The position numbers were made by a program, and so were the translations under genes. 64,000 bases of DNA from Pseudomonas sp. SL4(2022) (GTDB taxonomy: Bacteria > Pseudomonadota > Gammaproteobacteria > Pseudomonadales > Pseudomonadaceae), in assembly GCF_026625725.1 (NCBI RefSeq), contig NZ_CP113060.1:4346001-4410000 (forward strand), written 5' to 3'. The notes beneath the pieces were generated by a model. It searched no databases. It was not told the DNA's origin and was given only the letters and a program-made list of their open reading frames with translations. This document shows positions 1 to 64,000 of this stretch, in pieces (position 1 is the first letter of the stretch; the number at the start of each line of letters is the position of its first letter).

Positions 1-1
1 G

Positions 2-2344
2 CAGATGCTCAGCCTGGAAAGCCGGGTACGGCGCAACGGCCAGGTGCACAGCATTGCCGCCGAACAGCTGGTACCCGGCGACTGGGTGCTGCTGGAGGCC
101 GGCGACCGCGTGCCCGCCGACCTGCGCCTGCTGGAGACCCGCGACCTGCGTATTGACGAGGCCGCACTGACCGGTGAATCCCTACCCGTGGATAAACACC
201 ACGATGCCGTAGCCACCTCGGCCAGCCTGGCCGACCGCCGCAGCATGGCCTATTCCGGCACCCTGGTGAATGCCGGCAGCGCTGCGGGCGTGGTGGTGGC
301 CACGGCCAAGCAGACCGAGCTGGGCAAGATCAGTCACATGCTTGAAAGCGTGGTCAGCCTGCAAACGCCGCTGCTGGTCGACATGGCCAAATTTGCCCGC
401 CACCTGACCCTGGGCATTCTCGTTCTGGCGCTGCTGACCTTTGCCTTTGGCATCCTGCTGCGGGGTTACAGCGCCGAGGACATGCTGCTGGCCGCAGTCA
501 GCCTGGCGGTGGCGGCCATTCCGGAAGGCCTGCCGGCGGTGCTGACGATCATCCTCGCCCTCGGCGTGCAGCGCATGGCCAAGCGCCGGGCGATCATTCG
601 CCACCTGCCAGCGGTGGAAAGCCTCGGCGCGGTCACAGTGATCTGCTCGGACAAGACCGGCACCCTGACGTGCAATGAAATGACCGTACAGCAGGTGTTT
701 ACCGCCGCTCACCATTACCGCGTAGACGGCGTCGGCTATGCGCCCCAGGGCAGCATTCACGGTGATGACGGCCAACTGTGCCAACTAGGCGCTGCCGATG
801 ATCTGCGTGAACTCGCGCGTGCCGGGCTGCTGGCCACTAACGCCAGCCTGCGCAGTGGCGAGAACGGCTGGTGCATCACTGGCGACCCCACCGAAGCCGC
901 CCTGCTGACCCTGGCCGGCAAGGTCGGTCTGGAGCTGCAGCAGGAGGCGCACAACCTGCCGCAGGTCGATGTCATCCCCTTCAGTTCCGAGCAACGCTGC
1001 ACCGCCAGTCTGCACCATGACCATGCTCGCCATGGTCTGATCTATATGATCGGTGCCCCGGAACGCGTGCTCGAAGCCTGCAACCGCCAATGGCGTGACG
1101 GCCATCCCGAACCGCTGGACCCACGCCACTGGCATCAGGCCCTGGACAGCGGCACCCACCAGGGCCTGCGTATGCTTGGCCTGGCCATTCGGCCGCTCGG
1201 CGAACCGCAGCAGAGCCTCGATTATCAGGACTTGGACGGCGATTACGTGCTGCTCGGCCTGGTCGGCATGCTCGACCCGCCACGCGAGGAAGCCATTGTC
1301 GCCATTGCGGACTGCCACAGCGCTGGCATCGCGGTGAAGATGATCACCGGCGACCATGCCGGCACCGCCAGCGCCATTGCCCAACGCCTTGGCCTGGGCG
1401 GTGGCAAACCGCTGACCGGGGCCGAACTCGACAGCCTCAGCGACAGCCAGCTGGATCTGCTACTCCCCATCACCAGCGTATTCGCCCGCACCAGCCCGGC
1501 GCACAAGCTACGCCTGGTTGAACGCCTGCAAGCCTGCGGCGCGAGGGTGGCCATGACCGGCGATGGGGTCAACGATGCGCCCGCGCTGAAACGCGCCGAC
1601 ATCGGCGTGGCCATGGGCATCAAGGGCACGGAAGCTGCCAAGGAGGCCGCGCAGATGGTGCTGGCCGACGACAACTTCGCCACCATCACCCACGCCATCG
1701 AAGAAGGCCGGGTGGTTTACGACAACCTGGAAAAATCCATTTTGTTTATCCTCCCCACCAGTGGTGGACAGTCACTTACTCTACTGGCGGCCATCGCCCT
1801 GGGACTGACCTTGCCGATCACCCCACTGCAGATTCTCTGGATCAATATGATCACCGCTGTGACCCTGGCGCTGGCACTGGCGTTTGAGCCGGCAGAAGCC
1901 AACCTGATGCGCCGCCCACCACGTGATCCCAAGGTCAATCTGCTCAGCCACCACCTGCTCTGGCGCGTAGTGTTTATCGCGGTGCTGATGACCCTGGCCA
2001 GCCTGGGCCTATTCCTCTACACCCAGACTCTTGGCTGGAGCCTTGAAAGCAGCCGCACCCTGGCGGTCAACGCCGTGGTTGCCTGTGAAATCGGCTACCT
2101 GTTCAGTAGCCGTCGCCTCGAAGGGCCGGCGAACTTTGGCCTACACGACAACCCGATGATCTGGTGCATGGCTGGCCTATTGCTCAGCCTGCAGCTGATA
2201 CTCACCTACTGGCCGGCCATGCAGCAGGTCTTCACCACCGCCGCCCTGCCGGCATACGCCTGGGGTTGGTGCCTGCTGGCAGCGCTGGGCGTATGCGCCT
2301 GCGTGGAAGCGGAGAAGTGGCTGTTGCGGCGGCAAGGCCCTTAG
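2..2344 (+). CDS. Type IIA (Ca2+-type) cation-transporting P-type ATPase, 5' end outside window
   Basis: Inner-membrane ATP-driven cation pump; the N-terminus lies upstream of the window and the reading frame is open to the edge. Numbering from the first Met seen (base 5), the actuator loop TGES is at 56-59, the M4 motif PEGLP at 173-177, the phosphorylation motif CSDKTGTLT has Asp216, and the hinge TGDGVNDAP is followed by a block of C-terminal membrane segments. PEGLP in M4 is typical of SERCA/PMR1/PacL-type Ca2+ (or Na+/K+) pumps and differs from the Mg2+ importer MgtA. The substrate is inferred from family and not proven. Its stop overlaps the stop of the convergent flavin-reductase gene by 4 bases, leaving no room for a terminator. 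Confidence 0.93.
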
Positions 2345-2946
2345 GGACGCTGCAACTCAAAGCGCTGCAAGGTGCGGGTATAACCACTGCCGCCAAGACG
2401 GCCAATCAGGTCGAGCTGACTGCTGTCGATACGACCCTGCTCATTCAGCACCGCATCGTCGATATGCGCCAGTAGCACTTCGGCGAAGATCAGATGGCAA
2501 TTGGGCTTATCTGCCGGGTAGGCCTGGATCTGCGCCACCCGGCATTCAAAGGCCACCGCCGCGCCGGCCACCCGAGGCGGTGCGACTCGCTGCGAGGGCA
2601 GGCTGGCGATGCCGCACTGTTCGAACTCGCTGATGCCGTAGGGCAATAGCGCCGCACTGGCATTCATCGCCTCGGCCTGGGCAAACGACACCAGCTGAAT
2701 CACCAGTTCGCCACTGGCCTGCACATTCAACAGAGTGTCCTTGAGGCCACCATCGGCGCGGTGATTGACGTTAACCATCAAGGTTGGTGGATCATCGCTG
2801 ATCACCTGAAAGAAGCTGAACGGCGCCAGGTTGCTAACGCCCTCAGCCGACTGACTGGACACCCAGGCAATCGGTCGCGGAGTAATGGTCGAAGCCAGCC
2901 AGCGGTAACGCTCAAGCGGTGTGAGTGAGGTAAAGTCCAGTTGCAT
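2341..2946 (-). CDS. Flavin reductase-like (DIM6/NTAB family) FMN-binding protein
   Basis: A 201-residue protein of the flavin-reductase-like split-barrel family, which binds FMN and typically supplies reduced flavin or acts as a small flavoprotein oxidoreductase. The N-terminal segment TITPRPIAWVSS followed by NLAPFSFFQVISDDPP is the family flavin-binding signature, and the C-terminal GRLGGSGYTRT also fits. The start codon overlaps the stop of the upstream lipoprotein gene (TGATG), so translation is probably coupled. The physiological partner is unknown; a cytoplasmic soluble location is inferred from the lack of a signal peptide. Confidence 0.85.
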   Translation of the reverse strand: MQLDFTSLTPLERYRWLASTITPRPIAWVSSQSAEGVSNLAPFSFFQVISDDPPTLMVNVNHRADGGLKDTLLNVQASGELVIQLVSFAQAEAMNASAALLPYGISEFEQCGIASLPSQRVAPPRVAGAAVAFECRVAQIQAYPADKPNCHLIFAEVLLAHIDDAVLNEQGRIDSSQLDLIGRLGGSGYTRTLQRFELQRP

Positions 2947-3221
2947 CAGCGACCAGCCCGCGACTCGCGAATATAGAAACGGGCGCGCTCGGATTTCGCC
3001 GTGCAGCCTTCATAGCCCTCAAACTGTTGCTGGGTTTTCGCTGCTGTAAGCAGCGACAGGGCCTTGGAATAGCTCACCGTACCGGCAAAACCTTCAGCCT
3101 TGGCCAGATCCAGTTCACGCCAGGCGGCATCCAGCTGATTGGCGCAACTGTTGCGATAAGCCGTTTTCCCCGCACAACCGCTCAACACCAGCAGCATGGG
3201 CAACACAATCCACAGTTTCAT
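2946..3221 (-). CDS. Small lipoprotein of unknown function
   Basis: A 91-residue protein starting at the ATG at 3221, preceded by AGGAG nine bases upstream; the longer frame upstream has no ribosome site. It begins with a lysine and a hydrophobic stretch ending in the lipobox LSGC (Cys16), so it should be lipidated and anchored in the envelope. The mature part is short, largely helical in composition and has two further cysteines (in NSCAN and EGCTA) that could form a disulfide. I do not recognise the family. It is translationally coupled to the flavin-reductase gene downstream. Confidence 0.8.
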   Translation of the reverse strand: MKLWIVLPMLLVLSGCAGKTAYRNSCANQLDAAWRELDLAKAEGFAGTVSYSKALSLLTAAKTQQQFEGYEGCTAKSERARFYIRESRAGR

Positions 3222-3425
3222 CAGGTAACTCCTGCAAATAGATCCACGAAGAACTCGGTAGCAAAACGCATCATAGCGCTGCATCAATCCCTGCACTCTG
3301 ACGCACATAACAGACAAAAGTGCCAGGTCGCTCAATGGCCACTGCACTGGATACTAGCAAATCGCGCCTTGGCGACTGGGGTTGTGGCGCGTATGTTCGC
3401 GGCATCTGTTTCGGAGGGCATCGGC

Positions 3426-4451
3426 ATGAGCAAACGCATTGCGCTGGTACTGGGTTCCGGCGGCGCGCGCGGCTACGCGCACATCGGCGTAATCGAGGAG
3501 TTGGAAGCCCGCGGCTATGAAATCGCCTGTATCGCTGGCTGTTCCATGGGAGCGGTGGTCGGCGGGATCTACGCCGCCGGCAAACTCAATGACTACCGTG
3601 AGTGGACACAGAGCCTGGATTACCTGGACGTACTGCGCCTGCTCGATGTGAGTTTTCGTCTGGGGGCGATTCGCGGTGAAAAGGTTTTCGGCAAAATTCG
3701 CGAAATAGTCGGCGAGATCAATATTGAAGAGCTGCCGATCCCCTTCACCGCCGTGGCCACCGACCTGACCAACCAGCAGGAAATCTGGTTCCAGGAAGGC
3801 TGCCTGCACCAGGCTATGCGCGCCTCAGCGGCGATTCCCAGCCTGTTCACCCCGGTGGTGCAGGGCAAGCGCATGCTGGTCGATGGCGGTCTGCTCAACC
3901 CGCTGCCCATCGTGCCGGTGGTATCCAGCCACTGCGATCTGATCATTGCGGTCAACCTCAACTCGACCCAGCAGCGGCATTACGAATTGCCGGTGATCGA
4001 ACGCACGCCAGCGCTCAAGGGACGCTTCGACCTGCTGATGAGTTCCCTCGGTTCCCGCTTGCCCTCGTTCAAACGCAAACAGGGTGAGGATGACGAACTG
4101 CTTCTGCTGGAAGACCAGCGCCACGCCGTGCAACCTGAAGCGATCAACCCCTGGCAGCAGAATGCCCGTGGCAACCTGGATAAACCGGCGGCCCCGAAAT
4201 CCGCCAGCGGCTCACGGGTGGCCGATCTGAGCGGCCCGGCGTCACTGCTGGAGCTGATCAACCAGAGTTTCGAAGTGATGCAGACCTCATTGGCGCAATA
4301 CAAGATCGCCGGCTACCCGCCGGACATCCTGATCAACGTGCCCAAGCGGGTGTGCCGCTTCTTCGAGTTCTACAAGGCGCCGGAGCTGATCATGCTCGGC
4401 CGGCAGATCGCCCGCGATACGCTGGATAAGTACGAACGCGGGGATCACTGA
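3426..4451 (+). CDS. Patatin-like phospholipase (RssA/NTE type)
   Basis: A 341-residue serine hydrolase of the patatin family, predicted to cleave acyl esters of phospholipids or lysophospholipids. It has the oxyanion motif GSGGARG (10-16), the nucleophile elbow GCSMG (Ser40) and the catalytic Asp in DGG (Asp153), making a complete Ser-Asp dyad. The start at 3426 is preceded by GGAGG with an 8-base gap; the open frame continues far upstream but without a start signal. There is no signal peptide, so it is probably cytoplasmic or peripheral. It converges on the barrel-protein gene with only 9 bases between stops. The specific lipid substrate is unknown. Confidence 0.9.
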   Translation: MSKRIALVLGSGGARGYAHIGVIEELEARGYEIACIAGCSMGAVVGGIYAAGKLNDYREWTQSLDYLDVLRLLDVSFRLGAIRGEKVFGKIREIVGEINIEELPIPFTAVATDLTNQQEIWFQEGCLHQAMRASAAIPSLFTPVVQGKRMLVDGGLLNPLPIVPVVSSHCDLIIAVNLNSTQQRHYELPVIERTPALKGRFDLLMSSLGSRLPSFKRKQGEDDELLLLEDQRHAVQPEAINPWQQNARGNLDKPAAPKSASGSRVADLSGPASLLELINQSFEVMQTSLAQYKIAGYPPDILINVPKRVCRFFEFYKAPELIMLGRQIARDTLDKYERGDH

Positions 4452-4460
4452 GGTCCAGGG

Positions 4461-5864
4461 TCAGAAGCGATAGGACAGGCTCAACGAGGTGCTCTCGTTG
4501 TTCTTGTCCTTGCCGACCTGGTTGGAGTCCTTTTCCTTGTGCTCATAACTGACGGCAACCAGCAGGTCCTTGGTCAGTTTATGGCCCAATGTAAGGGCGT
4601 ACTTGTCTTCATCCTCTTCTTTACCCTTGGGGTCATTGCCATAGTCGGTATGCCGACGGGTATAGGCGATGCCGGCAAAACTGTCCCAGGGCAATTTGCG
4701 TGCATACGCCACTTTCCAGCCGCCCTGATCCTTGTCTTTTTTGCGCTGATCATTGTCCTCGACCTTGGGGGAATAACTCAGGTCGAAACTGTCATGGCTT
4801 GTGGGTTTGAACTTGACGGAAAACTTCAGCGTATCGATTTCAACGTCTGGGCTGTTCTCGCTGTTGAGGTCGCGGTTTTCGTAGTTGTAGCGAACCCCTA
4901 ACTCCAGCACGCGATTAAGCTTGTGGCTGACACCCAGCGACCAGATGGTGCTGGAAACGTCATAGCGGTGATCTTTGTACAGTTGCAGGTAAGTGACCGA
5001 TGGATTGACCTTCAAACGCCAATCCGGCACCAGAAAAACCGGCCCCGTGGAAAGCGCAATCGTCTCTCGGTTCAGAGTGTCCTGGTCGTCCTGGCGGGCT
5101 TGACTGAAATTACCGGCGAGATTCCAGCGATCGCCGCGCTCATTCAGGCCATAGGAATAACGCAGCGCAGCAGACGCTTGACGACGATTGTCATGCACAG
5201 AACGCTTGGGCTTGGCGGGAGTAGCGGTATCCCCCGCGTCAGCATCTGCATCATCATCCGCGCCCTCTTCATCTTCCCCGCCGTCCAGGCCCTCTTCTTC
5301 GTCGAGGTCATCCTCGTCCAGGTCCACGTCTTCGAGCAGATCATCGTCAAAATCGGCATCAGCGAAGTCATCATCTTCGTCAAAATCGCCGTCTTCGTCG
5401 TCGAGGTCTTCATCGTCATCATCATTAAATGACGGTTCACTGACCGGGCTGCCAGAAGAAGCATTGGCCGTATCGGTGTCATGGATCAGGGCAAACTGGA
5501 CTTTGCCACCGTAGCTGTGCGCTTTGGTCTTGCTCGCTGCTTTGCGCTGCAGCTTACGCGCCTGCTTGGCCTCTTCACTGTCAGGCGCGGTCGCGATCAA
5601 CTGCGCCAGTTCACTGCGGGCGGCCGGGTAATCAAAGCTGTCGAGATACAGGCGCGCCAGACGCAACCGAGCGGTGTTGTGCGACGCTTCTAAATCAGGG
5701 TTGGCCAGCACTTGGCGATACGCAGCGATGGCAGCACCCAACGAGCCCCAACGCGCCTGTTGCTCGGCCTGTCGACTGATTTCGGCATACTCGGACGCTT
5801 GTCCATATAGCGGTAAGCCCAAGGTTCCCAATAATGCGGCAACAGCGACACCCTTGCGATTCAT
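4461..5864 (-). CDS. Outer-membrane beta-barrel protein with TPR-like N-terminus and a long acidic linker
   Basis: 467 residues in four parts: a signal peptide (about 1-23, ending GQAS), a helical TPR-like region with alternating Ala/Leu/Arg (about 25-112), an extremely acidic low-complexity linker (148-212, 43 of 65 residues are Asp or Glu), and a C-terminal region of alternating amphipathic strands rich in Tyr/Ser that ends SLSLSYRF, the terminal aromatic expected of an outer-membrane barrel. TPR plus barrel resembles the surface-lipoprotein assembly modifier (Slam/DUF560) or exopolysaccharide porin designs, but I cannot assign it. The linker may bind divalent cations; that is inference. 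It lies downstream of kdpE on the same strand with a 95-base gap. Confidence 0.82.
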   Translation of the reverse strand: MNRKGVAVAALLGTLGLPLYGQASEYAEISRQAEQQARWGSLGAAIAAYRQVLANPDLEASHNTARLRLARLYLDSFDYPAARSELAQLIATAPDSEEAKQARKLQRKAASKTKAHSYGGKVQFALIHDTDTANASSGSPVSEPSFNDDDDEDLDDEDGDFDEDDDFADADFDDDLLEDVDLDEDDLDEEEGLDGGEDEEGADDDADADAGDTATPAKPKRSVHDNRRQASAALRYSYGLNERGDRWNLAGNFSQARQDDQDTLNRETIALSTGPVFLVPDWRLKVNPSVTYLQLYKDHRYDVSSTIWSLGVSHKLNRVLELGVRYNYENRDLNSENSPDVEIDTLKFSVKFKPTSHDSFDLSYSPKVEDNDQRKKDKDQGGWKVAYARKLPWDSFAGIAYTRRHTDYGNDPKGKEEDEDKYALTLGHKLTKDLLVAVSYEHKEKDSNQVGKDKNNESTSLSLSYRF

Positions 5865-5959
5865 GACAGCTCCTGAGACGCGTGCAGATCAGTTTTGCGG
5901 CGCAGTCTATGCAGACTCCAGAAAGCCGTCTAGCACGACGCCAGAATGCGAATGGTCGT

Positions 5960-6655
5960 TCACAATTTCTCGCGCAGGCGATAGCCAACCCCGGCCTCAG
6001 TGACGATAAAACGCGGCGCGGTGGGGTCGTCGCCAAGTTTCTGCCGCAGGTGACCCACCACCACCCGCAGGTAGTGGCTGTCTTCGCCGTGGGTGGGGCC
6101 CCAGATGTCCTTGAGCAGTTGCTGCTGGGTCACCACCCGGCCGATATGCTTGGCCAGTTGTGCCAGTACGGCGTACTCCTTGCGGGTCAGGCTGACCTCG
6201 ACGCCATCCAGGCTGACCCGACGGTAGGCGAAATCCACCTGCAGCGGGCCGCTGCAGACCGCAGAGCTGGCTTGTTCCGCGCCACCGGCAAGACGCAGCA
6301 ACACGCGCACGCGGGCGAGGAATTCCTGAATGCCGAAGGGTTTGGTCACGTAGTCATTAGCCCCGCCATCCAGCGCCAGGACCTTTTCGCCCTCGCTGGC
6401 CCGCACCGATAGCACCAGTACCGGTACCTGTGACCAGGCGCGCAGCTCGCGCAGCACCTGTTGACCGTCCATATCCGGCAGGCCAAGGTCGAGCACCACC
6501 AGGTCCGGCTTGCCCAGCGCAGCTTGAGCCAGGCCTTCCTGCCCCGTAGCACCTTCCAGCACCTTATAGCCCTGGGCCGTCAGGCTGATGCGCAAAAATT
6601 TGCGAATCTGCGCTTCGTCATCAATGACCAGAATGGTCGCGGGGTTTTGGCTCAT
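5960..6655 (-). CDS. kdpE: KdpE, response regulator of the potassium-uptake operon
   Basis: A 231-residue OmpR/PhoB-class response regulator. The receiver domain has the acidic pair in VIDDEAQ, the phospho-acceptor Asp56 in VVLDLGLPDMDG and the conserved Lys in VTKPFG. The C-terminal winged-helix domain ends with the typical GVGYRLREKL. In the known pathway it is phosphorylated by KdpD under potassium limitation or osmotic upshift and activates kdpFABC. It starts 10 bases after the kdpD stop and is the last gene of the operon. Confidence 0.96.
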   Translation of the reverse strand: MSQNPATILVIDDEAQIRKFLRISLTAQGYKVLEGATGQEGLAQAALGKPDLVVLDLGLPDMDGQQVLRELRAWSQVPVLVLSVRASEGEKVLALDGGANDYVTKPFGIQEFLARVRVLLRLAGGAEQASSAVCSGPLQVDFAYRRVSLDGVEVSLTRKEYAVLAQLAKHIGRVVTQQQLLKDIWGPTHGEDSHYLRVVVGHLRQKLGDDPTAPRFIVTEAGVGYRLREKL

Positions 6656-6665
6656 TGGCTGTCCA

Positions 6666-9320
6666 TCACTGTTCTTCTTCCATCGGCGGCTGGGTGTGCA
6701 ACGGCAGGTGCAGGGTCAGGCTTGCACCCAGGCCATCCAGCCCTTCGCCCACTGTTACCCGGCCGCCATGAGCGCCGAGCATGCCCTGGCAGATCGCCAG
6801 CCCCAGACCAGTGCCCTGCCCGCCGCGATCACCCCGGGCAGCGGTATAGAACATATCGAAAATCTTCGTGCGCTCATGCTCAGGAATACCCGGCCCCTGG
6901 TCACTGACAATAAAGCGCAGTTCTTCGGCATCCGCCTCGATGGCCACGCACAAACGCCCCTGGGGCGGGGAAAAACGCGCAGCATTCTCCAGCACATTGA
7001 CCAGCGCCTGTTCGATCAGTGCGGCATGCACATAGAGCAGCGGCAGCTGCTGCGGCACCTGAATTTCCAGCTGCAAGGCAGACAATACCGGGCGCAGACG
7101 CTGGGTTGCACTGGCAACGATATCCGCCGGCGCGACCCAGTCACGCGCCAATTTCAGCCCACCGTGACCCAGGCGCGTCATGTCCAGCAGGTTCTGGATA
7201 TAGCGGTCGAGGCGCTCGGCCTCATCGCGGGTGCCCTCCAGCAACTCGCGGCGGTCCGCCAGGGGAATCTGTTCCCCCAGCGCCAGCAGGCTATCAATTG
7301 AGCCGCGCATGGCGGTCAGTGGCGTGCGCAGGTCATGGGAGACCGAGGCCAGCAGCGCGCTGCGCAGCTCCTCGGTCTGCCCGTGCAGGCGTGCGGCTTC
7401 CAAATCCTCGGCCAGTTGCGCGCGCTCGAGGGCCTGCGCCAGTGGCTGGCCGAGGGCGGTAATCAAGCGGCGCTGCTCGGCAGGCAGTGCACCGCCATCC
7501 TTGGGGCTGATGCCAAGCAGCACCAACGGACCGTCCTCGCCCGACAGAGGCGACCACCACCAGCGCCCACCCGGCAAGGTGCCGGTGCCCAGGCCGGCTG
7601 GCTGATCGTGCTGCCAGGACCAATCCGCCGCTGCCCGTTCCTGCTCGGTGAGCAGGCGCTGTACGCCGGCCTCGACTTTCCATACGCCGTCACTGCTGCG
7701 CGCCAGCAGGCTGACTTCAACCTCATGCCACTGGCTGAACTGCTGAATCGCTGCGGCCAGTACGGCCTGGCGGTCGGTGGCGGCTGTCAGTTTGCGCGAC
7801 AGTTCAAGCAAAGCGGTGGTTTCGCCCTGGGTCTGACGTAACGCCTGCAGCTGGCGGCGCTGACGGCTGGCCAGGTTACCAGTCAGGCCAGCCATGATCA
7901 GGAAGAACAGCAGGGTCAGCACATCCTCCTGACGCTCGATGGTCAGGGTAAAGGTCGGCGGAATAAACAGAAAGTTGTAGGCCAGAAACGACAGGCCGGC
8001 GCAGGCCAGCGCGGGTCCCAGCCTGCTGCGTACCGCCACCACGAGCACGGCAATAAGAAAAATCAGCGAGATATTCGGCAACTCAAGAAACCGCGACAAG
8101 CCAAGCGCAACACCGGCCGCCACCATGGTCGCGAGCAAGGCCAGCAGGTAATCGGCCCAGGCCAGCGGTGGCGCGCTCCGGCGTACGGCCGGAGCTTGGT
8201 CAACCTCGGTGTCCAAGACGCTGACTTCCAGCCCCTCGCCAAGACTTAACAGCCGCTCAGCGAGGCCGCGACCAAAACGCCAACGCCGACGCAGGCGCTG
8301 ACGACTGCGCCCCACCAGGATCAGGCTGGCGCGACGCTCGCGGGCATGTTCGACCAGGGTGTCGGCCACCGAGTTGCCCCGCAGCAGCACCACTTCGCCA
8401 CCGAGGCGTTCGGCCAGTTGCTGCGCGGCCTGCAAGTTACCCAGACGCTCTTCGTCGCGCGTGCCGCCGGTGTCTACGTGCAACACCGACCAGGGCAGAT
8501 GACGCCGCTCGGCCACACGGCAGGCATGCCGTACCAATCGCTCGGCCTGGGCGTCGCCGTCGATACCAAGCAACAATCGGCCGCGTACCGTCGGGGCCTG
8601 CTGACCTTGCTGGCGGTAGCGTCGATTAAGGTCAGCATCCACCCGCGCAGCCGCTGTCTGCATCGCCAGCTCGCGCAGAGCCGTGAGGTTGGTTTGGCTA
8701 AAAAATGCATCGATGGCGGCGCGCGCCTGTTCCGGCACATACACCTTGCCCTCACGCAAACGCTCCAGCAGCTCACGCGGCGGCAGGTCGATCAGCAGAA
8801 TCTCATCCGCTTCCTGCAACACCCAGTCCGGCAGGGTTTCGCGCACCTGCACCCCGGTAATGTCGCGCACCTGATCATTCAGTGCTTCGAGGTGTTGCAC
8901 GTTGACCGTGGTGTACACGTCGATGCCGGCATCCAGCAGTTCCTGCACATCCTGCCAGCGCTTGCTGTGGCGGCTGCCCGGCGCATTGCTGTGGGCCAGC
9001 TCATCGACCAGCAGCAGCTTCGGTGGCTTGGCCAGAATGCCGTCAAGGTCCATCTCGCTCAGCGCCACGCCACGGTATTCCAGACGCTGCTGCGGCTGTT
9101 GCGGCAAGCCGGTGAGCATCGCCTCGGTTTCCGCACGGCCGTGAGTCTCGACCACGCCCACGCGCAGGTCGACGCCCTGGCGCAACTGCGCCTGCGCCGC
9201 CTGCAACATGGCGTAGGTTTTACCCACGCCCGGTGCCGCACCGAGAAAGACCTTTAGCCGACCGCGCCCTTCTCGCGGCATTTCATCAAGCAGGGCATCG
9301 GCCCGTACGGCATCACTCAT
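6666..9320 (-). CDS. kdpD: KdpD, potassium-sensing histidine kinase
   Basis: 884 residues, close to the 894 of Escherichia coli KdpD. The order is: N-terminal KdpD domain with Walker A GAAPGVGKT (about 27-35) and Walker B LLVDELAH, a universal-stress-like domain, a block of closely spaced membrane helices (about 375-480), a GAF-like region, and a kinase core with the phospho-acceptor His662 in SVSHDLRTPLT and ATP-binding G-boxes (DQGPGIPEHE, GTGLGLAICQG). It sits in the inner membrane and controls KdpE. It begins 5 bases after the kdpC stop, so its ribosome site lies within the end of kdpC. Confidence 0.97.
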   Translation of the reverse strand: MSDAVRADALLDEMPREGRGRLKVFLGAAPGVGKTYAMLQAAQAQLRQGVDLRVGVVETHGRAETEAMLTGLPQQPQQRLEYRGVALSEMDLDGILAKPPKLLLVDELAHSNAPGSRHSKRWQDVQELLDAGIDVYTTVNVQHLEALNDQVRDITGVQVRETLPDWVLQEADEILLIDLPPRELLERLREGKVYVPEQARAAIDAFFSQTNLTALRELAMQTAAARVDADLNRRYRQQGQQAPTVRGRLLLGIDGDAQAERLVRHACRVAERRHLPWSVLHVDTGGTRDEERLGNLQAAQQLAERLGGEVVLLRGNSVADTLVEHARERRASLILVGRSRQRLRRRWRFGRGLAERLLSLGEGLEVSVLDTEVDQAPAVRRSAPPLAWADYLLALLATMVAAGVALGLSRFLELPNISLIFLIAVLVVAVRSRLGPALACAGLSFLAYNFLFIPPTFTLTIERQEDVLTLLFFLIMAGLTGNLASRQRRQLQALRQTQGETTALLELSRKLTAATDRQAVLAAAIQQFSQWHEVEVSLLARSSDGVWKVEAGVQRLLTEQERAAADWSWQHDQPAGLGTGTLPGGRWWWSPLSGEDGPLVLLGISPKDGGALPAEQRRLITALGQPLAQALERAQLAEDLEAARLHGQTEELRSALLASVSHDLRTPLTAMRGSIDSLLALGEQIPLADRRELLEGTRDEAERLDRYIQNLLDMTRLGHGGLKLARDWVAPADIVASATQRLRPVLSALQLEIQVPQQLPLLYVHAALIEQALVNVLENAARFSPPQGRLCVAIEADAEELRFIVSDQGPGIPEHERTKIFDMFYTAARGDRGGQGTGLGLAICQGMLGAHGGRVTVGEGLDGLGASLTLHLPLHTQPPMEEEQ

Positions 9321-9325
9321 GCAAC

Positions 9326-9892
9326 TTACTCAGTCTTGGCGGGAGGCGAATTGTCGGCCAGCGCCAGGTTCAGCGCCAGCACATTGACCACCGCCGGCCC
9401 TACCAGCGGTTTTTCCACGTGCTGTTCGATCAGTCGCTCCAGACTGGCAGCGGGAATACCGCGTGCTGCGGCAATCCGGGCGATCTGAAACTGCGCCGCT
9501 GCCGGCGACAGGTGCGGATCAAGGCCACTGGCCGAGGTGGTCACCAGTTGCATGGGCACTGCGCCTTGGCCTTCAGCCTGCAAACGCTGGGCATCGGCGG
9601 TGATCCGCTCGGCCAACACCGGGTTGCTCGGTGCCAGGTTGCTGGCACCGCTGGCCACGGTGGCGAAGCCCGCCGCCGAGGGGCGTGGCGCAAACCATTC
9701 GGCCCCACTAAATGGCTGCGCCAGCAGGCTGCTGCCGAGCACCTCGCCTTTAGCACCCGTGATCAGGCTGCCATTAGCCTGTGCTGGGAAGGCCAGTTGC
9801 GCCACGCCGGTGACAGTCAGCGGGTAGACCACGCCGGTGACCAGGGTCATAAACGCCAGCACGCTGATGGCTGGACGAAGTTGTTTAAGCAT
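9326..9892 (-). CDS. kdpC: KdpC, stabilising subunit of the K+-transporting ATPase
   Basis: 188 residues starting at the ATG at 9892 with GGAG just upstream; the longer frame adds an unlikely N-terminal extension. It has one N-terminal membrane helix ([20 protein letters not shown]) and a periplasmic domain with the conserved [13 protein letters not shown] and [20 protein letters not shown] motifs. KdpC stabilises ATP binding to KdpB in the KdpFABC complex. Length matches E. coli KdpC (190). Confidence 0.96.
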
Positions 9893-9970
9893 GATGATTC
9901 TCCACTCTTCACTTGTAAGGTGGACAGCACAGGGCATGTCCACCATTGCGCGATAAGGTTCGCTAGGCGG

Positions 9971-12025
9971 TTAAACCAGTCCGATCGCCACCAACAGCAG
10001 ATCAATCAGCTTGATCCCGATAAAAGGCGCGACCAAACCGCCTAGACCATAAATGAGCAGGTTGCGCCGTAGCAGGCTCGCCGCATCAGCGGCTTGTACA
10101 CGCACCCCGCGCAGGGCCAGCGGAATCAGCGCGACGATGATCAGCGCATTGAACACGATGGCCGAGAGAATCGCGCTCTGCGGGCTGTGCAGCTGCATCA
10201 GGTTGAGTGCGCCAAGCTGCGGGTAGATACCCGCGAACAGCGCCGGCAGGATGGCGAAGTATTTGGCCACATCGTTGGCCACCGAGAAGGTGGTCAGTGC
10301 GCCACGGGTCACCAGCAGCTCCTTGCCCACCTGCACCACGTCGAGCAGCTTGGTCGGATCGGAATCGAGGTCGACCAGGTTGGCCGCCTCACGCGCCGCC
10401 TGTGTACCGTCGTTCATCGCCAGGCCCACATCGGCCTGGGCCAGCGCCGGTGCGTCGTTGGCGCCGTCGCCGCACATGGCGACCATCTTGCCTTCGGCCT
10501 GCTCGGAGCGGATGCGTTGCAGCTTCTTCTCCGGGGTGGCTTCGGCGATCAGGTCATCGACACCCGCTTCGGCCGCAATCGCAGCAGCGGTCAGGGGGTT
10601 GTCACCGGTCACCATCACGGTGCGGATGCCCATGGCGCGCAGCTCGGCGAAACGCTCGCGGATGCCGGGTTTGACCACGTCCTTGAGGTGGATGGCGCCA
10701 AGCAACTGACCGTCGCCGGCTACCAGCAAAGGAGTACCGCCGCTCTGGGCGATCTTCTCGATCTCGCGGGCCAATACCGGCGGCACGTCACTGCGCTGGA
10801 TGCCCAGATAAAGCAGCACCGCATCCACCGCGCCCTTGCGGTAGCTGTGACCGTTGTAATCAGCACCGGACAGACGGGTTTCGGCGCTGAACGCGATCGA
10901 CTTGATTTCACTGCGCTCCGGCTCCTGCATGGTACTGAGCCCGCGCAGGTATTCGACAATCGACTTGCCTTCAGCAGTGTCGTCCGCCAGCGAAGCCAGC
11001 AATGCCGCATCGCTAAGCTGCTTGCCGGATACGCCCGGTGCTTTGTACAGCGCGCTGCAACGGCGGTTACCGAAGGTAATGGTGCCGGTCTTGTCGAGCA
11101 GCAGCACATGCACGTCCCCCGCTGCTTCCACCGCGCGGCCGGACTTGGCGATCACATTCAGACGCACCAGACGGTCCATGCCGGCGATGCCGATGGCCGA
11201 GAGCAGGCCGCCGATGGTGGTCGGGATCAGCGTCACCAACAGTGCAGCGAGGTACACCAAAGGCAGATCACCGCCAGAGTAACGGGCAAACGGCTGCAGG
11301 GTCGCGACCACCAGCAGGAAGATCAGGCTCAGACCAATCAGCAGAATATCCAGCGCCACTTCGTTGGGCGTCTTCTGCCGCTTGGCACCTTCGACCAAGG
11401 CAATCATCCGGTCCAGGGTCGACTCACCGGGATTGCTGGTGATCTTCACCAGCAGCCAGTCGGACACCACCCGGGTGTTGCCCGTCACGGCCGAACGGTC
11501 GCCGCCGGACTCACGGATCACCGGCGCGGATTCACCCGTAATCGCCGCTTCGTTGACTGCAGCAATCCCTTCGATCACCTCGCCATCGCCAGGGATCAAT
11601 TCACCGGCCTCGACCCGCACGATATCGCCACGGCGCAAGCTGCTGGCCGCCACGGTCTCGAACTGCTGACCATTCTTGCGGCGCGCATTCAGACCCTGAC
11701 TGCCGGCCTTGAGGCTGTCAGCGCGGGCTTTGCCACGCCCTTCAGCCAGTGCTTCGGCGAAGTTGGCAAACAGCACGGTAAACCACAGCCACAGGGCAAT
11801 CTGCACGGCCAGACCGGTAGACACCTGAGGGTTGGGGATAAAGCACAGCACAGTGGTCACCACGGCCGTCAGTTCGACCACCAGCATCACCGGTGAGCGC
11901 ACCAACTGACGCGGGTCAAGCTTGACGAAGGCCTGGCGCAGCGCGGGTTTCCACAGCGCGGCGATCGAGGTTTTCGGTTGTTGCGCGGCGCTGTTCAGCA
12001 CCGGTTCGGTACGGGCGTTCATCAT
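9971..12025 (-). CDS. kdpB: KdpB, catalytic P-type ATPase subunit of the K+ importer
   Basis: 684 residues, against 682 in E. coli. It carries the actuator motif TGES, the phosphorylated Asp311 in LLDKTGTIT, the KGA nucleotide-binding motif, [12 protein letters not shown] and [18 protein letters not shown]. Hydrolysis of ATP here drives K+ uptake through KdpA. Two consecutive ATG codons start the frame, preceded by GGGAGA. The gap to kdpA is 9 bases; the gap to kdpC is 78 bases, the longest inside the operon. Confidence 0.97.
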
Positions 12026-12034
12026 GGTTCTCCC

Positions 12035-13735
12035 TTAGAAGCCCTGGAACATAGTCATGTGCTCAGCAATCGGGCCCAAGGCCAGTGCCGGCAGGAAAGT
12101 CAGGCCACCAACCAACAGAATGGTCAGGGTCAGCAAGGTGACGAACAGCGGGCCGTGGGTCGGGAAGCTGTTGCTGCCTACGGGCGCACGCTTCTTCGCC
12201 GCCAGACTGCCGGCAATGGCCAGGATCGGCAGGATGTAGCCGAAGCGACCGATCAGCATGGCCAGGCCAATCATCAGGTTGTGGTACGGCGTGTTGGAGC
12301 CGAAGCCACCGAAGGCCGAACCGTTGTTAGCCGCACCAGAGGTGTAGTTGTAGAGAATCTGGCTGAAGCCGTGCGCGCCCGGGTTGGTGACCGAAGCCGC
12401 CGGGCCCGGCAAGCTGGCCGCCAGCGCGCCGAGTACCAGTACGCCAACCGGCATCACCAGCAGGGTCGCCACCAGCAGGCGCACTTCGCGCGCTTCGAGC
12501 TTCTTGCCGAGGTATTCCGGAGTACGACCGATCATCAGGCCGGCGAGAAACACCGCGATCAGCACGAACAGCAGCATGCCGTAGAGCCCCGCACCGACGC
12601 CGCCGAAGATCACTTCGCCAAGCATCATGTTGAACATCGGGATCATCCCGCCCAGCGCGCTGAAACTGTCGTGCATGGCGTTGACCGAGCCGTTCGACGC
12701 TGCGGTAGTGGTGACCGCCCACAGCGCCGAAGCGGCGATGCCGAAGCGACTTTCCTTGCCTTCCAGCGAACCACTCTGCTCAATCGGCAGCGCAGCCAGG
12801 GCCGGGTTCGGCTGATGCTCGGCATACAGGGTCACACCCAAGCCGAGCACGAAGATGATCAACATGCAGGCCAACAGCGCACGGCTCTGGCGCAGATCCT
12901 TGACGTAATGACCGAAGGTGAACAACAAGGCCGCCGGAATCAGGATGATCGAGGCCACCTCGAACAGGTTGCTCCAGGCCGTGGGGTTCTCGAACGGGTG
13001 CGCCGAGTTGACGCCGAAGAAGCCGCCGCCGTTGGTGCCTAACTGCTTGATGGCAATCTGACTGGCTGCCGGGCCAAGCGGTACGACTTGATCGGTGCCG
13101 CCAAGAGTGTGCGCCGTAACGTATTCAAGGAAGGTTTGCGGCACGCCCTGCCACACCAGAAACAGCGCCAGCACCAGACAGAACGGCAGCAGGCCATAGA
13201 GCGTGGCACGGGTCAGGTCAACCCAGAAGTTGCCGACGCTGTTGCTCGAACGACGGGCAATGCCGCGGCAGAACACCACCAGCACGGCCAGACCGACTGC
13301 CGGGCTGACAAAGTTTTGCACACCCAGGCCAACCATCTGACTGAAGTAGCTGAGCGCGGCTTCGCCGCTATACGCCTGCCAGTTGGTGTTGGTGACGAAA
13401 CTCACGGCGGTGTTGAACGCCAGCGTCCACTCCAGACCCGGCAACTGCTGGGGGTTGAGCGGCAGACTGCCTTGCAGCATCAGGATGGCGAACAGCGTCA
13501 ACAGGCTGACCAGGGTGAAGGCCAGCAACGCCAGGGCGTAGGTTTTCCAGTCTTGCTCAGTCTTGCTATCGATCCCGGCAATCCGGTAGCAGAGACGCTC
13601 GACCGGCTGCAGCACCGGGCTCAGCCAGGTTTTCTCGCCTTCCATCACCCGGTACAGGTAACGCCCGATAAAGGGCGCTGGCAGCAGGACCAGGGCGAAG
13701 AACGCCAGGATCAAGGTGAAATCGTAACTGTGCAT
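12035..13735 (-). CDS. kdpA: KdpA, K+-binding and translocating subunit
   Basis: 566 residues starting at MHSYDFTLI (ATG at 13735). It is a polytopic inner-membrane protein with multiple helices and the repeated selectivity-filter-like loops known in KdpA, such as [11 protein letters not shown] and [19 protein letters not shown]. It begins 8 bases after kdpF. The length matches E. coli KdpA (557). The longer open frame upstream runs through kdpF in another frame and is not used. Confidence 0.97.
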
Positions 13736-13743
13736 ATGCGCTC

Positions 13744-13833
13744 CTACGCCTGATCGGCGCGCAGCAGCGCAACCAGCAGATAAATGAATAGTCCCAAGGC
13801 CAGGCCCAGGGACACCCCGTCGAGAATGCTCAT
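13744..13833 (-). CDS. kdpF: KdpF, small membrane subunit of KdpFABC
   Basis: A 29-residue peptide, [20 protein letters not shown] then VALLRADQA, forming a single membrane helix like E. coli KdpF (29 residues). The ATG at 13833 follows an AAGGAG ribosome site by 8 bases. It is the first gene of the operon and stabilises the complex. Confidence 0.93.
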
Positions 13834-13922
13834 GTGTTTGCTCCTTATTGCGGTGGCTACCGCTTGGGGCAAATTGTCGGCAACCAGGGCGTAAAGGAAC
13901 GAGTGCGGGGGATGCCACCCGG

Positions 13923-13939
13923 CATAAAGAAAGCGTAAA
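13923..13939 (-). promoter_or_regulatory. Candidate KdpE operator upstream of kdpF
   Basis: Read on the minus strand the site is TTTACG-CTTTC-TTTATG: two direct half-sites with an 11-base period, like the E. coli kdpF operator as I recall it (TTTATA-CTTTT-TTTACA). It lies about 90 bases before the kdpF start, a suitable place for an activator. No convincing -35/-10 pair was identified between it and the gene. Confidence 0.5.
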
Positions 13940-13955
13940 GATCGTGGGCCACGGA

Positions 13956-14001
13956 CAAACAAAAACGGCCAGGCGCCCTGCTTTACAGGTCGTCTGGCCG
14001 T
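13956..14001 (-). terminator. Rho-independent terminator of the DUF945 gene
   Basis: Long hairpin with outer stem ACGGCCAGACG against CGCCTGGCCGT and inner stem CCTG/CAGG, followed on the minus strand by TTTTTGTTTG. It separates the upstream gene at 14042 from the kdp promoter. Confidence 0.85.
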
Positions 14002-14041
14002 ATGTGGCGCTCGCTACGCCCTGGGCGTAGCACTGAAGGCG

Positions 14042-15586
14042 TTACTGAATGGGGCTTTCAGCCTCGCTTTCGTCCAGCAGCATTTCCTCAGCCGGGGTTT
14101 CAGGGGCCATGCCCGCCAACCCACCACCGCTGCTCATGGCCAGTGCCACGAACTGTTCTACGGTCATCTGCTTGCCGTTGAAGGTCACCTGATCGTTGGC
14201 GTACTGCAGGCTGGAGCTGATGTCCTGCCCCTGCACCACCGCCAGTTCGCTGGCCACCGCCATGCCACTGGCCATTTCACCCACCATCGCCGCCTGCTGG
14301 GCAATCGCTTCCTTGTCGGTTTCCCCGGCCAAGGTGGCCTGCACGCCAATCACATCAGTAATCATCGCCTTGGAGACCAACAACTTGGCATCCAGCTGGG
14401 CGATCAACTGCTTGGCCAGTTCAGGCGCCGGCAGGTCGAAGGACGCCGGCTTGTTCAGGTCCAAGCCAAAGCTGAAGCTGCTCTCGCCGTTGGCGGTCTT
14501 GAATGCCAGCTTTTCCAGGGCCAAACCCGGTTTGCCGGCCAGCAGTTTTTCCAGATCAGTCTTGAACTGCTCGGTTTGCACGTCGGTTACTTCCGGCATA
14601 CCGGTTTCACTGTCGATCTTGCCGTCCTTTAGCAGCGTGCCGTAAAGCTCGACCATGGATTTCAGTGCAGCGGCATCAAGGTTCTTTACGCTCCAGTGCA
14701 TCTGCGAAGAACCGATATCCGTGCCCTGGTAGCTGATCATGCCGACGTCATAGCTGTAACGTGCCGAGAGCTGCTGGTTGGCTTCGCTGGTTTCATCGCG
14801 CTGGACAAAATCCTTGATCAGTACCGGGGCATTCTCGCCAACCTGCAACTCGATCAGTTGCAGGCGCACTTCGTTCTGCCCCAGGTAGAAATCACTGACG
14901 CCTTTACGCGTGTTGCTGTCCAGGTTCATGCCCTTGAATTCGATACGCAGGTCTTCATCGCTGTCCAGTTTGGCGCTGATCTTGAAGCTGTCCATCAAGC
15001 CCGTGGCGCTGATCTGCTCGGCGTCGGCCGTGGTATCAAAGTCAACATTCAGACCAGTGAAATCGATGCGAGTCTGCTCATCGAGATCCAGCTGCAAGGG
15101 TTGCAGGCGCAGATTTCCTTGCATTGAACGGTCATAACCAAGGCTGACCTGGCCTTGCAGCGGTGCACCACTCTGACTGGCGGCAAACCAGGCGTCCAGC
15201 GCCGGGCTGCGTTCCAGGGCGTAATTGCTGGTGGCCATGACCGGCAGCAATTTGAATGCCTTGAGTCGCGACAACGGGAAAGGACCGTGCTCGATATGAT
15301 CGATCATGGTCCATTCGAAGTTGGCCGGGGCCTCGCCGTCCAGACTCCCCACCAGTTTGATGCGGTAGCGCGCATCGCTGCTGAACAGCTGCTGCTCCAG
15401 TGAAACCAGTTCGACCGTGGCACTGAAGCCGACAGCCGGCAGCGTCTTGGCCATGTCTTCGTTGGCGTTCTTGATCGCCGTATCCAGCACCGTAGGCAAC
15501 TGCTGGCCGGTGTACCAGGCGCCTGCCGTACTCAATGCGCCAAGGGCAACAATAACGCCGATGGCGCTGCCTAGAATTTTCTTCAT
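14042..15586 (-). CDS. DUF945 (YdgA-like) family protein
   Basis: 514 residues starting at MKKILGSAIG; an upstream in-frame Met lacks support. An N-terminal hydrophobic segment (about 5-24) serves as signal anchor, followed by a large extracytoplasmic domain of DUF945 type, with the family features YTGQQLP and the HGPFPLSRL motif. E. coli YdgA has 502 residues. The function is not known. The C-terminus is Glu/Pro-rich. It is followed by a strong terminator, so it is probably monocistronic. Confidence 0.85.
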   Translation of the reverse strand: MKKILGSAIGVIVALGALSTAGAWYTGQQLPTVLDTAIKNANEDMAKTLPAVGFSATVELVSLEQQLFSSDARYRIKLVGSLDGEAPANFEWTMIDHIEHGPFPLSRLKAFKLLPVMATSNYALERSPALDAWFAASQSGAPLQGQVSLGYDRSMQGNLRLQPLQLDLDEQTRIDFTGLNVDFDTTADAEQISATGLMDSFKISAKLDSDEDLRIEFKGMNLDSNTRKGVSDFYLGQNEVRLQLIELQVGENAPVLIKDFVQRDETSEANQQLSARYSYDVGMISYQGTDIGSSQMHWSVKNLDAAALKSMVELYGTLLKDGKIDSETGMPEVTDVQTEQFKTDLEKLLAGKPGLALEKLAFKTANGESSFSFGLDLNKPASFDLPAPELAKQLIAQLDAKLLVSKAMITDVIGVQATLAGETDKEAIAQQAAMVGEMASGMAVASELAVVQGQDISSSLQYANDQVTFNGKQMTVEQFVALAMSSGGGLAGMAPETPAEEMLLDESEAESPIQ

Positions 15587-15800
15587 GAAGGGTATATCCG
15601 TTGCTTGGTTAAGAGGTCTTCCCTGTTGCCACAGGCAGCGCCAGAGACGCGACATGTGGTTTGAGGTGCAGCCGCCAATGGCTGCTGCAAAGCGCGTGCA
15701 AGGCTACCACCCGGCCCAGCGGCGACCAAGCGGGGCCGCAGAAAATCCACAGAAAATGCCAACCCGCTCGAACAAGTCGGCGGGTTTCCAGCAACGAGGC

Positions 15801-16880
15801 TCAACTGTGCGACGTGTCGCGGTTCTCCGGCTGCTGTGCAACCGGTTGGCCAAGCGGCGCCTCAACCCAGTCGCTCAGCAGGCTGTAGGCCACTGCCAGC
15901 AGGGTGGGCCCGAGGAACAGCCCCATAAAGCCAAATGCCAGGATGCCACCGAACACCCCCAGCAGCACCACGATCAGCGGCAGGTTGCCGCCACGGCTGA
16001 TCAGGTACGGCTTGAGGATGTTGTCCACGCCGCTGATCACCAAGAACCCCCAGACCAGCATGAAGATCCCCATGCCAACTTCGCCCTGCCAAAACAGCCA
16101 GGCCACGGCGGGCCCCCAGATCAGCGGCGGTACCATGATCAGGCTGAAACCGAAGGTCAGAATGCCCAGTATCAGCGCCCCCGGTACCCCGGCGATGGTG
16201 AAGCCGATCCAGGCCAGAATGGCCTGCGCCGCAGCGGTCCCGATCACCCCATTGACCACTCGTTGCACGGTGCCGGCGACCAGCTCCAGGTAATGCTCGG
16301 CACGCTCACCGATCAGACGCTCCAGCAGGCTCTCGGCAAAGGCCGCCAGGCGTGGGCCGTCGCGGTAGAAGAAGAACACCAATACCAGGCTCAAGGCCAG
16401 CTCGACCATGCCACCGCCGATCCGCGCACTGCGCGCCAGCAACCAGTTGCCCACCTGCCCCAGGTACGGCTGCACCGTGGCGAACAATGCCGCGCCCTGC
16501 TGGTCGATGGTTTGCCAGAAACCCAGGAGGTTTTCCCCAATCAGCGGCACATCAGCCAACCAGGTCGGAGCCGGCGGCAGGCCGTCAACCTGGAAGTCCT
16601 TGAGCATGCCAGTCAGGTCCTTGATGTGGTCGGCCAGGTTCAGCCCAAGCATCACCAGCGGCACCGCCACCAACAGGGTCCACACCAGCGTCAGCACACC
16701 GGCGGCCGTTGCCTGACGGCCACCGAGCAGCCGGGTCAGCACACGCATCACCGGCCAACTGGCAAACGATAATACGGCCGCCCAGAACAGCGCTGACCAG
16801 AACGGCGCCAGCACCCACAGGCTGGCGCCCAGCAAGGCCAGTAGCAGGATCTGCACGAGCAAGCGATCGTTATTGGCCAT
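15801..16880 (-). CDS. AI-2E family transporter (PerM-like permease)
   Basis: 359 residues with about eight membrane helices arranged as in the AI-2E/PerM family: two N-terminal helices, an extracytoplasmic loop (about 95-150), then helices with the conserved GVPGALILGILTFG, PPLIWGPA and the signature GVDNILKPYLISRGGNLPL. Members export autoinducer-2 or other solutes, or act as Na+/H+ antiporters; the substrate cannot be read here. The start is preceded by GGGAGCTGTTTGA. The last 15 residues are hydrophilic and variable. Confidence 0.88.
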   Translation of the reverse strand: MANNDRLLVQILLLALLGASLWVLAPFWSALFWAAVLSFASWPVMRVLTRLLGGRQATAAGVLTLVWTLLVAVPLVMLGLNLADHIKDLTGMLKDFQVDGLPPAPTWLADVPLIGENLLGFWQTIDQQGAALFATVQPYLGQVGNWLLARSARIGGGMVELALSLVLVFFFYRDGPRLAAFAESLLERLIGERAEHYLELVAGTVQRVVNGVIGTAAAQAILAWIGFTIAGVPGALILGILTFGFSLIMVPPLIWGPAVAWLFWQGEVGMGIFMLVWGFLVISGVDNILKPYLISRGGNLPLIVVLLGVFGGILAFGFMGLFLGPTLLAVAYSLLSDWVEAPLGQPVAQQPENRDTSHS

Positions 16881-16904
16881 TCAAACAGCTCCCAGCAAAA
16901 GCGC

Positions 16905-16933
16905 AAAAAGGCTCTGCCACAAGGGGCAGAGCC
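16905..16933 (-). terminator. Rho-independent terminator after the DUF4892 gene
   Basis: Stem GGCTCTGCC/GGCAGAGCC with a six-base loop, followed on the minus strand by TTTTTGCGC. It ends the GST-DUF4892 transcript before the AI-2E gene. Confidence 0.85.
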
Positions 16934-16973
16934 ACGGCAGTAAAGTGCGGCAAGGTTACCGGCAAATAGGGGG

Positions 16974-17786
16974 TCAGCGCAGCACGTTGAGTTGCACGCC
17001 ACTGACATCAGGCTCGCCCAGCTCCAGCCGACTGGCACGCACCCGCTGTTCAATCAGGGCTTCACGCCAGGCTTCGGCCTGAGCGCCACTGATGCTGACC
17101 CGCAGTGTGCTGTCGAGTTTAAGCGTACGCGCCAGCAGTTCGACCCAGACCGCGCTGGGCTCAACCTGCTTGCTTAACTGCAATGCACCGCTGCCCTTGA
17201 GCTGGCGCTGCAGGGTGGCCGGTGTCGGCATCACATCCGCCAATGGCGCATTCGCCGCCAGCCGTTCGGCATGCAGGTACGCACGCTTGTTGCCACGGGT
17301 GATGCTGTACAACGCCAGCAGGCTGTCCTGGTGCGGCGCGGCCAATCGCAGCAAAGCATAGCTCTGCTGCTCATCCGATCCGGTCAGGGTCGCGTTGTCA
17401 AAAACGGCGTTGGCCCACAGGCTGCTGGAGCCACATTCACGACCCACACACCAGTAGAGCAACTGCGCATCCTGCGCCTGCAGAGCTTCACGGGCGCTAG
17501 CAAAGGCTTCATTGGCCGTGTGGGTGCGTGGCAGCTCATAGGTCACGGCGGTCAGCGGGCCCTGCACCGTCACTTCACGCTCATAGCGCAAGGTGCCACT
17601 GATGCGACGAATCGCCCCCTGCGGGTAGATGCGCTCCTGTTCGGTGAGGTTTTTGAAACTGACAATCTTGCTGTTCGCGAAGCGCGGAAGGACGTCAAGG
17701 TCCTGGCTGCCTGGAACATCAGCACAGGCCACGGCACTGGTCAGCAGCAGACTCAATCCGAGGCCGTAACGATTAACGCCGCTCAT
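16974..17786 (-). CDS. DUF4892 domain protein, periplasmic
   Basis: 270 residues with a cleavable signal peptide (about 1-22, ending ACA). The mature protein begins with [14 protein letters not shown] and has the DUF4892 layout, including a Cys pair (WCVGREC) that could be a disulfide and an OmpA-like-looking tail with conserved leucines. The function is unknown. Its ATG overlaps the stop of the glutathione-transferase gene (ATGA), so the two genes are translated together. Confidence 0.8.
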
Positions 17787-18445
17787 TTGATCAGCATCGC
17801 TTGGGCAGCTTTGACGACTTTTTCACCGTCTGCTTCGCGCTGTGGCACCAGCAAACCACGCTGCACAGCTGGGCGCGCAGCCAGCTCACTCATCCAGCGC
17901 TGCAGGTGCTCCAGGCCATCGACGGAAACACCGGCCCAGCCATGGATACGCACCCAGGGGTAGGTGGCAATATCGGCGATGCTGTAGTCATCAGTCAGGT
18001 ACTGCGACTCGCTCAGGCGGCTGTCGAGCACTTCGTAGAGGCGGCGGGTTTCGTGCTGATAACGGTCGATCGGCCCCTGCAGCTTTTCCGGGAAATAGCG
18101 AAAGAACACGTTGGCTTGCCCCTGCATCGGGCCGACGCCACCCATCTGGAACATCAGCCACTGAATCACCCGCGAGCGACCCTTGACGTCACTGGGCAGC
18201 AACTGGCCGGTTTTCTCAGCGAGATACAGCAGAATGGCACCGGATTCGAACACGGCGAAATCATCATTAGCGCGGTCGACAATTGCCGGGACACGGCCGT
18301 TGGGGTTGATCTTGAGAAAGGTGGGACTCTTCTGTTCCTGCTTGTCAAAACTCAGTGCCCGGACGTTATAGGGCAGCTGTAACTCTTCCAGTGCGATGGA
18401 CACTTTATGGCCGTTGGGGGTGGCGGCGGTATACAGGTCGATCAT
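17783..18445 (-). CDS. Glutathione S-transferase, Nu-class/YfcG-like
   Basis: 220 residues starting at [25 protein letters not shown] lies 7 bases before this ATG, favouring it over a Met four codons upstream. The N-terminal thioredoxin-like fold has the TPNG motif typical of YfcG/YghU-type enzymes, which act as disulfide-bond reductases with glutathione, plus [11 protein letters not shown] and [12 protein letters not shown]. The C-terminal helical domain follows. It is cytoplasmic and coupled to the DUF4892 gene. Confidence 0.9.
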
Positions 18446-18496
18446 GTGGGTCTCCATGGCTATCGACCACACCTTTCCCCAGTTGCCTTTAGCAAG

Positions 18497-19360
18497 TCAA
18501 GGCGAACCCAGGAATGCTTTGAAACAGTCTGCTACCAAGCCAGCACCCGCGTCGTCATCCAAGTGCAGGTGATGGCCACCAGGCAGCTGAGCCACCTCGA
18601 GGGGAAGATCGGCAACCAGCTCGCGGATGCTTGGCTGCACCAGCAACATGCCCTGCTGCGCCATCACCAGCTTGGTCGGGCATTGCAGGCTGCGCACAAA
18701 TGCCAGCGCATGGGCGTGTGTCAGGCGCAGTGGCGACGGCAGGGTCAAGCGGCTGTCAGTGCGCCAGGTATAACCACCAGGCACCGGCATCAGGCCACGC
18801 TGAGCAAGTAACTCTGCGGCTTCACGACTGACCGCACCTACCCCACGCATGCGCGCTTGCACAGCTCGGTCGAACTCGTCATACACCGGTTTGCTCTTGC
18901 CAGCCAGGGCCAGCTGCGCCGTGAGCGCTTCACCCAGCTTCTGCGGCGCCGTGTCCGGCTCACCGGTGTAGGGAATCAGTCCATCAATCAGCGCCAGACG
19001 TTCGATTCGCTCCGGCATCGCACCGGCCAGCAACACCGAAACAATCGCGCCCATGGAATGCCCGAGCAACGAAAAGCGCTGCCAGCCGAACTGCTCGGCA
19101 ACCTGCAGCACATCGTGGGCATAGTCCCAGATGGCGTAACTGCCACCGGGCGGGCGGTGATCGGAATGGCCGTGGCCGGCAAAGTCCAGAGCCACGATGC
19201 GCAGCCCCGGCAACAGCGGCGCCAGACGGGCGAAGCTGGCGGCATTGTCCAGCCAACCGTGCAGGGCAATCACCGGCAGACCGTCTTCCGGGCCATACAG
19301 ATGGGCTGCAAGCTCGATATGTGGCAGGCGCAGACGCACTTCTTCGAAATTCAGGCTCAT
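18497..19360 (-). CDS. Alpha/beta hydrolase
   Basis: 287 residues with the alpha/beta-hydrolase fold: oxyanion motif LHGWLDNAASF, the strand DFAGHGHSDHRP, nucleophile elbow GHSMG (Ser102) and a late His in PGGHHLHLD. The substrate is unknown; esterase or lipase-like activity is inferred from fold. It overlaps the preceding hydrolase gene by 4 bases (ATGA), so the two unrelated-looking hydrolases are co-translated. Confidence 0.9.
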   Translation of the reverse strand: MSLNFEEVRLRLPHIELAAHLYGPEDGLPVIALHGWLDNAASFARLAPLLPGLRIVALDFAGHGHSDHRPPGGSYAIWDYAHDVLQVAEQFGWQRFSLLGHSMGAIVSVLLAGAMPERIERLALIDGLIPYTGEPDTAPQKLGEALTAQLALAGKSKPVYDEFDRAVQARMRGVGAVSREAAELLAQRGLMPVPGGYTWRTDSRLTLPSPLRLTHAHALAFVRSLQCPTKLVMAQQGMLLVQPSIRELVADLPLEVAQLPGGHHLHLDDDAGAGLVADCFKAFLGSP

Positions 19361-20166
19361 GCACGTTGCTCGCTTACAGGGTGTCCAGCCCAGCGCTGGA
19401 ACAGCTTTTTCAGCAACTCCGCGGTGTCTTGTGGGCGTTCCAGGGGAAACATATGCCCGCCAGGCAACGTCAGGTACTCGCCCTTCGGCACGCGGCGCAC
19501 CAGATGGGCGTGATGCGGCATAACCACTCGGCTGTGCCGGCCGCGAACCATCGCCAGCGGCACCTTCAGCTGCTGCGGACGACCAGGGCTGGTGTGCGGC
19601 ACGCTGCGGTAGATACTGATTTCCGTAGCCGGATCAAAGCGCAGGCGCAGGTTATTGCCCGTTGCTTGCAGGCCGTGTTGCACATAGGCATCCAGGCAGT
19701 CCGGATCAAAGCGACGGAACAGCCCCTTGCCGGCGAAATAACCCCGCGCCTCGGCCAGGTCAACAAACTCTTCCCGCCGCCCCAGGGTACGCCCGGCCGG
19801 GGTAATACGGTCGATAAAGCCAAAACGCTTGGCGGCGCGAATCACCATTTTGTCTGCCAGGGTCAGCACCGGCGAATCAAGCATTACCACCCCACGGTAC
19901 AGCTCGGGGCGCAGCAAAGCGGCGTGATAATGCAGTACGCCACCGAGGGAATGGCCAACACCCCAGACTGGCTGCTGGCTGGCTTCAAGATGGTGGATCA
20001 GCTCATCGACCAGGTTGCTCCAGTTGTCGTTCACCGGGAAACGCGGGTCATGGCCATGCTGTTCCAGGTGCTGCACCGAGTAGTCAGGCGCCAGCGCGGC
20101 AAACAGCTTGCCGTAGGTGGCCGACGGAAAGCCGTTGGCATGGGCAAAAAAAACGGGCTGGTTCAT
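19357..20166 (-). CDS. Alpha/beta hydrolase (second of a tandem pair)
   Basis: 269 residues; FFAHANGFPSATY near the N-terminus replaces the usual HG oxyanion motif, followed by the nucleophile elbow GHSLGG (Ser73) and the catalytic His in PGGHMFPLE. It lacks a signal peptide. It shares little obvious sequence with the hydrolase downstream beyond the fold, which suggests the pair is a functional association and not a recent duplication. The start codon has no strong ribosome site. Confidence 0.9.
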   Translation of the reverse strand: MNQPVFFAHANGFPSATYGKLFAALAPDYSVQHLEQHGHDPRFPVNDNWSNLVDELIHHLEASQQPVWGVGHSLGGVLHYHAALLRPELYRGVVMLDSPVLTLADKMVIRAAKRFGFIDRITPAGRTLGRREEFVDLAEARGYFAGKGLFRRFDPDCLDAYVQHGLQATGNNLRLRFDPATEISIYRSVPHTSPGRPQQLKVPLAMVRGRHSRVVMPHHAHLVRRVPKGEYLTLPGGHMFPLERPQDTAELLKKLFQRWAGHPVSEQRA

Positions 20167-20326
20167 GGCGGCGGCTTGTCAGGGAAGTTACGGATGATTG
20201 TCCGGCAGCCTTGCCGATGCGGCAATGACAAAACGGCCAGTGAATGACGGCACTATAGCCAAAGCTGATGGGAGGCCCGCCAGTTGACTCGACGCTGACG
20301 GGTCGCGTTAGCCGCAAGCGGCTTGC

Positions 20327-20380
20327 CGAGCTTGCTTGTAATGCAGCAGGACCGACAAGCAGCAAACTTTGCGCAGGTTC
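20327..20380 (+). repeat. Degenerate copy of a dispersed palindromic intergenic element
   Basis: Bases 20327-20373 match 38461-38507 at 36 of 47 positions without gaps (shared core GCAGCAGG-CCGAC). The copy lies directly after the thioesterase stop. Only the right half of the element is recognisable here. Confidence 0.5.
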
Positions 20381-20826
20381 TAGCGTTGCGCCGGGCCGTT
20401 CTCACCCAACGGCACAATGGCCATAGTCAGCCGGGAAATGCAGCTGGCCTTACCATCCTCGCCACTCAGGCGGATATCCCAGACATGGGTGGTACGCCCC
20501 AGGTGCACAGGCCGCGCCACGGCCGTAACCCGTCCACTGCGCAGACCGCGCAGATGGTTGGCGTTCACTTCCAGGCCGACGCAGTAGAACTTGCTGCTGT
20601 CGATGCACAGGTGGCTGGCGGTGGAACCGAGGGTTTCCGCTAGCACCACCGAGGCACCGCCATGCAGCAGGCCGTAGGGTTGGTGGGTCCGCGCATCGAC
20701 CACCATGCTGGCGGTCAGCGACTCGTCATCGAAGGCGTCAAAACGAATATCCAGTTGTTCGCCAATGGTGTTCTTCAGAAAGCCATTGAGCTGAGCCAGG
20801 TTCGGGGTTTGCTGCCAGAGGGCCAT
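20380..20826 (-). CDS. Hotdog-fold acyl-CoA thioesterase (PaaI/YdiI type)
   Basis: 148 residues of the hotdog thioesterase family. The helix segment LLHGGASVVLAETLGS carries the HGG motif and the catalytic Glu. Enzymes of this type hydrolyse aromatic or medium-chain acyl-CoA thioesters. The gene lies 66 bases downstream of the acyl-CoA synthetase gene on the same strand, which suggests that synthesis and release of acyl-CoA are co-expressed. AAGGA precedes the ATG. Confidence 0.92.
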   Translation of the reverse strand: MALWQQTPNLAQLNGFLKNTIGEQLDIRFDAFDDESLTASMVVDARTHQPYGLLHGGASVVLAETLGSTASHLCIDSSKFYCVGLEVNANHLRGLRSGRVTAVARPVHLGRTTHVWDIRLSGEDGKASCISRLTMAIVPLGENGPAQR

Positions 20827-20892
20827 GGTTTGTCCTTTAAGGTCGATTCAGCCAGAACGCGGCCAGCACACAGCTGCCGGCCACATGCCAGA

Positions 20893-22557
20893 TCACTCGT
20901 GCCAGAGCACCGTTTCACTGCGTTCGGTCCATTCGCCGAAGCGTTCGCTGTAGGTGCCTTCCACCACCGCGCGCTTGATCTTCAGGGTCGGGGTGAGGAA
21001 GCCGTTATCCACCGCCCAGACTTCTTTGACCAACACCAAGCGTTGCAGACGCTCATGCTTGTCGAGGCTCTGATTGACCTCTTCCAGCAGTTTTTTCAGG
21101 CTGTTCTCCAACTCGCCACGGCCACTGGCGGACTCGCTGCGGCCGACATCGGAGAGCACACAGAGCGCCATCGGCTGTGGCATACCATCGCCGACCACAC
21201 AGACCTGCTCAATGCGCGAGTGCTCACCAAGCAGGTTCTCGATCGGTGCCGGGGCGACGTATTTGCCCTTGCTGGTTTTGAAGATTTCCTTGATTCGCCC
21301 GGTCAGGCGCAGGTTGCCTTCACCGTCCTGCTCACCCTTGTCACCGGTACGCAGGAAGCCGTCGCGGGTGATGGTTTCTGCGGTTTTCTCCGGGTCCTTG
21401 TAGTAGCCCTGCATGGTCGCGCCGCTGCGCACCTGCACCTCACCATCCTCGGCGATGCGCACCTCAACGCCAGGGCTGTTCTGACCGATCCAGCCTTGTT
21501 TGAATTTGCCCGGCCGGCAGACATGGGAGTAACCACAGTTCTCGGTCATGCCGTAGACCTCAAGCACATCCAGGCCCAGGCGTTTGTACCAGTTGAGCAG
21601 CGCCTCAGGCACCGGCGCGGCGCCAGACAGAGCGTAGCGCACGGCGTCCAGGCCGAGGCCGACCAGCACCTTCTTGCCGACGATGCGACCGATGATCGGC
21701 AGTTTGAGCAGGAAATCCAGTTTCTCCGCCGGCATCTTGCTGTAGACGCCCATCTGGAACTTGGTCCAGATACGCGGCACGCCGAACATCACGGTTGGCC
21801 GCGCGCGTTTGAGGTCTTCGAGGAAGGTGTCCAGACTTTCGGCGAAGAAGATCGTCTGCCCGGCGTAGATCGAAGCCAACTCGACAAACATGCGCTCGGC
21901 CACGTGGCACAACGGCAGGTAGGACAGCACCCGGTCATTTTCGCCGACGCCAAACAACTCGGTGGCGCGGCTGGCGGCAAAGCCAAAGTTGCTGAAGTGA
22001 TGCATCACGCCTTTCGGCGTGCCGGTGGTGCCGGAGGTGTAGATAATGGTGGCCAGCTGATCGGCGGCCGGTTTGGGGTTGTCCTGAATCGGCGTACAGG
22101 CCTGCAAATCATCCCAGGTAAAGCTGAACTCACCCTGCGGACGCAGCGGCAGGCCAATGGTCGGCACGCCCTCAGGCACACCCGCCAACATGGCTGGCCA
22201 ATCGTCCAACTTGCCAACGAACACCAATGCTGCCTCGGAATGGCGCAGCACCTGACCGACCGAATCGGCCGTGAGGTTAGGGTACAGCGGCACGGAGACG
22301 TGTCCGGCCATCCAGATCGCCAGATCGGTGACGATCCAGTGCGCGCAGTTCTTGGAAATGATCGCAATGCGGCTGCCCTGCGGCAATTCGCGGCTGCGCA
22401 GCCAGTTGGCCGCACGGCGCGCCTGCTCGCCGACGTCGGCCCAGCTCAGTTCCTGCAGCTGGCCGCCCGGCAGCGGCTGCACCATGTAGCGTTTATTCGG
22501 GTGCCGAGCCTCACGCTCATAAAACACCTCAAGCGGCAAACGGATAGCATCAGCCAC
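20893..22557 (-). CDS. Long-chain acyl-CoA synthetase (AMP-binding, FadD-like)
   Basis: 554 residues. The start is taken as GTG at 22557 because AAGGAGG lies 7 bases before it; the upstream ATG frame lacks one. It has the AMP-binding signature IIYTSGTTGTPKGVMH, YGMTE, the hinge TGDKGEQD and the linker GRIKEIFKTSKGKYVAP. It activates a carboxylic acid, probably a fatty acid, to acyl-AMP and then acyl-CoA. Length and motifs fit the FAA1-type long-chain group. A perfect palindrome lies 34-51 bases upstream. Confidence 0.9.
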   Translation of the reverse strand: MADAIRLPLEVFYEREARHPNKRYMVQPLPGGQLQELSWADVGEQARRAANWLRSRELPQGSRIAIISKNCAHWIVTDLAIWMAGHVSVPLYPNLTADSVGQVLRHSEAALVFVGKLDDWPAMLAGVPEGVPTIGLPLRPQGEFSFTWDDLQACTPIQDNPKPAADQLATIIYTSGTTGTPKGVMHHFSNFGFAASRATELFGVGENDRVLSYLPLCHVAERMFVELASIYAGQTIFFAESLDTFLEDLKRARPTVMFGVPRIWTKFQMGVYSKMPAEKLDFLLKLPIIGRIVGKKVLVGLGLDAVRYALSGAAPVPEALLNWYKRLGLDVLEVYGMTENCGYSHVCRPGKFKQGWIGQNSPGVEVRIAEDGEVQVRSGATMQGYYKDPEKTAETITRDGFLRTGDKGEQDGEGNLRLTGRIKEIFKTSKGKYVAPAPIENLLGEHSRIEQVCVVGDGMPQPMALCVLSDVGRSESASGRGELENSLKKLLEEVNQSLDKHERLQRLVLVKEVWAVDNGFLTPTLKIKRAVVEGTYSERFGEWTERSETVLWHE

Positions 22558-22590
22558 AGGGCTTCCTCCTTTGTTGTTTTTGTGGAGCCA

Positions 22591-22608
22591 ACCAAGCAAT
22601 TGCTTGGT
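22591..22608. promoter_or_regulatory. Candidate operator of the acyl-CoA synthetase gene
   Basis: Perfect 18-base palindrome ACCAAGCAATTGCTTGGT, 34 bases upstream of the GTG start. Its symmetry and position over the expected promoter suit a TetR-family repressor of lipid metabolism; the regulator is not identified. Confidence 0.5.
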
Positions 22609-22671
22609 CGGACTATTCCACGCACAAAGGCGGCCCGCAAGAGGAGAAATGTTTCGGTGTGTAGTGCGCTG

Positions 22672-23136
22672 TCAGCGATATGCCGGGTGCTTGTGGAGCG
22701 ACAATTTCATTAATCCGGCCAGCAGTTCATCGCCTTCCAGCAACGCCAGGCTGGCGGTGTTCATTGGCAACGGTTGCTGGCGGTGGCCGTGGATCAACAG
22801 CCCTGCCAGGCTCCCCACCAGCGGTTGATGGGTCACCAGCAGCAGCTCATCGAGGACAACGCCACCCAACTCACGCAGAGCTTGGCGCAGATCGCTTTCC
22901 GGCGTCAGCCAGGGCACGGTTGCCCGTAGTCCGCTGAAACCCAGCGCCTCACAAAACAAATCGGCGGTCTGCTGGGCTCGTACATAGGGGCTCACCAATA
23001 CCGCCTGCAGCGGCTGTCCCAGCATGTAATTGGCAGCCTCACGCACCTGCTGCCGACCATAGGCCGTCAAATTGCGTTCGGCATCGCTGCGGGCCTGCGG
23101 CTCAGCCTCACCATGCCGTAACAACCAAAGCTTCAC
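22672..23136 (-). CDS. sixA: SixA-type phosphohistidine phosphatase
   Basis: 154 residues; the start is GTG at 23136 (VKLWLLRHGEAEP), preceded by GGGAGG at 8 bases. The RHG motif with the phosphorylated His, plus SPYVRAQQTA and the late His in LLLVTHQP, identifies the histidine phosphatase superfamily. SixA removes phosphate from phosphohistidine on HPt domains or the nitrogen PTS protein. It is followed by a gap containing the synthetase promoter palindrome. Confidence 0.85.
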   Translation of the reverse strand: MKLWLLRHGEAEPQARSDAERNLTAYGRQQVREAANYMLGQPLQAVLVSPYVRAQQTADLFCEALGFSGLRATVPWLTPESDLRQALRELGGVVLDELLLVTHQPLVGSLAGLLIHGHRQQPLPMNTASLALLEGDELLAGLMKLSLHKHPAYR

Positions 23137-23161
23137 CGCACGCGCCTCCCTGCACAACAGC

Positions 23162-23509
23162 TCATAGTTTCGGTTCTTCGTCACGTGCCGGATGGGGCGC
23201 GGGGGCAATGCTGTGCGGGATTTCACCCCGTGGTGCTTGCGCGGTTGGCCAATCAGCGAACGGCCAGGGTTTATCGTCCGTATTGAAGGTGCCGAAGCGG
23301 CCAATCTGCGCCAGGTACTGGCTCAGGCTGTCACCAAAGCCCAGCAGGCCGGCATTCGGTGCACCGTAGAACAGGCGATATCCCAGTTGCAGCAGCACCA
23401 CGACCCCCAGGAGGATTTCCGCCAGTTGCCAAACGATGACGAAAATCACCATCCAGAGAATGCGCAACAGTATCGATTCACGCTCAATATCCTGATTACT
23501 TTCACTCAT
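23162..23509 (-). CDS. DUF4389 membrane protein
   Basis: 115 residues starting at MSESNQDIERESILLR (ATG at 23509, AAGGAG 6 bases upstream). One long hydrophobic stretch (about 15-45: WMVIFVIVWQLAEILLG and beyond) forms one or two membrane helices, followed by a hydrophilic tail with the motif FNTDDKPWPFADWP that is typical of DUF4389. The function is unknown. It lies 25 bases before sixA and 32 bases after gpsA, so the three are probably one operon. Confidence 0.82.
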   Translation of the reverse strand: MSESNQDIERESILLRILWMVIFVIVWQLAEILLGVVVLLQLGYRLFYGAPNAGLLGFGDSLSQYLAQIGRFGTFNTDDKPWPFADWPTAQAPRGEIPHSIAPAPHPARDEEPKL

Positions 23510-23541
23510 GCTCATCTCCTTAAGGGTCGTAACGTTAAAAC

Positions 23542-24564
23542 TCAAAAACCGCTGATGGGGATAAAGTCGACGTCGGTCTTCGGCTCACCGCGCATCAGAG
23601 CGCCGATCACCTGATCCAACGTGCGCCCCTCGAACAGAATGGCATGCAGGCCAGCCACTAACGGCATGTACACCTGCAACTCCTCGGCTTTGGACTTCAG
23701 CACCTTGATGGTGTTCACCCCTTCCGCCACTTCACCCAGACGCGCTACGGCCTCCTCCAGACTCAATCCCTCCCCCAGGGCAAAACCAACCTGGTAGTTG
23801 CGGCTTTTGGCCGACGAGCAGGTGACGATCAAGTCCCCAACCCCCGCAAGCCCGAGGAAGGTCATGGGGTTGGCGCCCAGCTTGACCGCAAAACGGGTCA
23901 TTTCCGCAAGTGCGCGGGTAATCAGCATGCTCTTGGTGTTTTCGCCCATGCCCATGGCCGCCGCCATACCGGCGATGATCGCGTAGACGTTCTTCAGCGC
24001 CCCGCCCAGTTCGACGCCAAAGCGGTCGCCACTGGCATATACGCGAAACGTGCGACCGTGTAACGCGGCCTGCACCTGCCGACAGAGGTCTTCGTCCTCA
24101 CTGGCAATCACCGAGGCCGTCAAAGCATGCTCAGCCACCTCGCGCGCCAGATTCGGCCCAGACAGCACGCCAATGCGCGCCTGCGGAGCAATGTCCTCGA
24201 GAATCTGGCTCATCAGCAGAAAGCTCTGCGCCTCGATGCCCTTGGTGGTGCTCACCAGCAACTTGCCGCTAAGCAGCTCGGCCGCTGGCTGCAAGGCCTG
24301 GCGCAAGGCACTGGAGGGCAAGGCCACGAAAATAAGCTGACAGGCATTCAAGGTCGCGCTCAAGTCAGTTACCGGCTCAACACTCGGGTGAATCTTGATG
24401 CCTTTCAGGTAACGGGGGTTCTCCCGGGTCAGCCGAATCGCCTGAGCCTGTTGCGGGTCACGCATCCAGTGCAGAACCTGTTGACCATTCTCGGCCAGCA
24501 AATTGGCAATCGCTGTGCCGAAGCTACCGCCGCCAAGCACAGCAATGGGGTGCTGATCAGTCAT
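23542..24564 (-). CDS. gpsA: NAD(P)+-dependent glycerol-3-phosphate dehydrogenase GpsA
   Basis: 340 residues starting at [20 protein letters not shown]. The Rossmann motif [17 protein letters not shown], the catalytic Lys in [11 protein letters not shown] and [12 protein letters not shown] are all present. It reduces dihydroxyacetone phosphate to sn-glycerol-3-phosphate for phospholipid synthesis, in the cytoplasm. The ribosome site is weak. It heads the gpsA-DUF4389-sixA run. Confidence 0.96.
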
Positions 24565-24814
24565 AACGCATCCGTGGTAAACCATTAAAAGTGGCGAATT
24601 TCTCGCATTATACGGCGACACCTGTATGCAGCCAGCTTTTAGCAGTTTGCCTGGTACTGGCAAAGCCAGGCCGCTCGGTTAACATGCAACCTTTAAAACG
24701 CAAACAAGGTTGTGGCGTGATCTATTGCACCCAAGCCCGGCTTCTCCCCGAGACCTCACACAATCGGCCGGTTCGCCAGTTTTCGCAACGCCTGCGTAAT
24801 AGCGGAGGAGCCCG

Positions 24815-26737
24815 ATGATTCTGCGCCGCGGCTGGAATATCCATACCCGCACGCAGCTGATAAGTGTCGGGCCCGCCTTGCTGCTGACCCTTCTGCTGAC
24901 CGGCTTTTTTACCTTCGCCCGCTTGCAGGACCTGCGTCAGGAACTTAACCACTACGGCCAGTTAATTGCCAACCAACTAGCTCCGGCAAGTACCTACGGT
25001 GTGATTTCCGGCAACTTCGGCGTGCTCGATGCCTTGTTACAGGCGACGCTGGAAACTCCACATGTGCGCTTTCTCGAAGTACGCGACCGCACGGGCAAGA
25101 TTCTCGTGTATGTCGAGCAGACGCCCGGCAGTGGCCATGCCAGTAGCCAGGTTGAAATTTTCCAGGCGCCGATACAGCGTCCCAGTCTTGCCATAGGTAA
25201 CCCTGCCGCAGCAGCTAGTGCGGATGCCTACCTGGGCTATGTTGTCGTCGGCATGTCCAATGACGCGTTCAACACCCGCCAACAGGAAATCCTGTTCAAG
25301 GCCACCCTGCTCGCTCTGTTCGCCCTGGCCCTGACCTTTATTCTCGCCCGCCGCCTGGCTCGCCACCTGTCGCAGCCGCTTAGCGCCATGGGTGAAGCCG
25401 TCAGTGCGATTCAGGCCGGTAACTACCAGACCACCCTGCCCGAAGTCGGTGAAGGGGAATTGCAGGCGCTCGCGCGGCATATCAACAACCTCGCACACGG
25501 CCTGGCCAGCGCCAGTGAAGAACAACAACGGGCCATGGCCCTGCTGATTCAGGCGCGCGAACAGTCGGAGCTGGCCAACCGCGCCAAATCTGACTTCCTG
25601 GCGATGATGAGCCACGAGTTGCGCACGCCGATGAATGGCGTACTGGGCATGCTGCAATTGCTGGAAACCACCGAGATGACCCAGGAGCAGGCGGAATACG
25701 CCGCCCTGGCTACCGAGTCCACCGAGCACCTGCTGAAAGTCATCAACGATATTCTCGACTTCTCGCGCATCGAACGCGGCGCGCTGGAACTGGAGCGCAT
25801 CCCATTCAGCCTGCTGGATCTTTTGCATAATTCGATCCAGGTGTTCCAGCACAGCGCTCAGCAGCGCGGCCTGCAACTGCAACTGGAACTGCAGAGCGGT
25901 GTGGAACACCTCCAGGTGCAGGGCGACCCAACGCGGATTCGGCAGATTCTGGTCAACCTGATCGGTAATGCCCTGAAATTCACCGAAAGCGGCAGCATTC
26001 GCGTGCATGCCAGCTGGCAGGCGCTGGATAACCAGGTGCTGTGGTTCAGCTGCGCCGTGCACGACAGCGGCATTGGCATCTCACCTAAGCGCCTGGAGCA
26101 CATGTTCGATGCTTTCCAGCAGGCCGACACTTCTATTTCAAGACGTTACGGCGGCACCGGGCTGGGTTTGCCCATCGCTCGCACGCTGGCTGAGCGTATG
26201 GGCGGCACTTTGCGCGCGGTCAGCGAAGAAGGTCAGGGTTCGGTATTCACCCTGGAAATCCCCCTGCCGTTTTCCCAGCAGGCCGCCGAGGTGGCCCATG
26301 ACCACCGGCCTCCAGGCCAGAGTGGCCAGGGTCAGCCGGTACTGCTGGTTGAAGACAACCCGGTCAACCAGACCGTGATCGAGGCCATGCTACGCAGCCT
26401 GGGCTACCAAGTCAGCCTGGTCGGCGATGGCGCTCAGGCTGTGCACCAGGTCACCCAGCAGAATTACGCGGCGATTCTAATGGACTGCCGCCTGCCGATC
26501 ATGGATGGCTACGAAGCCACCCGGCAGATCCGCCGCCTGGCAGATTGCGCTGAACTGCCGATCATCGCCCTCACCGCCAATGCCCTGCAGGGCGACCGCG
26601 AGGCCTGCCTGCAGGCGGGGATGAACGATTACCTGGCAAAGCCGTTCAAACGTGCCGATTTGCAGCAAATACTGCAGCGTTGGCTACCCCCTCGACCTTC
26701 GACGGGTAGTCAAGAAGGCCCAACTGCTGCAGGCTAG
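24815..26737 (+). CDS. Hybrid sensor histidine kinase with receiver domain
   Basis: 640 residues: a first membrane helix (about 14-35), an extracytoplasmic sensor region (about 36-160), a second helix (about 163-183), HAMP, a coiled linker, HisKA with His267 in [13 protein letters not shown], an HATPase domain ([18 protein letters not shown]) and a receiver domain with Asp557 in [11 protein letters not shown]. It ends after the receiver, so an outside HPt protein must complete the relay. The domain order and place beside fabA match Pseudomonas aeruginosa PA1611, which I recall as interacting with RetS in the Gac network; orthology is inferred. The start has GGAGGAG 5 bases upstream. Confidence 0.92.
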
Positions 26738-26769
26738 AGCCAGGCATTCAGAACAGTCGCGTAAAAGCG

Positions 26770-26785
26770 GAGTACAACTGTACTC
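26770..26785. promoter_or_regulatory. Candidate DesT/FabR-type operator upstream of fabA
   Basis: Perfect inverted repeat GAGTACA-AC-TGTACTC, 125 bases before the fabA start. FabR and DesT are TetR-family regulators that control fabA/fabB by palindromes built on GTACA-N2-TGTAC-like cores. No clear -10/-35 was assigned around it. Confidence 0.5.
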
Positions 26786-26910
26786 ACAAGGCTGTGACTT
26801 TCACCACAACGCAACAGTCTATGACTAGGCTGTTGGCAGGCGCAGAGGCTGCGTCGCCAGCCAGGACGATTCGCCCAGCCTTGGCGCATGGGACATATTG
26901 AGGAGCTCGC

Positions 26911-27426
26911 ATGACCAAACAAAACGCCTTCACCCGGGAAGAACTGCTCGCCTGCGGTCGCGGCGAACTATTCGGCCCAGGTAATGCGCAACTGCCCGCG
27001 CCGAACATGCTGATGATCGATCGCATCACCCACATCAGCGACACCGGCGGCAAGTACGGCAAGGGCGAAATAGTCGCCGAGCTCGATATCACTCCTGACC
27101 TGTGGTTCTTCGCCTGCCATTTCGAAGGCGATCCGGTGATGCCAGGCTGCCTGGGCCTGGATGCCATGTGGCAGCTGGTCGGTTTCCACCTCGGCTGGCA
27201 GGGCAACCCCGGCCGTGGCCGCGCCCTCGGTTCGGGCGAAGTGAAGTTCTTCGGCCAGGTCCTGCCGACTGCCAAGAAAGTCACTTACAACATCCAGATC
27301 AAGCGCACCATCGCCCGTTCCCTGGTACTGGCCATTGCCGATGGCACCGTCAGTGTCGATGGCCGCGAAATTTACAGTGCCGAAGGCCTGCGTGTTGGCC
27401 TGTTCACCTCTACCGACAGTTTCTAA
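26911..27426 (+). CDS. fabA: FabA, 3-hydroxydecanoyl-ACP dehydratase/isomerase
   Basis: 171 residues. The active-site segment [22 protein letters not shown] gives His70 and Asp84, as in E. coli FabA. It dehydrates 3-hydroxydecanoyl-ACP and isomerises the trans-2 to the cis-3 product, opening unsaturated fatty-acid synthesis. It is followed after 12 bases by fabB, whose ribosome site AAGGA overlaps the fabA stop region. Confidence 0.98.
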
Positions 27427-27438
27427 AGGATTCTCTAC

Positions 27439-28659
27439 ATGCGTCGCGTCGTGATTACCGGCCTGGGTATCGTTTCCTGCCTGGGCAATGACAAAGAAAC
27501 CGTCTCAGCCAACCTGCGCGCTGGCCGTCCGGGTATCCGTTTCAACCCGCAATATGCTGAGATGGGCCTGCGCAGCCAGGTATCCGGCTCAATCGACCTG
27601 AATCTGGAAGAGCTGATCGACCGCAAGGTCTATCGCTTTATGGGTGATGCTGCGGCATTTGCCTACCTGTCGATGGAACAGGCGATTAAGGATGCGGGGC
27701 TCAGCGCGGAAGAGATCTCCAGCCCGCGCATCGGCCTGATTGCAGGCAGCGGCGGTGCTTCCACCTTCAACCAGATGGAAGCAATGGACATCCTGCGCGA
27801 GAAAGGCGTCAAGCGCGTAGGCCCGTACCGCGTGCCGCGTACCATGGGCAGCACTGTATCCGCCTGCCTGGCCACGCCGTTTAAGATCAAAGGCGTTAAC
27901 TATTCAATCTCTTCGGCCTGCGCCACCAGTGCACATTGCATCGGTAATGCCGTCGAGCAGATTCAACTCGGCAAGCAAGACATCGTCTTTGCCGGAGGCG
28001 GTGAGGAAGAACATTGGAGCCAGAGCTTCCTGTTCGACGCCATGGGTGCCCTCTCCACCCAGTACAACGAAACCCCGGAGAAAGCCTCGCGTGCCTACGA
28101 CGCCAAACGTGACGGCTTCGTGATCGCCGGCGGCGGTGGCATGGTGGTGGTTGAAGAACTCGAGCACGCCCTCAAGCGTGGCGCGAAAATCTACGCCGAA
28201 ATTGTCGGCTATGGTGCCACCTCCGACGGCTACGACATGGTCGCACCGAGCGGTGAAGGTGCGGTGCGCTGCATGCAGCAGGCCTTGGCCACCGTCGATA
28301 CACCTATCGACTACCTCAACACCCACGGCACCTCGACACCCGTCGGCGACGTGGCCGAAAGCCGCGCAGTACGTGAAGTGTTCGGTGACAAGGCACCGGC
28401 GATCAGCTCGACCAAGAGCCTGTCTGGCCACTCGCTGGGTGCTGCAGGCGTACAGGAAGCCATCTACTGCATGCTGATGATGGAAGGCAACTTCATTGCC
28501 GGATCAGTCAACATTGATGAAATAGACCCAGAAATTGCCGATCTGCCGATTCAACGTACAACCGTTGAGAACGCCAAGATCGACACCGTGATGAGCAACA
28601 GCTTCGGCTTCGGTGGCACCAACGCCACCCTGGTGCTCAAGCGCTGGGCAGGCAAGTAA
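27439..28659 (+). CDS. fabB: FabB, 3-oxoacyl-ACP synthase I
   Basis: 406 residues. The catalytic triad is visible: Cys161 in [12 protein letters not shown], the His in [12 protein letters not shown] and the second His in [12 protein letters not shown]. It elongates the cis-3-decenoyl-ACP made by FabA. It forms a two-gene operon with fabA and is followed by a strong terminator. Confidence 0.98.
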
Positions 28660-28680
28660 CCCCCTGTTCTTGCTGCACAA

Positions 28681-28710
28681 GAAAGGCCACCGTGACGGTG
28701 GCCTTTCTTA
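28681..28710 (+). terminator. Bidirectional terminator after fabB
   Basis: Hairpin GAAAGGCCACCG/CGGTGGCCTTTC with tail TTA on the plus strand and TTTCTTG on the minus strand, so it can serve both fabB and the convergent gene at 28722. Confidence 0.88.
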
Positions 28711-28721
28711 TTGCGGAGAGT

Positions 28722-29369
28722 TTATTGCCAGTCTTTCAGCGCCTGCTTGGCCGCCGGATTCATCGGTTCAGCCAGCAGGCCGGCAGGCGTCAGGTTGATA
28801 CTGAAAACGGCTTCGTCGGCCAGCGGCAGATAGTTCACCCGACGCGCCTGTGGGTCGAAAATGAACAGATCATGCGAACCCAGCCGCAACCAGCGCCACA
28901 GGTCAATACCATAGGGGCTGCGCGCCAGTTCGACACGGGTATGCTGTGCCAGGCTCTGCTGCTCAATGGAAAGAAAACGCCCGGAGAGCTTTTCCAGCCG
29001 AAAGCCCGGCTGTAGACCAATCAACGCAGCCAACCCCTTCCACTGGAGAAGGCGTGCATCCAGCTGCCAAAGATCGCCCTCCATCGTCAGCGTACGCTCC
29101 TGGGCGCCCTCCAGCACACTCACACGGTACAGCGGGCCATCGGCCTTGAAGCTCAGGGTCGCCAGTGGCTTGCCTGCGGCAACCGGTGCGTAGCTGTACA
29201 AGTCATAGGCAAGCACAGCAATCAACGCCGTCAGCGCGACAAAGGCCAGGCCGCAAGTACCGCGCAACCAACCCAAAAACCACTGCCGACTGAACAAAAT
29301 GCGTGCGGCCACAAATGCCGCCAGTAGCGCCAGCAATGCCATTGCCCAAGCCAGTCCGCCGTATTGCAT
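28722..29369 (-). CDS. Uncharacterised membrane-anchored protein
   Basis: 215 residues with two N-terminal hydrophobic helices (about 4-26 and 36-58) and a large soluble domain (about 65-215) that is probably periplasmic. The soluble part holds YRVSVLEGAQERTLTMEGDL and ends with a conserved-looking FSINLTPAGLLAEP segment. It has been annotated as a multidrug transporter in some Pseudomonas genomes as far as I recall, but it lacks transporter features and I do not assign a function. The AAGGCG site precedes the ATG. Confidence 0.75.
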   Translation of the reverse strand: MQYGGLAWAMALLALLAAFVAARILFSRQWFLGWLRGTCGLAFVALTALIAVLAYDLYSYAPVAAGKPLATLSFKADGPLYRVSVLEGAQERTLTMEGDLWQLDARLLQWKGLAALIGLQPGFRLEKLSGRFLSIEQQSLAQHTRVELARSPYGIDLWRWLRLGSHDLFIFDPQARRVNYLPLADEAVFSINLTPAGLLAEPMNPAAKQALKDWQ

Positions 29370-29540
29370 CGCCTTGCATTCCTTATGCGGTGAATTGACG
29401 GCATTATGCGCAGCTACCTGACTGGCGAACAGACGAAGTCACGCACAATTAGACACAGCGCGTATTTTGCCGGCTTATCTGGCAAGCTGCCGGTGATAAG
29501 CCGACGCTACACGCGATCAAACCTCTTCCGGTAATTGCTC

Positions 29541-30326
29541 ATGGCTTTCCCGTTTGATTTCGGCATGGAATTGTCGACCCTGGCGATTCTGGCTCTGGTG
29601 GCCTTTACGGCTGGTTTTATCGATGCAATCGCCGGAGGGGGCGGCCTGTTGACCATTCCCGCCCTGCTCACCGCCGGTCTGCCGCCCCACCTGGCCTTGG
29701 GCACCAACAAACTCTGCGCCACCTTTGGCTCTGCGATGGCCAGCTACACCTTTTACCGACGCAAACTGTTCAACCCTAGCCAATGGCGTAACGCTCTGAC
29801 CGCCACAGCCATGGGCGCCCTGATGGGCGCGATACTGGCGCACTGGCTGCCATCGGACTGGCTCAACCAGTTCTTGCCTGTGGTGGTGTTCGCCTGCGGT
29901 CTGTACCTGCTGTTTAGCAAACCGCCCACCGCACCGCTGACAACCGATGCCGCGATTGCCAAGGGGCGTCAGTGGCCGCAGGGTCTGACGCTGGGTTTCT
30001 ATGATGGCGTAGTTGGCCCCGGCACCGGCGCGTTCTGGACAGTCAGCAGCCTGCTGCTGTATCCGCTCGATCTGGTGAGGGCCAGTGGCGTGGCACGTAG
30101 CATGAACTTCATCAGTAACGCCTGCGCCCTGAGCATCTTCATCATCAGCGGCAAGGTCGCCTGGCTGCTGGGCATCAGCATGGGCCTGGCATTGATGGCC
30201 GGGGCGTTTCTTGGCGCACGGACAGCGATCAAAGGCGGCTCAAAGTTTATCCGCCCGGTATTCATCATGATGGTGCTGGCGTTGACGGCTCGCTTAGCCT
30301 GGCAGCACTGGTTCGGGCAGGCCTAG
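29541..30326 (+). CDS. TSUP family (TauE/SafE, YfcA-like) sulfite/anion exporter
   Basis: 261 residues with seven to eight membrane helices and the family repeats [20 protein letters not shown] (N-terminal half) and [15 protein letters not shown] (C-terminal half). TSUP proteins move sulfite or small organosulfur anions; the substrate is not known here. The start is ATG at 29541 although its ribosome site is weak; a TTG two codons upstream is an alternative. The last 33 bases overlap the end of the convergent nudC gene. Confidence 0.88.
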
Positions 30327-31130
30327 ACGACGCGCGACATAGACGTCGATCAGGTAGCGGGCAATTGAGCGCGGAGCTGGCAGAGGCGGCAGGTCATGGA
30401 CACTGAACCAGCGCGCATCCTCGATTTCATCCACCTGCATGACAATCTCGCCCGACGCGTATTCGGCATGAAACCCCAGCATCAGTGAATGCGGAAACGG
30501 CCAGCCTTGGCTACCCAGGTACTGCAGGTTGCAGATCTCCACACCGACCTCTTCGCGCACCTCGCGCGCCACGCAGTGCTCCACCGATTCGCTCGGCTCA
30601 ACAAAACCCGCAAGCGTGCTGTACACCCCGGCCACGAAACGTGGCGAACGAGCCAGAAGAATTTCATCGCCGCGGGTAACCAAGACGATCATGCTCGGCG
30701 ACAGGCGCGGATAATGTTGCTGTTCGCAACCCGCACAGCGCATGGCCCGCTCACCAGGCACCTGTTGCATCGCGGCACCGCAATGCCCACAGAAGCGGTG
30801 CTGCGCAGCCCAGGTGGAGGTTTGCGCGGCGTAACTGAGCAAACGGAAGGTGTCGCTATCATCGCCCTGCAGCATGAATTGGCGCAGGCCTTGCCAGAGG
30901 AAACCCGGCATGTCATGTAACTGCTGCAGTTCAAGCAGATAGACAGCATCGCCCTTGAAATAACCCAGGCCATGCTCGGCGACCACCGATAAGTCCTGTT
31001 TTTTCAACCACTCGCGCGGAAACAATACGCCATTGCTGTCTGCCAGAAAGTGCTGCTGACAATGTACCAGCGCCCAGCCGCCCGGCTGCTGACAATCAAG
31101 CACCTTGGGTTGCCAAGGGAGCATGTTCAA
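30294..31130 (-). CDS. nudC: NudC, NAD+ diphosphatase / deNADding Nudix hydrolase
   Basis: 278 residues. The zinc ribbon has CGHCG and CAGCEQQ, and the Nudix box matches GX5EX7REUXEEXGU ([24 protein letters not shown] read in two halves). The downstream [14 protein letters not shown] motif is specific to the NADH pyrophosphatase subgroup. It splits NAD(H) to NMN(H) and AMP and removes NAD caps from RNA. Its ATG overlaps the fimL stop (ATGA). Confidence 0.96.
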
Positions 31131-32806
31131 ACCTCCAACGACATGCCCAGCGCGCGCACGCTCTCGGCTGCAAGATCAAGCACGCTCGGCTGAGTTTCCG
31201 GCCTCAGCACAGCGCCGCCCTCGAGGTAGTACTCAAGGCTGCTCAGGGCATCGGCCAGGGTTTCCAACATCTGTTCGGCCGGCATTTGCTGGGCATCGAA
31301 CATCTGCGTCTGGATGTAATCTGCACAGGCACCCACCAACCCTGCCGCACGCTCCTGCCCAAGGAACCATAAGCCGCCACGCACAGCTTGAAGACTGAAC
31401 GGTACATTGGACAGGTGCATGCGTTCGCCGCCTGACTCCAGGTATGCCGTGATTGCCCGCTTAGCCAAAGCTAGGCCTGCCTGAGCTTCATCCACCACAA
31501 CAATCCGCGCCTCGGTGAGTTGGTGCAGGGCAAAGGACTCTGCCTCATCACCCGGTTGCACCTGTGCAGGACGCGCATCACGATGCTCACCACGCTCCAG
31601 GCTGGCGACCATACCTTCGACATACAGCACGGCATCCGCCAGTCTGTGCAGCTCCTGGGCGTGCGGCGGGGACGCCTCACTCCAGCTGGCCACAGTTTGC
31701 AACTGCGCACCCAGCGCATTGCCCGCTGAGCTGAGCCCCACCATACCGAGGGTTTTGCTTAATTTGCCGAGCAGCGCATGCAAGCTAACAAGGCTTTCGC
31801 CTTGCAACGTGCCGCGCTCGATCAGGTCAAGCATATCCTTGACACTATTGAGCTCTTCGCGGATAGCCGAACTCAGCGAGCGCATAACCGCCTGCCCCGG
31901 GCCGGCGAGACGCTGGTATTCCTCTTCCAACATGTGGTCGGTAAATGGCAGCGGCATCAGCCCGAATACGTCACTCAAGGTTGTCGCCAATGGACCGCGG
32001 GTATCGGCCAATGCCACCAGATACAGCAACTCTTTAAGCAGGTTACGCGGCGCTTCGTATTGGCCATTGATCAACAACTGCTTAAGTTCGCGATCAATCC
32101 GCGAGAACAGCTGCTTGCGCGACTTGCGTGGCAGCAGTTGTCCATCAACCTGCGCTTCAACTGCTGCGCAACCCACCCAACACAAACGACCGCGCGGCTC
32201 ATTGGCGAACAGGCTGTCGAGGCGAGTCAATGCACGCCCCATCAGTTTGAGACTGGCCTGAGGATTCTGCTCACGAAGGAAACCGAGCAGACCAACCTGA
32301 TACATGTGACGCAGACGACGGCCTTCCCCTTCGCGCGCTGCGCCATCAATCGAGGCAGGCGCCGTGCGTGGCCGGGCATGGTCGAGACGCACGCTGAAAA
32401 AGAAGCTTTCCGGCAAGGCAGGTTGACCGCCCGCTTGACGTAGATCATTGATGGCCGGCAGCAGCAGTTCCGGCATTTCCTGACGATGTGCCTCGACGTT
32501 TTCCAGGTAGCGGCGCAATACGTGCAGCGCATTGCTCAGGGCAGACAACTGGACGTCGCGTTCCTCACCGGCACCGGCTGGGATATCGGTGGCTTGATCG
32601 AGTACTTCCTGCGCCAGCAGTTCGGCACCGGCCAGCTCGATCAGGTTCAGCGTGCCGCGCACTTGATGCAGGCTTTCCACCGCCTGCTGCAGCAGGCTGC
32701 CGTTGTTGCGATCGGCAATGAATTGCTCAAGGCTCGACTCGGCCTCTTCCATGGTGGTGAACAGTTCATCGCGCACCAGATTAAGCGACGTGGCTCCGGA
32801 AACCAT
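31127..32806 (-). CDS. fimL: FimL, twitching-motility / cAMP-signalling regulator
   Basis: 559 residues similar in layout to the N-terminal, HPt-containing part of ChpA. It begins [20 protein letters not shown]; helix II carries [15 protein letters not shown] with His47 at the place of an HPt phospho-acceptor. In P. aeruginosa FimL supports type IV pilus function and Vfr/cAMP signalling. The start used is ATG at 32806; a TTG two codons upstream is better spaced from GGAGG. It is translationally coupled to nudC. Confidence 0.88.
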
Positions 32807-32856
32807 GGGCAATTACGCCTCCCGCGCCTGAATGAAAAATAACTGTAAGGGCCGCA

Positions 32857-33678
32857 TCAATCAGCGAACTCCGGTTTCTGCTTGCTCATGTGCGCCGTCA
32901 TGGCCACACGCAGGTCGGCCGACTGCAGCATGGCCGCGTTCCAAGTGGCGATGTATTCGAGGCCATCGTCGACACGGTGGTCGCGCATGTAGCGAATCAT
33001 TTCCTTGGTACCACGGATGGCCACTGGCGACTTGCTGGCGATCTCGCGGGCAATGCCCATCACACCATCAAGCAAAGCATCAGCGTCAGCATAAGTACGG
33101 TTGACCAGGCCGATGCTGCGCGCCTCCTCACCGTTGATGGTGCGCCCGGTAAAGGCCAGTTCGCGCATCATGCCGTCGCCGATGATGCGTGGCAGGCGCT
33201 GTAACGTACCAACGTCGGCGGCCATACCGATGTCGATTTCCTTGATCGAAAACTGCGCATCAACCGTCGAATAGCGCATGTCGCAGGCCGATACCAGGTC
33301 AATGGCGCCGCCCAGGCAGTAACCCTGAATAGCCGCCAGGACTGGTTTGCGGCAGTTGTCCACGGCATTGAATGAGGCCTGCAGTTCGAGAATCTTGCGC
33401 CGCAGTTTTTCGGCATTACGGCCGACATCCGGGCCCAACTGACTACCGACCGAGGCCAGCATCATCAGGTCGATGCCTGAGGAGAAGTGTTTACCGGCAC
33501 CGGAGATCACCACCGCACGCACTTCATCGGTGTCATCGATCCAGCGGAAAATCTCGATGATCTCGCGCCAGAAGTCCGCGTTCATCGCATTGACCTTTTC
33601 CGGGCGATTGATCACCACATGGGCGACCTTATCTGCCAACACGACATTAAAGGCTTTGTAGTCGGACACGGCAGTCAT
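32857..33678 (-). CDS. Crotonase-fold delta3,5-delta2,4-dienoyl-CoA isomerase
   Basis: 273 residues of the enoyl-CoA hydratase/isomerase fold. The oxyanion loop is GAGKHFSSGIDL and GYCLGGAIDLVSACDMRYS. The segment KEIDIGMAADVGTLQRLPRIIG closely resembles the eukaryotic ECH1 signature, with the Glu and Asp of dienoyl-CoA isomerase, and differs from plain hydratases. It would isomerise dienoyl-CoA made during oxidation of unsaturated fatty acids with odd-numbered double bonds. It stands alone, not in a beta-oxidation operon. Confidence 0.88.
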   Translation of the reverse strand: MTAVSDYKAFNVVLADKVAHVVINRPEKVNAMNADFWREIIEIFRWIDDTDEVRAVVISGAGKHFSSGIDLMMLASVGSQLGPDVGRNAEKLRRKILELQASFNAVDNCRKPVLAAIQGYCLGGAIDLVSACDMRYSTVDAQFSIKEIDIGMAADVGTLQRLPRIIGDGMMRELAFTGRTINGEEARSIGLVNRTYADADALLDGVMGIAREIASKSPVAIRGTKEMIRYMRDHRVDDGLEYIATWNAAMLQSADLRVAMTAHMSKQKPEFAD

Positions 33679-33860
33679 CCTCAGCAGGGGCGCAAGCGCA
33701 AGATGGAAATTTTCTTATGGTAAAAATCGAGCAACTATAACAACCAACCGACAAATGTCGATGCTGGCCACTGTGACGCAGGGCACGTCATTAAAGTTAA
33801 GCTCAATTTTTACCTATCGGCGATAAGCGCTTGATCTACAGAGGTAAGCCGCACAGCACA

Positions 33861-33891
33861 ACCAGCCTGCCGCTTAACGCGGCAGGCTGGT
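33861..33891 (-). terminator. Hairpin after ldcA, possible terminator without U-tract
   Basis: Perfect 13-base stem ACCAGCCTGCCGC/GCGGCAGGCTGGT with a five-base loop, 7 bases after the ldcA stop. On the minus strand it is followed by TTGTGCTG, so the U-tract is poor; it may instead protect the 3' end. Confidence 0.55.
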
Positions 33892-33897
33892 CAAGTG

Positions 33898-36156
33898 TCA
33901 GGCCTTAATGCAGTCGACGGTATAAGCCCCATCCTCACGCTGCAGACCGTGCACATCGGCATCGAAACCGGGGAAGCTGCGGTCGAACGTACGGGCAAAC
34001 GCCAGGTAATCGATGATCGAACGGGTCTGCGCGGTAAACCGCTCACCGGGCATGATGAGCGGGATTCCTGGCGGATAAGGCACCAGCATCACCGCAGCAA
34101 TGCGCCCCTCCAACTGCTCGATTGGCACCGCCTCGACTTCACCACGCACCAGTTGGTTATAAGCATCGGCGGGCTTGATCGCCACCTCTGGCAGCACCGT
34201 GTACATGCGTTTGAGGGCCTTGGCAGTGGCGTTTTCGCGGTAGCAGGCATGCAGTGCATCGCACAGATCACGCAGGCCCATGTCCTGATAGAAGGTCTTG
34301 CCGGCCTGAGCAATCGACGGCAGCACATCACTCAACGGCAAGTTGGCGTCATAGCTGCGTTTGAACTCCAGCAATTCGGTCAGCAGCGTGCTCCACTTGC
34401 CCTTGGTAATACCCATAGAGAACAGCACCAGGAAGGAGTACAGCCCGGTCTTCTCTACCACCAGGCCGCGCTCCCAGAGGAACTTGCTGACCACCGCCGC
34501 CGGTATGCCACGCGCATCCAGCTTGCCGTCTGCAGTTAAGCCCGGCGTCACCAGGGTCACCTTGATCGGGTCGAGCAGCACATAGTCTTCGGCCACCTCA
34601 CCAAAACCGTGCCAGTCGGCTTGCGGTTGCAGCAGCCAATCCTGGGTGGCCACATCATCGGTGCCTTCGGCCTTGGCCGGCTGCCAGATGCTGAACCACC
34701 AGTCATCGGCACTGAGGTTTTGCCGCAGATTGGCCAGGGCACGGCGGAAACTCAGGGCTTCATCAAAGGTTTCCTGAATCAGTGAGCGCCCGGCCGGGCC
34801 TTCCATCATCGCCGAGGCCACATCCAGTGAAGCGATGATGCCGTACTGCGGTGAGGTGGAGATGTGCATCATGAAGGCTTCGTTAAAGCGATCCCGATCC
34901 AGCTGACGCTTGCCACCGTCCTGCACATGGATCATCGAAGCCTGACTGAACGCGGCCAACAGCTTGTGAGTGGAATGGGTGGTGAACACCAGTGGCGTGT
35001 CTTCGCTGCGCGCGGTGCCCATGCCGTAACGCCCGCGGTAAAACTCATGAAATGCCGCATAGGCGTACCAGGCCTCATCGAAATGCAGCACCTCGACGCT
35101 GTTGCCCAAGGTCTGTTTGATCAGCTCGGCGTTGTAACAGAGGCCGTCGTAGGTCGAATTGGTCACCACCACCAGCTTGACCATCGCGCCACTGCTACTT
35201 GGCACACGGCCGCGCGCCAGCGGGCTGGCATCGATCTTCGCCTGAATCGACTCACGACTGAATTCGCTCAGCGGAATCGGACCAATGATGCCCAGCTCGT
35301 TACGCTCCGGGCACAGATAGAGCGGAATCGCCCCAGTCATGATGATCGAATGCAGGATCGACTTGTGGCAGTTGCGATCCACCAGCACCAGGTCGTCGCG
35401 GCCGACCATGGAGTGCCAGACAATCTTGTTCGCCGTCGAGGTGCCGTTGATCACGAAGTAGGTGTGATCGGCACCGAAATTGCGCGCCGCGCGAGCTTCG
35501 GCCTCAGCAAGCGGGCCCGTGTGATCGAGCAGCGAACCCAGTTCCGGCACCGATACCGAGAGATCAGAACGCAGGGTGTTCTCGCCGAAAAACTGGTGAA
35601 ACGCCTGCCCCACCGGGCTTTTGCGATAAGCCACACCGCCACCATGGCCGGGCGTGTGCCAGGAATAGTTGGACTGCGCAGTGTGCTGCACCAGCGCCTT
35701 GAAGAACGGCGGCAACAGGCAATCCAGGTAATTGCGCGCGGCGCGAGCCACTTGGCGGGCCAGAAATGGCACGGTGTCTTCGAACAGATAGAGAATGCCG
35801 CGCAGCTGATTGAGATCGACCATGGCCTCGGCCGGCGCGTTTTCGATGGTTACCTGCTCGCCCAAGGCAAAAATCGGCAGTTGTGGCGCACGGCGGCGAG
35901 CGATGCGAATCAGCTCGACCATGTCCTGCAACAGGGTCTTGTTCTCCCCTGCACCTTCGGCGGCGACCAGAATGCAGGCCAAACCATGGTGCGTGGAGGC
36001 CACGATGCGCCCCTCGGCGGAGCTGGCGGTAGAAAGGATACTGAAACCGTCCTGCTCCAGTTCTTGGGCGATGGCGCGTACCCGGTCACCGGCCACGGTA
36101 TCGGCCTTGATGTCGCGGTGCACGATCAGGACGGGGAACTTGAGGTCTTTATACAT
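33898..36156 (-). CDS. ldcA: PLP-dependent lysine/arginine/ornithine decarboxylase
   Basis: 752 residues of the fold-III basic amino-acid decarboxylase family: an N-terminal wing domain, a PLP domain with the Schiff-base Lys398 in FTTHSTHKLLAAFSQ and the HTPGHGGGVAY motif, and a C-terminal domain. It decarboxylates a basic amino acid to a diamine. Position next to dnaQ/rnhA matches P. aeruginosa LdcA, reported to prefer lysine (cadaverine); the substrate is inferred from that. AGGGA precedes the ATG. Confidence 0.92.
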   Translation of the reverse strand: MYKDLKFPVLIVHRDIKADTVAGDRVRAIAQELEQDGFSILSTASSAEGRIVASTHHGLACILVAAEGAGENKTLLQDMVELIRIARRRAPQLPIFALGEQVTIENAPAEAMVDLNQLRGILYLFEDTVPFLARQVARAARNYLDCLLPPFFKALVQHTAQSNYSWHTPGHGGGVAYRKSPVGQAFHQFFGENTLRSDLSVSVPELGSLLDHTGPLAEAEARAARNFGADHTYFVINGTSTANKIVWHSMVGRDDLVLVDRNCHKSILHSIIMTGAIPLYLCPERNELGIIGPIPLSEFSRESIQAKIDASPLARGRVPSSSGAMVKLVVVTNSTYDGLCYNAELIKQTLGNSVEVLHFDEAWYAYAAFHEFYRGRYGMGTARSEDTPLVFTTHSTHKLLAAFSQASMIHVQDGGKRQLDRDRFNEAFMMHISTSPQYGIIASLDVASAMMEGPAGRSLIQETFDEALSFRRALANLRQNLSADDWWFSIWQPAKAEGTDDVATQDWLLQPQADWHGFGEVAEDYVLLDPIKVTLVTPGLTADGKLDARGIPAAVVSKFLWERGLVVEKTGLYSFLVLFSMGITKGKWSTLLTELLEFKRSYDANLPLSDVLPSIAQAGKTFYQDMGLRDLCDALHACYRENATAKALKRMYTVLPEVAIKPADAYNQLVRGEVEAVPIEQLEGRIAAVMLVPYPPGIPLIMPGERFTAQTRSIIDYLAFARTFDRSFPGFDADVHGLQREDGAYTVDCIKA

Positions 36157-36329
36157 TGTGGCGTCCCTGAGTGTGACAGGCTGAGCCTGCCTATCTCATC
36201 AGGGTAGAGGCTGGCTCCGCCAGGCGGAACCCCCTCTGCGTGACGCTGTACGAAAAGGTCGCGAGTGGATAACTCAACACTCGCTAGAGCCGTTCACCTA
36301 CAGGCTAACGGCAACCGCCTGGCGGCCGA

Positions 36330-37073
36330 TCAGGCCTCCACCTTGGGCTGCTCAAGCTGAACCCAGAGTGGCGGAGCACCGGCCGACTTCTCGATGATTG
36401 CCAAACGCGCCAAATGGGCATTCAACTCGTCGTCACTGGCGCGGATCACCCGTGTGCGAGGCCGCTCAGCCGACAACCGACGAATTGCACTGGGCTGCTG
36501 ACGGCCATTGCTGTCACCTTCCGAGCCGTCACCAGCGAGGGACAAGTTGGTCTGTCCGCCGGTCATGGTCAGGTAGACGTCAGCGAGAATCTCGGCGTCG
36601 AGCAAGGCCCCGTGCAGATCACGACCAGAGTTGTCGACACCATAGCGTTTGCACAGGGCGTCGAGGTTGTTGCGCTGCCCCGGATGGCGCTCGCGGGCCA
36701 TCATCAGGGTGTCGAGGATCGAGCAGTGCTCACTGATATCAGCGCGGTCGTCCTGCTTGACCAAGGCAAATTCGTTGTTGATAAAGCCAACGTCGAACGC
36801 CGCGTTGTGGATGATCAGCTGCGCGCCCTTGATGAACTCGAAGAACTCATCGGCGACGTCCTTGAAGCGCGGCTTGTCTTTGACAAAGTCGTTGGTGATG
36901 CCGTGCACCGCAATCGCGCCTTCGTCGATTTCGCGATCAGGCTGTAGGTAAACGTGAAAGTGCCGCCCGGTCAGACGCCGGCCGATCAGTTCAACACAGC
37001 CGATTTCGATAATCCGATGGCCATCAGCCACCGGCATACCCGTGGTTTCTGTATCGAGCACCACACTACGCAT
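36330..37073 (-). CDS. dnaQ: DnaQ, DNA polymerase III epsilon (3'-5' proofreading exonuclease)
   Basis: 247 residues. The exonuclease motifs are VLDTETTG (Asp7, Glu9), [11 protein letters not shown] and the [14 protein letters not shown] segment with the catalytic His and Asp. The C-terminal tail (about 180-247) is the flexible part that binds the alpha subunit. It overlaps the rnhA stop by 8 bases, so dnaQ is translated from within the end of rnhA. Confidence 0.97.
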
Positions 37074-37518
37074 GCTTCAACCCTCTTACTTCATCAACAC
37101 CGCGGTTGGCCAACTGGTCAGCGCGCTCGTTACCTGGATGGCCGGTATGGCCGCGTACCCACTGCCACGTCACTTGATGACGATTGACCTGCTCATCCAG
37201 CGCCTGCCAAAGATCGGCATTCTTTACCGGCTCCTTGGCGGCGGTCTTCCAGCCGCGTTTCTTCCAGTTCGGCATCCACTCCTGAATGCCCTTCATCACA
37301 TACTGTGAGTCGGTAACCAGGCGCACCGAACAGGGCCGCGTCAGTGCGATCAAGGCGCAGATTGCCGCCATGAGCTCCATGCGGTTATTGGTGGTATTGG
37401 GATCACCGCCCCACAGTTCCTTCTCCACACCCTTGCAAATCAGTAACGCTCCCCAGCCACCCACGCCAGGATTACCTTTGCAGGCGCCGTCGGTGTAGAT
37501 CTCGACCTGTTCACTCAT
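37066..37518 (-). CDS. rnhA: Ribonuclease HI
   Basis: 150 residues with the catalytic carboxylates Asp10 ([12 protein letters not shown]), Glu48 (NNRMELMA) and Asp70 (VTDSQYV), plus the C-terminal [12 protein letters not shown] segment. It degrades RNA in RNA-DNA hybrids. The classic rnhA-dnaQ neighbourhood is kept but in a same-strand operon and not divergent as in E. coli. Confidence 0.97.
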
Positions 37519-37571
37519 CTATCTGCAATCTCTCGCTCAATTAGTCCGGCCGGTTCTACTGCCTATGCCAG

Positions 37572-38333
37572 CTACTTCTGCGGTGTTTCACGCCGGCTGA
37601 CCTTGGCCACCGGCATCGGCAACAGCTTGCCCACCGATTGCCGGCTGGGTTGGCGCAACGGTCGCAGCCCCACCACCAGCTTGCGGGCCACCAGCACGTA
37701 AAAACCGCCACCAGGTGGCTGCCAGGCCGCCCCAATGCGCTCCAGCGCAACCAGGCGTGCTTGCCAGGCCGGCGCAGAAAGCGGCGGACGATAGCACCCG
37801 AAGCGGCGTTTCTCCAGCGCGAAGCCCAGCAGGTGCAACCAGTCGCTGACCCGACTAGGCGCAATACATCGGGCCAGACGGAACGCGTCGCGAGAAAAAA
37901 GATGGCGTACACCCCAGCTACTCATCGGGTTTATCCCGACGATCAGCAGATGACCGCCTGGCCGCACGCTACGCGCTGCCTCACGAAGCAGGCCATGGGG
38001 CGACAGGCTGAAATCCAGACCATGCTGCACCACCACCACATCCGCAGCATGCTCGGTGAGCGGCCAGGATTGTTCCTCACAGACAATCTCCACCCCCTTG
38101 AATGGCGCGCCCAGGCGCACGCTGCGCTGAATTTGCCGAGCATTCGGCGGCGTGTCTGCAGCAGGGCCGTAATGCACCAGGTACCCGCCAAAAAAACGCG
38201 CCAGCTCTTCCTCCAGCAACTGCCGCTCCTGCTCTAACAACAACTGCCCGAGCGGGCCGCTCAGCCAGGTGCGCGCGGAACCAATCAGGTCGAGCCATTC
38301 ACGGTCTGCATGGGCAAAAGGGTGATCGGACAT
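37572..38333 (-). CDS. Class I SAM-dependent methyltransferase
   Basis: 253 residues. The central segment VVVVQHGLDFSLSPHGLLREAARSVRPGGHLLIVG is typical of Methyltransf_11 proteins: motif-II-like acidic/hydrophobic strand, then RPGG before strand 5. A clear GxGxG motif I is lacking, so SAM binding may be unusual. The substrate is unknown. It lies upstream of rnhA on the same strand and divergent from gloB. GGGAG precedes the start. Confidence 0.82.
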   Translation of the reverse strand: MSDHPFAHADREWLDLIGSARTWLSGPLGQLLLEQERQLLEEELARFFGGYLVHYGPAADTPPNARQIQRSVRLGAPFKGVEIVCEEQSWPLTEHAADVVVVQHGLDFSLSPHGLLREAARSVRPGGHLLIVGINPMSSWGVRHLFSRDAFRLARCIAPSRVSDWLHLLGFALEKRRFGCYRPPLSAPAWQARLVALERIGAAWQPPGGGFYVLVARKLVVGLRPLRQPSRQSVGKLLPMPVAKVSRRETPQK

Positions 38334-38385
38334 AAGGGGCTACTCCCGTAATATTCACGACCGAGCGGGGACTTAGAACCTACTC

Positions 38386-38505
38386 ACGATCTCGCGAGCT
38401 AGAGCCATGCAAGGCATAAAGAGGCGAGGAAGCGGAGTGTACTTTTGTACATGAGCATTCCGAGCCTGTTTTTAACGCAGCAGGGCCGACCCGCAGCAGA
38501 TCGTG
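38386..38505. repeat. 120-base imperfect palindromic intergenic element
   Basis: Ends are CACGATCT and AGATCGTG (perfect 8-base inverted repeat); the centre is GTGTAC-TTTT-GTACAT; between them the arms pair in blocks (GGCGAGGAAGCG against TGCTCATTCC-region). It fills the space between the methyltransferase and gloB genes. A degenerate half copy lies at 20327-20380. It resembles MITE-like or RNA-structured intergenic repeats common in Pseudomonas; I cannot name a family. Confidence 0.65.
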
Positions 38506-38570
38506 CGGCGTAGCCAGCACCGCCATTGCGCCCTAAGATGCACCTTTGTGTTCTGCTTAGCGACCCGCTG

Positions 38571-39344
38571 ATGATAAAAATCGACGCCCTGCCTGCATTC
38601 TCCGACAACTATATATGGCTGCTGCAAGACCAGAAGCAGCGTCGCTGCGCGGTGGTTGACCCGGGTGACGCTGCGCCAGTCGAAGCCTGGCTGGCGGCCA
38701 ATCCCGGCTGGCAGTTGAGCGACATTCTGATCACCCACCATCATTTCGACCACGTCGGCGGTATTGAACGGCTAAAGGCGGCAACCGGTGCCCGGGTATT
38801 GTGTCCGGCCAATGAGAAGATTCAAGGGCGTGACCTGGGGTTGTACGACAGCGACCAGGTTGACGTGCTGGGCCAGCGATTCGATATATATGAAGTGCCG
38901 GGGCACACACTCGGACATATCGCCTATATCCAGCCCGAGCAGCACTGGCTGTTCTGTGGCGACACGCTGTTTGCTGGCGGCTGTGGTCGCCTGTTCGAAG
39001 GCAGCCCCGAGCAGATGCACACCTCGCTCAGCCGCCTGGCCGCCCTCCCCGGACAGACACAGGTGTATTGCACCCATGAATACACCCTGAGCAACCTGCG
39101 CTTTGCAGCGGCTGTTGAACCGGATAATCCGCAAGTCCAGCAGCGTCTGGCGCAAGTCGGCCAATGGCGCGAGGACGGACAAATCAGCCTGCCATCATCC
39201 ATTGCACTCGAACGTGCGACCAATCCATTTTTGCGCTGCCACGAACCGGCTGTCATCACCATAGCGGCCCAACGAGAAGCGGCGGCAAACCTGACGCCGA
39301 CACAGGTGTTCGCCGCCTTAAGGGCCTGGAAGGATCATTTCTAA
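38571..39344 (+). CDS. gloB: Hydroxyacylglutathione hydrolase (glyoxalase II)
   Basis: 257 residues starting at [10 protein letters not shown]. The metallo-beta-lactamase metal motif THHHFDH, the Asp in [16 protein letters not shown] and the late His in YCTHEYT bind the metal pair. It hydrolyses S-lactoylglutathione to lactate and glutathione in the methylglyoxal pathway. The ATG has no good ribosome site, and an upstream in-frame ATG at 38538 is an alternative, but family proteins begin near MIKI. Confidence 0.95.
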
Positions 39345-39442
39345 ACCTCGACAGCCCCACAAAAGACTGGTTAAAACTTGACCAAGCGCAGGCTGCTTCC
39401 TAGAATCCCCCGAACTTTTTGCCGGGATATACACCGCCGCCA

Positions 39443-41011
39443 ATGCCTCTATCACCACGCAAGACCTTGAATTTAAAGGCATTGATACAATGCGCTCAGA
39501 CGCTTGTGGTGATCATGTGCATGGTCTTGGCCGGCTGCCAAACCACTAGCAACTATCGCCACGACAGCGGTCGCGATACCGATCGCGCAGTAGGTCTGGA
39601 GCAGGAACCCGAGTGGCTCAGCAGCCAGGCCTCAGAGCTCCCCGATGAACCCAAAGACATCTGGGAGCGCGTACGCAGCGGTTATCAACTGCAAGACAGC
39701 ATAACCCTCAACCCACGCATTGAGCAGCAACGCCTGTGGTTTGTCAGTAATCCATCGTTTGTCGAAAAAGCCGGCGAACGCAGCAGCCCTTATATCCATT
39801 TCATTGTCGAGCGCCTGGAAGCGCGCAACATGCCCATGGAGCTGGCCCTGCTGCCGATTATTGAAAGCTCATATGACCCCATGGCCTACTCGCCAGCCGA
39901 CGCGGTCGGGCTATGGCAGTTCATCCCCTCCACTGGGCGCAACTTCAACCTGCGCCAGACCAGCTGGTATGACGGCCGCCGCGATGTGATGGCCTCTACC
40001 GACGCGGCCATTAATTACCTGACACGCCTCAAGGAAATGTTCAACGGTGACTGGCTACTGGCGCTGGCCGCCTATAACGCCGGGGAAGGCCGTGTCAGCC
40101 GGGCGATTGAGCGCAACCAGAAACTTGGGCTGCCGACCGACTACTGGAATCTCTCGCTACCAACCGAAACACAGAACTACGTGCCCAAACTGCTGGCCCT
40201 GTCTCAGGTGATCATGACGCCGCAGGCCTATGGGGTCAGCCTAAACCCCATCGCCAATGAACCCTATTTCGAGAAGGTCGAGTTCAAGCAGCGCATGGAC
40301 CTGGCCCGCGTCGCCGCCATGGCCGATCTGGATGAAGATGAGCTTTACCTGCTCAACCCCGCATTCAAAAAAGGGATTACCCTCGATGGCCCACAGCATC
40401 TGCTGGTACCCACCGACAAGGCTGATCTGCTCACCGCCAACCTGTCACTGATGAAGCCTCAGGAACGAGTCGACTGGCAGCAATACCGCGTGCGCTCGGG
40501 CGACAGCCTGCACAGCATCGCCAATCGGCATCAATTAACGGTCAATACCCTCCGGGACATCAACAAACTGTCCAGCAACAACCTGCGCCTCGGCCAGGTT
40601 CTGAGCATTCCCACTCAGCCCGGAGTAACGCCACATGAACCACTGTTTCAGCGCCCAGTGGCACAGAGTCAGCCGGTACGCACCTACCGAGTAAAAAATG
40701 GTGACAATCTCTGGCTAATTGCCAAGCACCACAATGTGTCAGTCAAGGACGTGCAGCGCTGGAACAAGCTGTCCGGCAACAGCCTGCGCGTCGGCCAGGT
40801 ACTGACCATGCAAGCCGGCCAGGCAGCTTCCGGGGGAAGCGGCGGCGCGCCCCGCAAAGGAGCCACCTACTACACAGTACGCCAGGGTGATTCCCTGTAT
40901 CTGATCGCCAAGCGCTTCAAGGTACCGATGAAAAGCCTGCAGAACTGGAACCCCAGAGCCGGCAAGGCACTCAAGCCTGGGCAGACCCTGACTCTGTACA
41001 GCGTAAACTGA
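39443..41011 (+). CDS. mltD: Membrane-bound lytic murein transglycosylase D
   Basis: 522 residues starting at ATG 39443. Lipobox LAGC (Cys32) makes it an outer-membrane lipoprotein. The SLT domain has the catalytic Glu in LLPIIESSYDPMAYS and the GLWQFIPSTGR motif. Three LysM repeats follow (YRVRSGDSLHSIA, YRVKNGDNLWLIA, YTVRQGDSLYLIA) that bind peptidoglycan. It cleaves glycan strands to 1,6-anhydromuropeptides. The stop directly abuts the stop of the convergent HDOD gene. Confidence 0.96.
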   Translation: MPLSPRKTLNLKALIQCAQTLVVIMCMVLAGCQTTSNYRHDSGRDTDRAVGLEQEPEWLSSQASELPDEPKDIWERVRSGYQLQDSITLNPRIEQQRLWFVSNPSFVEKAGERSSPYIHFIVERLEARNMPMELALLPIIESSYDPMAYSPADAVGLWQFIPSTGRNFNLRQTSWYDGRRDVMASTDAAINYLTRLKEMFNGDWLLALAAYNAGEGRVSRAIERNQKLGLPTDYWNLSLPTETQNYVPKLLALSQVIMTPQAYGVSLNPIANEPYFEKVEFKQRMDLARVAAMADLDEDELYLLNPAFKKGITLDGPQHLLVPTDKADLLTANLSLMKPQERVDWQQYRVRSGDSLHSIANRHQLTVNTLRDINKLSSNNLRLGQVLSIPTQPGVTPHEPLFQRPVAQSQPVRTYRVKNGDNLWLIAKHHNVSVKDVQRWNKLSGNSLRVGQVLTMQAGQAASGGSGGAPRKGATYYTVRQGDSLYLIAKRFKVPMKSLQNWNPRAGKALKPGQTLTLYSVN

Positions 41012-42457
41012 TCAGGCCTTCTTGCTCATTGCGTCCAGGCAGCGCCCGGTCAACTGGGTAAAGCGCTGAAAAGCGACAAATTGCTCATGCTTCAGCGCCC
41101 GCCCTGATACCCGGCTATCGGCATACAGCAAGCCAATTTCGCGCGTTCCTGCCAACAGCGGCGCAATAAAGAACATGCCCTGTCCCAGACGCTGACGGAT
41201 TGGCTGAGTGACCAATTCATTGAGGTTGTAACTGGCCGGCACCCCCATCCATAGCGCCTCTTTGTTACGCAGGGCATAGCTGAAAATATGCGGTTGCTCG
41301 GCTTGCTCAACCGGCAGGATAAAGTCATGCGCCCAACCGCCTGTGCCCTCACCGATCACCCGCTTGCAGCGAAAGCAACTCTGCCCGTCCGCCAGTACCA
41401 CCAACATGATGCGCTCCAGCCCAGCGCCCTGATGCAGGCCCTTGAACAGGGTATCGAGCACCAATCCCAAATCGGCACGCCGCGAAACCAACAGCCCAAG
41501 GTCCTGGAGGGCTTGCTGCAAGATCAGCAGATCAGGTTGCAACAGCCGCGCCTTGCGCTGTTCCTGCTGCAGGCGAATCTGCTCCGGATCGGTATTGGGA
41601 ATCAGCTTGCCTAGCTGGCCCACGCCAAAGGTGGCAGCCATCGCTACAGTTTCTTCAGCGCTGGCCAGCACCTGTTGCATAGCCTCCTGCGGGCTCACGC
41701 CGATAAAACCGGCCAGTTGCCCGACCAAAGCGTCCATGGCCGGTGAATCCCAGCCTTCAAGCGCCACCTGACTGATCTTCGCGCCAAGAGCCACGGCTTT
41801 GCCGGCAGGGTCATGCTGACTGCTCGACTGCAGCGCCAGACTCAGGGTATCGCCGAGGTTCCAGCTTTTCACCAAAGCCAAACTCATTTGCCGAAAACTG
41901 CTGCCCAGCACGCTCATCACCACTTCATCGGCATTTACACCCGGCTGCGCCAGGGCACTGGCCAATTCATCAGCCACTTCACCGGCGCAGCCCCAGAATG
42001 CCAGTTCACCCACGTTATGCAGCAAGGCGGCGATAAACACCTCCTCGTCACTTCGGGTAAGCACGTAGCCGGCAATATTGCGCGCCTGCACAGCGGCATG
42101 AAACGACTGCGCGAGCAATTCGGCGAGCTGCTCGCGAGAGCTGCGCGCCAACAGGCCATCAATCAGGCTGATCGACAGACCAATCTGGCGCACGTTATCA
42201 AAGCCAATCAGCACAATGGCCCGGGAGATGGTCCGAATGGGCTCTTGAGAGGGGTTGTAGAACACGCTGTTGCCGACGCGTAAGACCTTCGTGGTCAAAG
42301 CCGCATCCCGTAATAAGACATCGGCCAGTTGCTGCACCGAGGACGTGTGCCCCTGAGTCAAACGATGCAAGTCATGCACCACTGTGGCCAGAGCAGGTAA
42401 TTCGGCTTGGTTGAAGCGATCAATCCATGACTGCAAACCATGGCAGGCTGTCAGCAA
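41012..42457 (-). CDS. HDOD domain signalling protein with C-terminal GAF-like domain
   Basis: 481 residues. The HDOD domain (about 15-215) includes LPALATVVHDLHRL, LLRDAALTTKVLRVGNSVFYNP and a partly kept HD-type HNVGEL motif; the C-terminal region (about 310-475) resembles a GAF domain. Such proteins regulate motility or c-di-GMP networks; no catalytic function is established. The likely start is TTG at 42457, 8 bases after GAGGG, because no ATG occurs near the N-terminus. Confidence 0.82.
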   Translation of the reverse strand: MLTACHGLQSWIDRFNQAELPALATVVHDLHRLTQGHTSSVQQLADVLLRDAALTTKVLRVGNSVFYNPSQEPIRTISRAIVLIGFDNVRQIGLSISLIDGLLARSSREQLAELLAQSFHAAVQARNIAGYVLTRSDEEVFIAALLHNVGELAFWGCAGEVADELASALAQPGVNADEVVMSVLGSSFRQMSLALVKSWNLGDTLSLALQSSSQHDPAGKAVALGAKISQVALEGWDSPAMDALVGQLAGFIGVSPQEAMQQVLASAEETVAMAATFGVGQLGKLIPNTDPEQIRLQQEQRKARLLQPDLLILQQALQDLGLLVSRRADLGLVLDTLFKGLHQGAGLERIMLVVLADGQSCFRCKRVIGEGTGGWAHDFILPVEQAEQPHIFSYALRNKEALWMGVPASYNLNELVTQPIRQRLGQGMFFIAPLLAGTREIGLLYADSRVSGRALKHEQFVAFQRFTQLTGRCLDAMSKKA

Positions 42458-42552
42458 AATGATGCCCTCGCAGTGGATAGTCTGAGTGTAGTCAAAGTGC
42501 TCTCGTCACCGGCTCTCGATACGACCCTTTTTCCTGCTGATACAAGCTGTTA

Positions 42553-44433
42553 ATGTGCCTGACCAGCAGCCCACAAGACGCCACGGATCGGATATTTCAC
42601 TTGATACGTCCCCTCCTCTCGCTGTTTCTCTGCCTGGCCATCAGCTCATCTGCCTGGGCGACCCTGTATAAAAGTCACGGCTACGCTCAGTTTGGTGAGC
42701 TGAAATACCCTGCCAGTTTTACCCATTTCGCCTGGGTCAACCCGGAAGCGCCCAAGGGCGGCACGCTACGGATGATGGCCAACGGCACCTTCGACACGCT
42801 CAACCCTTATACCTTCAAGGGCAGCAGCCCGATCAGTACCGCCAACTTCCTGCAGTACGGCGTCAATGAGCTGAATGCGCCGCTGATGGTCGGCACCGGT
42901 GCCTATGACCCTTCAGGTGACGAGCCGGCTTCCAGCTATGGCTTGATCGCCGAGTCGGTGGAATACAGCGATGACCGCAGTTGGGTGGTATACAACCTGC
43001 GCCCCGAAGCACGCTTTCACGATGGCAAACCGATAACCGCCTATGATGTGGCCTTCTCCTACCGCCTGCTGCTCAAGGAAGGTCACCCGCAGTACCGCAC
43101 CAACCTGCAGGAAGTCAAACGGGTCGATATCCTCAACCGCCACAGCATCCGTTTTGTACTCAAGCGCGCCGGCAACTCCCTACTGATTCTGCGCCTGGGC
43201 GAATTACCGGTGCTGCCGCAACATTACTGGAAAGATCGCGACTTCAAAGCCACCACCTATGAACCGCCGTTGGGCAGTGGCCCCTACCGTATTACCCAGG
43301 TCAGCCCCGGACGCAGTCTGCGCTTTGAGCGGGTCAAGGACTGGTGGGGCGCCAAGCTGCCGGTCAACCGTGGCAAATACAATTTCGACCGGGTCGACGT
43401 GGAGTTTTACCGCGACAGCCATGTGGCCTTCGAGGCCTTCAAGGCCGGTGAGTTCGACATTTATATCGAACAGCAGGCGAAGAACTGGGCCAACGGCTAT
43501 CGCTTTCCGGCACTCAGCCGTGGTGAGGTAATCCGCGCCGAAATCCCGCACAAGATTCCTACCCAGTCCCAAGCGCTGTTTATGAACACCCGCCGCGAGG
43601 TGTTTGCCGAGCGCAAGGTGCGCGAAGCATTGGGCCTGATGTTCGACTTCGAATGGGCCAATCGCGCGCTGTTCAACAGCTCTTACACCCGCGCCCAGAG
43701 CTATTACCCCAACAGTGAATTCGCCGCCAGCGGTAAACCGGAAGGCGCCGAGTGGCTGTTGCTCTCGCCTTACCGCAAGCAACTTCAGTCACGCCTGTTC
43801 AGCGAACCGTTCAGCGTGCCGCAAACCGATGGCCGCGGCATCCCACGGGAAACCTTGCGCCGCGCCCTCGGTCTATTGGCCGATGCAGGCTGGAAGCCCT
43901 CCGGCCAGCGTCTGCTCAACAGTCAGGGGCAGCCCCTGCGCTTTGAAATATTGCTGGTTAACCCGAACCTTGAACGCATTCTCCAGCCCTTTACCGAAAA
44001 CTTGGCCAGCATCGGTATCCAGGCCAGGCTGCGCACCGTTGACCGCGCGCAATACAAACAGCGCCTCGATCAATACGATTTCGACATGATTCTGGTCACC
44101 CTGCCACAAACCCTGAGCCCCGGCCTGGAACAGTCGCTGTATTTCCATTCGTCGCAAGCCAAGGTCAAGGGCGGCAGGAACTACGCCGGCGTTACCCACC
44201 CGGTGGTCGACGCCATGATCGAAAAACTGCTCTCGGCGCAGAACCGTGACGAACAGATTGCCGCTACACGCGCCCTTGACCGGATACTGTTGTGGCAGCA
44301 CTACAGCATTCCGAACTGGTATATCGATTACCACCGCCTGGCTTACCGCAACCGATTTGCCTTCGTCACCACGCCACCCTACACCTTGGGCCTGCGTACC
44401 TGGTGGCTGAAATCCATGGAGAACGCTGAATGA
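42553..44433 (+). CDS. nppA1: Peptide ABC importer, periplasmic binding protein 1 (NppA1/YejA type)
   Basis: Up to 626 residues of the family-5 extracellular solute-binding proteins. The signal peptide ends SSAWA; the n-region is unusually long, and TTG at 42601 (LIRPLLSLFL) would give a normal signal peptide. The mature protein has the YejA-type motif [16 protein letters not shown]. In P. aeruginosa the NppA1A2BCD system, with two binding proteins, takes up peptidyl-nucleoside antibiotics and related peptides; the match in gene order is my basis for the name. The stop overlaps the next start (ATGA). Confidence 0.9.
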   Translation: MCLTSSPQDATDRIFHLIRPLLSLFLCLAISSSAWATLYKSHGYAQFGELKYPASFTHFAWVNPEAPKGGTLRMMANGTFDTLNPYTFKGSSPISTANFLQYGVNELNAPLMVGTGAYDPSGDEPASSYGLIAESVEYSDDRSWVVYNLRPEARFHDGKPITAYDVAFSYRLLLKEGHPQYRTNLQEVKRVDILNRHSIRFVLKRAGNSLLILRLGELPVLPQHYWKDRDFKATTYEPPLGSGPYRITQVSPGRSLRFERVKDWWGAKLPVNRGKYNFDRVDVEFYRDSHVAFEAFKAGEFDIYIEQQAKNWANGYRFPALSRGEVIRAEIPHKIPTQSQALFMNTRREVFAERKVREALGLMFDFEWANRALFNSSYTRAQSYYPNSEFAASGKPEGAEWLLLSPYRKQLQSRLFSEPFSVPQTDGRGIPRETLRRALGLLADAGWKPSGQRLLNSQGQPLRFEILLVNPNLERILQPFTENLASIGIQARLRTVDRAQYKQRLDQYDFDMILVTLPQTLSPGLEQSLYFHSSQAKVKGGRNYAGVTHPVVDAMIEKLLSAQNRDEQIAATRALDRILLWQHYSIPNWYIDYHRLAYRNRFAFVTTPPYTLGLRTWWLKSMENAE

Positions 44434-46283
44434 CCCATGCCGTGCGCGCCCTGATTATCCGCTTCAGCAGCCTTGCCCTACTTGGCGTTGCCGGCCTGGT
44501 CCTGGCCGGCCCCAAGCACGCACAGACCTTGTATGACGAACCGCCGAAATACCCTGCCGGCTTCCAGCACTTCGAGTACGTAAACCCGGATGCCCCCAAA
44601 GGCGGCACCCTGCGCCAAGCCGGGTTCGGCAGCTTCGACAGCCTCAACCCGTTCATTTCCAAGGGCGTTGCTGAAGAAAACATAGGCATTATCTACGACA
44701 GCCTGACACGCCCCAGTCTGGATGAACCCTTTACTGTTTACGGCCTGCTCGCGGAAAAAATCGAAAAAGCGCCGGACAACGCCTGGGTACGGTTCTACCT
44801 GCACCCCAAGGCCCGCTTTCATGACGGCCAACCGGTAACCGCCGAGGACGTCAAATTCACCTTCGACACCCTGATGAGCAAAGGCGCACCGATGTACCGC
44901 GGCTACTATGCCGATGTCGATCGGGTTGAAGTCGAAAGCCCACAGCGCGTGCGCTTTATTTTCAAACATGCCGGTAACCGCGAACTGCCGCTGATTGTCG
45001 GCCAGTTGCCAGTATTGCCCAAGCACTGGTGGGCTGAACGCGGCTTCAGCAAAAGCGATCTCGACATCCCCGTTGGCAGCGGCCCTTACAAGGTGGCTGA
45101 TGTTCAGGCGGGTCGTTCAATTCGTTATGAGCGAGTCAAGGAATGGTGGGGCCAGGACCTGCCGGTCAACCGTGGCTTCTACAATTTCGACACCTTGCAG
45201 TTTGACTACTACCGCGACAATACCGTCGCCTTGGAAGCACTCAAAGCCGGGCAGTTTGATTACTGGCTGGAAACCAGCGCGAAGAACTGGGCCACGGCCT
45301 ATAACACTGCCGCGGTGGCCAATGGTCAGCTGATCAAGGAAGAGATCGCCAATCGCAACCCCACCGGCATGCAGGGTTTTATCTTCAATACCCGCCGCCC
45401 ACAGTTCAGCGACCGCCGTGTGCGGGAAGCCCTGGGGCTGCTGTTTGACTATGAATGGACCAATCGTCAACTGTTCAACGGTGCCTACACCCGCACGCGC
45501 AGTTATTTCGACAACTCGGAACTGGCCTCCGTCGACCTACCCTCAGCGGATGAGTTGAAGCTGCTGGAGCCATTGCGCACGCAGATTCCATCCCAGGTAT
45601 TTACCGACGAGTATCAGCCCTCGGTCACCGATGGCAGCGGCATCATTCGTGAGCAGCAGCGCCGCGCCTATCAACTGCTGCAGGAAGCCGGCTGGCGTGT
45701 CGATGGCGACAGGATGCTCGACAATACCGGCAAACCGGTGAGCATCGAATTCCTGCTGGCACAAACCGAATTCGAACGTATCCTGCTGCCGTTCAAACGC
45801 AACCTAGCCGACCTGGGCATTGAACTGGTGATCCGCCGCGTCGATGTATCTCAGTACGTCAACCGCTTGCGCTCACGTGACTTCGACTTGATCGTCGGCG
45901 GCTTCGCCCAATCCAATTCACCCGGCAACGAGCAACGCGAATACTGGCACTCCAGCAGCGCTGACAACCCCGGCAGCCGTAACTTTATCGGCCTCAAAGA
46001 TCCAGCCGTGGACAGCCTGGTCGACGGGTTGATCAATGCCGATTCGCGGCAAAGCCTGATCGCCCACACCCGTGCCCTTGATCGTGTGCTGCTGTGGAGT
46101 CATTACGTGGTGCCCAACTGGCATATCAAGACCTGGCGCGTGGCTTACTGGAACCGTTTTGAGCACCCCAAGATCAGCCCGAAATACGACGTAGGCCTCT
46201 ACACCTGGTGGGCCCGCGAGAAATCCCCTGAAGCGGCGGCCGACGAAGCTGCCACAAAAAACACTGTCGACGTGGAGCAATAA
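44430..46283 (+). CDS. nppA2: Peptide ABC importer, periplasmic binding protein 2 (NppA2/YejA type)
   Basis: 617 residues, a second family-5 binding protein clearly related to the first (shared [63 protein letters not shown]). A signal peptide ends near GLVLA. The two proteins are diverged paralogues and may recognise different peptides for one permease. It overlaps nppA1 by 4 bases and lies one base before nppB. Confidence 0.92.
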
Positions 46284-46284
46284 G

Positions 46285-47358
46285 ATGCTGGCGTATATCG
46301 TTCGTCGGCTGCTGCTGATCATCCCCACGCTGTTCGGCATTCTGCTGATCAACTTCATCATCATCCAGGCCGCCCCCGGTGGCCCAGTTGAGCAGATGAT
46401 CGCCAAACTGGAAGGCTTTGACGGCGCCACCAGCCGGATCGCCGGCGGCGGTGCCGAAGTCTCGGTGGCCGGTTCCAACTACCGCGGCGCCCAGGGCCTG
46501 GACCCCGAGCTGGTGGCGGAAATTGAGCGCATGTACGGCTTCGACAAATCCGCCCCGGAACGCTTCTGGCTGATGCTCAAGAGCTACGCGCAGCTGGACT
46601 TTGGCTCGAGCTTCTTTCGCGATGCCGAGGTCATCGACCTGATCATCGAGAAGATGCCGGTGTCGATCTCCCTGGGGCTGTGGAGCACGCTGATCATGTA
46701 CCTGGTGTCGATCCCGCTGGGCATCGCCAAGGCCACTCGCCACGGCAGCGCCTTCGACGTGTGGACCAGCTCGGCGATCATCGTCGGTTACGCCATCCCC
46801 GCCTTCCTCTTCGCCATCCTGCTGATCGTGCTGTTTGCCGGCGGCAGCTACTGGGACTGGTTCCCGCTGCGCGGGCTGACGTCAAACAATTTCGACGAGC
46901 TGAGCTTTACCGGCAAGCTGCTCGACTATTTCTGGCACCTGGCGCTGCCCGTCACCGCCCTGGTGATAGGCAACTTCGCCACCCTGACGCTGCTGACCAA
47001 GAACAGCTTTCTCGATGAGATCAACAAACAGTATGTGGTCACAGCCCGAGCCAAGGGCCTGAGCAACAACCGCGTGCTCTATGGGCATGTGTTTCGCAAC
47101 GCCATGCTGATCATCATCGCCGGCTTCCCGGCAGCTTTTATCGGTATTTTCTTTACCGGCTCCTTGCTGATCGAAGTGATCTTCTCCCTCGACGGCCTGG
47201 GCCTGATGAGCTTCGAGGCCGCGATCAACCGTGATTACCCGGTGGTCTTCGGCACCCTGTTTATCTTCACGTTGCTGGGCCTGGTGGTGAAATTGATCGG
47301 CGACATTACCTACACCCTGGTCGATCCGCGTATCGACTTCGAAAGCCGGGAGGGTTGA
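46285..47358 (+). CDS. nppB: Peptide ABC importer permease (YejB/NppB)
   Basis: 357 residues with about six membrane helices; the binding-protein-dependent transport signature appears as [23 protein letters not shown] (read in two parts), the EAA loop that contacts the ATPase. The N-terminal helix [20 protein letters not shown] is typical of DppB/YejB proteins. The insert at about 45-80 is characteristic of YejB. It starts one base after nppA2. Confidence 0.94.
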
Positions 47359-47359
47359 G

Positions 47360-48379
47360 ATGAAACTGTCACCAATCAATCAACGCCGCTTCCAGCTGTT
47401 CAAGGCGCACAAACGCGGCTGGTGGTCGTTGTGGGTGTTCCTCGCACTGTTTTTCGTCACCCTCGGCGCCGAACTGATCGCCAACGATAAACCGCTGGTG
47501 GTGGGCTACGACAACGAGCTGTATTTCCCGGTATTCAAGCGCTACCCGGAAACCACCTTTGGCGGTGAATTCCCGCTGCAGGCCAACTACAAAAGCCCTT
47601 ACATCCAAGAGCTGATCAAGGAAAAGGACGGCTGGATGATCTGGCCGCCGATCCGCTACAGCTACTCCAGCATCAACTACGACTTACAAGTGCCCGCCCC
47701 CGCGCCGCCCTCGGCGGAAAACTGGCTGGGTACGGATGATCAGGGCCGCGATGTGCTGGCACGGGTGATCTACGGCTTCCGCATTTCCGTGTTGTTTGCT
47801 CTGACCCTGACCCTGGCCAGCTCGGTGATCGGCGTGTTTGCCGGCGCCTTGCAGGGCTTCTATGGCGGCTGGGTCGACCTGGCTGGGCAACGCTTTCTGG
47901 AAATCTGGTCAGGCCTGCCGGTGCTCTACCTGCTGATCATTCTCGCCAGCTTCGTACAACCGAACTTCTGGTGGCTGCTGGGCATCATGCTGCTGTTCTC
48001 CTGGATGAGCCTGGTGGATGTGGTGCGTGCCGAGTTCCTCCGTGGGCGCAACCTGGAATATGTACGCGCCGCCCGCGCCTTAGGGATGCAGAACGGCTCG
48101 ATCATGTTCCGCCATATCCTGCCCAACGCGATGATTTCCACCATGACCTTTATGCCGTTTATCCTCACCGGCGCGATCGGCACCCTCACCGCACTGGATT
48201 TCCTCGGCTTCGGCCTGCCGCCTGGCGCGCCGTCACTCGGCGAGTTGGTGGCCCAGGGCAAATCCAACCTGCAAGCGCCCTGGCTCGGGATCAGCGCTTT
48301 TGCCGTACTGGCCTTGATGCTCAGCCTGCTGGTGTTTATCGGCGAAGCGGCGCGCGATGCCTTCGATCCGAGGAAATGA
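47360..48379 (+). CDS. nppC: Peptide ABC importer permease (YejE/NppC)
   Basis: 339 residues with six membrane helices and the long periplasmic insertion after the first helix (about 45-110) known in YejE. The EAA-like loop is VRAARALGMQNGSIMFRHILPN. GTDDQGRDVLARVIYGFR is the conserved DppC-type motif. It begins one base after nppB, showing tight coupling. Confidence 0.94.
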   Translation: MKLSPINQRRFQLFKAHKRGWWSLWVFLALFFVTLGAELIANDKPLVVGYDNELYFPVFKRYPETTFGGEFPLQANYKSPYIQELIKEKDGWMIWPPIRYSYSSINYDLQVPAPAPPSAENWLGTDDQGRDVLARVIYGFRISVLFALTLTLASSVIGVFAGALQGFYGGWVDLAGQRFLEIWSGLPVLYLLIILASFVQPNFWWLLGIMLLFSWMSLVDVVRAEFLRGRNLEYVRAARALGMQNGSIMFRHILPNAMISTMTFMPFILTGAIGTLTALDFLGFGLPPGAPSLGELVAQGKSNLQAPWLGISAFAVLALMLSLLVFIGEAARDAFDPRK

Positions 48380-48380
48380 C

Positions 48381-49988
48381 ATGACCGACTCCAACACCCT
48401 CATCGAGGTCCGCGACCTGGCGGTCGAATTCGTCACCGGCAGCCTGAAACAGCGCGTGCTCGAAGGCGTCAACTTCGACATCAAGCGCGGCGAAACTCTA
48501 GCTTTGGTTGGCGAAAGCGGCTCGGGCAAATCGGTCACCGCGCACTCCATCCTGCGCCTGCTGCCCTACCCCCTGGCCCAACACCCCAGCGGCAGCATTC
48601 ACTACGCCGGGCAAGACCTGCTCAAACTGAACGAGAACAAGCTGCGCGGTATTCGCGGTAACCGCATCGCCATGGTCTTCCAAGAGCCCATGACCTCGCT
48701 CAACCCGCTGCACAGCATCGAAAAACAGATCAATGAGGTGCTGGGCCTGCATAAAGGCCTGCGCGGCAAGGCGGCTACAGCGCGCACCCTGGAGCTGCTT
48801 GATCTGGTCGGCATTCCCGAACCGCACAAGCGCCTCAAGGCCTACCCACATGAGCTCTCTGGCGGCCAACGCCAGCGCGTAGTGATCGCCATGGCCCTGG
48901 CCAACGAGCCGGAACTGCTGATCGCCGACGAACCCACCACCGCCCTTGACGTCACCGTGCAGCTGAAGATCCTTGAGCTGCTCAAGGACCTACAGGCACG
49001 CCTGGGCATGGCCATCCTGTTGATCAGCCACGACCTCAACCTGGTGCGACGGATTGCTCATCGAGTCTGCGTGATGCAACGCGGACATATCGTCGAACAG
49101 GCGACCTGCGAAACACTGTTTAAAGATCCGCAGCACCCCTACACCCGTGAGCTGCTGGGCGCCGAACCCACGGGAGGCCCGGTCGATCAGCCACCGGGTA
49201 AAACCATGCTGGAAATCGACAACCTGCGCGTCTGGTTCCCGATCAAAAAAGGCCTGCTGCGCCGCACCGTCGATCACGTCAAAGCGGTAGACGGTATTCA
49301 TTTCAACCTGCCGCAGGGGCATACCCTGGGCATCGTTGGCGAAAGCGGCTCAGGTAAATCCACTTTGGGTCTGGCGATCCTGCGCTTGCTCGGCAGCCAA
49401 GGCGGCATCCGCTTCCAGGGCCAGGCGATCGATAGCCTGTCGCAAGATGATGTACGCCCGCTGCGCCGGCAGATGCAGGTGGTGTTTCAGGACCCCTTCG
49501 GCAGCCTTAGCCCGCGTATGTCGGTGGGTCAAATTGTCGGCGAAGGCCTGCAGATCCACCGCATGGGCAGCGCAGCCGAACAGGAACAGGCGATTATCGA
49601 CGCGTTGGTGGAGGTAGGTCTGGATCCGGAAACCCGCCACCGCTACCCCCACGAGTTTTCCGGTGGTCAGCGCCAACGCATCGCCATCGCCCGCGCCCTG
49701 GTACTTAAACCGGCGTTGATCCTGCTGGATGAGCCGACTTCGGCCCTCGACCGCACCGTGCAGCGCCAGGTAGTCGAGCTGTTACGCTCGCTGCAGGCCA
49801 AATACAACCTCACCTACCTGTTTATCAGCCACGACCTGGCGGTAGTCAGGGCCCTGAGCCATCAGGTGATGGTGGTCAAGCAGGGCAAAGTAGTCGAGCA
49901 AGGTCCAGCAGCACGTGTCTTTGCTGCGCCACAGAACATCTATACACAGCAGTTGCTGGAAGCAGCCTTTATGGCCCCAGCGAATTAA
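48381..49988 (+). CDS. nppD: Peptide ABC importer, fused tandem ATPase (YejF/NppD)
   Basis: 535 residues with two complete nucleotide-binding domains: Walker A GESGSGKS in each, LSGGQRQR in the first and FSGGQRQR in the second, and Walker B LLIADEPT and LILLDEPT. It energises the import system as one protein doing the work of DppD and DppF. The start at 48381 follows GAGGAAATGAC; an upstream in-frame ATG inside nppC is not used. Confidence 0.95.
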
Positions 49989-50002
49989 CCGGCTATTGAA
50001 AA

Positions 50003-50024
50003 GCGCTGGCGATGCCGCCAGCGC
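50003..50024 (+). other. Hairpin after nppD
   Basis: Stem GCGCTGGCG/CGCCAGCGC with loop ATGC, 15 bases after the nppD stop. No T-run follows, so it is either a 3'-stabilising structure or a weak terminator before fabI. Confidence 0.5.
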
Positions 50025-50104
50025 AAGGTAAATACAGTGATGGCCACGCAGGTAGCTCTTCAACTGCCTGCCAATCCTTGTAGACAGGAAGAGGAACAAC
50101 ACAC

Positions 50105-50899
50105 ATGGGTTTTCTAAGCGGCAAGCGCGTACTGATCGTTGGCGTCGCCAGCAAACTGTCCATCGCCTCCGGCATCGCGGCAGCCATGCACCGTGAAGGC
50201 GCCGAACTGGCCTTCACCTATCAGAACGAAAAGCTCAAGGGCCGCGTCGAAGAGTTCGCCGCTGGCTGGGGCTCGAACGCAGATCTGTGCTTCCCTTGCG
50301 ATGTAGCCAACGATGAGGAAATCGCCTCGGTATTCGAAGCCCTGAGCAAGAAATGGGACGGCCTGGATTGTATCGTTCACTCCGTGGGCTTCGCCCCAGG
50401 CGATCAGTTGGATGGCGACTTTACCAACGTCACTACCCGTGAAGGCTTCCGCATCGCCCACGACATCAGCGCCTACAGCTTCGTCGCCCTGGCCAAAGCT
50501 GGCCGCGAGATGATGAAAGGCCGCAATGGCAGCCTGCTGACCCTGTCCTACCTGGGCGCCGAGCGCACCATGCCCAACTACAACGTCATGGGGATGGCCA
50601 AAGCCAGCCTGGAAGCCGGTGTACGCTACTTGGCCGGCAGCCTCGGTCCAGAAGGCACTCGCGTCAATGCCATCTCCGCGGGCCCGATCCGTACCCTGGC
50701 GGCTTCCGGGATCAAGAGCTTCCGCAAGATGCTCGCTGCCAATGAAAAGCAGACCCCACTGCGGCGCAACGTGACCATCGAAGAAGTCGGTAACGCCGGT
50801 GCCTTCCTCTGCTCTGACCTGGCCTCGGGCGTCAGCGGCGAGATCATGTACGTCGACGGCGGTTTCAACACCACCGCCATGGGCGCCATGGAAGAGTAA
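50105..50899 (+). CDS. fabI: FabI, enoyl-ACP reductase (NADH)
   Basis: 264 residues. The dinucleotide motif is [13 protein letters not shown], and the active site YNVMGMAKA gives Tyr159 and Lys166 (Tyr149 is the second conserved Tyr). It reduces trans-2-enoyl-ACP, the last step of each elongation cycle, and is the triclosan target in many bacteria. It is preceded by GAGGAA and followed by a strong bidirectional terminator. Confidence 0.97.
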
Positions 50900-50968
50900 G
50901 TGTGGCTGTGCAGGGAGACCAGCTCTTCCTGCGCCATCAGCACCGTTGCTGCCACGGATGGCAAGCAT

Positions 50969-51000
50969 AAAAAAGGCCGCTTGAGTAAGCGGCCTTTTTA
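50969..51000 (+). terminator. Bidirectional terminator between fabI and ppiD
   Basis: Hairpin AAGGCCGCTT/AAGCGGCCTT flanked by A6 on one side and T5 on the other, so it can stop both convergent transcripts. Confidence 0.92.
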
Positions 51001-51016
51001 CATTCAGCAGACTCGA

Positions 51017-52894
51017 TCAGAAGCGCTCGATATCCGCTGTTTCTTCCAGCTGCTTGCGGAACGCAGCAAAGTCCTGCTGACCGACGCGTGAGGCGAGGAA
51101 GCGGCTGTACATGGCCTTATCCTCATCCGACAGCGCTTGCTCCGGCTGGCTCACACCATTCAGACGGATGATCATGAAATCGCCGTTGCTCAGGCTGATA
51201 CCGGCGAAAGTTGGCTTGTCAGCAGCCTCAGGCTTGGGCATGCGGAACAACGCCTGCAGCACTGCCGGCTCAACGCCTTCCTGGCTACGCGTCGCGGCTT
51301 CGACCACGTTCCAGCCCTGCTTGGCATCGGCCTGAGTAACCGGCGTCTGACCTGCGCGCAGAGCAGTCAGCTGCTCTTCACCCCTGGCTTTAACGGCTTC
51401 GCTTGCACGAACCTTGGTCAGCTGAGCACGGATACTATCGGCAACCTGCTCAAGCGGCAGTTGCTCAGGTTTGTTGTGCTCTTTAACGCGCACCACCACC
51501 ACGGTGTACGGATCAAGCTCGATCACACTGCTGTTGCTACCGTCTTCCAGCACTTCATCACTGAACGCTGCCTGCACGACCTGGCGGTTAGCAGACACAC
51601 CCTCAGCGCCGCCTTGACGGCCAAACGGTTCAGTGGTCTTAACCTGCAGACCAAGTTCCTGCGCCGGTTGACTTAGATCCGAGGCTTCAAATGCAGCGTC
51701 TTCAAGCTGTTTGGAAACCTCAACAAAACGCTGTTCAACCTGACGCGCCTTGAGATCTCGCTGCAGTTTATCTTCCAGACTGGCGAAGCTCGGCAATTCC
51801 GGCGCCTGGACGCCCAGGAGCTTAATCAGGTGCCAGCCGAACTCGCTGCGCACGGGTGCCGACACAGCATTCTCGCTAAGCGCATAGAGTGCTTCTTCGA
51901 AGGCCGGGTCATATACACCAGGACCGGCAAAGCCCAGATCACCACCGTCAACAGCTGAACCCGAGTCATCAGAAAACTCTTTGGCCAGCGCGGCGAAATC
52001 TTCCCCCTGTTCCAAGCGCTTCTGCACCTCGACCAGCTTAGCTTTGGCCTGATCGTCATTCAGCGTGTCGCTCACTTCAACCAGAATGTGAGCCGCACGA
52101 CGCTGTTCGGCAAGGTTGGCAATTTCACTCTGATAAGCACTTTGCAAGGCTTCGTCAGTGACTTCTACCTGATCGAAGAAGGCATCTTTCTTCAGCTCGA
52201 CATAGTCCAGCACAACCTGCTCAGGACTCATGAACTCTGCAGCTTGAGCATCGTAGTAAGCCTTGATGTCATCATCGCTAAGTGTCACCGCAGCCAGGTC
52301 TGCTTTCAGGGTCAGCGTGGCAAAGTCACGGGTCTGTTTCTCTAATGCCGCAAACGCTTGCACCTGAGCATCAGTGACGAAACTACTGTTGGCCAGACCT
52401 GCACGCAATTGGCCAATGAGCATTTCCTGCTCAAGCATCTGGCGGAATTGCAGGCGGCTGTAGCCCAGCTGACGAATCACCTGATCAAAGCGCTCCGCAT
52501 TGAACTGGCCATCCACAAGAAACTCTGGCGTCTGCAGAACTACCTGGTCCAACGCCTGCTGCGAAAAGGCGAACTTGGCATCTTTGGCGCTCTCGAGCAG
52601 CAGTGTGCGCTCAACCAGGCCATTGAGGGCGGCCTCACGCAGCAGCTTCTCGTCCAGCAGGGAGGCGTCGAAATCGCGCCCCAACTGTTGCAGCAGCTGA
52701 CGACGCTGCATCTCGACAGCCTGACTAAGCTCAACTGAGGTGATCTTTTCGCCATTCACCTCAGCGGCATTCTGACTGTTACTGGTGCTGGTAAAAATGG
52801 CATCGACACCGGTCAGAGCCATGAGCGCGACGATGATGGCGATAATGGTTTTGGCAATCCAACCTTGTGAATTGTCCCTGATGTTCTGCAGCAT
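51017..52894 (-). CDS. ppiD: PpiD, membrane-anchored periplasmic chaperone/peptidyl-prolyl isomerase
   Basis: 625 residues starting at MLQNIRDNSQGWIAKTIIAI (GGGGGA upstream), close to E. coli PpiD (623). One N-terminal membrane helix anchors it; a SurA-like N-domain, a parvulin domain (about 260-360, with LAKEFSDDSGSAVDGGDLGF) and a C-terminal chaperone domain follow. It works at the Sec translocon on emerging periplasmic proteins. hupB lies upstream on the same strand beyond a terminator. Confidence 0.94.
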   Translation of the reverse strand: MLQNIRDNSQGWIAKTIIAIIVALMALTGVDAIFTSTSNSQNAAEVNGEKITSVELSQAVEMQRRQLLQQLGRDFDASLLDEKLLREAALNGLVERTLLLESAKDAKFAFSQQALDQVVLQTPEFLVDGQFNAERFDQVIRQLGYSRLQFRQMLEQEMLIGQLRAGLANSSFVTDAQVQAFAALEKQTRDFATLTLKADLAAVTLSDDDIKAYYDAQAAEFMSPEQVVLDYVELKKDAFFDQVEVTDEALQSAYQSEIANLAEQRRAAHILVEVSDTLNDDQAKAKLVEVQKRLEQGEDFAALAKEFSDDSGSAVDGGDLGFAGPGVYDPAFEEALYALSENAVSAPVRSEFGWHLIKLLGVQAPELPSFASLEDKLQRDLKARQVEQRFVEVSKQLEDAAFEASDLSQPAQELGLQVKTTEPFGRQGGAEGVSANRQVVQAAFSDEVLEDGSNSSVIELDPYTVVVVRVKEHNKPEQLPLEQVADSIRAQLTKVRASEAVKARGEEQLTALRAGQTPVTQADAKQGWNVVEAATRSQEGVEPAVLQALFRMPKPEAADKPTFAGISLSNGDFMIIRLNGVSQPEQALSDEDKAMYSRFLASRVGQQDFAAFRKQLEETADIERF

Positions 52895-52950
52895 GCATCC
52901 CCCAGAACGGCTGTACAAAAAAGCAGCCGCGCAGTGTGGGTAAATTCCGG

Positions 52951-52981
52951 ATAGAAGAAAGGCGCATCAGGGATGCGCCTT
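52951..52981 (-). terminator. Terminator between hupB and ppiD
   Basis: Stem AAGGCGCATC/GATGCGCCTT with a 3-base loop, followed on the minus strand by TCTTCT. It lies 131 bases after the hupB stop and 57 bases before the ppiD start. Confidence 0.75.
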
Positions 52982-53111
52982 CTCGTAACTGGCAAAGCGG
53001 AGCGAACGCAAGCAACTGATTCGTCGTATTCAGTCAAATGTGATTGGCTGAACATCCCGCCTGCCTCAGATTAGCCATTCAGCCAACCTGCTAGGCAAAA
53101 CAGAAGGAGGC

Positions 53112-53384
53112 TTAGTTAACAGCGTCTTTCAGAGCTTTGCCGGCTTTAAAGCCTGGAATCTTGGCAGCAGCGATGCTGATCGGGTTACCAGTCTGTGGGT
53201 TACGGCCAGTACGAGCAGCACGCTCTTTGACTGCGAAAGTACCGAAGCCTACCAGTACGACAGAATCACCAGCCTTCAGAGCGCCAGTAACGGATTCAAT
53301 AACTGCGTCCAGCGCACGGCCGGCAACAGCTTTCGGGATATCAGCAGATGCGGCGATGGCATCAATCAGTTCCGACTTGTTCAC
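53112..53384 (-). CDS. hupB: HU-beta, nucleoid-associated DNA-binding protein
   Basis: 90 residues of the HU/IHF family, with the beta-arm segment [34 protein letters not shown] (read in parts) and Pro in the arm tip that intercalates DNA. It compacts and bends DNA. A near-consensus promoter lies about 100 bases upstream, in the gap after lon, so it is transcribed on its own despite the lon gene upstream. Confidence 0.98.
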
Positions 53385-53478
53385 TCTTAAGTCCCCTTAA
53401 TTTCTGTTGAGTTTATTTCTTGCTTTTAAATGTAAGCGAAGCTGATGCTGAAGAGCCTGCTGACACGATATGAGCCGC

Positions 53479-53508
53479 TTTATAACAAGGGCTCTAAAAA
53501 TGTGTCAA
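53479..53508 (-). promoter_or_regulatory. Strong sigma-70 promoter of hupB
   Basis: On the minus strand -35 TTGACA (53508-53503) and -10 TATAAA (53484-53479) are separated by 18 bases. Transcription would begin near 53472 and leave an untranslated leader of about 88 bases. Confidence 0.82.
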
Positions 53509-53521
53509 GGAAGCTCTCCTG

Positions 53522-55915
53522 CTAATGCGTGCTGATTCGCTCCATGGAATCAGTCTCGCGCTTTTCATCCTTTGCAACTATGGGAGCCGCATCAGGCAAG
53601 GGCTCCGGAGCGTATTGCAGCGCAATTTGCAGGACCTCGTCAATCCATTTAACCGGTTTAATCTGTAGGTCCTGCTTAATATTGTCCGGAATCTCCTTCA
53701 GGTCGCGCACATTCTCTTCTGGAATGATCACGGTCTTGATTCCGCCACGGTGTGCGGCCAGCAGTTTTTCTTTCAGACCACCGATAGCCAAAACCTGGCC
53801 GCGCAAGGTTATTTCACCGGTCATGGCGACATCCGCGCGCACAGGAATCTGCGTCAGTGCCGAAACCAGCGCTGTGCACATACCAATACCGGCGCTGGGC
53901 CCATCTTTAGGCGTAGCACCTTCTGGCATGTGGATGTGGATATCCTGCTTCTCATAGAAGTCCACAGGCACACCTAGACTCTTGGCCCGACTGCGCACAA
54001 CAGTCTGCGCTGCGGTGATCGACTCCAGCATCACATCGCCCAATGAGCCGGTTTTGATCAGCTGACCTTTACCAGGCACAACTACGGCCTCGATTGTCAG
54101 TAACTCACCACCGACCTGGGTCCAGGCCAAGCCCGTCACCTGCCCAATCTGGTCCTGTTGCTCGGCCAGGCCATAGCGGTGCTTACGCACACCCAGAAAG
54201 TGTTCAAGTGAATCCGCAGTGACAGTCACCTGGAAGCGCTTCTCGGCCGCGTGCTCCTTGACCGCTTTGCGGCATACCTTGGCAATCTGCCGTTCAAGAC
54301 CACGCACCCCGGCTTCGCGGGTGTAGTAACGAATGATGTCGCGAATCGCCAACTCTTCAAAAACCAGTTCGGCCTTCTTCAAACCATTGGCCTGAACCTG
54401 TTTGGGCACCAGGTATTTGATGGCGATGTTGATCTTTTCAGCTTCGGTATAGCCCGGAAGACGAATCACTTCCATACGGTCCAGCAACGGACCCGGAATG
54501 TTCATCGAGTTCGCGGTACACAGAAACATCACATCGGACAGGTCGTAGTCGACCTCTAGATAATGGTCATTGAAATTGTGGTTTTGCTCCGGATCCAGCA
54601 CCTCAAGCAGCGCTGAAGCTGGATCACCGCGCATGTCCTGCCCCATCTTGTCGATCTCATCGAGCAGGAACAGAGGGTTACGCACGCCGACCTTGGTCAT
54701 CTTCTGAATCAGACGACCCGGCATGGAGCCAATGTAGGTGCGTCGGTGACCGCGAATCTCAGCCTCATCACGCACACCACCAAGGGCCATACGCACGAAT
54801 TTGCGGTTAGTGGCGCTGGCAATCGACTCGGCCAGTGAGGTTTTACCCACACCAGGCGGCCCAACCAGGCAAAGCACAGGTCCTTTGAGTTTCTTCACCC
54901 GTTTCTGCACAGCAAGGTATTCAAGGATGCGTTCTTTGACTTCCTCCAGACCATAGTGATCTGCATCCAGAATACTTTCCGCCCTTGCTAGATCGAGACG
55001 CACTTTGCTCTGCGCCTTCCACGGCACATTAACCAACCAATCGATGTAAGAGCGCACCACCGTGGCTTCAGCCGACATCGGCGACATCTGCTTAAGCTTG
55101 TTCAACTCGGCACTGGCCTTGGTATGGGCCTCAGTCGTCAGGCCGGCGTTCTCAATGCGTTTTTTCAGTTCATCGAGCTCGTTATGGCCATCCTCGCTGT
55201 CGCCAAGCTCTTTTTGGATGGCCTTCATCTGCTCATTCAGATAGTACTCACGCTGACTGCGCTCCATCTGCTTCTTGACCCGGCCACGAATACGCTTTTC
55301 GACCTGTAACAAATCGATCTCAGCATCCAACAAGGCCAGGACATGCTCAATTCGCGCAGCCAGGTCAGTAATTTCCAGAATTTCCTGTTTCTGCTCGATT
55401 CTCAGCACCATATGCGCGGCCATGGTATCAACCAGACGACCTGGCTCATCGATACCATTCAGTGAAGCCAGCACCTCGGCGGGAACCTTCTTGCCCAGCT
55501 GTACATACTGCTCGAATTGACTCAGCAGACTGCGAGTAAAGACCTCAGATTCGCGCTCAGCAGCATCCACTTCATCGATCAGCTGTACTTCAGCCCTGCA
55601 ATAACCGCTGACCTCAATAAAGCGTTCAATCTCTCCGCGCTGCTCTCCTTCGACCAGTACCTTGACCGTACCATCCGGCAGTTTCAGTAACTGCAACACA
55701 GTGGCCACGGTGCCCACTCGATAAAGACCATCCTGATCCGGATCATCATCAGCAGGGTTCTTTTGGGCCAGCAACAGAATCTGCTTCTCGCCCGTCATTG
55801 CAGCCTCAAGGGCCTCAATAGATTTTTCACGCCCGACGAACAACGGGATGACCATATGCGGATAGACCACAACATCGCGCAACGGCAGGAGAGGCAATTC
55901 GATGGTTGTCTTCAT
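53522..55915 (-). CDS. lon: Lon, ATP-dependent serine protease
   Basis: 797 residues. N-terminal substrate domain, AAA+ module (Walker A GPPGVGKT, Walker [11 protein letters not shown]), and the protease domain with Ser674 in [10 protein letters not shown] and its Lys partner about 43 residues later in [10 protein letters not shown]. It degrades misfolded and regulatory proteins. A heat-shock-type promoter lies 60-90 bases upstream. Confidence 0.98.
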
Positions 55916-55973
55916 GATTTCGGCTCTACGGCGGCCTTACGGCCGTAAACAGATGGGATAACCCTTAACGCTA

Positions 55974-56002
55974 AGATGGGGGCACCCCAAACAAAAAACA
56001 AG
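55974..56002 (-). promoter_or_regulatory. Sigma-32 (RpoH) heat-shock promoter of lon
   Basis: On the minus strand -35 CTTGTTT and -10 CCCCATCT are spaced by 14 bases, against the consensus CTTGAAA-N13-15-CCCCATNT. The -10 is a full match. It ends 59 bases before the lon ATG. Confidence 0.75.
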
Positions 56003-56011
56003 CACAACAAC

Positions 56012-56041
56012 AGGAAAACAAAAGGGGCCCGCAGGCCCCTT
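56012..56041 (-). terminator. Terminator of clpX
   Basis: Stem AAGGGGCC/GGCCCCTT with a four-base loop, followed on the minus strand by TTGTTTTCC. It lies just before the lon promoter and separates the clp and lon transcripts. Confidence 0.85.
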
Positions 56042-56064
56042 GCTTTCAACATGTTACAGCGCAA

Positions 56065-57345
56065 TCAAGCGTCCGGAGCGGCCTTTGCAGGCAACTCGTT
56101 ATTCTCATAGATAAGCAAGGGCTTTGATGCACCATCGATGACACTTTCATCAATGACCACCTTACTGACATCCGATTGCGACGGAATCTCATACATGGTG
56201 TCGAGCAGAATGCCTTCCAGAATAGAACGCAAGCCGCGAGCACCTGTTTTACGCTCCAGGGCCTTGCGAGCAACGGACTTCAGTGCATCTGGACGGAACT
56301 CCAGCTCAACACCTTCCATCTCGAACAGTTTACCGTACTGCTTAGTCAGTGCATTCTTCGGCTCAGTCAGGATCTGCACCAGCGCGGCTTCATCCAACTC
56401 ATCCAACGTGGCAATAACCGGCAAGCGGCCCACGAACTCAGGAATCAGACCAAACTTGACCAGGTCATCTGGCTCAACGGCACGCAGCGACTCGCCGACT
56501 TTCTTGCCCTCTTCCTTGCTACGAACCTCGGCACTGAAACCGATCCCACCTTTGGTCGAACGCCCCTGGATGACTTTCTCCAAGCCTGCAAAAGCGCCAC
56601 CACAGATGAACAGAATATTACGCGTATCGACCTGCAGGAATTCCTGCTGAGGATGCTTGCGCCCACCCTGCGGCGGCACCGAAGCAACAGTACCTTCAAT
56701 CAGCTTCAGCAGAGCCTGCTGCACGCCCTCCCCCGACACGTCGCGGGTTATCGACGGGTTATCTGACTTACGTGAAATCTTATCGATTTCGTCGATATAG
56801 ACGATGCCCATCTGGGCTTTTTCCACATCGTAATCACACTTCTGCAGCAGTTTTTGAATGATGTTCTCAACGTCCTCACCCACATAACCGGCTTCGGTCA
56901 GGGTGGTCGCGTCAGCGATGGTAAACGGCACATTAAGCAGGCGCGCCAGCGTTTCAGCCAGCAAGGTCTTACCCGAGCCTGTTGGACCGATCAGCAAAAT
57001 ATTACTCTTGCCGAGTTCGACGTCATCTTTCTTGTCACGCTGATTCAGACGCTTGTAGTGGTTGTACACTGCTACCGCCAGTACCTTCTTCGCACGCTCC
57101 TGACCGATCACATACTGATCGAGAATCGTGCTGATTTCCTTGGGGGCAGGCAATTTATGTGCGCTGCTCTCGGCCTGGGCTTCTTGCACCTCCTCACGGA
57201 TGATGTCGTTACACAGGTCAACGCACTCGTCGCAGATAAAGACCGAGGGGCCGGCAATTAATTTGCGTACTTCATGCTGGCTTTTGCCGCAGAAGGAGCA
57301 ATAAAGCAACTTGCCGTTGTCCTCGCCGTTGCGGGTGTCAGTCAT
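56065..57345 (-). CDS. clpX: ClpX, AAA+ unfoldase of the ClpXP protease
   Basis: 426 residues starting at [11 protein letters not shown]. The N-terminal zinc domain has two CX2C pairs (CSFC and CDEC), then Walker A GPTGSGKT, pore loop GYVG, Walker B YIDEIDK and the IGF loop (GGIGFSAEV) that docks on ClpP. It recognises tagged substrates and feeds them to ClpP. It lies 103 bases after clpP, with a candidate own promoter between. Confidence 0.98.
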
Positions 57346-57379
57346 TCGTTCGATCCAAATCCGATATGCTTGCAACACA

Positions 57380-57408
57380 AGATGAAGGCTTAAGCGGGCT
57401 TTTTCAAG
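57380..57408 (-). promoter_or_regulatory. Candidate heat-shock promoter of clpX
   Basis: Minus strand -35 CTTGAAA (perfect sigma-32 match) and -10 CTTCATCT (two mismatches to CCCCATNT), spacing 14. The -35 overlaps a small hairpin (GGGCTT/AAGCCC at 57396-57411), which might attenuate readthrough from clpP. Confidence 0.5.
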
Positions 57409-57448
57409 CCCACTGGAGCCGGACATGCCGACCTTTTAGCTGCTTATA

Positions 57449-58084
57449 TTAAGCGGGGCGTTTTTCAAGCACTTCATCGATCAAACCGTACTCACGAGCG
57501 GCTTGTGCGCTCATGAAGTTATCACGATTGGTGTCGCGTTCAATTTCTGCCAGGGTGCGTCCGCTGTGCTTGGCCATCAATGTGTTGAGACGCTCGCGGA
57601 TAAAGAGAATTTCCTTGGCGTGGATTTCAATGTCCGACGCCTGACCCTGGAAACCGCCCAACGGCTGATGAATCATCACACGTGAGTTCGGCAGACAGTA
57701 ACGCTTACCCTCAGCACCTGCGGTCAGCAGGAATGCACCCATACTGCATGCCTGCCCAATACAGGTCGTGGACACATTCGGCTTAATGAACTGCATGGTG
57801 TCATAGATCGACATACCTGCCGTTACCGAACCACCTGGAGAGTTAATGTAAAGGTGGATGTCCTTGTCTGGATTCTCCGCCTCAAGGAACAGCAATTGCG
57901 CACAGATCAGGTTGGCCATGTAGTCCTCTACAGGACCGACAAGAAAGATAACTCGCTCCTTGAGCAGGCGCGAATAAATGTCGTAGGCGCGTTCACCACG
58001 AGCCGACTGCTCAACAACCATAGGTACCAGGCCACCAGCGGCTTGGATATCGGGCATTTGCTGCATAAAAGGATTGCGGGACAT
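57449..58084 (-). CDS. clpP: ClpP, proteolytic subunit of Clp proteases
   Basis: 211 residues. Catalytic triad Ser114 (QACSMGAF), His139 (VMIHQPLGG) and Asp188 (ERDTNRDNF). It forms the tetradecameric barrel that works with ClpX or ClpA. The tig gene lies 90 bases upstream on the same strand, with a hairpin between them. Confidence 0.98.
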
Positions 58085-58122
58085 GCTGCACTCGCTCCCT
58101 AAATAGTCATGTCACAAATACG

Positions 58123-58150
58123 CATAAGCCAGCGCGGAGGCTGGCTTATG
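58123..58150 (-). other. Hairpin between tig and clpP
   Basis: Eleven-base stem CATAAGCCAGC/GCTGGCTTATG with a six-base loop, followed on the minus strand by CGTATTTGTG. The weak T content suggests partial termination or an mRNA processing or stability structure between tig and clpP. Confidence 0.6.
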
Positions 58151-58174
58151 GCGTGTTCGAACGAGGTAAAGAAA

Positions 58175-59485
58175 TCAGGCGGCTTGTGGTGCTTCTACCG
58201 GCTTGACAGCTTCTTCGTACGAGACCGCTTTGTCGGTCACGTTGGCCTTCTGCAAAACAGTATCTACAACTTGCTCTTCCAGTACAACAGAACGCACTTC
58301 GTTCATTTGTTGGTCATTTTTGTAGTACCAGGCAACAACCTGCTCAGGCTCCTGATATGCAGAAGCCATTTCCTGAATCATTTCGCGAACGCGAGCATCA
58401 TCCGGCTTCAGTTCGCACTGCTTGACCACTTCAGCCACAACCAGACCCAGCACAACGCGGCGTTTGGCTTGCTCTTCGAACAGCTCAGCGGGTAGCTGCT
58501 CAGGCTTGAGGTTGCCACCGAACTGCTGAACAGCCTGCACGCGCAGACGGTTCACTTCATTGCTGATCAATGCTTTCGGCACTTCGATCGGATTTGCAGC
58601 CAAGAGACCATCCATCACCTGGTTTTTAACCTTAGATTTGATGGCCTGGCGCAGCTCGCGCTCCATGTTCTTGCGCACTTCAGCGCGGAAGCCTTCCAGG
58701 CCGCCTTCTTTTACGCCGAACAAGGCGAAGAAGTCGTCATTCAGCTCAGGCAGCTGAGGCGCGGCGATGCCGTTAACAGTAACGGTGAACTCAGCAGTTT
58801 TGCCAGCCAGATCGAGATTCTGATAATCAGCCGGGAAAGTCGGGTTGATTACGCGCTCTTCACCGGCCTTGGCGCCAACCAGTGCATCTTCAAAGCCAGG
58901 AATCATGCGGCCGGAGCCGAGAACCAGCTGAGTGCCCTTGGCCGAGCCACCAGCGAATGCCTCGCCGTCGATTTTGCCAACGAAATCGATGTTCAGCTGA
59001 TCGCCATTCTCGGCAGCACGCTCGGCGGCTTCGAAACGGGTGTTCTGCTTTCGCAGGATTTCCAGCATGTTGTCGACGTCAGCATCAGCCACATCAGCCT
59101 GCAGACGCTCAACAGCGATGGAGTCAAAGCCAGCAACGGTGAACTCAGGGAATACTTCGAAGGTCGCAACGTACTCCAGATCCTTGCCTTTCTCGAACGA
59201 CTTCGGCTCAACAGCCGGAGCGCCAGCTGGATTGAGCTTCTGCTCAACAACAGCTTCGTAGAAAGTAGATTGGATCAGATCACCCAGGGCTTCCTGGCGC
59301 GCAGCATCTTCATAACGCTGACGAATCACGCTCATTGGCACTTTGCCAGGACGGAAACCAGGAACCTTGGCACGACGGGCAGTCTGCTGCAGACGCTTGT
59401 TGACTTCAGTCTCGATGCGCTCAACAGAGACGCCTACGGTCATACGGCGCTCGAGCGCAGAAGTACTTTCAACAGAAACTTGCAT
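58175..59485 (-). CDS. tig: Trigger factor, ribosome-associated chaperone
   Basis: 436 residues starting at [15 protein letters not shown], with GAGG before the ATG. The ribosome-binding loop is [10 protein letters not shown] (about 42-51), followed by the FKBP-like isomerase domain (about 160-245) and the C-terminal helical cradle. It binds nascent chains at the exit tunnel. The tail carries an extra Glu/Ala/Pro-rich end. Confidence 0.98.
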
Positions 59486-59614
59486 GGATAATCCTCGTTG
59501 CACAGACATAAGCCGGCCGTTTACCGGCCCCGAATCAAGGGCATGCATTCTAGAGGGTCAATTTGCAGAAGTCACCCTAGATGCAGGCGGCAAACGGGAG
59601 GGAGTTCTAAAAGA

Positions 59615-59699
59615 TGGTGCGGACGGAGAGACTCGAACTCTCACGCCTTGCGGCGCTGGAACCTAAATCCAGTGTGTCTACCAATTCCACCACGTCCGC
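59615..59699 (-). tRNA. tRNA-Leu(UAG)
   Basis: 85 bases including encoded CCA. Acceptor GCGGACG/CGTCCGC, anticodon arm CTGGA-TTTAGGT-TCCAG with anticodon UAG, a long variable arm typical of Leu tRNAs, and T-loop GTTCGAGTC. Confidence 0.97.
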
Positions 59700-59711
59700 G
59701 TGGTAAAGCCT

Positions 59712-59745
59712 TATACAAAAACGCCAGGCGTTAACCTGGCGTTTT
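59712..59745 (-). terminator. Terminator-like hairpin inside the tRNA cluster
   Basis: Stem AAAACGCCAGG/CCTGGCGTTTT with a six-base loop, followed on the minus strand by a T-run and TATAAGG. It lies between tRNA-His and tRNA-Leu, only 12 bases before the Leu gene. Confidence 0.8.
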
Positions 59746-59751
59746 GGAATA

Positions 59752-59828
59752 TGGGGTGGACGATGGGGATCGAACCCACGACAACAGGAGTCACAATCCT
59801 GTGCTCTACCAACTGAGCTACGCCCACC
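59752..59828 (-). tRNA. tRNA-His(GUG)
   Basis: 77 bases counting the encoded G at position -1 and CCA. Acceptor GTGGGCG/CGTCCAC (with a wobble pair), anticodon arm CAGGA-TTGTGAC-TCCTG with anticodon GUG. The extra 5' G facing discriminator C is the histidyl-tRNA synthetase identity mark. Confidence 0.97.
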
Positions 59829-59860
59829 ATATTGCATTTGCTTGAGCCAAGACCGCCAAA

Positions 59861-59937
59861 TGGCACGCCCGGCAGGACTCGAACCTGCGACCATCCGCTT
59901 AGAAGGCGGATGCTCTATCCAGCTGAGCTACGGGCGC
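59861..59937 (-). tRNA. tRNA-Arg(UCU)
   Basis: 77 bases with encoded CCA. Acceptor GCGCCCG/CGGGCGT, anticodon arm ATCCGC-CTTCTAA-GCGGAT with anticodon UCU (reads AGA), T-arm GCAGGTTCGAGTCCTGC. It is the first gene of the tRNA cluster. Confidence 0.97.
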
Positions 59938-60046
59938 CTATCCATCTGCATATGCAGACTTAAAGCTTTCGGCTTCGGAAAAAACTTTGCAGCTTCGACC
60001 TTTGCCGTCTTACCCAGCGACTGGCTGTGCTCGACAAGCGGGGCGA

Positions 60047-60075
60047 ATGTTATAGATGCCATTTCAGGTCGTCAA
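60047..60075 (-). promoter_or_regulatory. Promoter of the tRNA cluster
   Basis: Minus strand -35 TTGACG (60075-60070) and -10 TAACAT, overlapping TATAAC (60054-60047), with 17-base spacing. An A/T-rich UP-like stretch lies upstream (60077-60095), and a GC-rich discriminator TCGCCCCGC follows the -10, as expected for stringently controlled stable-RNA promoters. The leader to tRNA-Arg is about 100 bases. Confidence 0.72.
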
Positions 60076-60208
60076 CAGAAAAAGTTAAAAAAATTCAGCC
60101 ATTTAAAGGAGTTACGCGAAAACCGTGGCACGCGCCTTTGCCCCGCAGCACGGCCATGCGAGAATGCGCGTTCTTTTTCCATCCTTTCTTTATGGTTAAC
60201 CAAGCGCA

Positions 60209-61063
60209 ATGACCGCACAACTGATCGATGGCAAAGCAATTGCCGCCAGCCTGCGCCAGCAGATAGCCCAACGTGTCGCCGAACGACGTCAGCAAGGCCT
60301 GCGCGCACCCGGGCTGGCCGTGATTCTCGTCGGTAGCGACCCTGCGTCCCAGGTCTATGTTTCGCACAAACGCAAGGATTGCGAAGAAGTCGGTTTCATC
60401 TCGCAGGCCTACGACCTGCCAGCCACCACCGGCCAGAACGAGCTGATGGCATTGATCGACCGTCTAAATGACGAACCATGCATTGACGGCATCCTGGTGC
60501 AGTTGCCATTGCCGGAACATCTAGACGCATCTTTATTATTAGAGCGCATTCGCCCGGATAAAGACGTTGACGGCTTCCATCCTTATAACATTGGCCGCCT
60601 GGCACAGCGCATGCCATTACTGCGCCCCTGCACCCCGAAAGGCATCATGACCTTGCTGCAAAGCACAGGCGCCGACCTGTATGGAATGCACGCCGTAGTG
60701 GTTGGCGCATCGAATATTGTTGGCCGGCCGATGGCGATGGAACTGCTGCTGGCTGGTTGCACGGTGACCGTGACCCACCGTTTTACCAAAGACCTACCGA
60801 TGCATGTCGGTCAGGCCGATATCGTCGTAGTTGCTGCCGGCAAACCGGGCCTGGTGCATGGCGAGTGGATCAAGCCTGGCGCCATCGTGATTGATGTGGG
60901 CATCAACCGTCAGACCGACGGCAAGCTGATTGGCGATGTGGTCTATGAAACCGCCCTGTCCCGCGCCGGCTGGATCACCCCGGTGCCAGGTGGCGTTGGC
61001 CCGATGACCCGTGCCTGCCTGCTGGAAAATACGCTACATGCCGCCGAGCATCTGCACAACTGA
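60209..61063 (+). CDS. folD: FolD, methylenetetrahydrofolate dehydrogenase/cyclohydrolase
   Basis: 284 residues. It has the signatures [15 protein letters not shown] (catalytic Lys region), [10 protein letters not shown] and the Rossmann segment [13 protein letters not shown], ending [18 protein letters not shown]. It interconverts 5,10-methylene- and 10-formyl-tetrahydrofolate, in the cytoplasm. It is divergent from the tRNA genes and is followed by a strong bidirectional terminator. Confidence 0.98.
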
Positions 61064-61083
61064 GTGCACGGCCAACAGAAATA

Positions 61084-61110
61084 AAAAACGGCACCTCAGG
61101 TGCCGTTTTT
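61084..61110 (+). terminator. Bidirectional terminator after folD
   Basis: Hairpin ACGGCACC/GGTGCCGT with a three-base loop, flanked by A6 and T5, serving both folD and the convergent TetR gene. Confidence 0.93.
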
Positions 61111-61145
61111 ATGTGCAACTAAACACAACACCTACTTAGCCAACG

Positions 61146-61874
61146 CTACAAATCATCGACAGGCAATTTAAGCTGTCCAAGCCCCTGCAATACGCTGGCT
61201 CCGGTAAACAGCATAACAATCTGCTCTTCGGCCAACGCACGAATCGCCGCTTGCCACTCAGGCTGACCGATATAGTCCAGCGACAGCTGGAACAGGTTGC
61301 GACTGATCAGGTTCGACACCTGCCGCACCACCGCCGGATTGACCATGTCCGGCAGCAGCTTGAAAGCAATGATGTCCTCGGCCATGTCCGCGCCAAACTC
61401 ATCCATCACCTCCTGCAGCGCCGCCCGCAGCACGGCCGAGGCGCCATGCAGCTCACGCACGCCGATGATGAAGGCCTCGGGGTTCTGCGCAACAAAATCG
61501 AAGAACAGTTGCACGGTTTCATGGCACACCCGCCGACCGCGATCCAGGTCGATACCAAACAGTAAAGCCACGCTTTTACTAGGCGATTGCACCGCTCGTT
61601 CGGCGGCTTCACGGCGCAGGTCGCGCAGCGGCTGACGCAACTGGGCAGAGATCTGCCGGATCACCGTCAGCCCCAGGTCATCGACATCCTTGAAGTGCCT
61701 ATAGAAGGTATTGGGATTGAGCCCCGCCTCACGCGCCAACTCGCGCAAGCCCAGGTTGCTGAGGCTGCGACTGGTTGAGGTGAGACGTAACGCGGCCTCC
61801 AGTAACAGGGTCTTGCCGGGGGCCTCGGTGGCTTTTTCTGCGGCTGGCTGCTGCTCGCTGGCGTCTGCCTGCAT
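61146..61874 (-). CDS. TetR-family regulator, FabR/DesT-like
   Basis: 242 residues. The N-terminal helix-turn-helix LRELAREAGLNPNTFYRHFKDVDDLGL closely resembles the FabR/DesT group (with Asn in place of the usual Pro-Thr-Ala), followed by a helical ligand-binding domain. It has an acidic, Ala-rich N-terminal extension of about 20 residues. It is divergent from the monooxygenase gene across a 115-base gap rich in palindromes, so it probably controls that gene and itself. The ligand may be an acyl-CoA or ketone substrate; inference. Confidence 0.87.
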   Translation of the reverse strand: MQADASEQQPAAEKATEAPGKTLLLEAALRLTSTSRSLSNLGLRELAREAGLNPNTFYRHFKDVDDLGLTVIRQISAQLRQPLRDLRREAAERAVQSPSKSVALLFGIDLDRGRRVCHETVQLFFDFVAQNPEAFIIGVRELHGASAVLRAALQEVMDEFGADMAEDIIAFKLLPDMVNPAVVRQVSNLISRNLFQLSLDYIGQPEWQAAIRALAEEQIVMLFTGASVLQGLGQLKLPVDDL

Positions 61875-61913
61875 GACGAACCCTACCTAAAAGTTGGCTT
61901 GTGAGAATGCTGC

Positions 61914-61967
61914 TTGCTGGCGAGTATACATTTGTCTACCTTGGTATACAGCTGTATACGCCAGCAA
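61914..61967. promoter_or_regulatory. Operator array between TetR and monooxygenase genes
   Basis: An outer inverted repeat TTGCTGGCG (61914-61922) / CGCCAGCAA (61959-61967) encloses a GTATACA half-site and the perfect 16-base palindrome GTATACAGCTGTATAC (61944-61959). The left arm repeats the right arm except for two extra bases. Confidence 0.7.
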
Positions 61968-61989
61968 TAAACATAACAGGAGCTTGGCC

Positions 61990-63543
61990 ATGAATGCACC
62001 CGTCTCACCCCCAACTGCCACCCGCCACTGCAAGGTGGCCATTATCGGCACGGGCTTCTCCGGCCTGGGCATGGCCATCCGCCTGAAACAGGCCGGTGAA
62101 CATGACTTTCTGCTGTTCGAGAAAGAAGCCGGCGTCGGCGGCACCTGGCGGGTGAACAACTACCCGGGCTGCGGCTGTGACGTGCAATCACACCTGTATT
62201 CGTTCTCCTTCGAGCAGAACCCTAACTGGACGCGCATGTTCGCCAAACAGCCGGAAATCCAGGGTTATCTGGAAGGCTGCTGGAGCAAGTACCGCCTGCA
62301 GAACCACACCCAACTGAATACAGAGATCACCCGCCTGACTTGGGATGAGCAGCAAGAGCTGTGGCAGATCAGTGACAGCGCTGGTAACAGCTACACCGCA
62401 CAGTTCGTAGTCTCCGGCATGGGTGCGCTGTCCACGCCATCGACTCCGGCGCTCAAGGGCCTGGGCGATTTCACCGGCAAAATCTTCCACTCACAACAGT
62501 GGGATCACAGCTATGACCTTACCGGTAAACGCGTTGCAGTCATCGGCACCGGCGCCTCGTCGATCCAGTTCGTTCCGCAGATCCAGAAACAGGTCAGCCA
62601 GCTCGATCTGTACCAGCGTACCGCGCCGTGGATCATGCCCAAGCCGGACCGCGCCATCAGCGAGCGTGAGCGCAACCGCTTCAAGCGCTTCCCGCTGCTG
62701 CAGAAACTCTGGCGCGGCGCTATCTATGCTCTGCTGGAAAGTCGGGTAATCGGCTTTGCCATGTTACCCAAGGTGATGACCGTCGCGCAGAAAGTCGGCA
62801 AGTGGTACATCAACAAGCAGATCAAGGATCCGGTACTGCGCGCCAAGGTCACCCCGGATTACCTGATGGGCTGCAAGCGCGTGCTGATCTCCAACGATTA
62901 CTTCCCGGCGCTGACCCAGCCCAACGTCGACCTGATCACCGACGGCATCGAGGAAATCCGCAGCGGCAGCATCCGCACCGTGGATGGCAAGGAGCGCGAA
63001 ATTGACGCGATCATCTTCGGCACCGGCTTCACCCCAAGCGACCCGCTGCCGCGCGGCGTGGTGTTTGGTCGCGGCGGCGTCGACCTGCTCGACACCTGGC
63101 CGGAAGGCCCGCAGGCCTACAAAGGCACCCTCACTGCCGGCTTCCCCAACCTGTTCTTCCTGATGGGGCCGAACACCGGCCTAGGGCACAACTCGATGGT
63201 CTACATGATCGAGTCGCAGATCCATTACGTGCTCGGTGCGCTTAAGCTGATTAGTGAGCAAGAGCTGCAGAGCCTTGAGGTCAAGCAAGCGGTGCAGGAC
63301 AAGTTCAACGGCATGCTGCAGGGCAGTCTGGGCAACACCGTGTGGAATGCCGGCGGCTGCAAGAGCTGGTACCTGCATCCGGTCAGTGGCCGCAACTGCA
63401 CGGTGTGGCCCGGCTTTACCTGGCGCTTCCGCTTGCTGACGCGCAACTTTGACCCAGCGGCCTATCATTTCAGCCGTAAACACGCGGCCCACCCGGCGCA
63501 GAACAGCGCTATCCAGTTGACTGCCCAGGAGGCCAGCGCATGA
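61990..63543 (+). CDS. Flavin-containing Baeyer-Villiger monooxygenase
   Basis: 517 residues starting at MNAPVSPPTATRHCKVAIIG, with AGGAG 8 bases upstream. The FAD motif GTGFSG (20-25), the NADPH motif GTGASS (186-191) and the Baeyer-Villiger fingerprint FxGxxxHxxxWD (Phe161 to Asp172) are complete. It would insert oxygen next to a ketone to give an ester or lactone, using NADPH, FAD and O2. It overlaps the SDR gene by 4 bases (ATGA). The substrate is unknown. Confidence 0.93.
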   Translation: MNAPVSPPTATRHCKVAIIGTGFSGLGMAIRLKQAGEHDFLLFEKEAGVGGTWRVNNYPGCGCDVQSHLYSFSFEQNPNWTRMFAKQPEIQGYLEGCWSKYRLQNHTQLNTEITRLTWDEQQELWQISDSAGNSYTAQFVVSGMGALSTPSTPALKGLGDFTGKIFHSQQWDHSYDLTGKRVAVIGTGASSIQFVPQIQKQVSQLDLYQRTAPWIMPKPDRAISERERNRFKRFPLLQKLWRGAIYALLESRVIGFAMLPKVMTVAQKVGKWYINKQIKDPVLRAKVTPDYLMGCKRVLISNDYFPALTQPNVDLITDGIEEIRSGSIRTVDGKEREIDAIIFGTGFTPSDPLPRGVVFGRGGVDLLDTWPEGPQAYKGTLTAGFPNLFFLMGPNTGLGHNSMVYMIESQIHYVLGALKLISEQELQSLEVKQAVQDKFNGMLQGSLGNTVWNAGGCKSWYLHPVSGRNCTVWPGFTWRFRLLTRNFDPAAYHFSRKHAAHPAQNSAIQLTAQEASA

Positions 63544-64000
63544 AGTCGTTTGAAAACAAGGTAGCCGCCATCACCGGCGCCGGTTCCGGCATCGGCCGCG
63601 CCCTGGCTTTCGGCCTGGCTCGCCAGGGTTGCCAACTGGCGCTCTCCGATGTGAATGCCGAAGGGCTGGCGGAAACCGCCGCCCAGGCGCGCAAGCTCGG
63701 TGTGCAAGTCAGTGAAACCCTGGTCAACGTCGCCGACCGTGAAGCCGTGCATGCCTGGGCCGATCAAGTAGTGAGCGAGTTCGGCCGGATCAATGCAATC
63801 TTCAACAACGCCGGCGTGGCCCAGGGCGGCACCGTGGAAGGCAACGACTACGCCGACTACGAGTGGATCATGAACATCAACTTCTGGGGCGTGGTCAACG
63901 GCACCAAGGCCTTCCTGCCGCATATCAAAGCCAGCGGTCAGGGTCATATCGTAAACGTCTCCAGCGTCTTCGGCCTGTTCGCCCAGCCGGGCATGAGCGC
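63540..64000 (+). CDS. Short-chain dehydrogenase/reductase, 3' end outside window
   Basis: At least 153 residues. The cofactor motif TGAGSGIG (12-19), the NNAG motif and the catalytic Ser strand VNVSSVFG are present; the YxxxK motif would lie just beyond the window. The ATG overlaps the monooxygenase stop. An alcohol dehydrogenase that supplies the ketone for the monooxygenase is the likely role, inferred from the coupling. Confidence 0.92.
   Translation, partial: MKSFENKVAAITGAGSGIGRALAFGLARQGCQLALSDVNAEGLAETAAQARKLGVQVSETLVNVADREAVHAWADQVVSEFGRINAIFNNAGVAQGGTVEGNDYADYEWIMNINFWGVVNGTKAFLPHIKASGQGHIVNVSSVFGLFAQPGMS

Follow-up and report, generated by a model that had tools for sequence, protein, structure and literature searches.

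Tandem palindromes between a divergent repressor gene and its target are known from Tn10, where TetR has the two sites tetO1 and tetO2. The locus described here resembles Tn10 in having two tandem palindromes between divergent genes; it differs in regulator subfamily, ligand and operator sequence. Among solved structures, the one nearest to the present regulator, both by sequence and by fold, is DesT (PA4890) of Pseudomonas aeruginosa, and the two systems have an ACAnnTGT-core palindrome in common. The desT gene is divergent from desB (passages of PMC4273635). Different from the present regulator, DesT targets desCB and fabAB and not a Baeyer-Villiger monooxygenase (BVMO) gene (passages of PMC10634369). 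FabR of enterobacteria is of the same wider family and its operator core is also ACAnnTGT (passages of PMC4804515); however, FabR acts on fabA, fabB and yqfA, and the present regulator falls below the FabR cut-off. As is predicted for the present regulator, EthR of Mycobacterium tuberculosis is a TetR-family repressor with a BVMO (EthA) as its target, and several EthR protomers occupy one operator, as an octamer according to the title of a reference listed in PMC5517500. EthR was absent from the sequence matches of the present regulator at E values up to 0.01; the two share the TetR fold with a Z score of about 15.7, behind DesT. AlmA/AlmR was considered as the nearest model and set aside, since the almA activator is AraC-type and AlmR has an Ig-like domain (passages of PMC11784139). 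The open-licence literature, searched mostly by title, gave no paper on this operator, which does not imply its absence from print.

In the window, by which we mean the whole analysed stretch of 64,000 nucleotides, sequence reading of the tetR-BVMO intergenic region (61875-61989) revealed two 16-bp palindromes, O1 and O2, whose starts are 20 bp apart (Table 1). O2 is perfect, and O1 has one mismatched pair in its arms. GTMTAC hexamers begin every 10 bp from 61924 to 61954, and the ACAnnTGT core is present in both palindromes, as ACATTTGT in O1 and as ACAGCTGT in O2. A sequence-only reading of this DNA had described nested inverted repeats, and all of them are found where it had placed them, including the inner palindrome and a further GTATACA at 61924. 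What it had called a third half-site is present; however, it forms the left half of O1, which is itself a full palindrome and the second one in this region. Two extra bases (AG) that it had noticed in the left outer arm are there as well.

Table 1. Coordinates of the features of the tetR-BVMO-SDR locus in the window.
Feature	Position	Strand	Remarks
tetR-type regulator gene	61146..61874	-	242 aa; DesT/FabR-like; recognition helix region GLNPNTFYRHFK
Left outer arm	61914-61922		TTGCTGGCG; frames O1/O2 with right arm
Candidate -35 box of BVMO promoter	61914..61919	+	TTGCTG; start of left outer arm; TTG position conserved outside the 24-spaced class
Operator O1 (predicted)	61924..61939	.	GTATACATTTGTCTAC; conserved in relatives
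Candidate -10 box	61937..61942	+	TACCTT; 17 bp after TTGCTG; TACATT in several relatives
Operator O2 (predicted)	61944..61959	.	Perfect palindrome GTATACAGCTGTATAC; over predicted transcription start
Right outer arm	61959..61967	.	CGCCAGCAA; poorly kept complementary to left arm; probably leader sequence, not operator arm
Ribosome-binding site of BVMO gene	61978..61982	+	AGGAG; from sequence; in many relatives
Type I BVMO gene	61990..63543	+	517 aa
Short-chain dehydrogenase (SDR) gene	63540..64000	+	294 aa; runs past window end

The regulator contains a TetR_N domain (PF00440; E 4e-07, 30.2 bits against a cut-off of 24), which places it in the TetR family. With the NCBIfam equivalog model of FabR (NF008402), it scored 98.8 bits (E 3.4e-28), below the cut-off of 151, and it is not assigned to FabR itself. 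The best PDB sequence match is DesT (3lsj, E 3.4e-17). An AlphaFold2 model of the regulator, based on 45 aligned homologues and with a mean pLDDT of 85.2, superimposed on DesT (3lsr) with Z 20.3 and rmsd 2.5 over 191 aligned positions; the next non-DesT entry reached Z 16.2. By whole-protein sequence and predicted fold, the regulator belongs to the broad DesT/FabR-type group. A palindromic operator with an ACAnnTGT core, which is characteristic of this type, is found in O1 and O2 as predicted sites.

The segment LNPNTFYRHFK of the recognition helix region is invariant in the alignment of the 45 homologues, and the form GLN[PH]NTFYRHF accompanies the sites described here; other homologues with sites vary slightly in this region (L132, L133 and L135). 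We also observed a sister group of regulators (L134, L136, L137 and L138), which carry GMHHTAIYRHF and have no GTAKAC site in the fetched stretches. The same genome encodes a DesT-like gene with VPTGFYRHF where the present regulator has NPNTFYRHF. Upstream of the DesT-like gene one AGTGAACAATTGTTCACT was seen, which shares ACAnnTGT with O1 and O2. Given the shared ACAnnTGT and the DesT-like predicted fold, the fold and the operator core are of the DesT/FabR kind, whereas the recognition helix and the outer operator bases differ together.

With at most one mismatch, the pattern GTAKACNNNNGTMTAC is matched at three places in the window, where 0.05 are expected, and none of 100 shuffles reached three. 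The three matches are O1, O2 and an overlapping middle register. In the genome of 4,440,564 bases, the exact pattern occurs in two places only, which are O1 and O2, and a backward control pattern has no match in the same genome. The inner repeats are genuine and lie far outside what chance would give. As GTAKACNNNNGTMTAC was read off the O1/O2 site itself, these window and genome counts are partly circular, and the relatives provide an independent and stronger test.

For this comparison, 80 loci were fetched by TetR similarity alone and 10 more came from genome searches. Of these 90 loci, 87 were kept; L002 and L003 (DesT-like gene) were omitted, and L004 gave no tblastn match. The loci range over Pseudomonas, Ketobacter, Nevskia and Marinobacter, and they contain 62 distinct operator pairs. 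Allowing at most one mismatch per site (the genome counts given below are exact), we found two sites 17-32 bp apart in 83 of the 87 loci, many of which are close relatives and some duplicates (L001 equals L011, and L049 and L139 may be one contig). Both sites are exact in 72 of the 83; the remaining four loci, L041, L049, L088 and L090, have a single site only. O1 has the form GTATAC-N4-GTCTAC in all 22 distinct sequences with 20-bp spacing. The pattern leaves four bases open, and the outer two of them are a purine at position 7 and a pyrimidine at position 10 in 124/124 sites of the 62 distinct pairs, although this constraint played no part in the search. A third dimer on the middle register (61934-61949) was rejected, as this register meets the purine/pyrimidine rule in none of 17 distinct cases of the 20-spaced class.

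The distance between the starts of O1 and O2 in the 83 loci is 20 bp (30 loci), 22 bp (1), 23 bp (9), 24 bp (29), 26 bp (1), 27 bp (5), 28 bp (1), 29 bp (6) or 30 bp (1). The spacing holds steady among closely related loci and changes from group to group, and no helical phase is shared by all of them. At every spacing there is room for two dimers side by side, and together with the presence of two sites in nearly all loci, this agrees with the suggestion of the sequence-only reading that two TetR dimers may bind next to each other. Because no helical phase is fixed across spacings of 20-33 bp, rigid contact between the dimers can hardly be the general rule, and an arrangement with both dimers on one helical face, which was also considered, does not agree with these spacings. 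A third palindrome of the same kind was observed in the same intergenic region of L010, L036, L037 (P. viridiflava type) and L060 (Marinobacter mobilis); it is one base off in L010, L036 and L037. In L049 and L139, the regulator faces the SDR gene, with one operator and no BVMO found in the stretch.

The outer arms admit a different reading of the region, in which it would form one composite operator with the 9-bp arms and the inner palindrome both serving as contacts, the left arm shifted in phase by two bases and the two promoters controlled unequally. A perfect 9-bp repeat around the operator arose in 0.3% of 20,000 base-by-base shuffles of the flanks, so the outer arms are unusual in this one sequence, and noticing them was justified. 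The arms were compared in the 22 distinct 20-spaced sequences, window included, 17 of which differ from the window in the arms. In seven of these 17, one position is changed on both sides and is still paired, and in L023/L024 the right arm CGCCGCAA would form a good pairing with TTGCCGGCG once a single base is skipped; both observations would favour a composite operator. However, between 1 and 6 other pairs are broken in each of the seven, and not one of the 17 retains the full set of nine ungapped pairs (the mean is about 5.6 of 9), whereas O1 and O2 are nearly fixed. In L142, the right arm CGCCAGCAA is intact, whereas the left arm reads TTGACCCTG. Moreover, the left arm begins with TTG, at a position that in more distant relatives is mostly occupied by TTGAC, a -35-like box. 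We read the left arm as a -35 box plus filler and the right arm as leader. Of the proposed nested repeat, the inner palindromes are operator-like, whereas TTGCTGGCG and CGCCAGCAA are not supported as parts of an operator; they may play a weaker role in one clade. The extra AG is part of the AGTATAC edge of O1, which is common in relatives, so no phase argument follows from it and the proposed phase shift finds no support. We consider a composite operator improbable.

The reading of the pair as the operator of the neighbouring TetR gains from its co-occurrence with the regulator across genomes. TetR was counted as present at E values up to 1e-20 and the pair as the exact tandem pattern; the window genome is included in the counts, and it and a few others appear in more than one genome set. 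Within the order, the exact pair is present in 25 of 390 genomes, all of them among the 34 TetR-bearing ones, and in none of the 356 TetR-less genomes. Within the genus, it is present in 6 of 149 genomes, all among the seven with TetR; in the seventh TetR-bearing genome (G113, L008), one site is a base off. The backward control found nothing in the order or in the genus. In 24 of the 25 genomes of the order, the pair is on the same contig as tetR and close to it. In the other genome, G485, it is located at the end of a different contig from tetR, beside a BVMO.

Nine of the 34 TetR-bearing genomes of the order have no exact pair. In G113 and G521 there are two sites, of which one is a base off; in G159 and G256 the two sites are more widely spaced, at 33 and 32 bp, respectively, and one G256 site is a base off; and G433 and G454 have a single site. 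In G294, G435 and G452, no site was found in the stretches fetched, and their regulators carry the recognition segment GMHHTAIYRHF. In a sister genus (25 genomes), TetR is present in 22 genomes, and each of these carries the pattern at exactly two places next to tetR; the closer site is 47-85 bp away from the part of tetR that matched. The other three genomes have neither TetR nor sites. The backward control matched in 8 of the 25 genomes, which shows that matches can arise by chance. The TetR match contains one internal TAG in two genomes (G534:C26:43167-43847 and G536:C48:223698-224378), both of which keep the two operator sites; the open frame there is 236 aa, so the TAG is perhaps only near the end.

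As the palindrome pair is unique in the genome and recurs next to this repressor in many related bacteria, it is very probably the double binding site of this TetR on the BVMO promoter. One could suppose that the repressor binds only one of the palindromes, and that a different protein binds the other or that the other is a relic. Single sites are found beside some homologues (L135 and L139 in addition to the four loci named above), so one site can suffice. However, the purine/pyrimidine constraint and the sequence are common to O1 and O2, and genomes without TetR have no tandem pair, which makes a single functional site very unlikely here.

The candidate promoter of the BVMO gene, TTGCTG-17-TACCTT, is weak, with 6/12 consensus bases, and a stricter promoter scan found none here. 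The TTG is located at -10 or -11 from O1 in all 22 distinct 20-spaced sequences, and equally in 22/22 distinct sequences with spacings of 22, 23 and 26-30 bp. In the latter, it is mostly part of TTGAC, mostly followed after 16 bp by TATACT, TATACC, TATACA or TCTACT; TTGCCG-17-TACATT is also present in relatives. None of the 29 distinct 24-spaced sequences (Marinobacter and L059) has TTG at -10 or -11 from O1. A match internal to the palindromes (TATACA-16-TACAGC type) scores 7/12 in the window, above the 6/12 of the TTG box, and outscores the TTG box in 15 of the 22 distinct 20-spaced sequences. If the candidate boxes are right, O1 would cover the spacer and the -10 box, and O2 would cover the start. 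In the 24-spaced loci, nearly all of them from Marinobacter, the distance from O1 to the aligned BVMO start is 76-100 bp in 27 of 28 cases (129 bp in L060), whereas that from O1 to tetR varies from 14 to 457 bp. The narrow O1-BVMO distance and the wide O1-tetR distance tie the pair to the BVMO promoter. The promoter of tetR itself was not located; one with the right arm as its -35 box was tried and dropped, as no acceptable -10 box could be seen by eye.

Some TetR-family proteins activate transcription. The weak core promoter in the window could need such help; however, activation from the pair is hardly to be expected, as the placement of the pair is typical for repression, with O1 between the two proposed promoter boxes and O2 covering the predicted start, and as DesT and FabR repress (passages of PMC10634369 and PMC4804515).

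Our preferred reading, in which we have high confidence, is that the pair is the tandem operator of the adjacent DesT/FabR-type TetR repressor, which would control the BVMO-SDR operon and be released by a ligand. One TetR dimer on O1 would fill the spacer and touch the -10 box of the BVMO promoter, and a second dimer on O2 would cover the start point. Both dimers together would shut the BVMO-SDR operon and probably also tetR. A hydrophobic ligand would release the repressor, and the operon would then be induced. The ligand would most likely be a long-chain acyl-CoA or a different compound formed when hydrocarbons, fatty acids or long-chain ketones are oxidized; ketones or acyl-CoAs, which had been put forward for screening as inducers, are plausible. 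In this scheme we infer binding, repression, the ligand, the promoter boxes and any cooperativity, and the ligand class from fold and gene content only.

Type I BVMOs carry the fingerprint FxGxxxHxxxW. The BVMO of the window contains it as FTGKIFHSQQW and is of type I; its best PDB matches are cyclohexanone monooxygenase (E 4.5e-70) and phenylacetone monooxygenase (E 3e-65), and its Pfam match is FMO-like. The SDR gene overlaps the BVMO stop by 4 bp. Downstream of the BVMO gene, the gene content varies in relatives and does not settle the substrate. Among the neighbours at other loci, Pfam identified an AMP-binding enzyme in L038 and a PF10118 protein in L050, where a second protein has no Pfam match; inspection by eye pointed to an AMP-binding enzyme in L040 and to an alpha/beta-hydrolase-like protein in L048. 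Just past the window end, downstream of the SDR gene (L093:3586-6034), we observed by eye genes for a MarR-type regulator, an Ohr/OsmC-like protein and an alpha/beta-hydrolase-like protein.

The deletion primers of PA1539 (PMC3462791) link the locus to P. aeruginosa. Three of the four primers map in order on L142 around the TetR homologue, with 3, 1 and 1 mismatches, and the fourth was not found on L142 within 5 mismatches. The first primer lies within a conserved stretch of the BVMO gene and also matches other loci, so the argument depends on the other two. Between L142 and the window, the identity is 67% for TetR, 71% for the BVMO and 77% for the SDR. PA1539 is very probably, judging from these matches, the P. 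aeruginosa counterpart (ortholog) of the present TetR. To our knowledge, PA1539 has no known target; PA1538 presumably adjoins it in P. aeruginosa. PA1539 was described as one of two FabR homologues, of which only PA4890 was judged to be involved in fabA repression, and the passages on PA1539 in that paper give no operator for it (PMC3462791). In P. aeruginosa held at a hexadecane-water interface, PA1538 was 16-fold up and alkB2 11-fold up, in an experiment in which the effect of hexadecane is not separable from interfacial stress (passages of PMC5736630). The induction of PA1538 agrees with a function in the oxidation of hydrocarbons or long-chain lipids; it does not name the ligand.

More tentatively, and at somewhat less than an even chance, we propose that the N[PH]NTFYRHF regulators form a separate branch of the DesT/FabR group, which would sense lipids derived from alkanes or long-chain ketones. 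As its hallmark, the branch would almost always have two operator sites, sometimes three, at spacings that vary between 20 and 33 bp regardless of helical phase, and it would act by double occlusion of one promoter with no rigid cooperative contact. PA1539 would then regulate PA1538 in the hydrocarbon response.

The mechanism itself is of a familiar kind; what is new is a testable predicted target for an orphan regulator. The analysis provides a precise predicted operator, a target operon and a likely inducer class for an orphan regulator that is widespread and very probably corresponds to the PA1539 group; this regulator is distinct from the membrane-lipid regulator DesT though of the same fold. 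The natural series of spacings from 20 to 33 bp suits the question of whether tandem repressor dimers need contact, and the system could lead to a biosensor with a single target that reports the oxidation of long-chain hydrocarbons or lipids.
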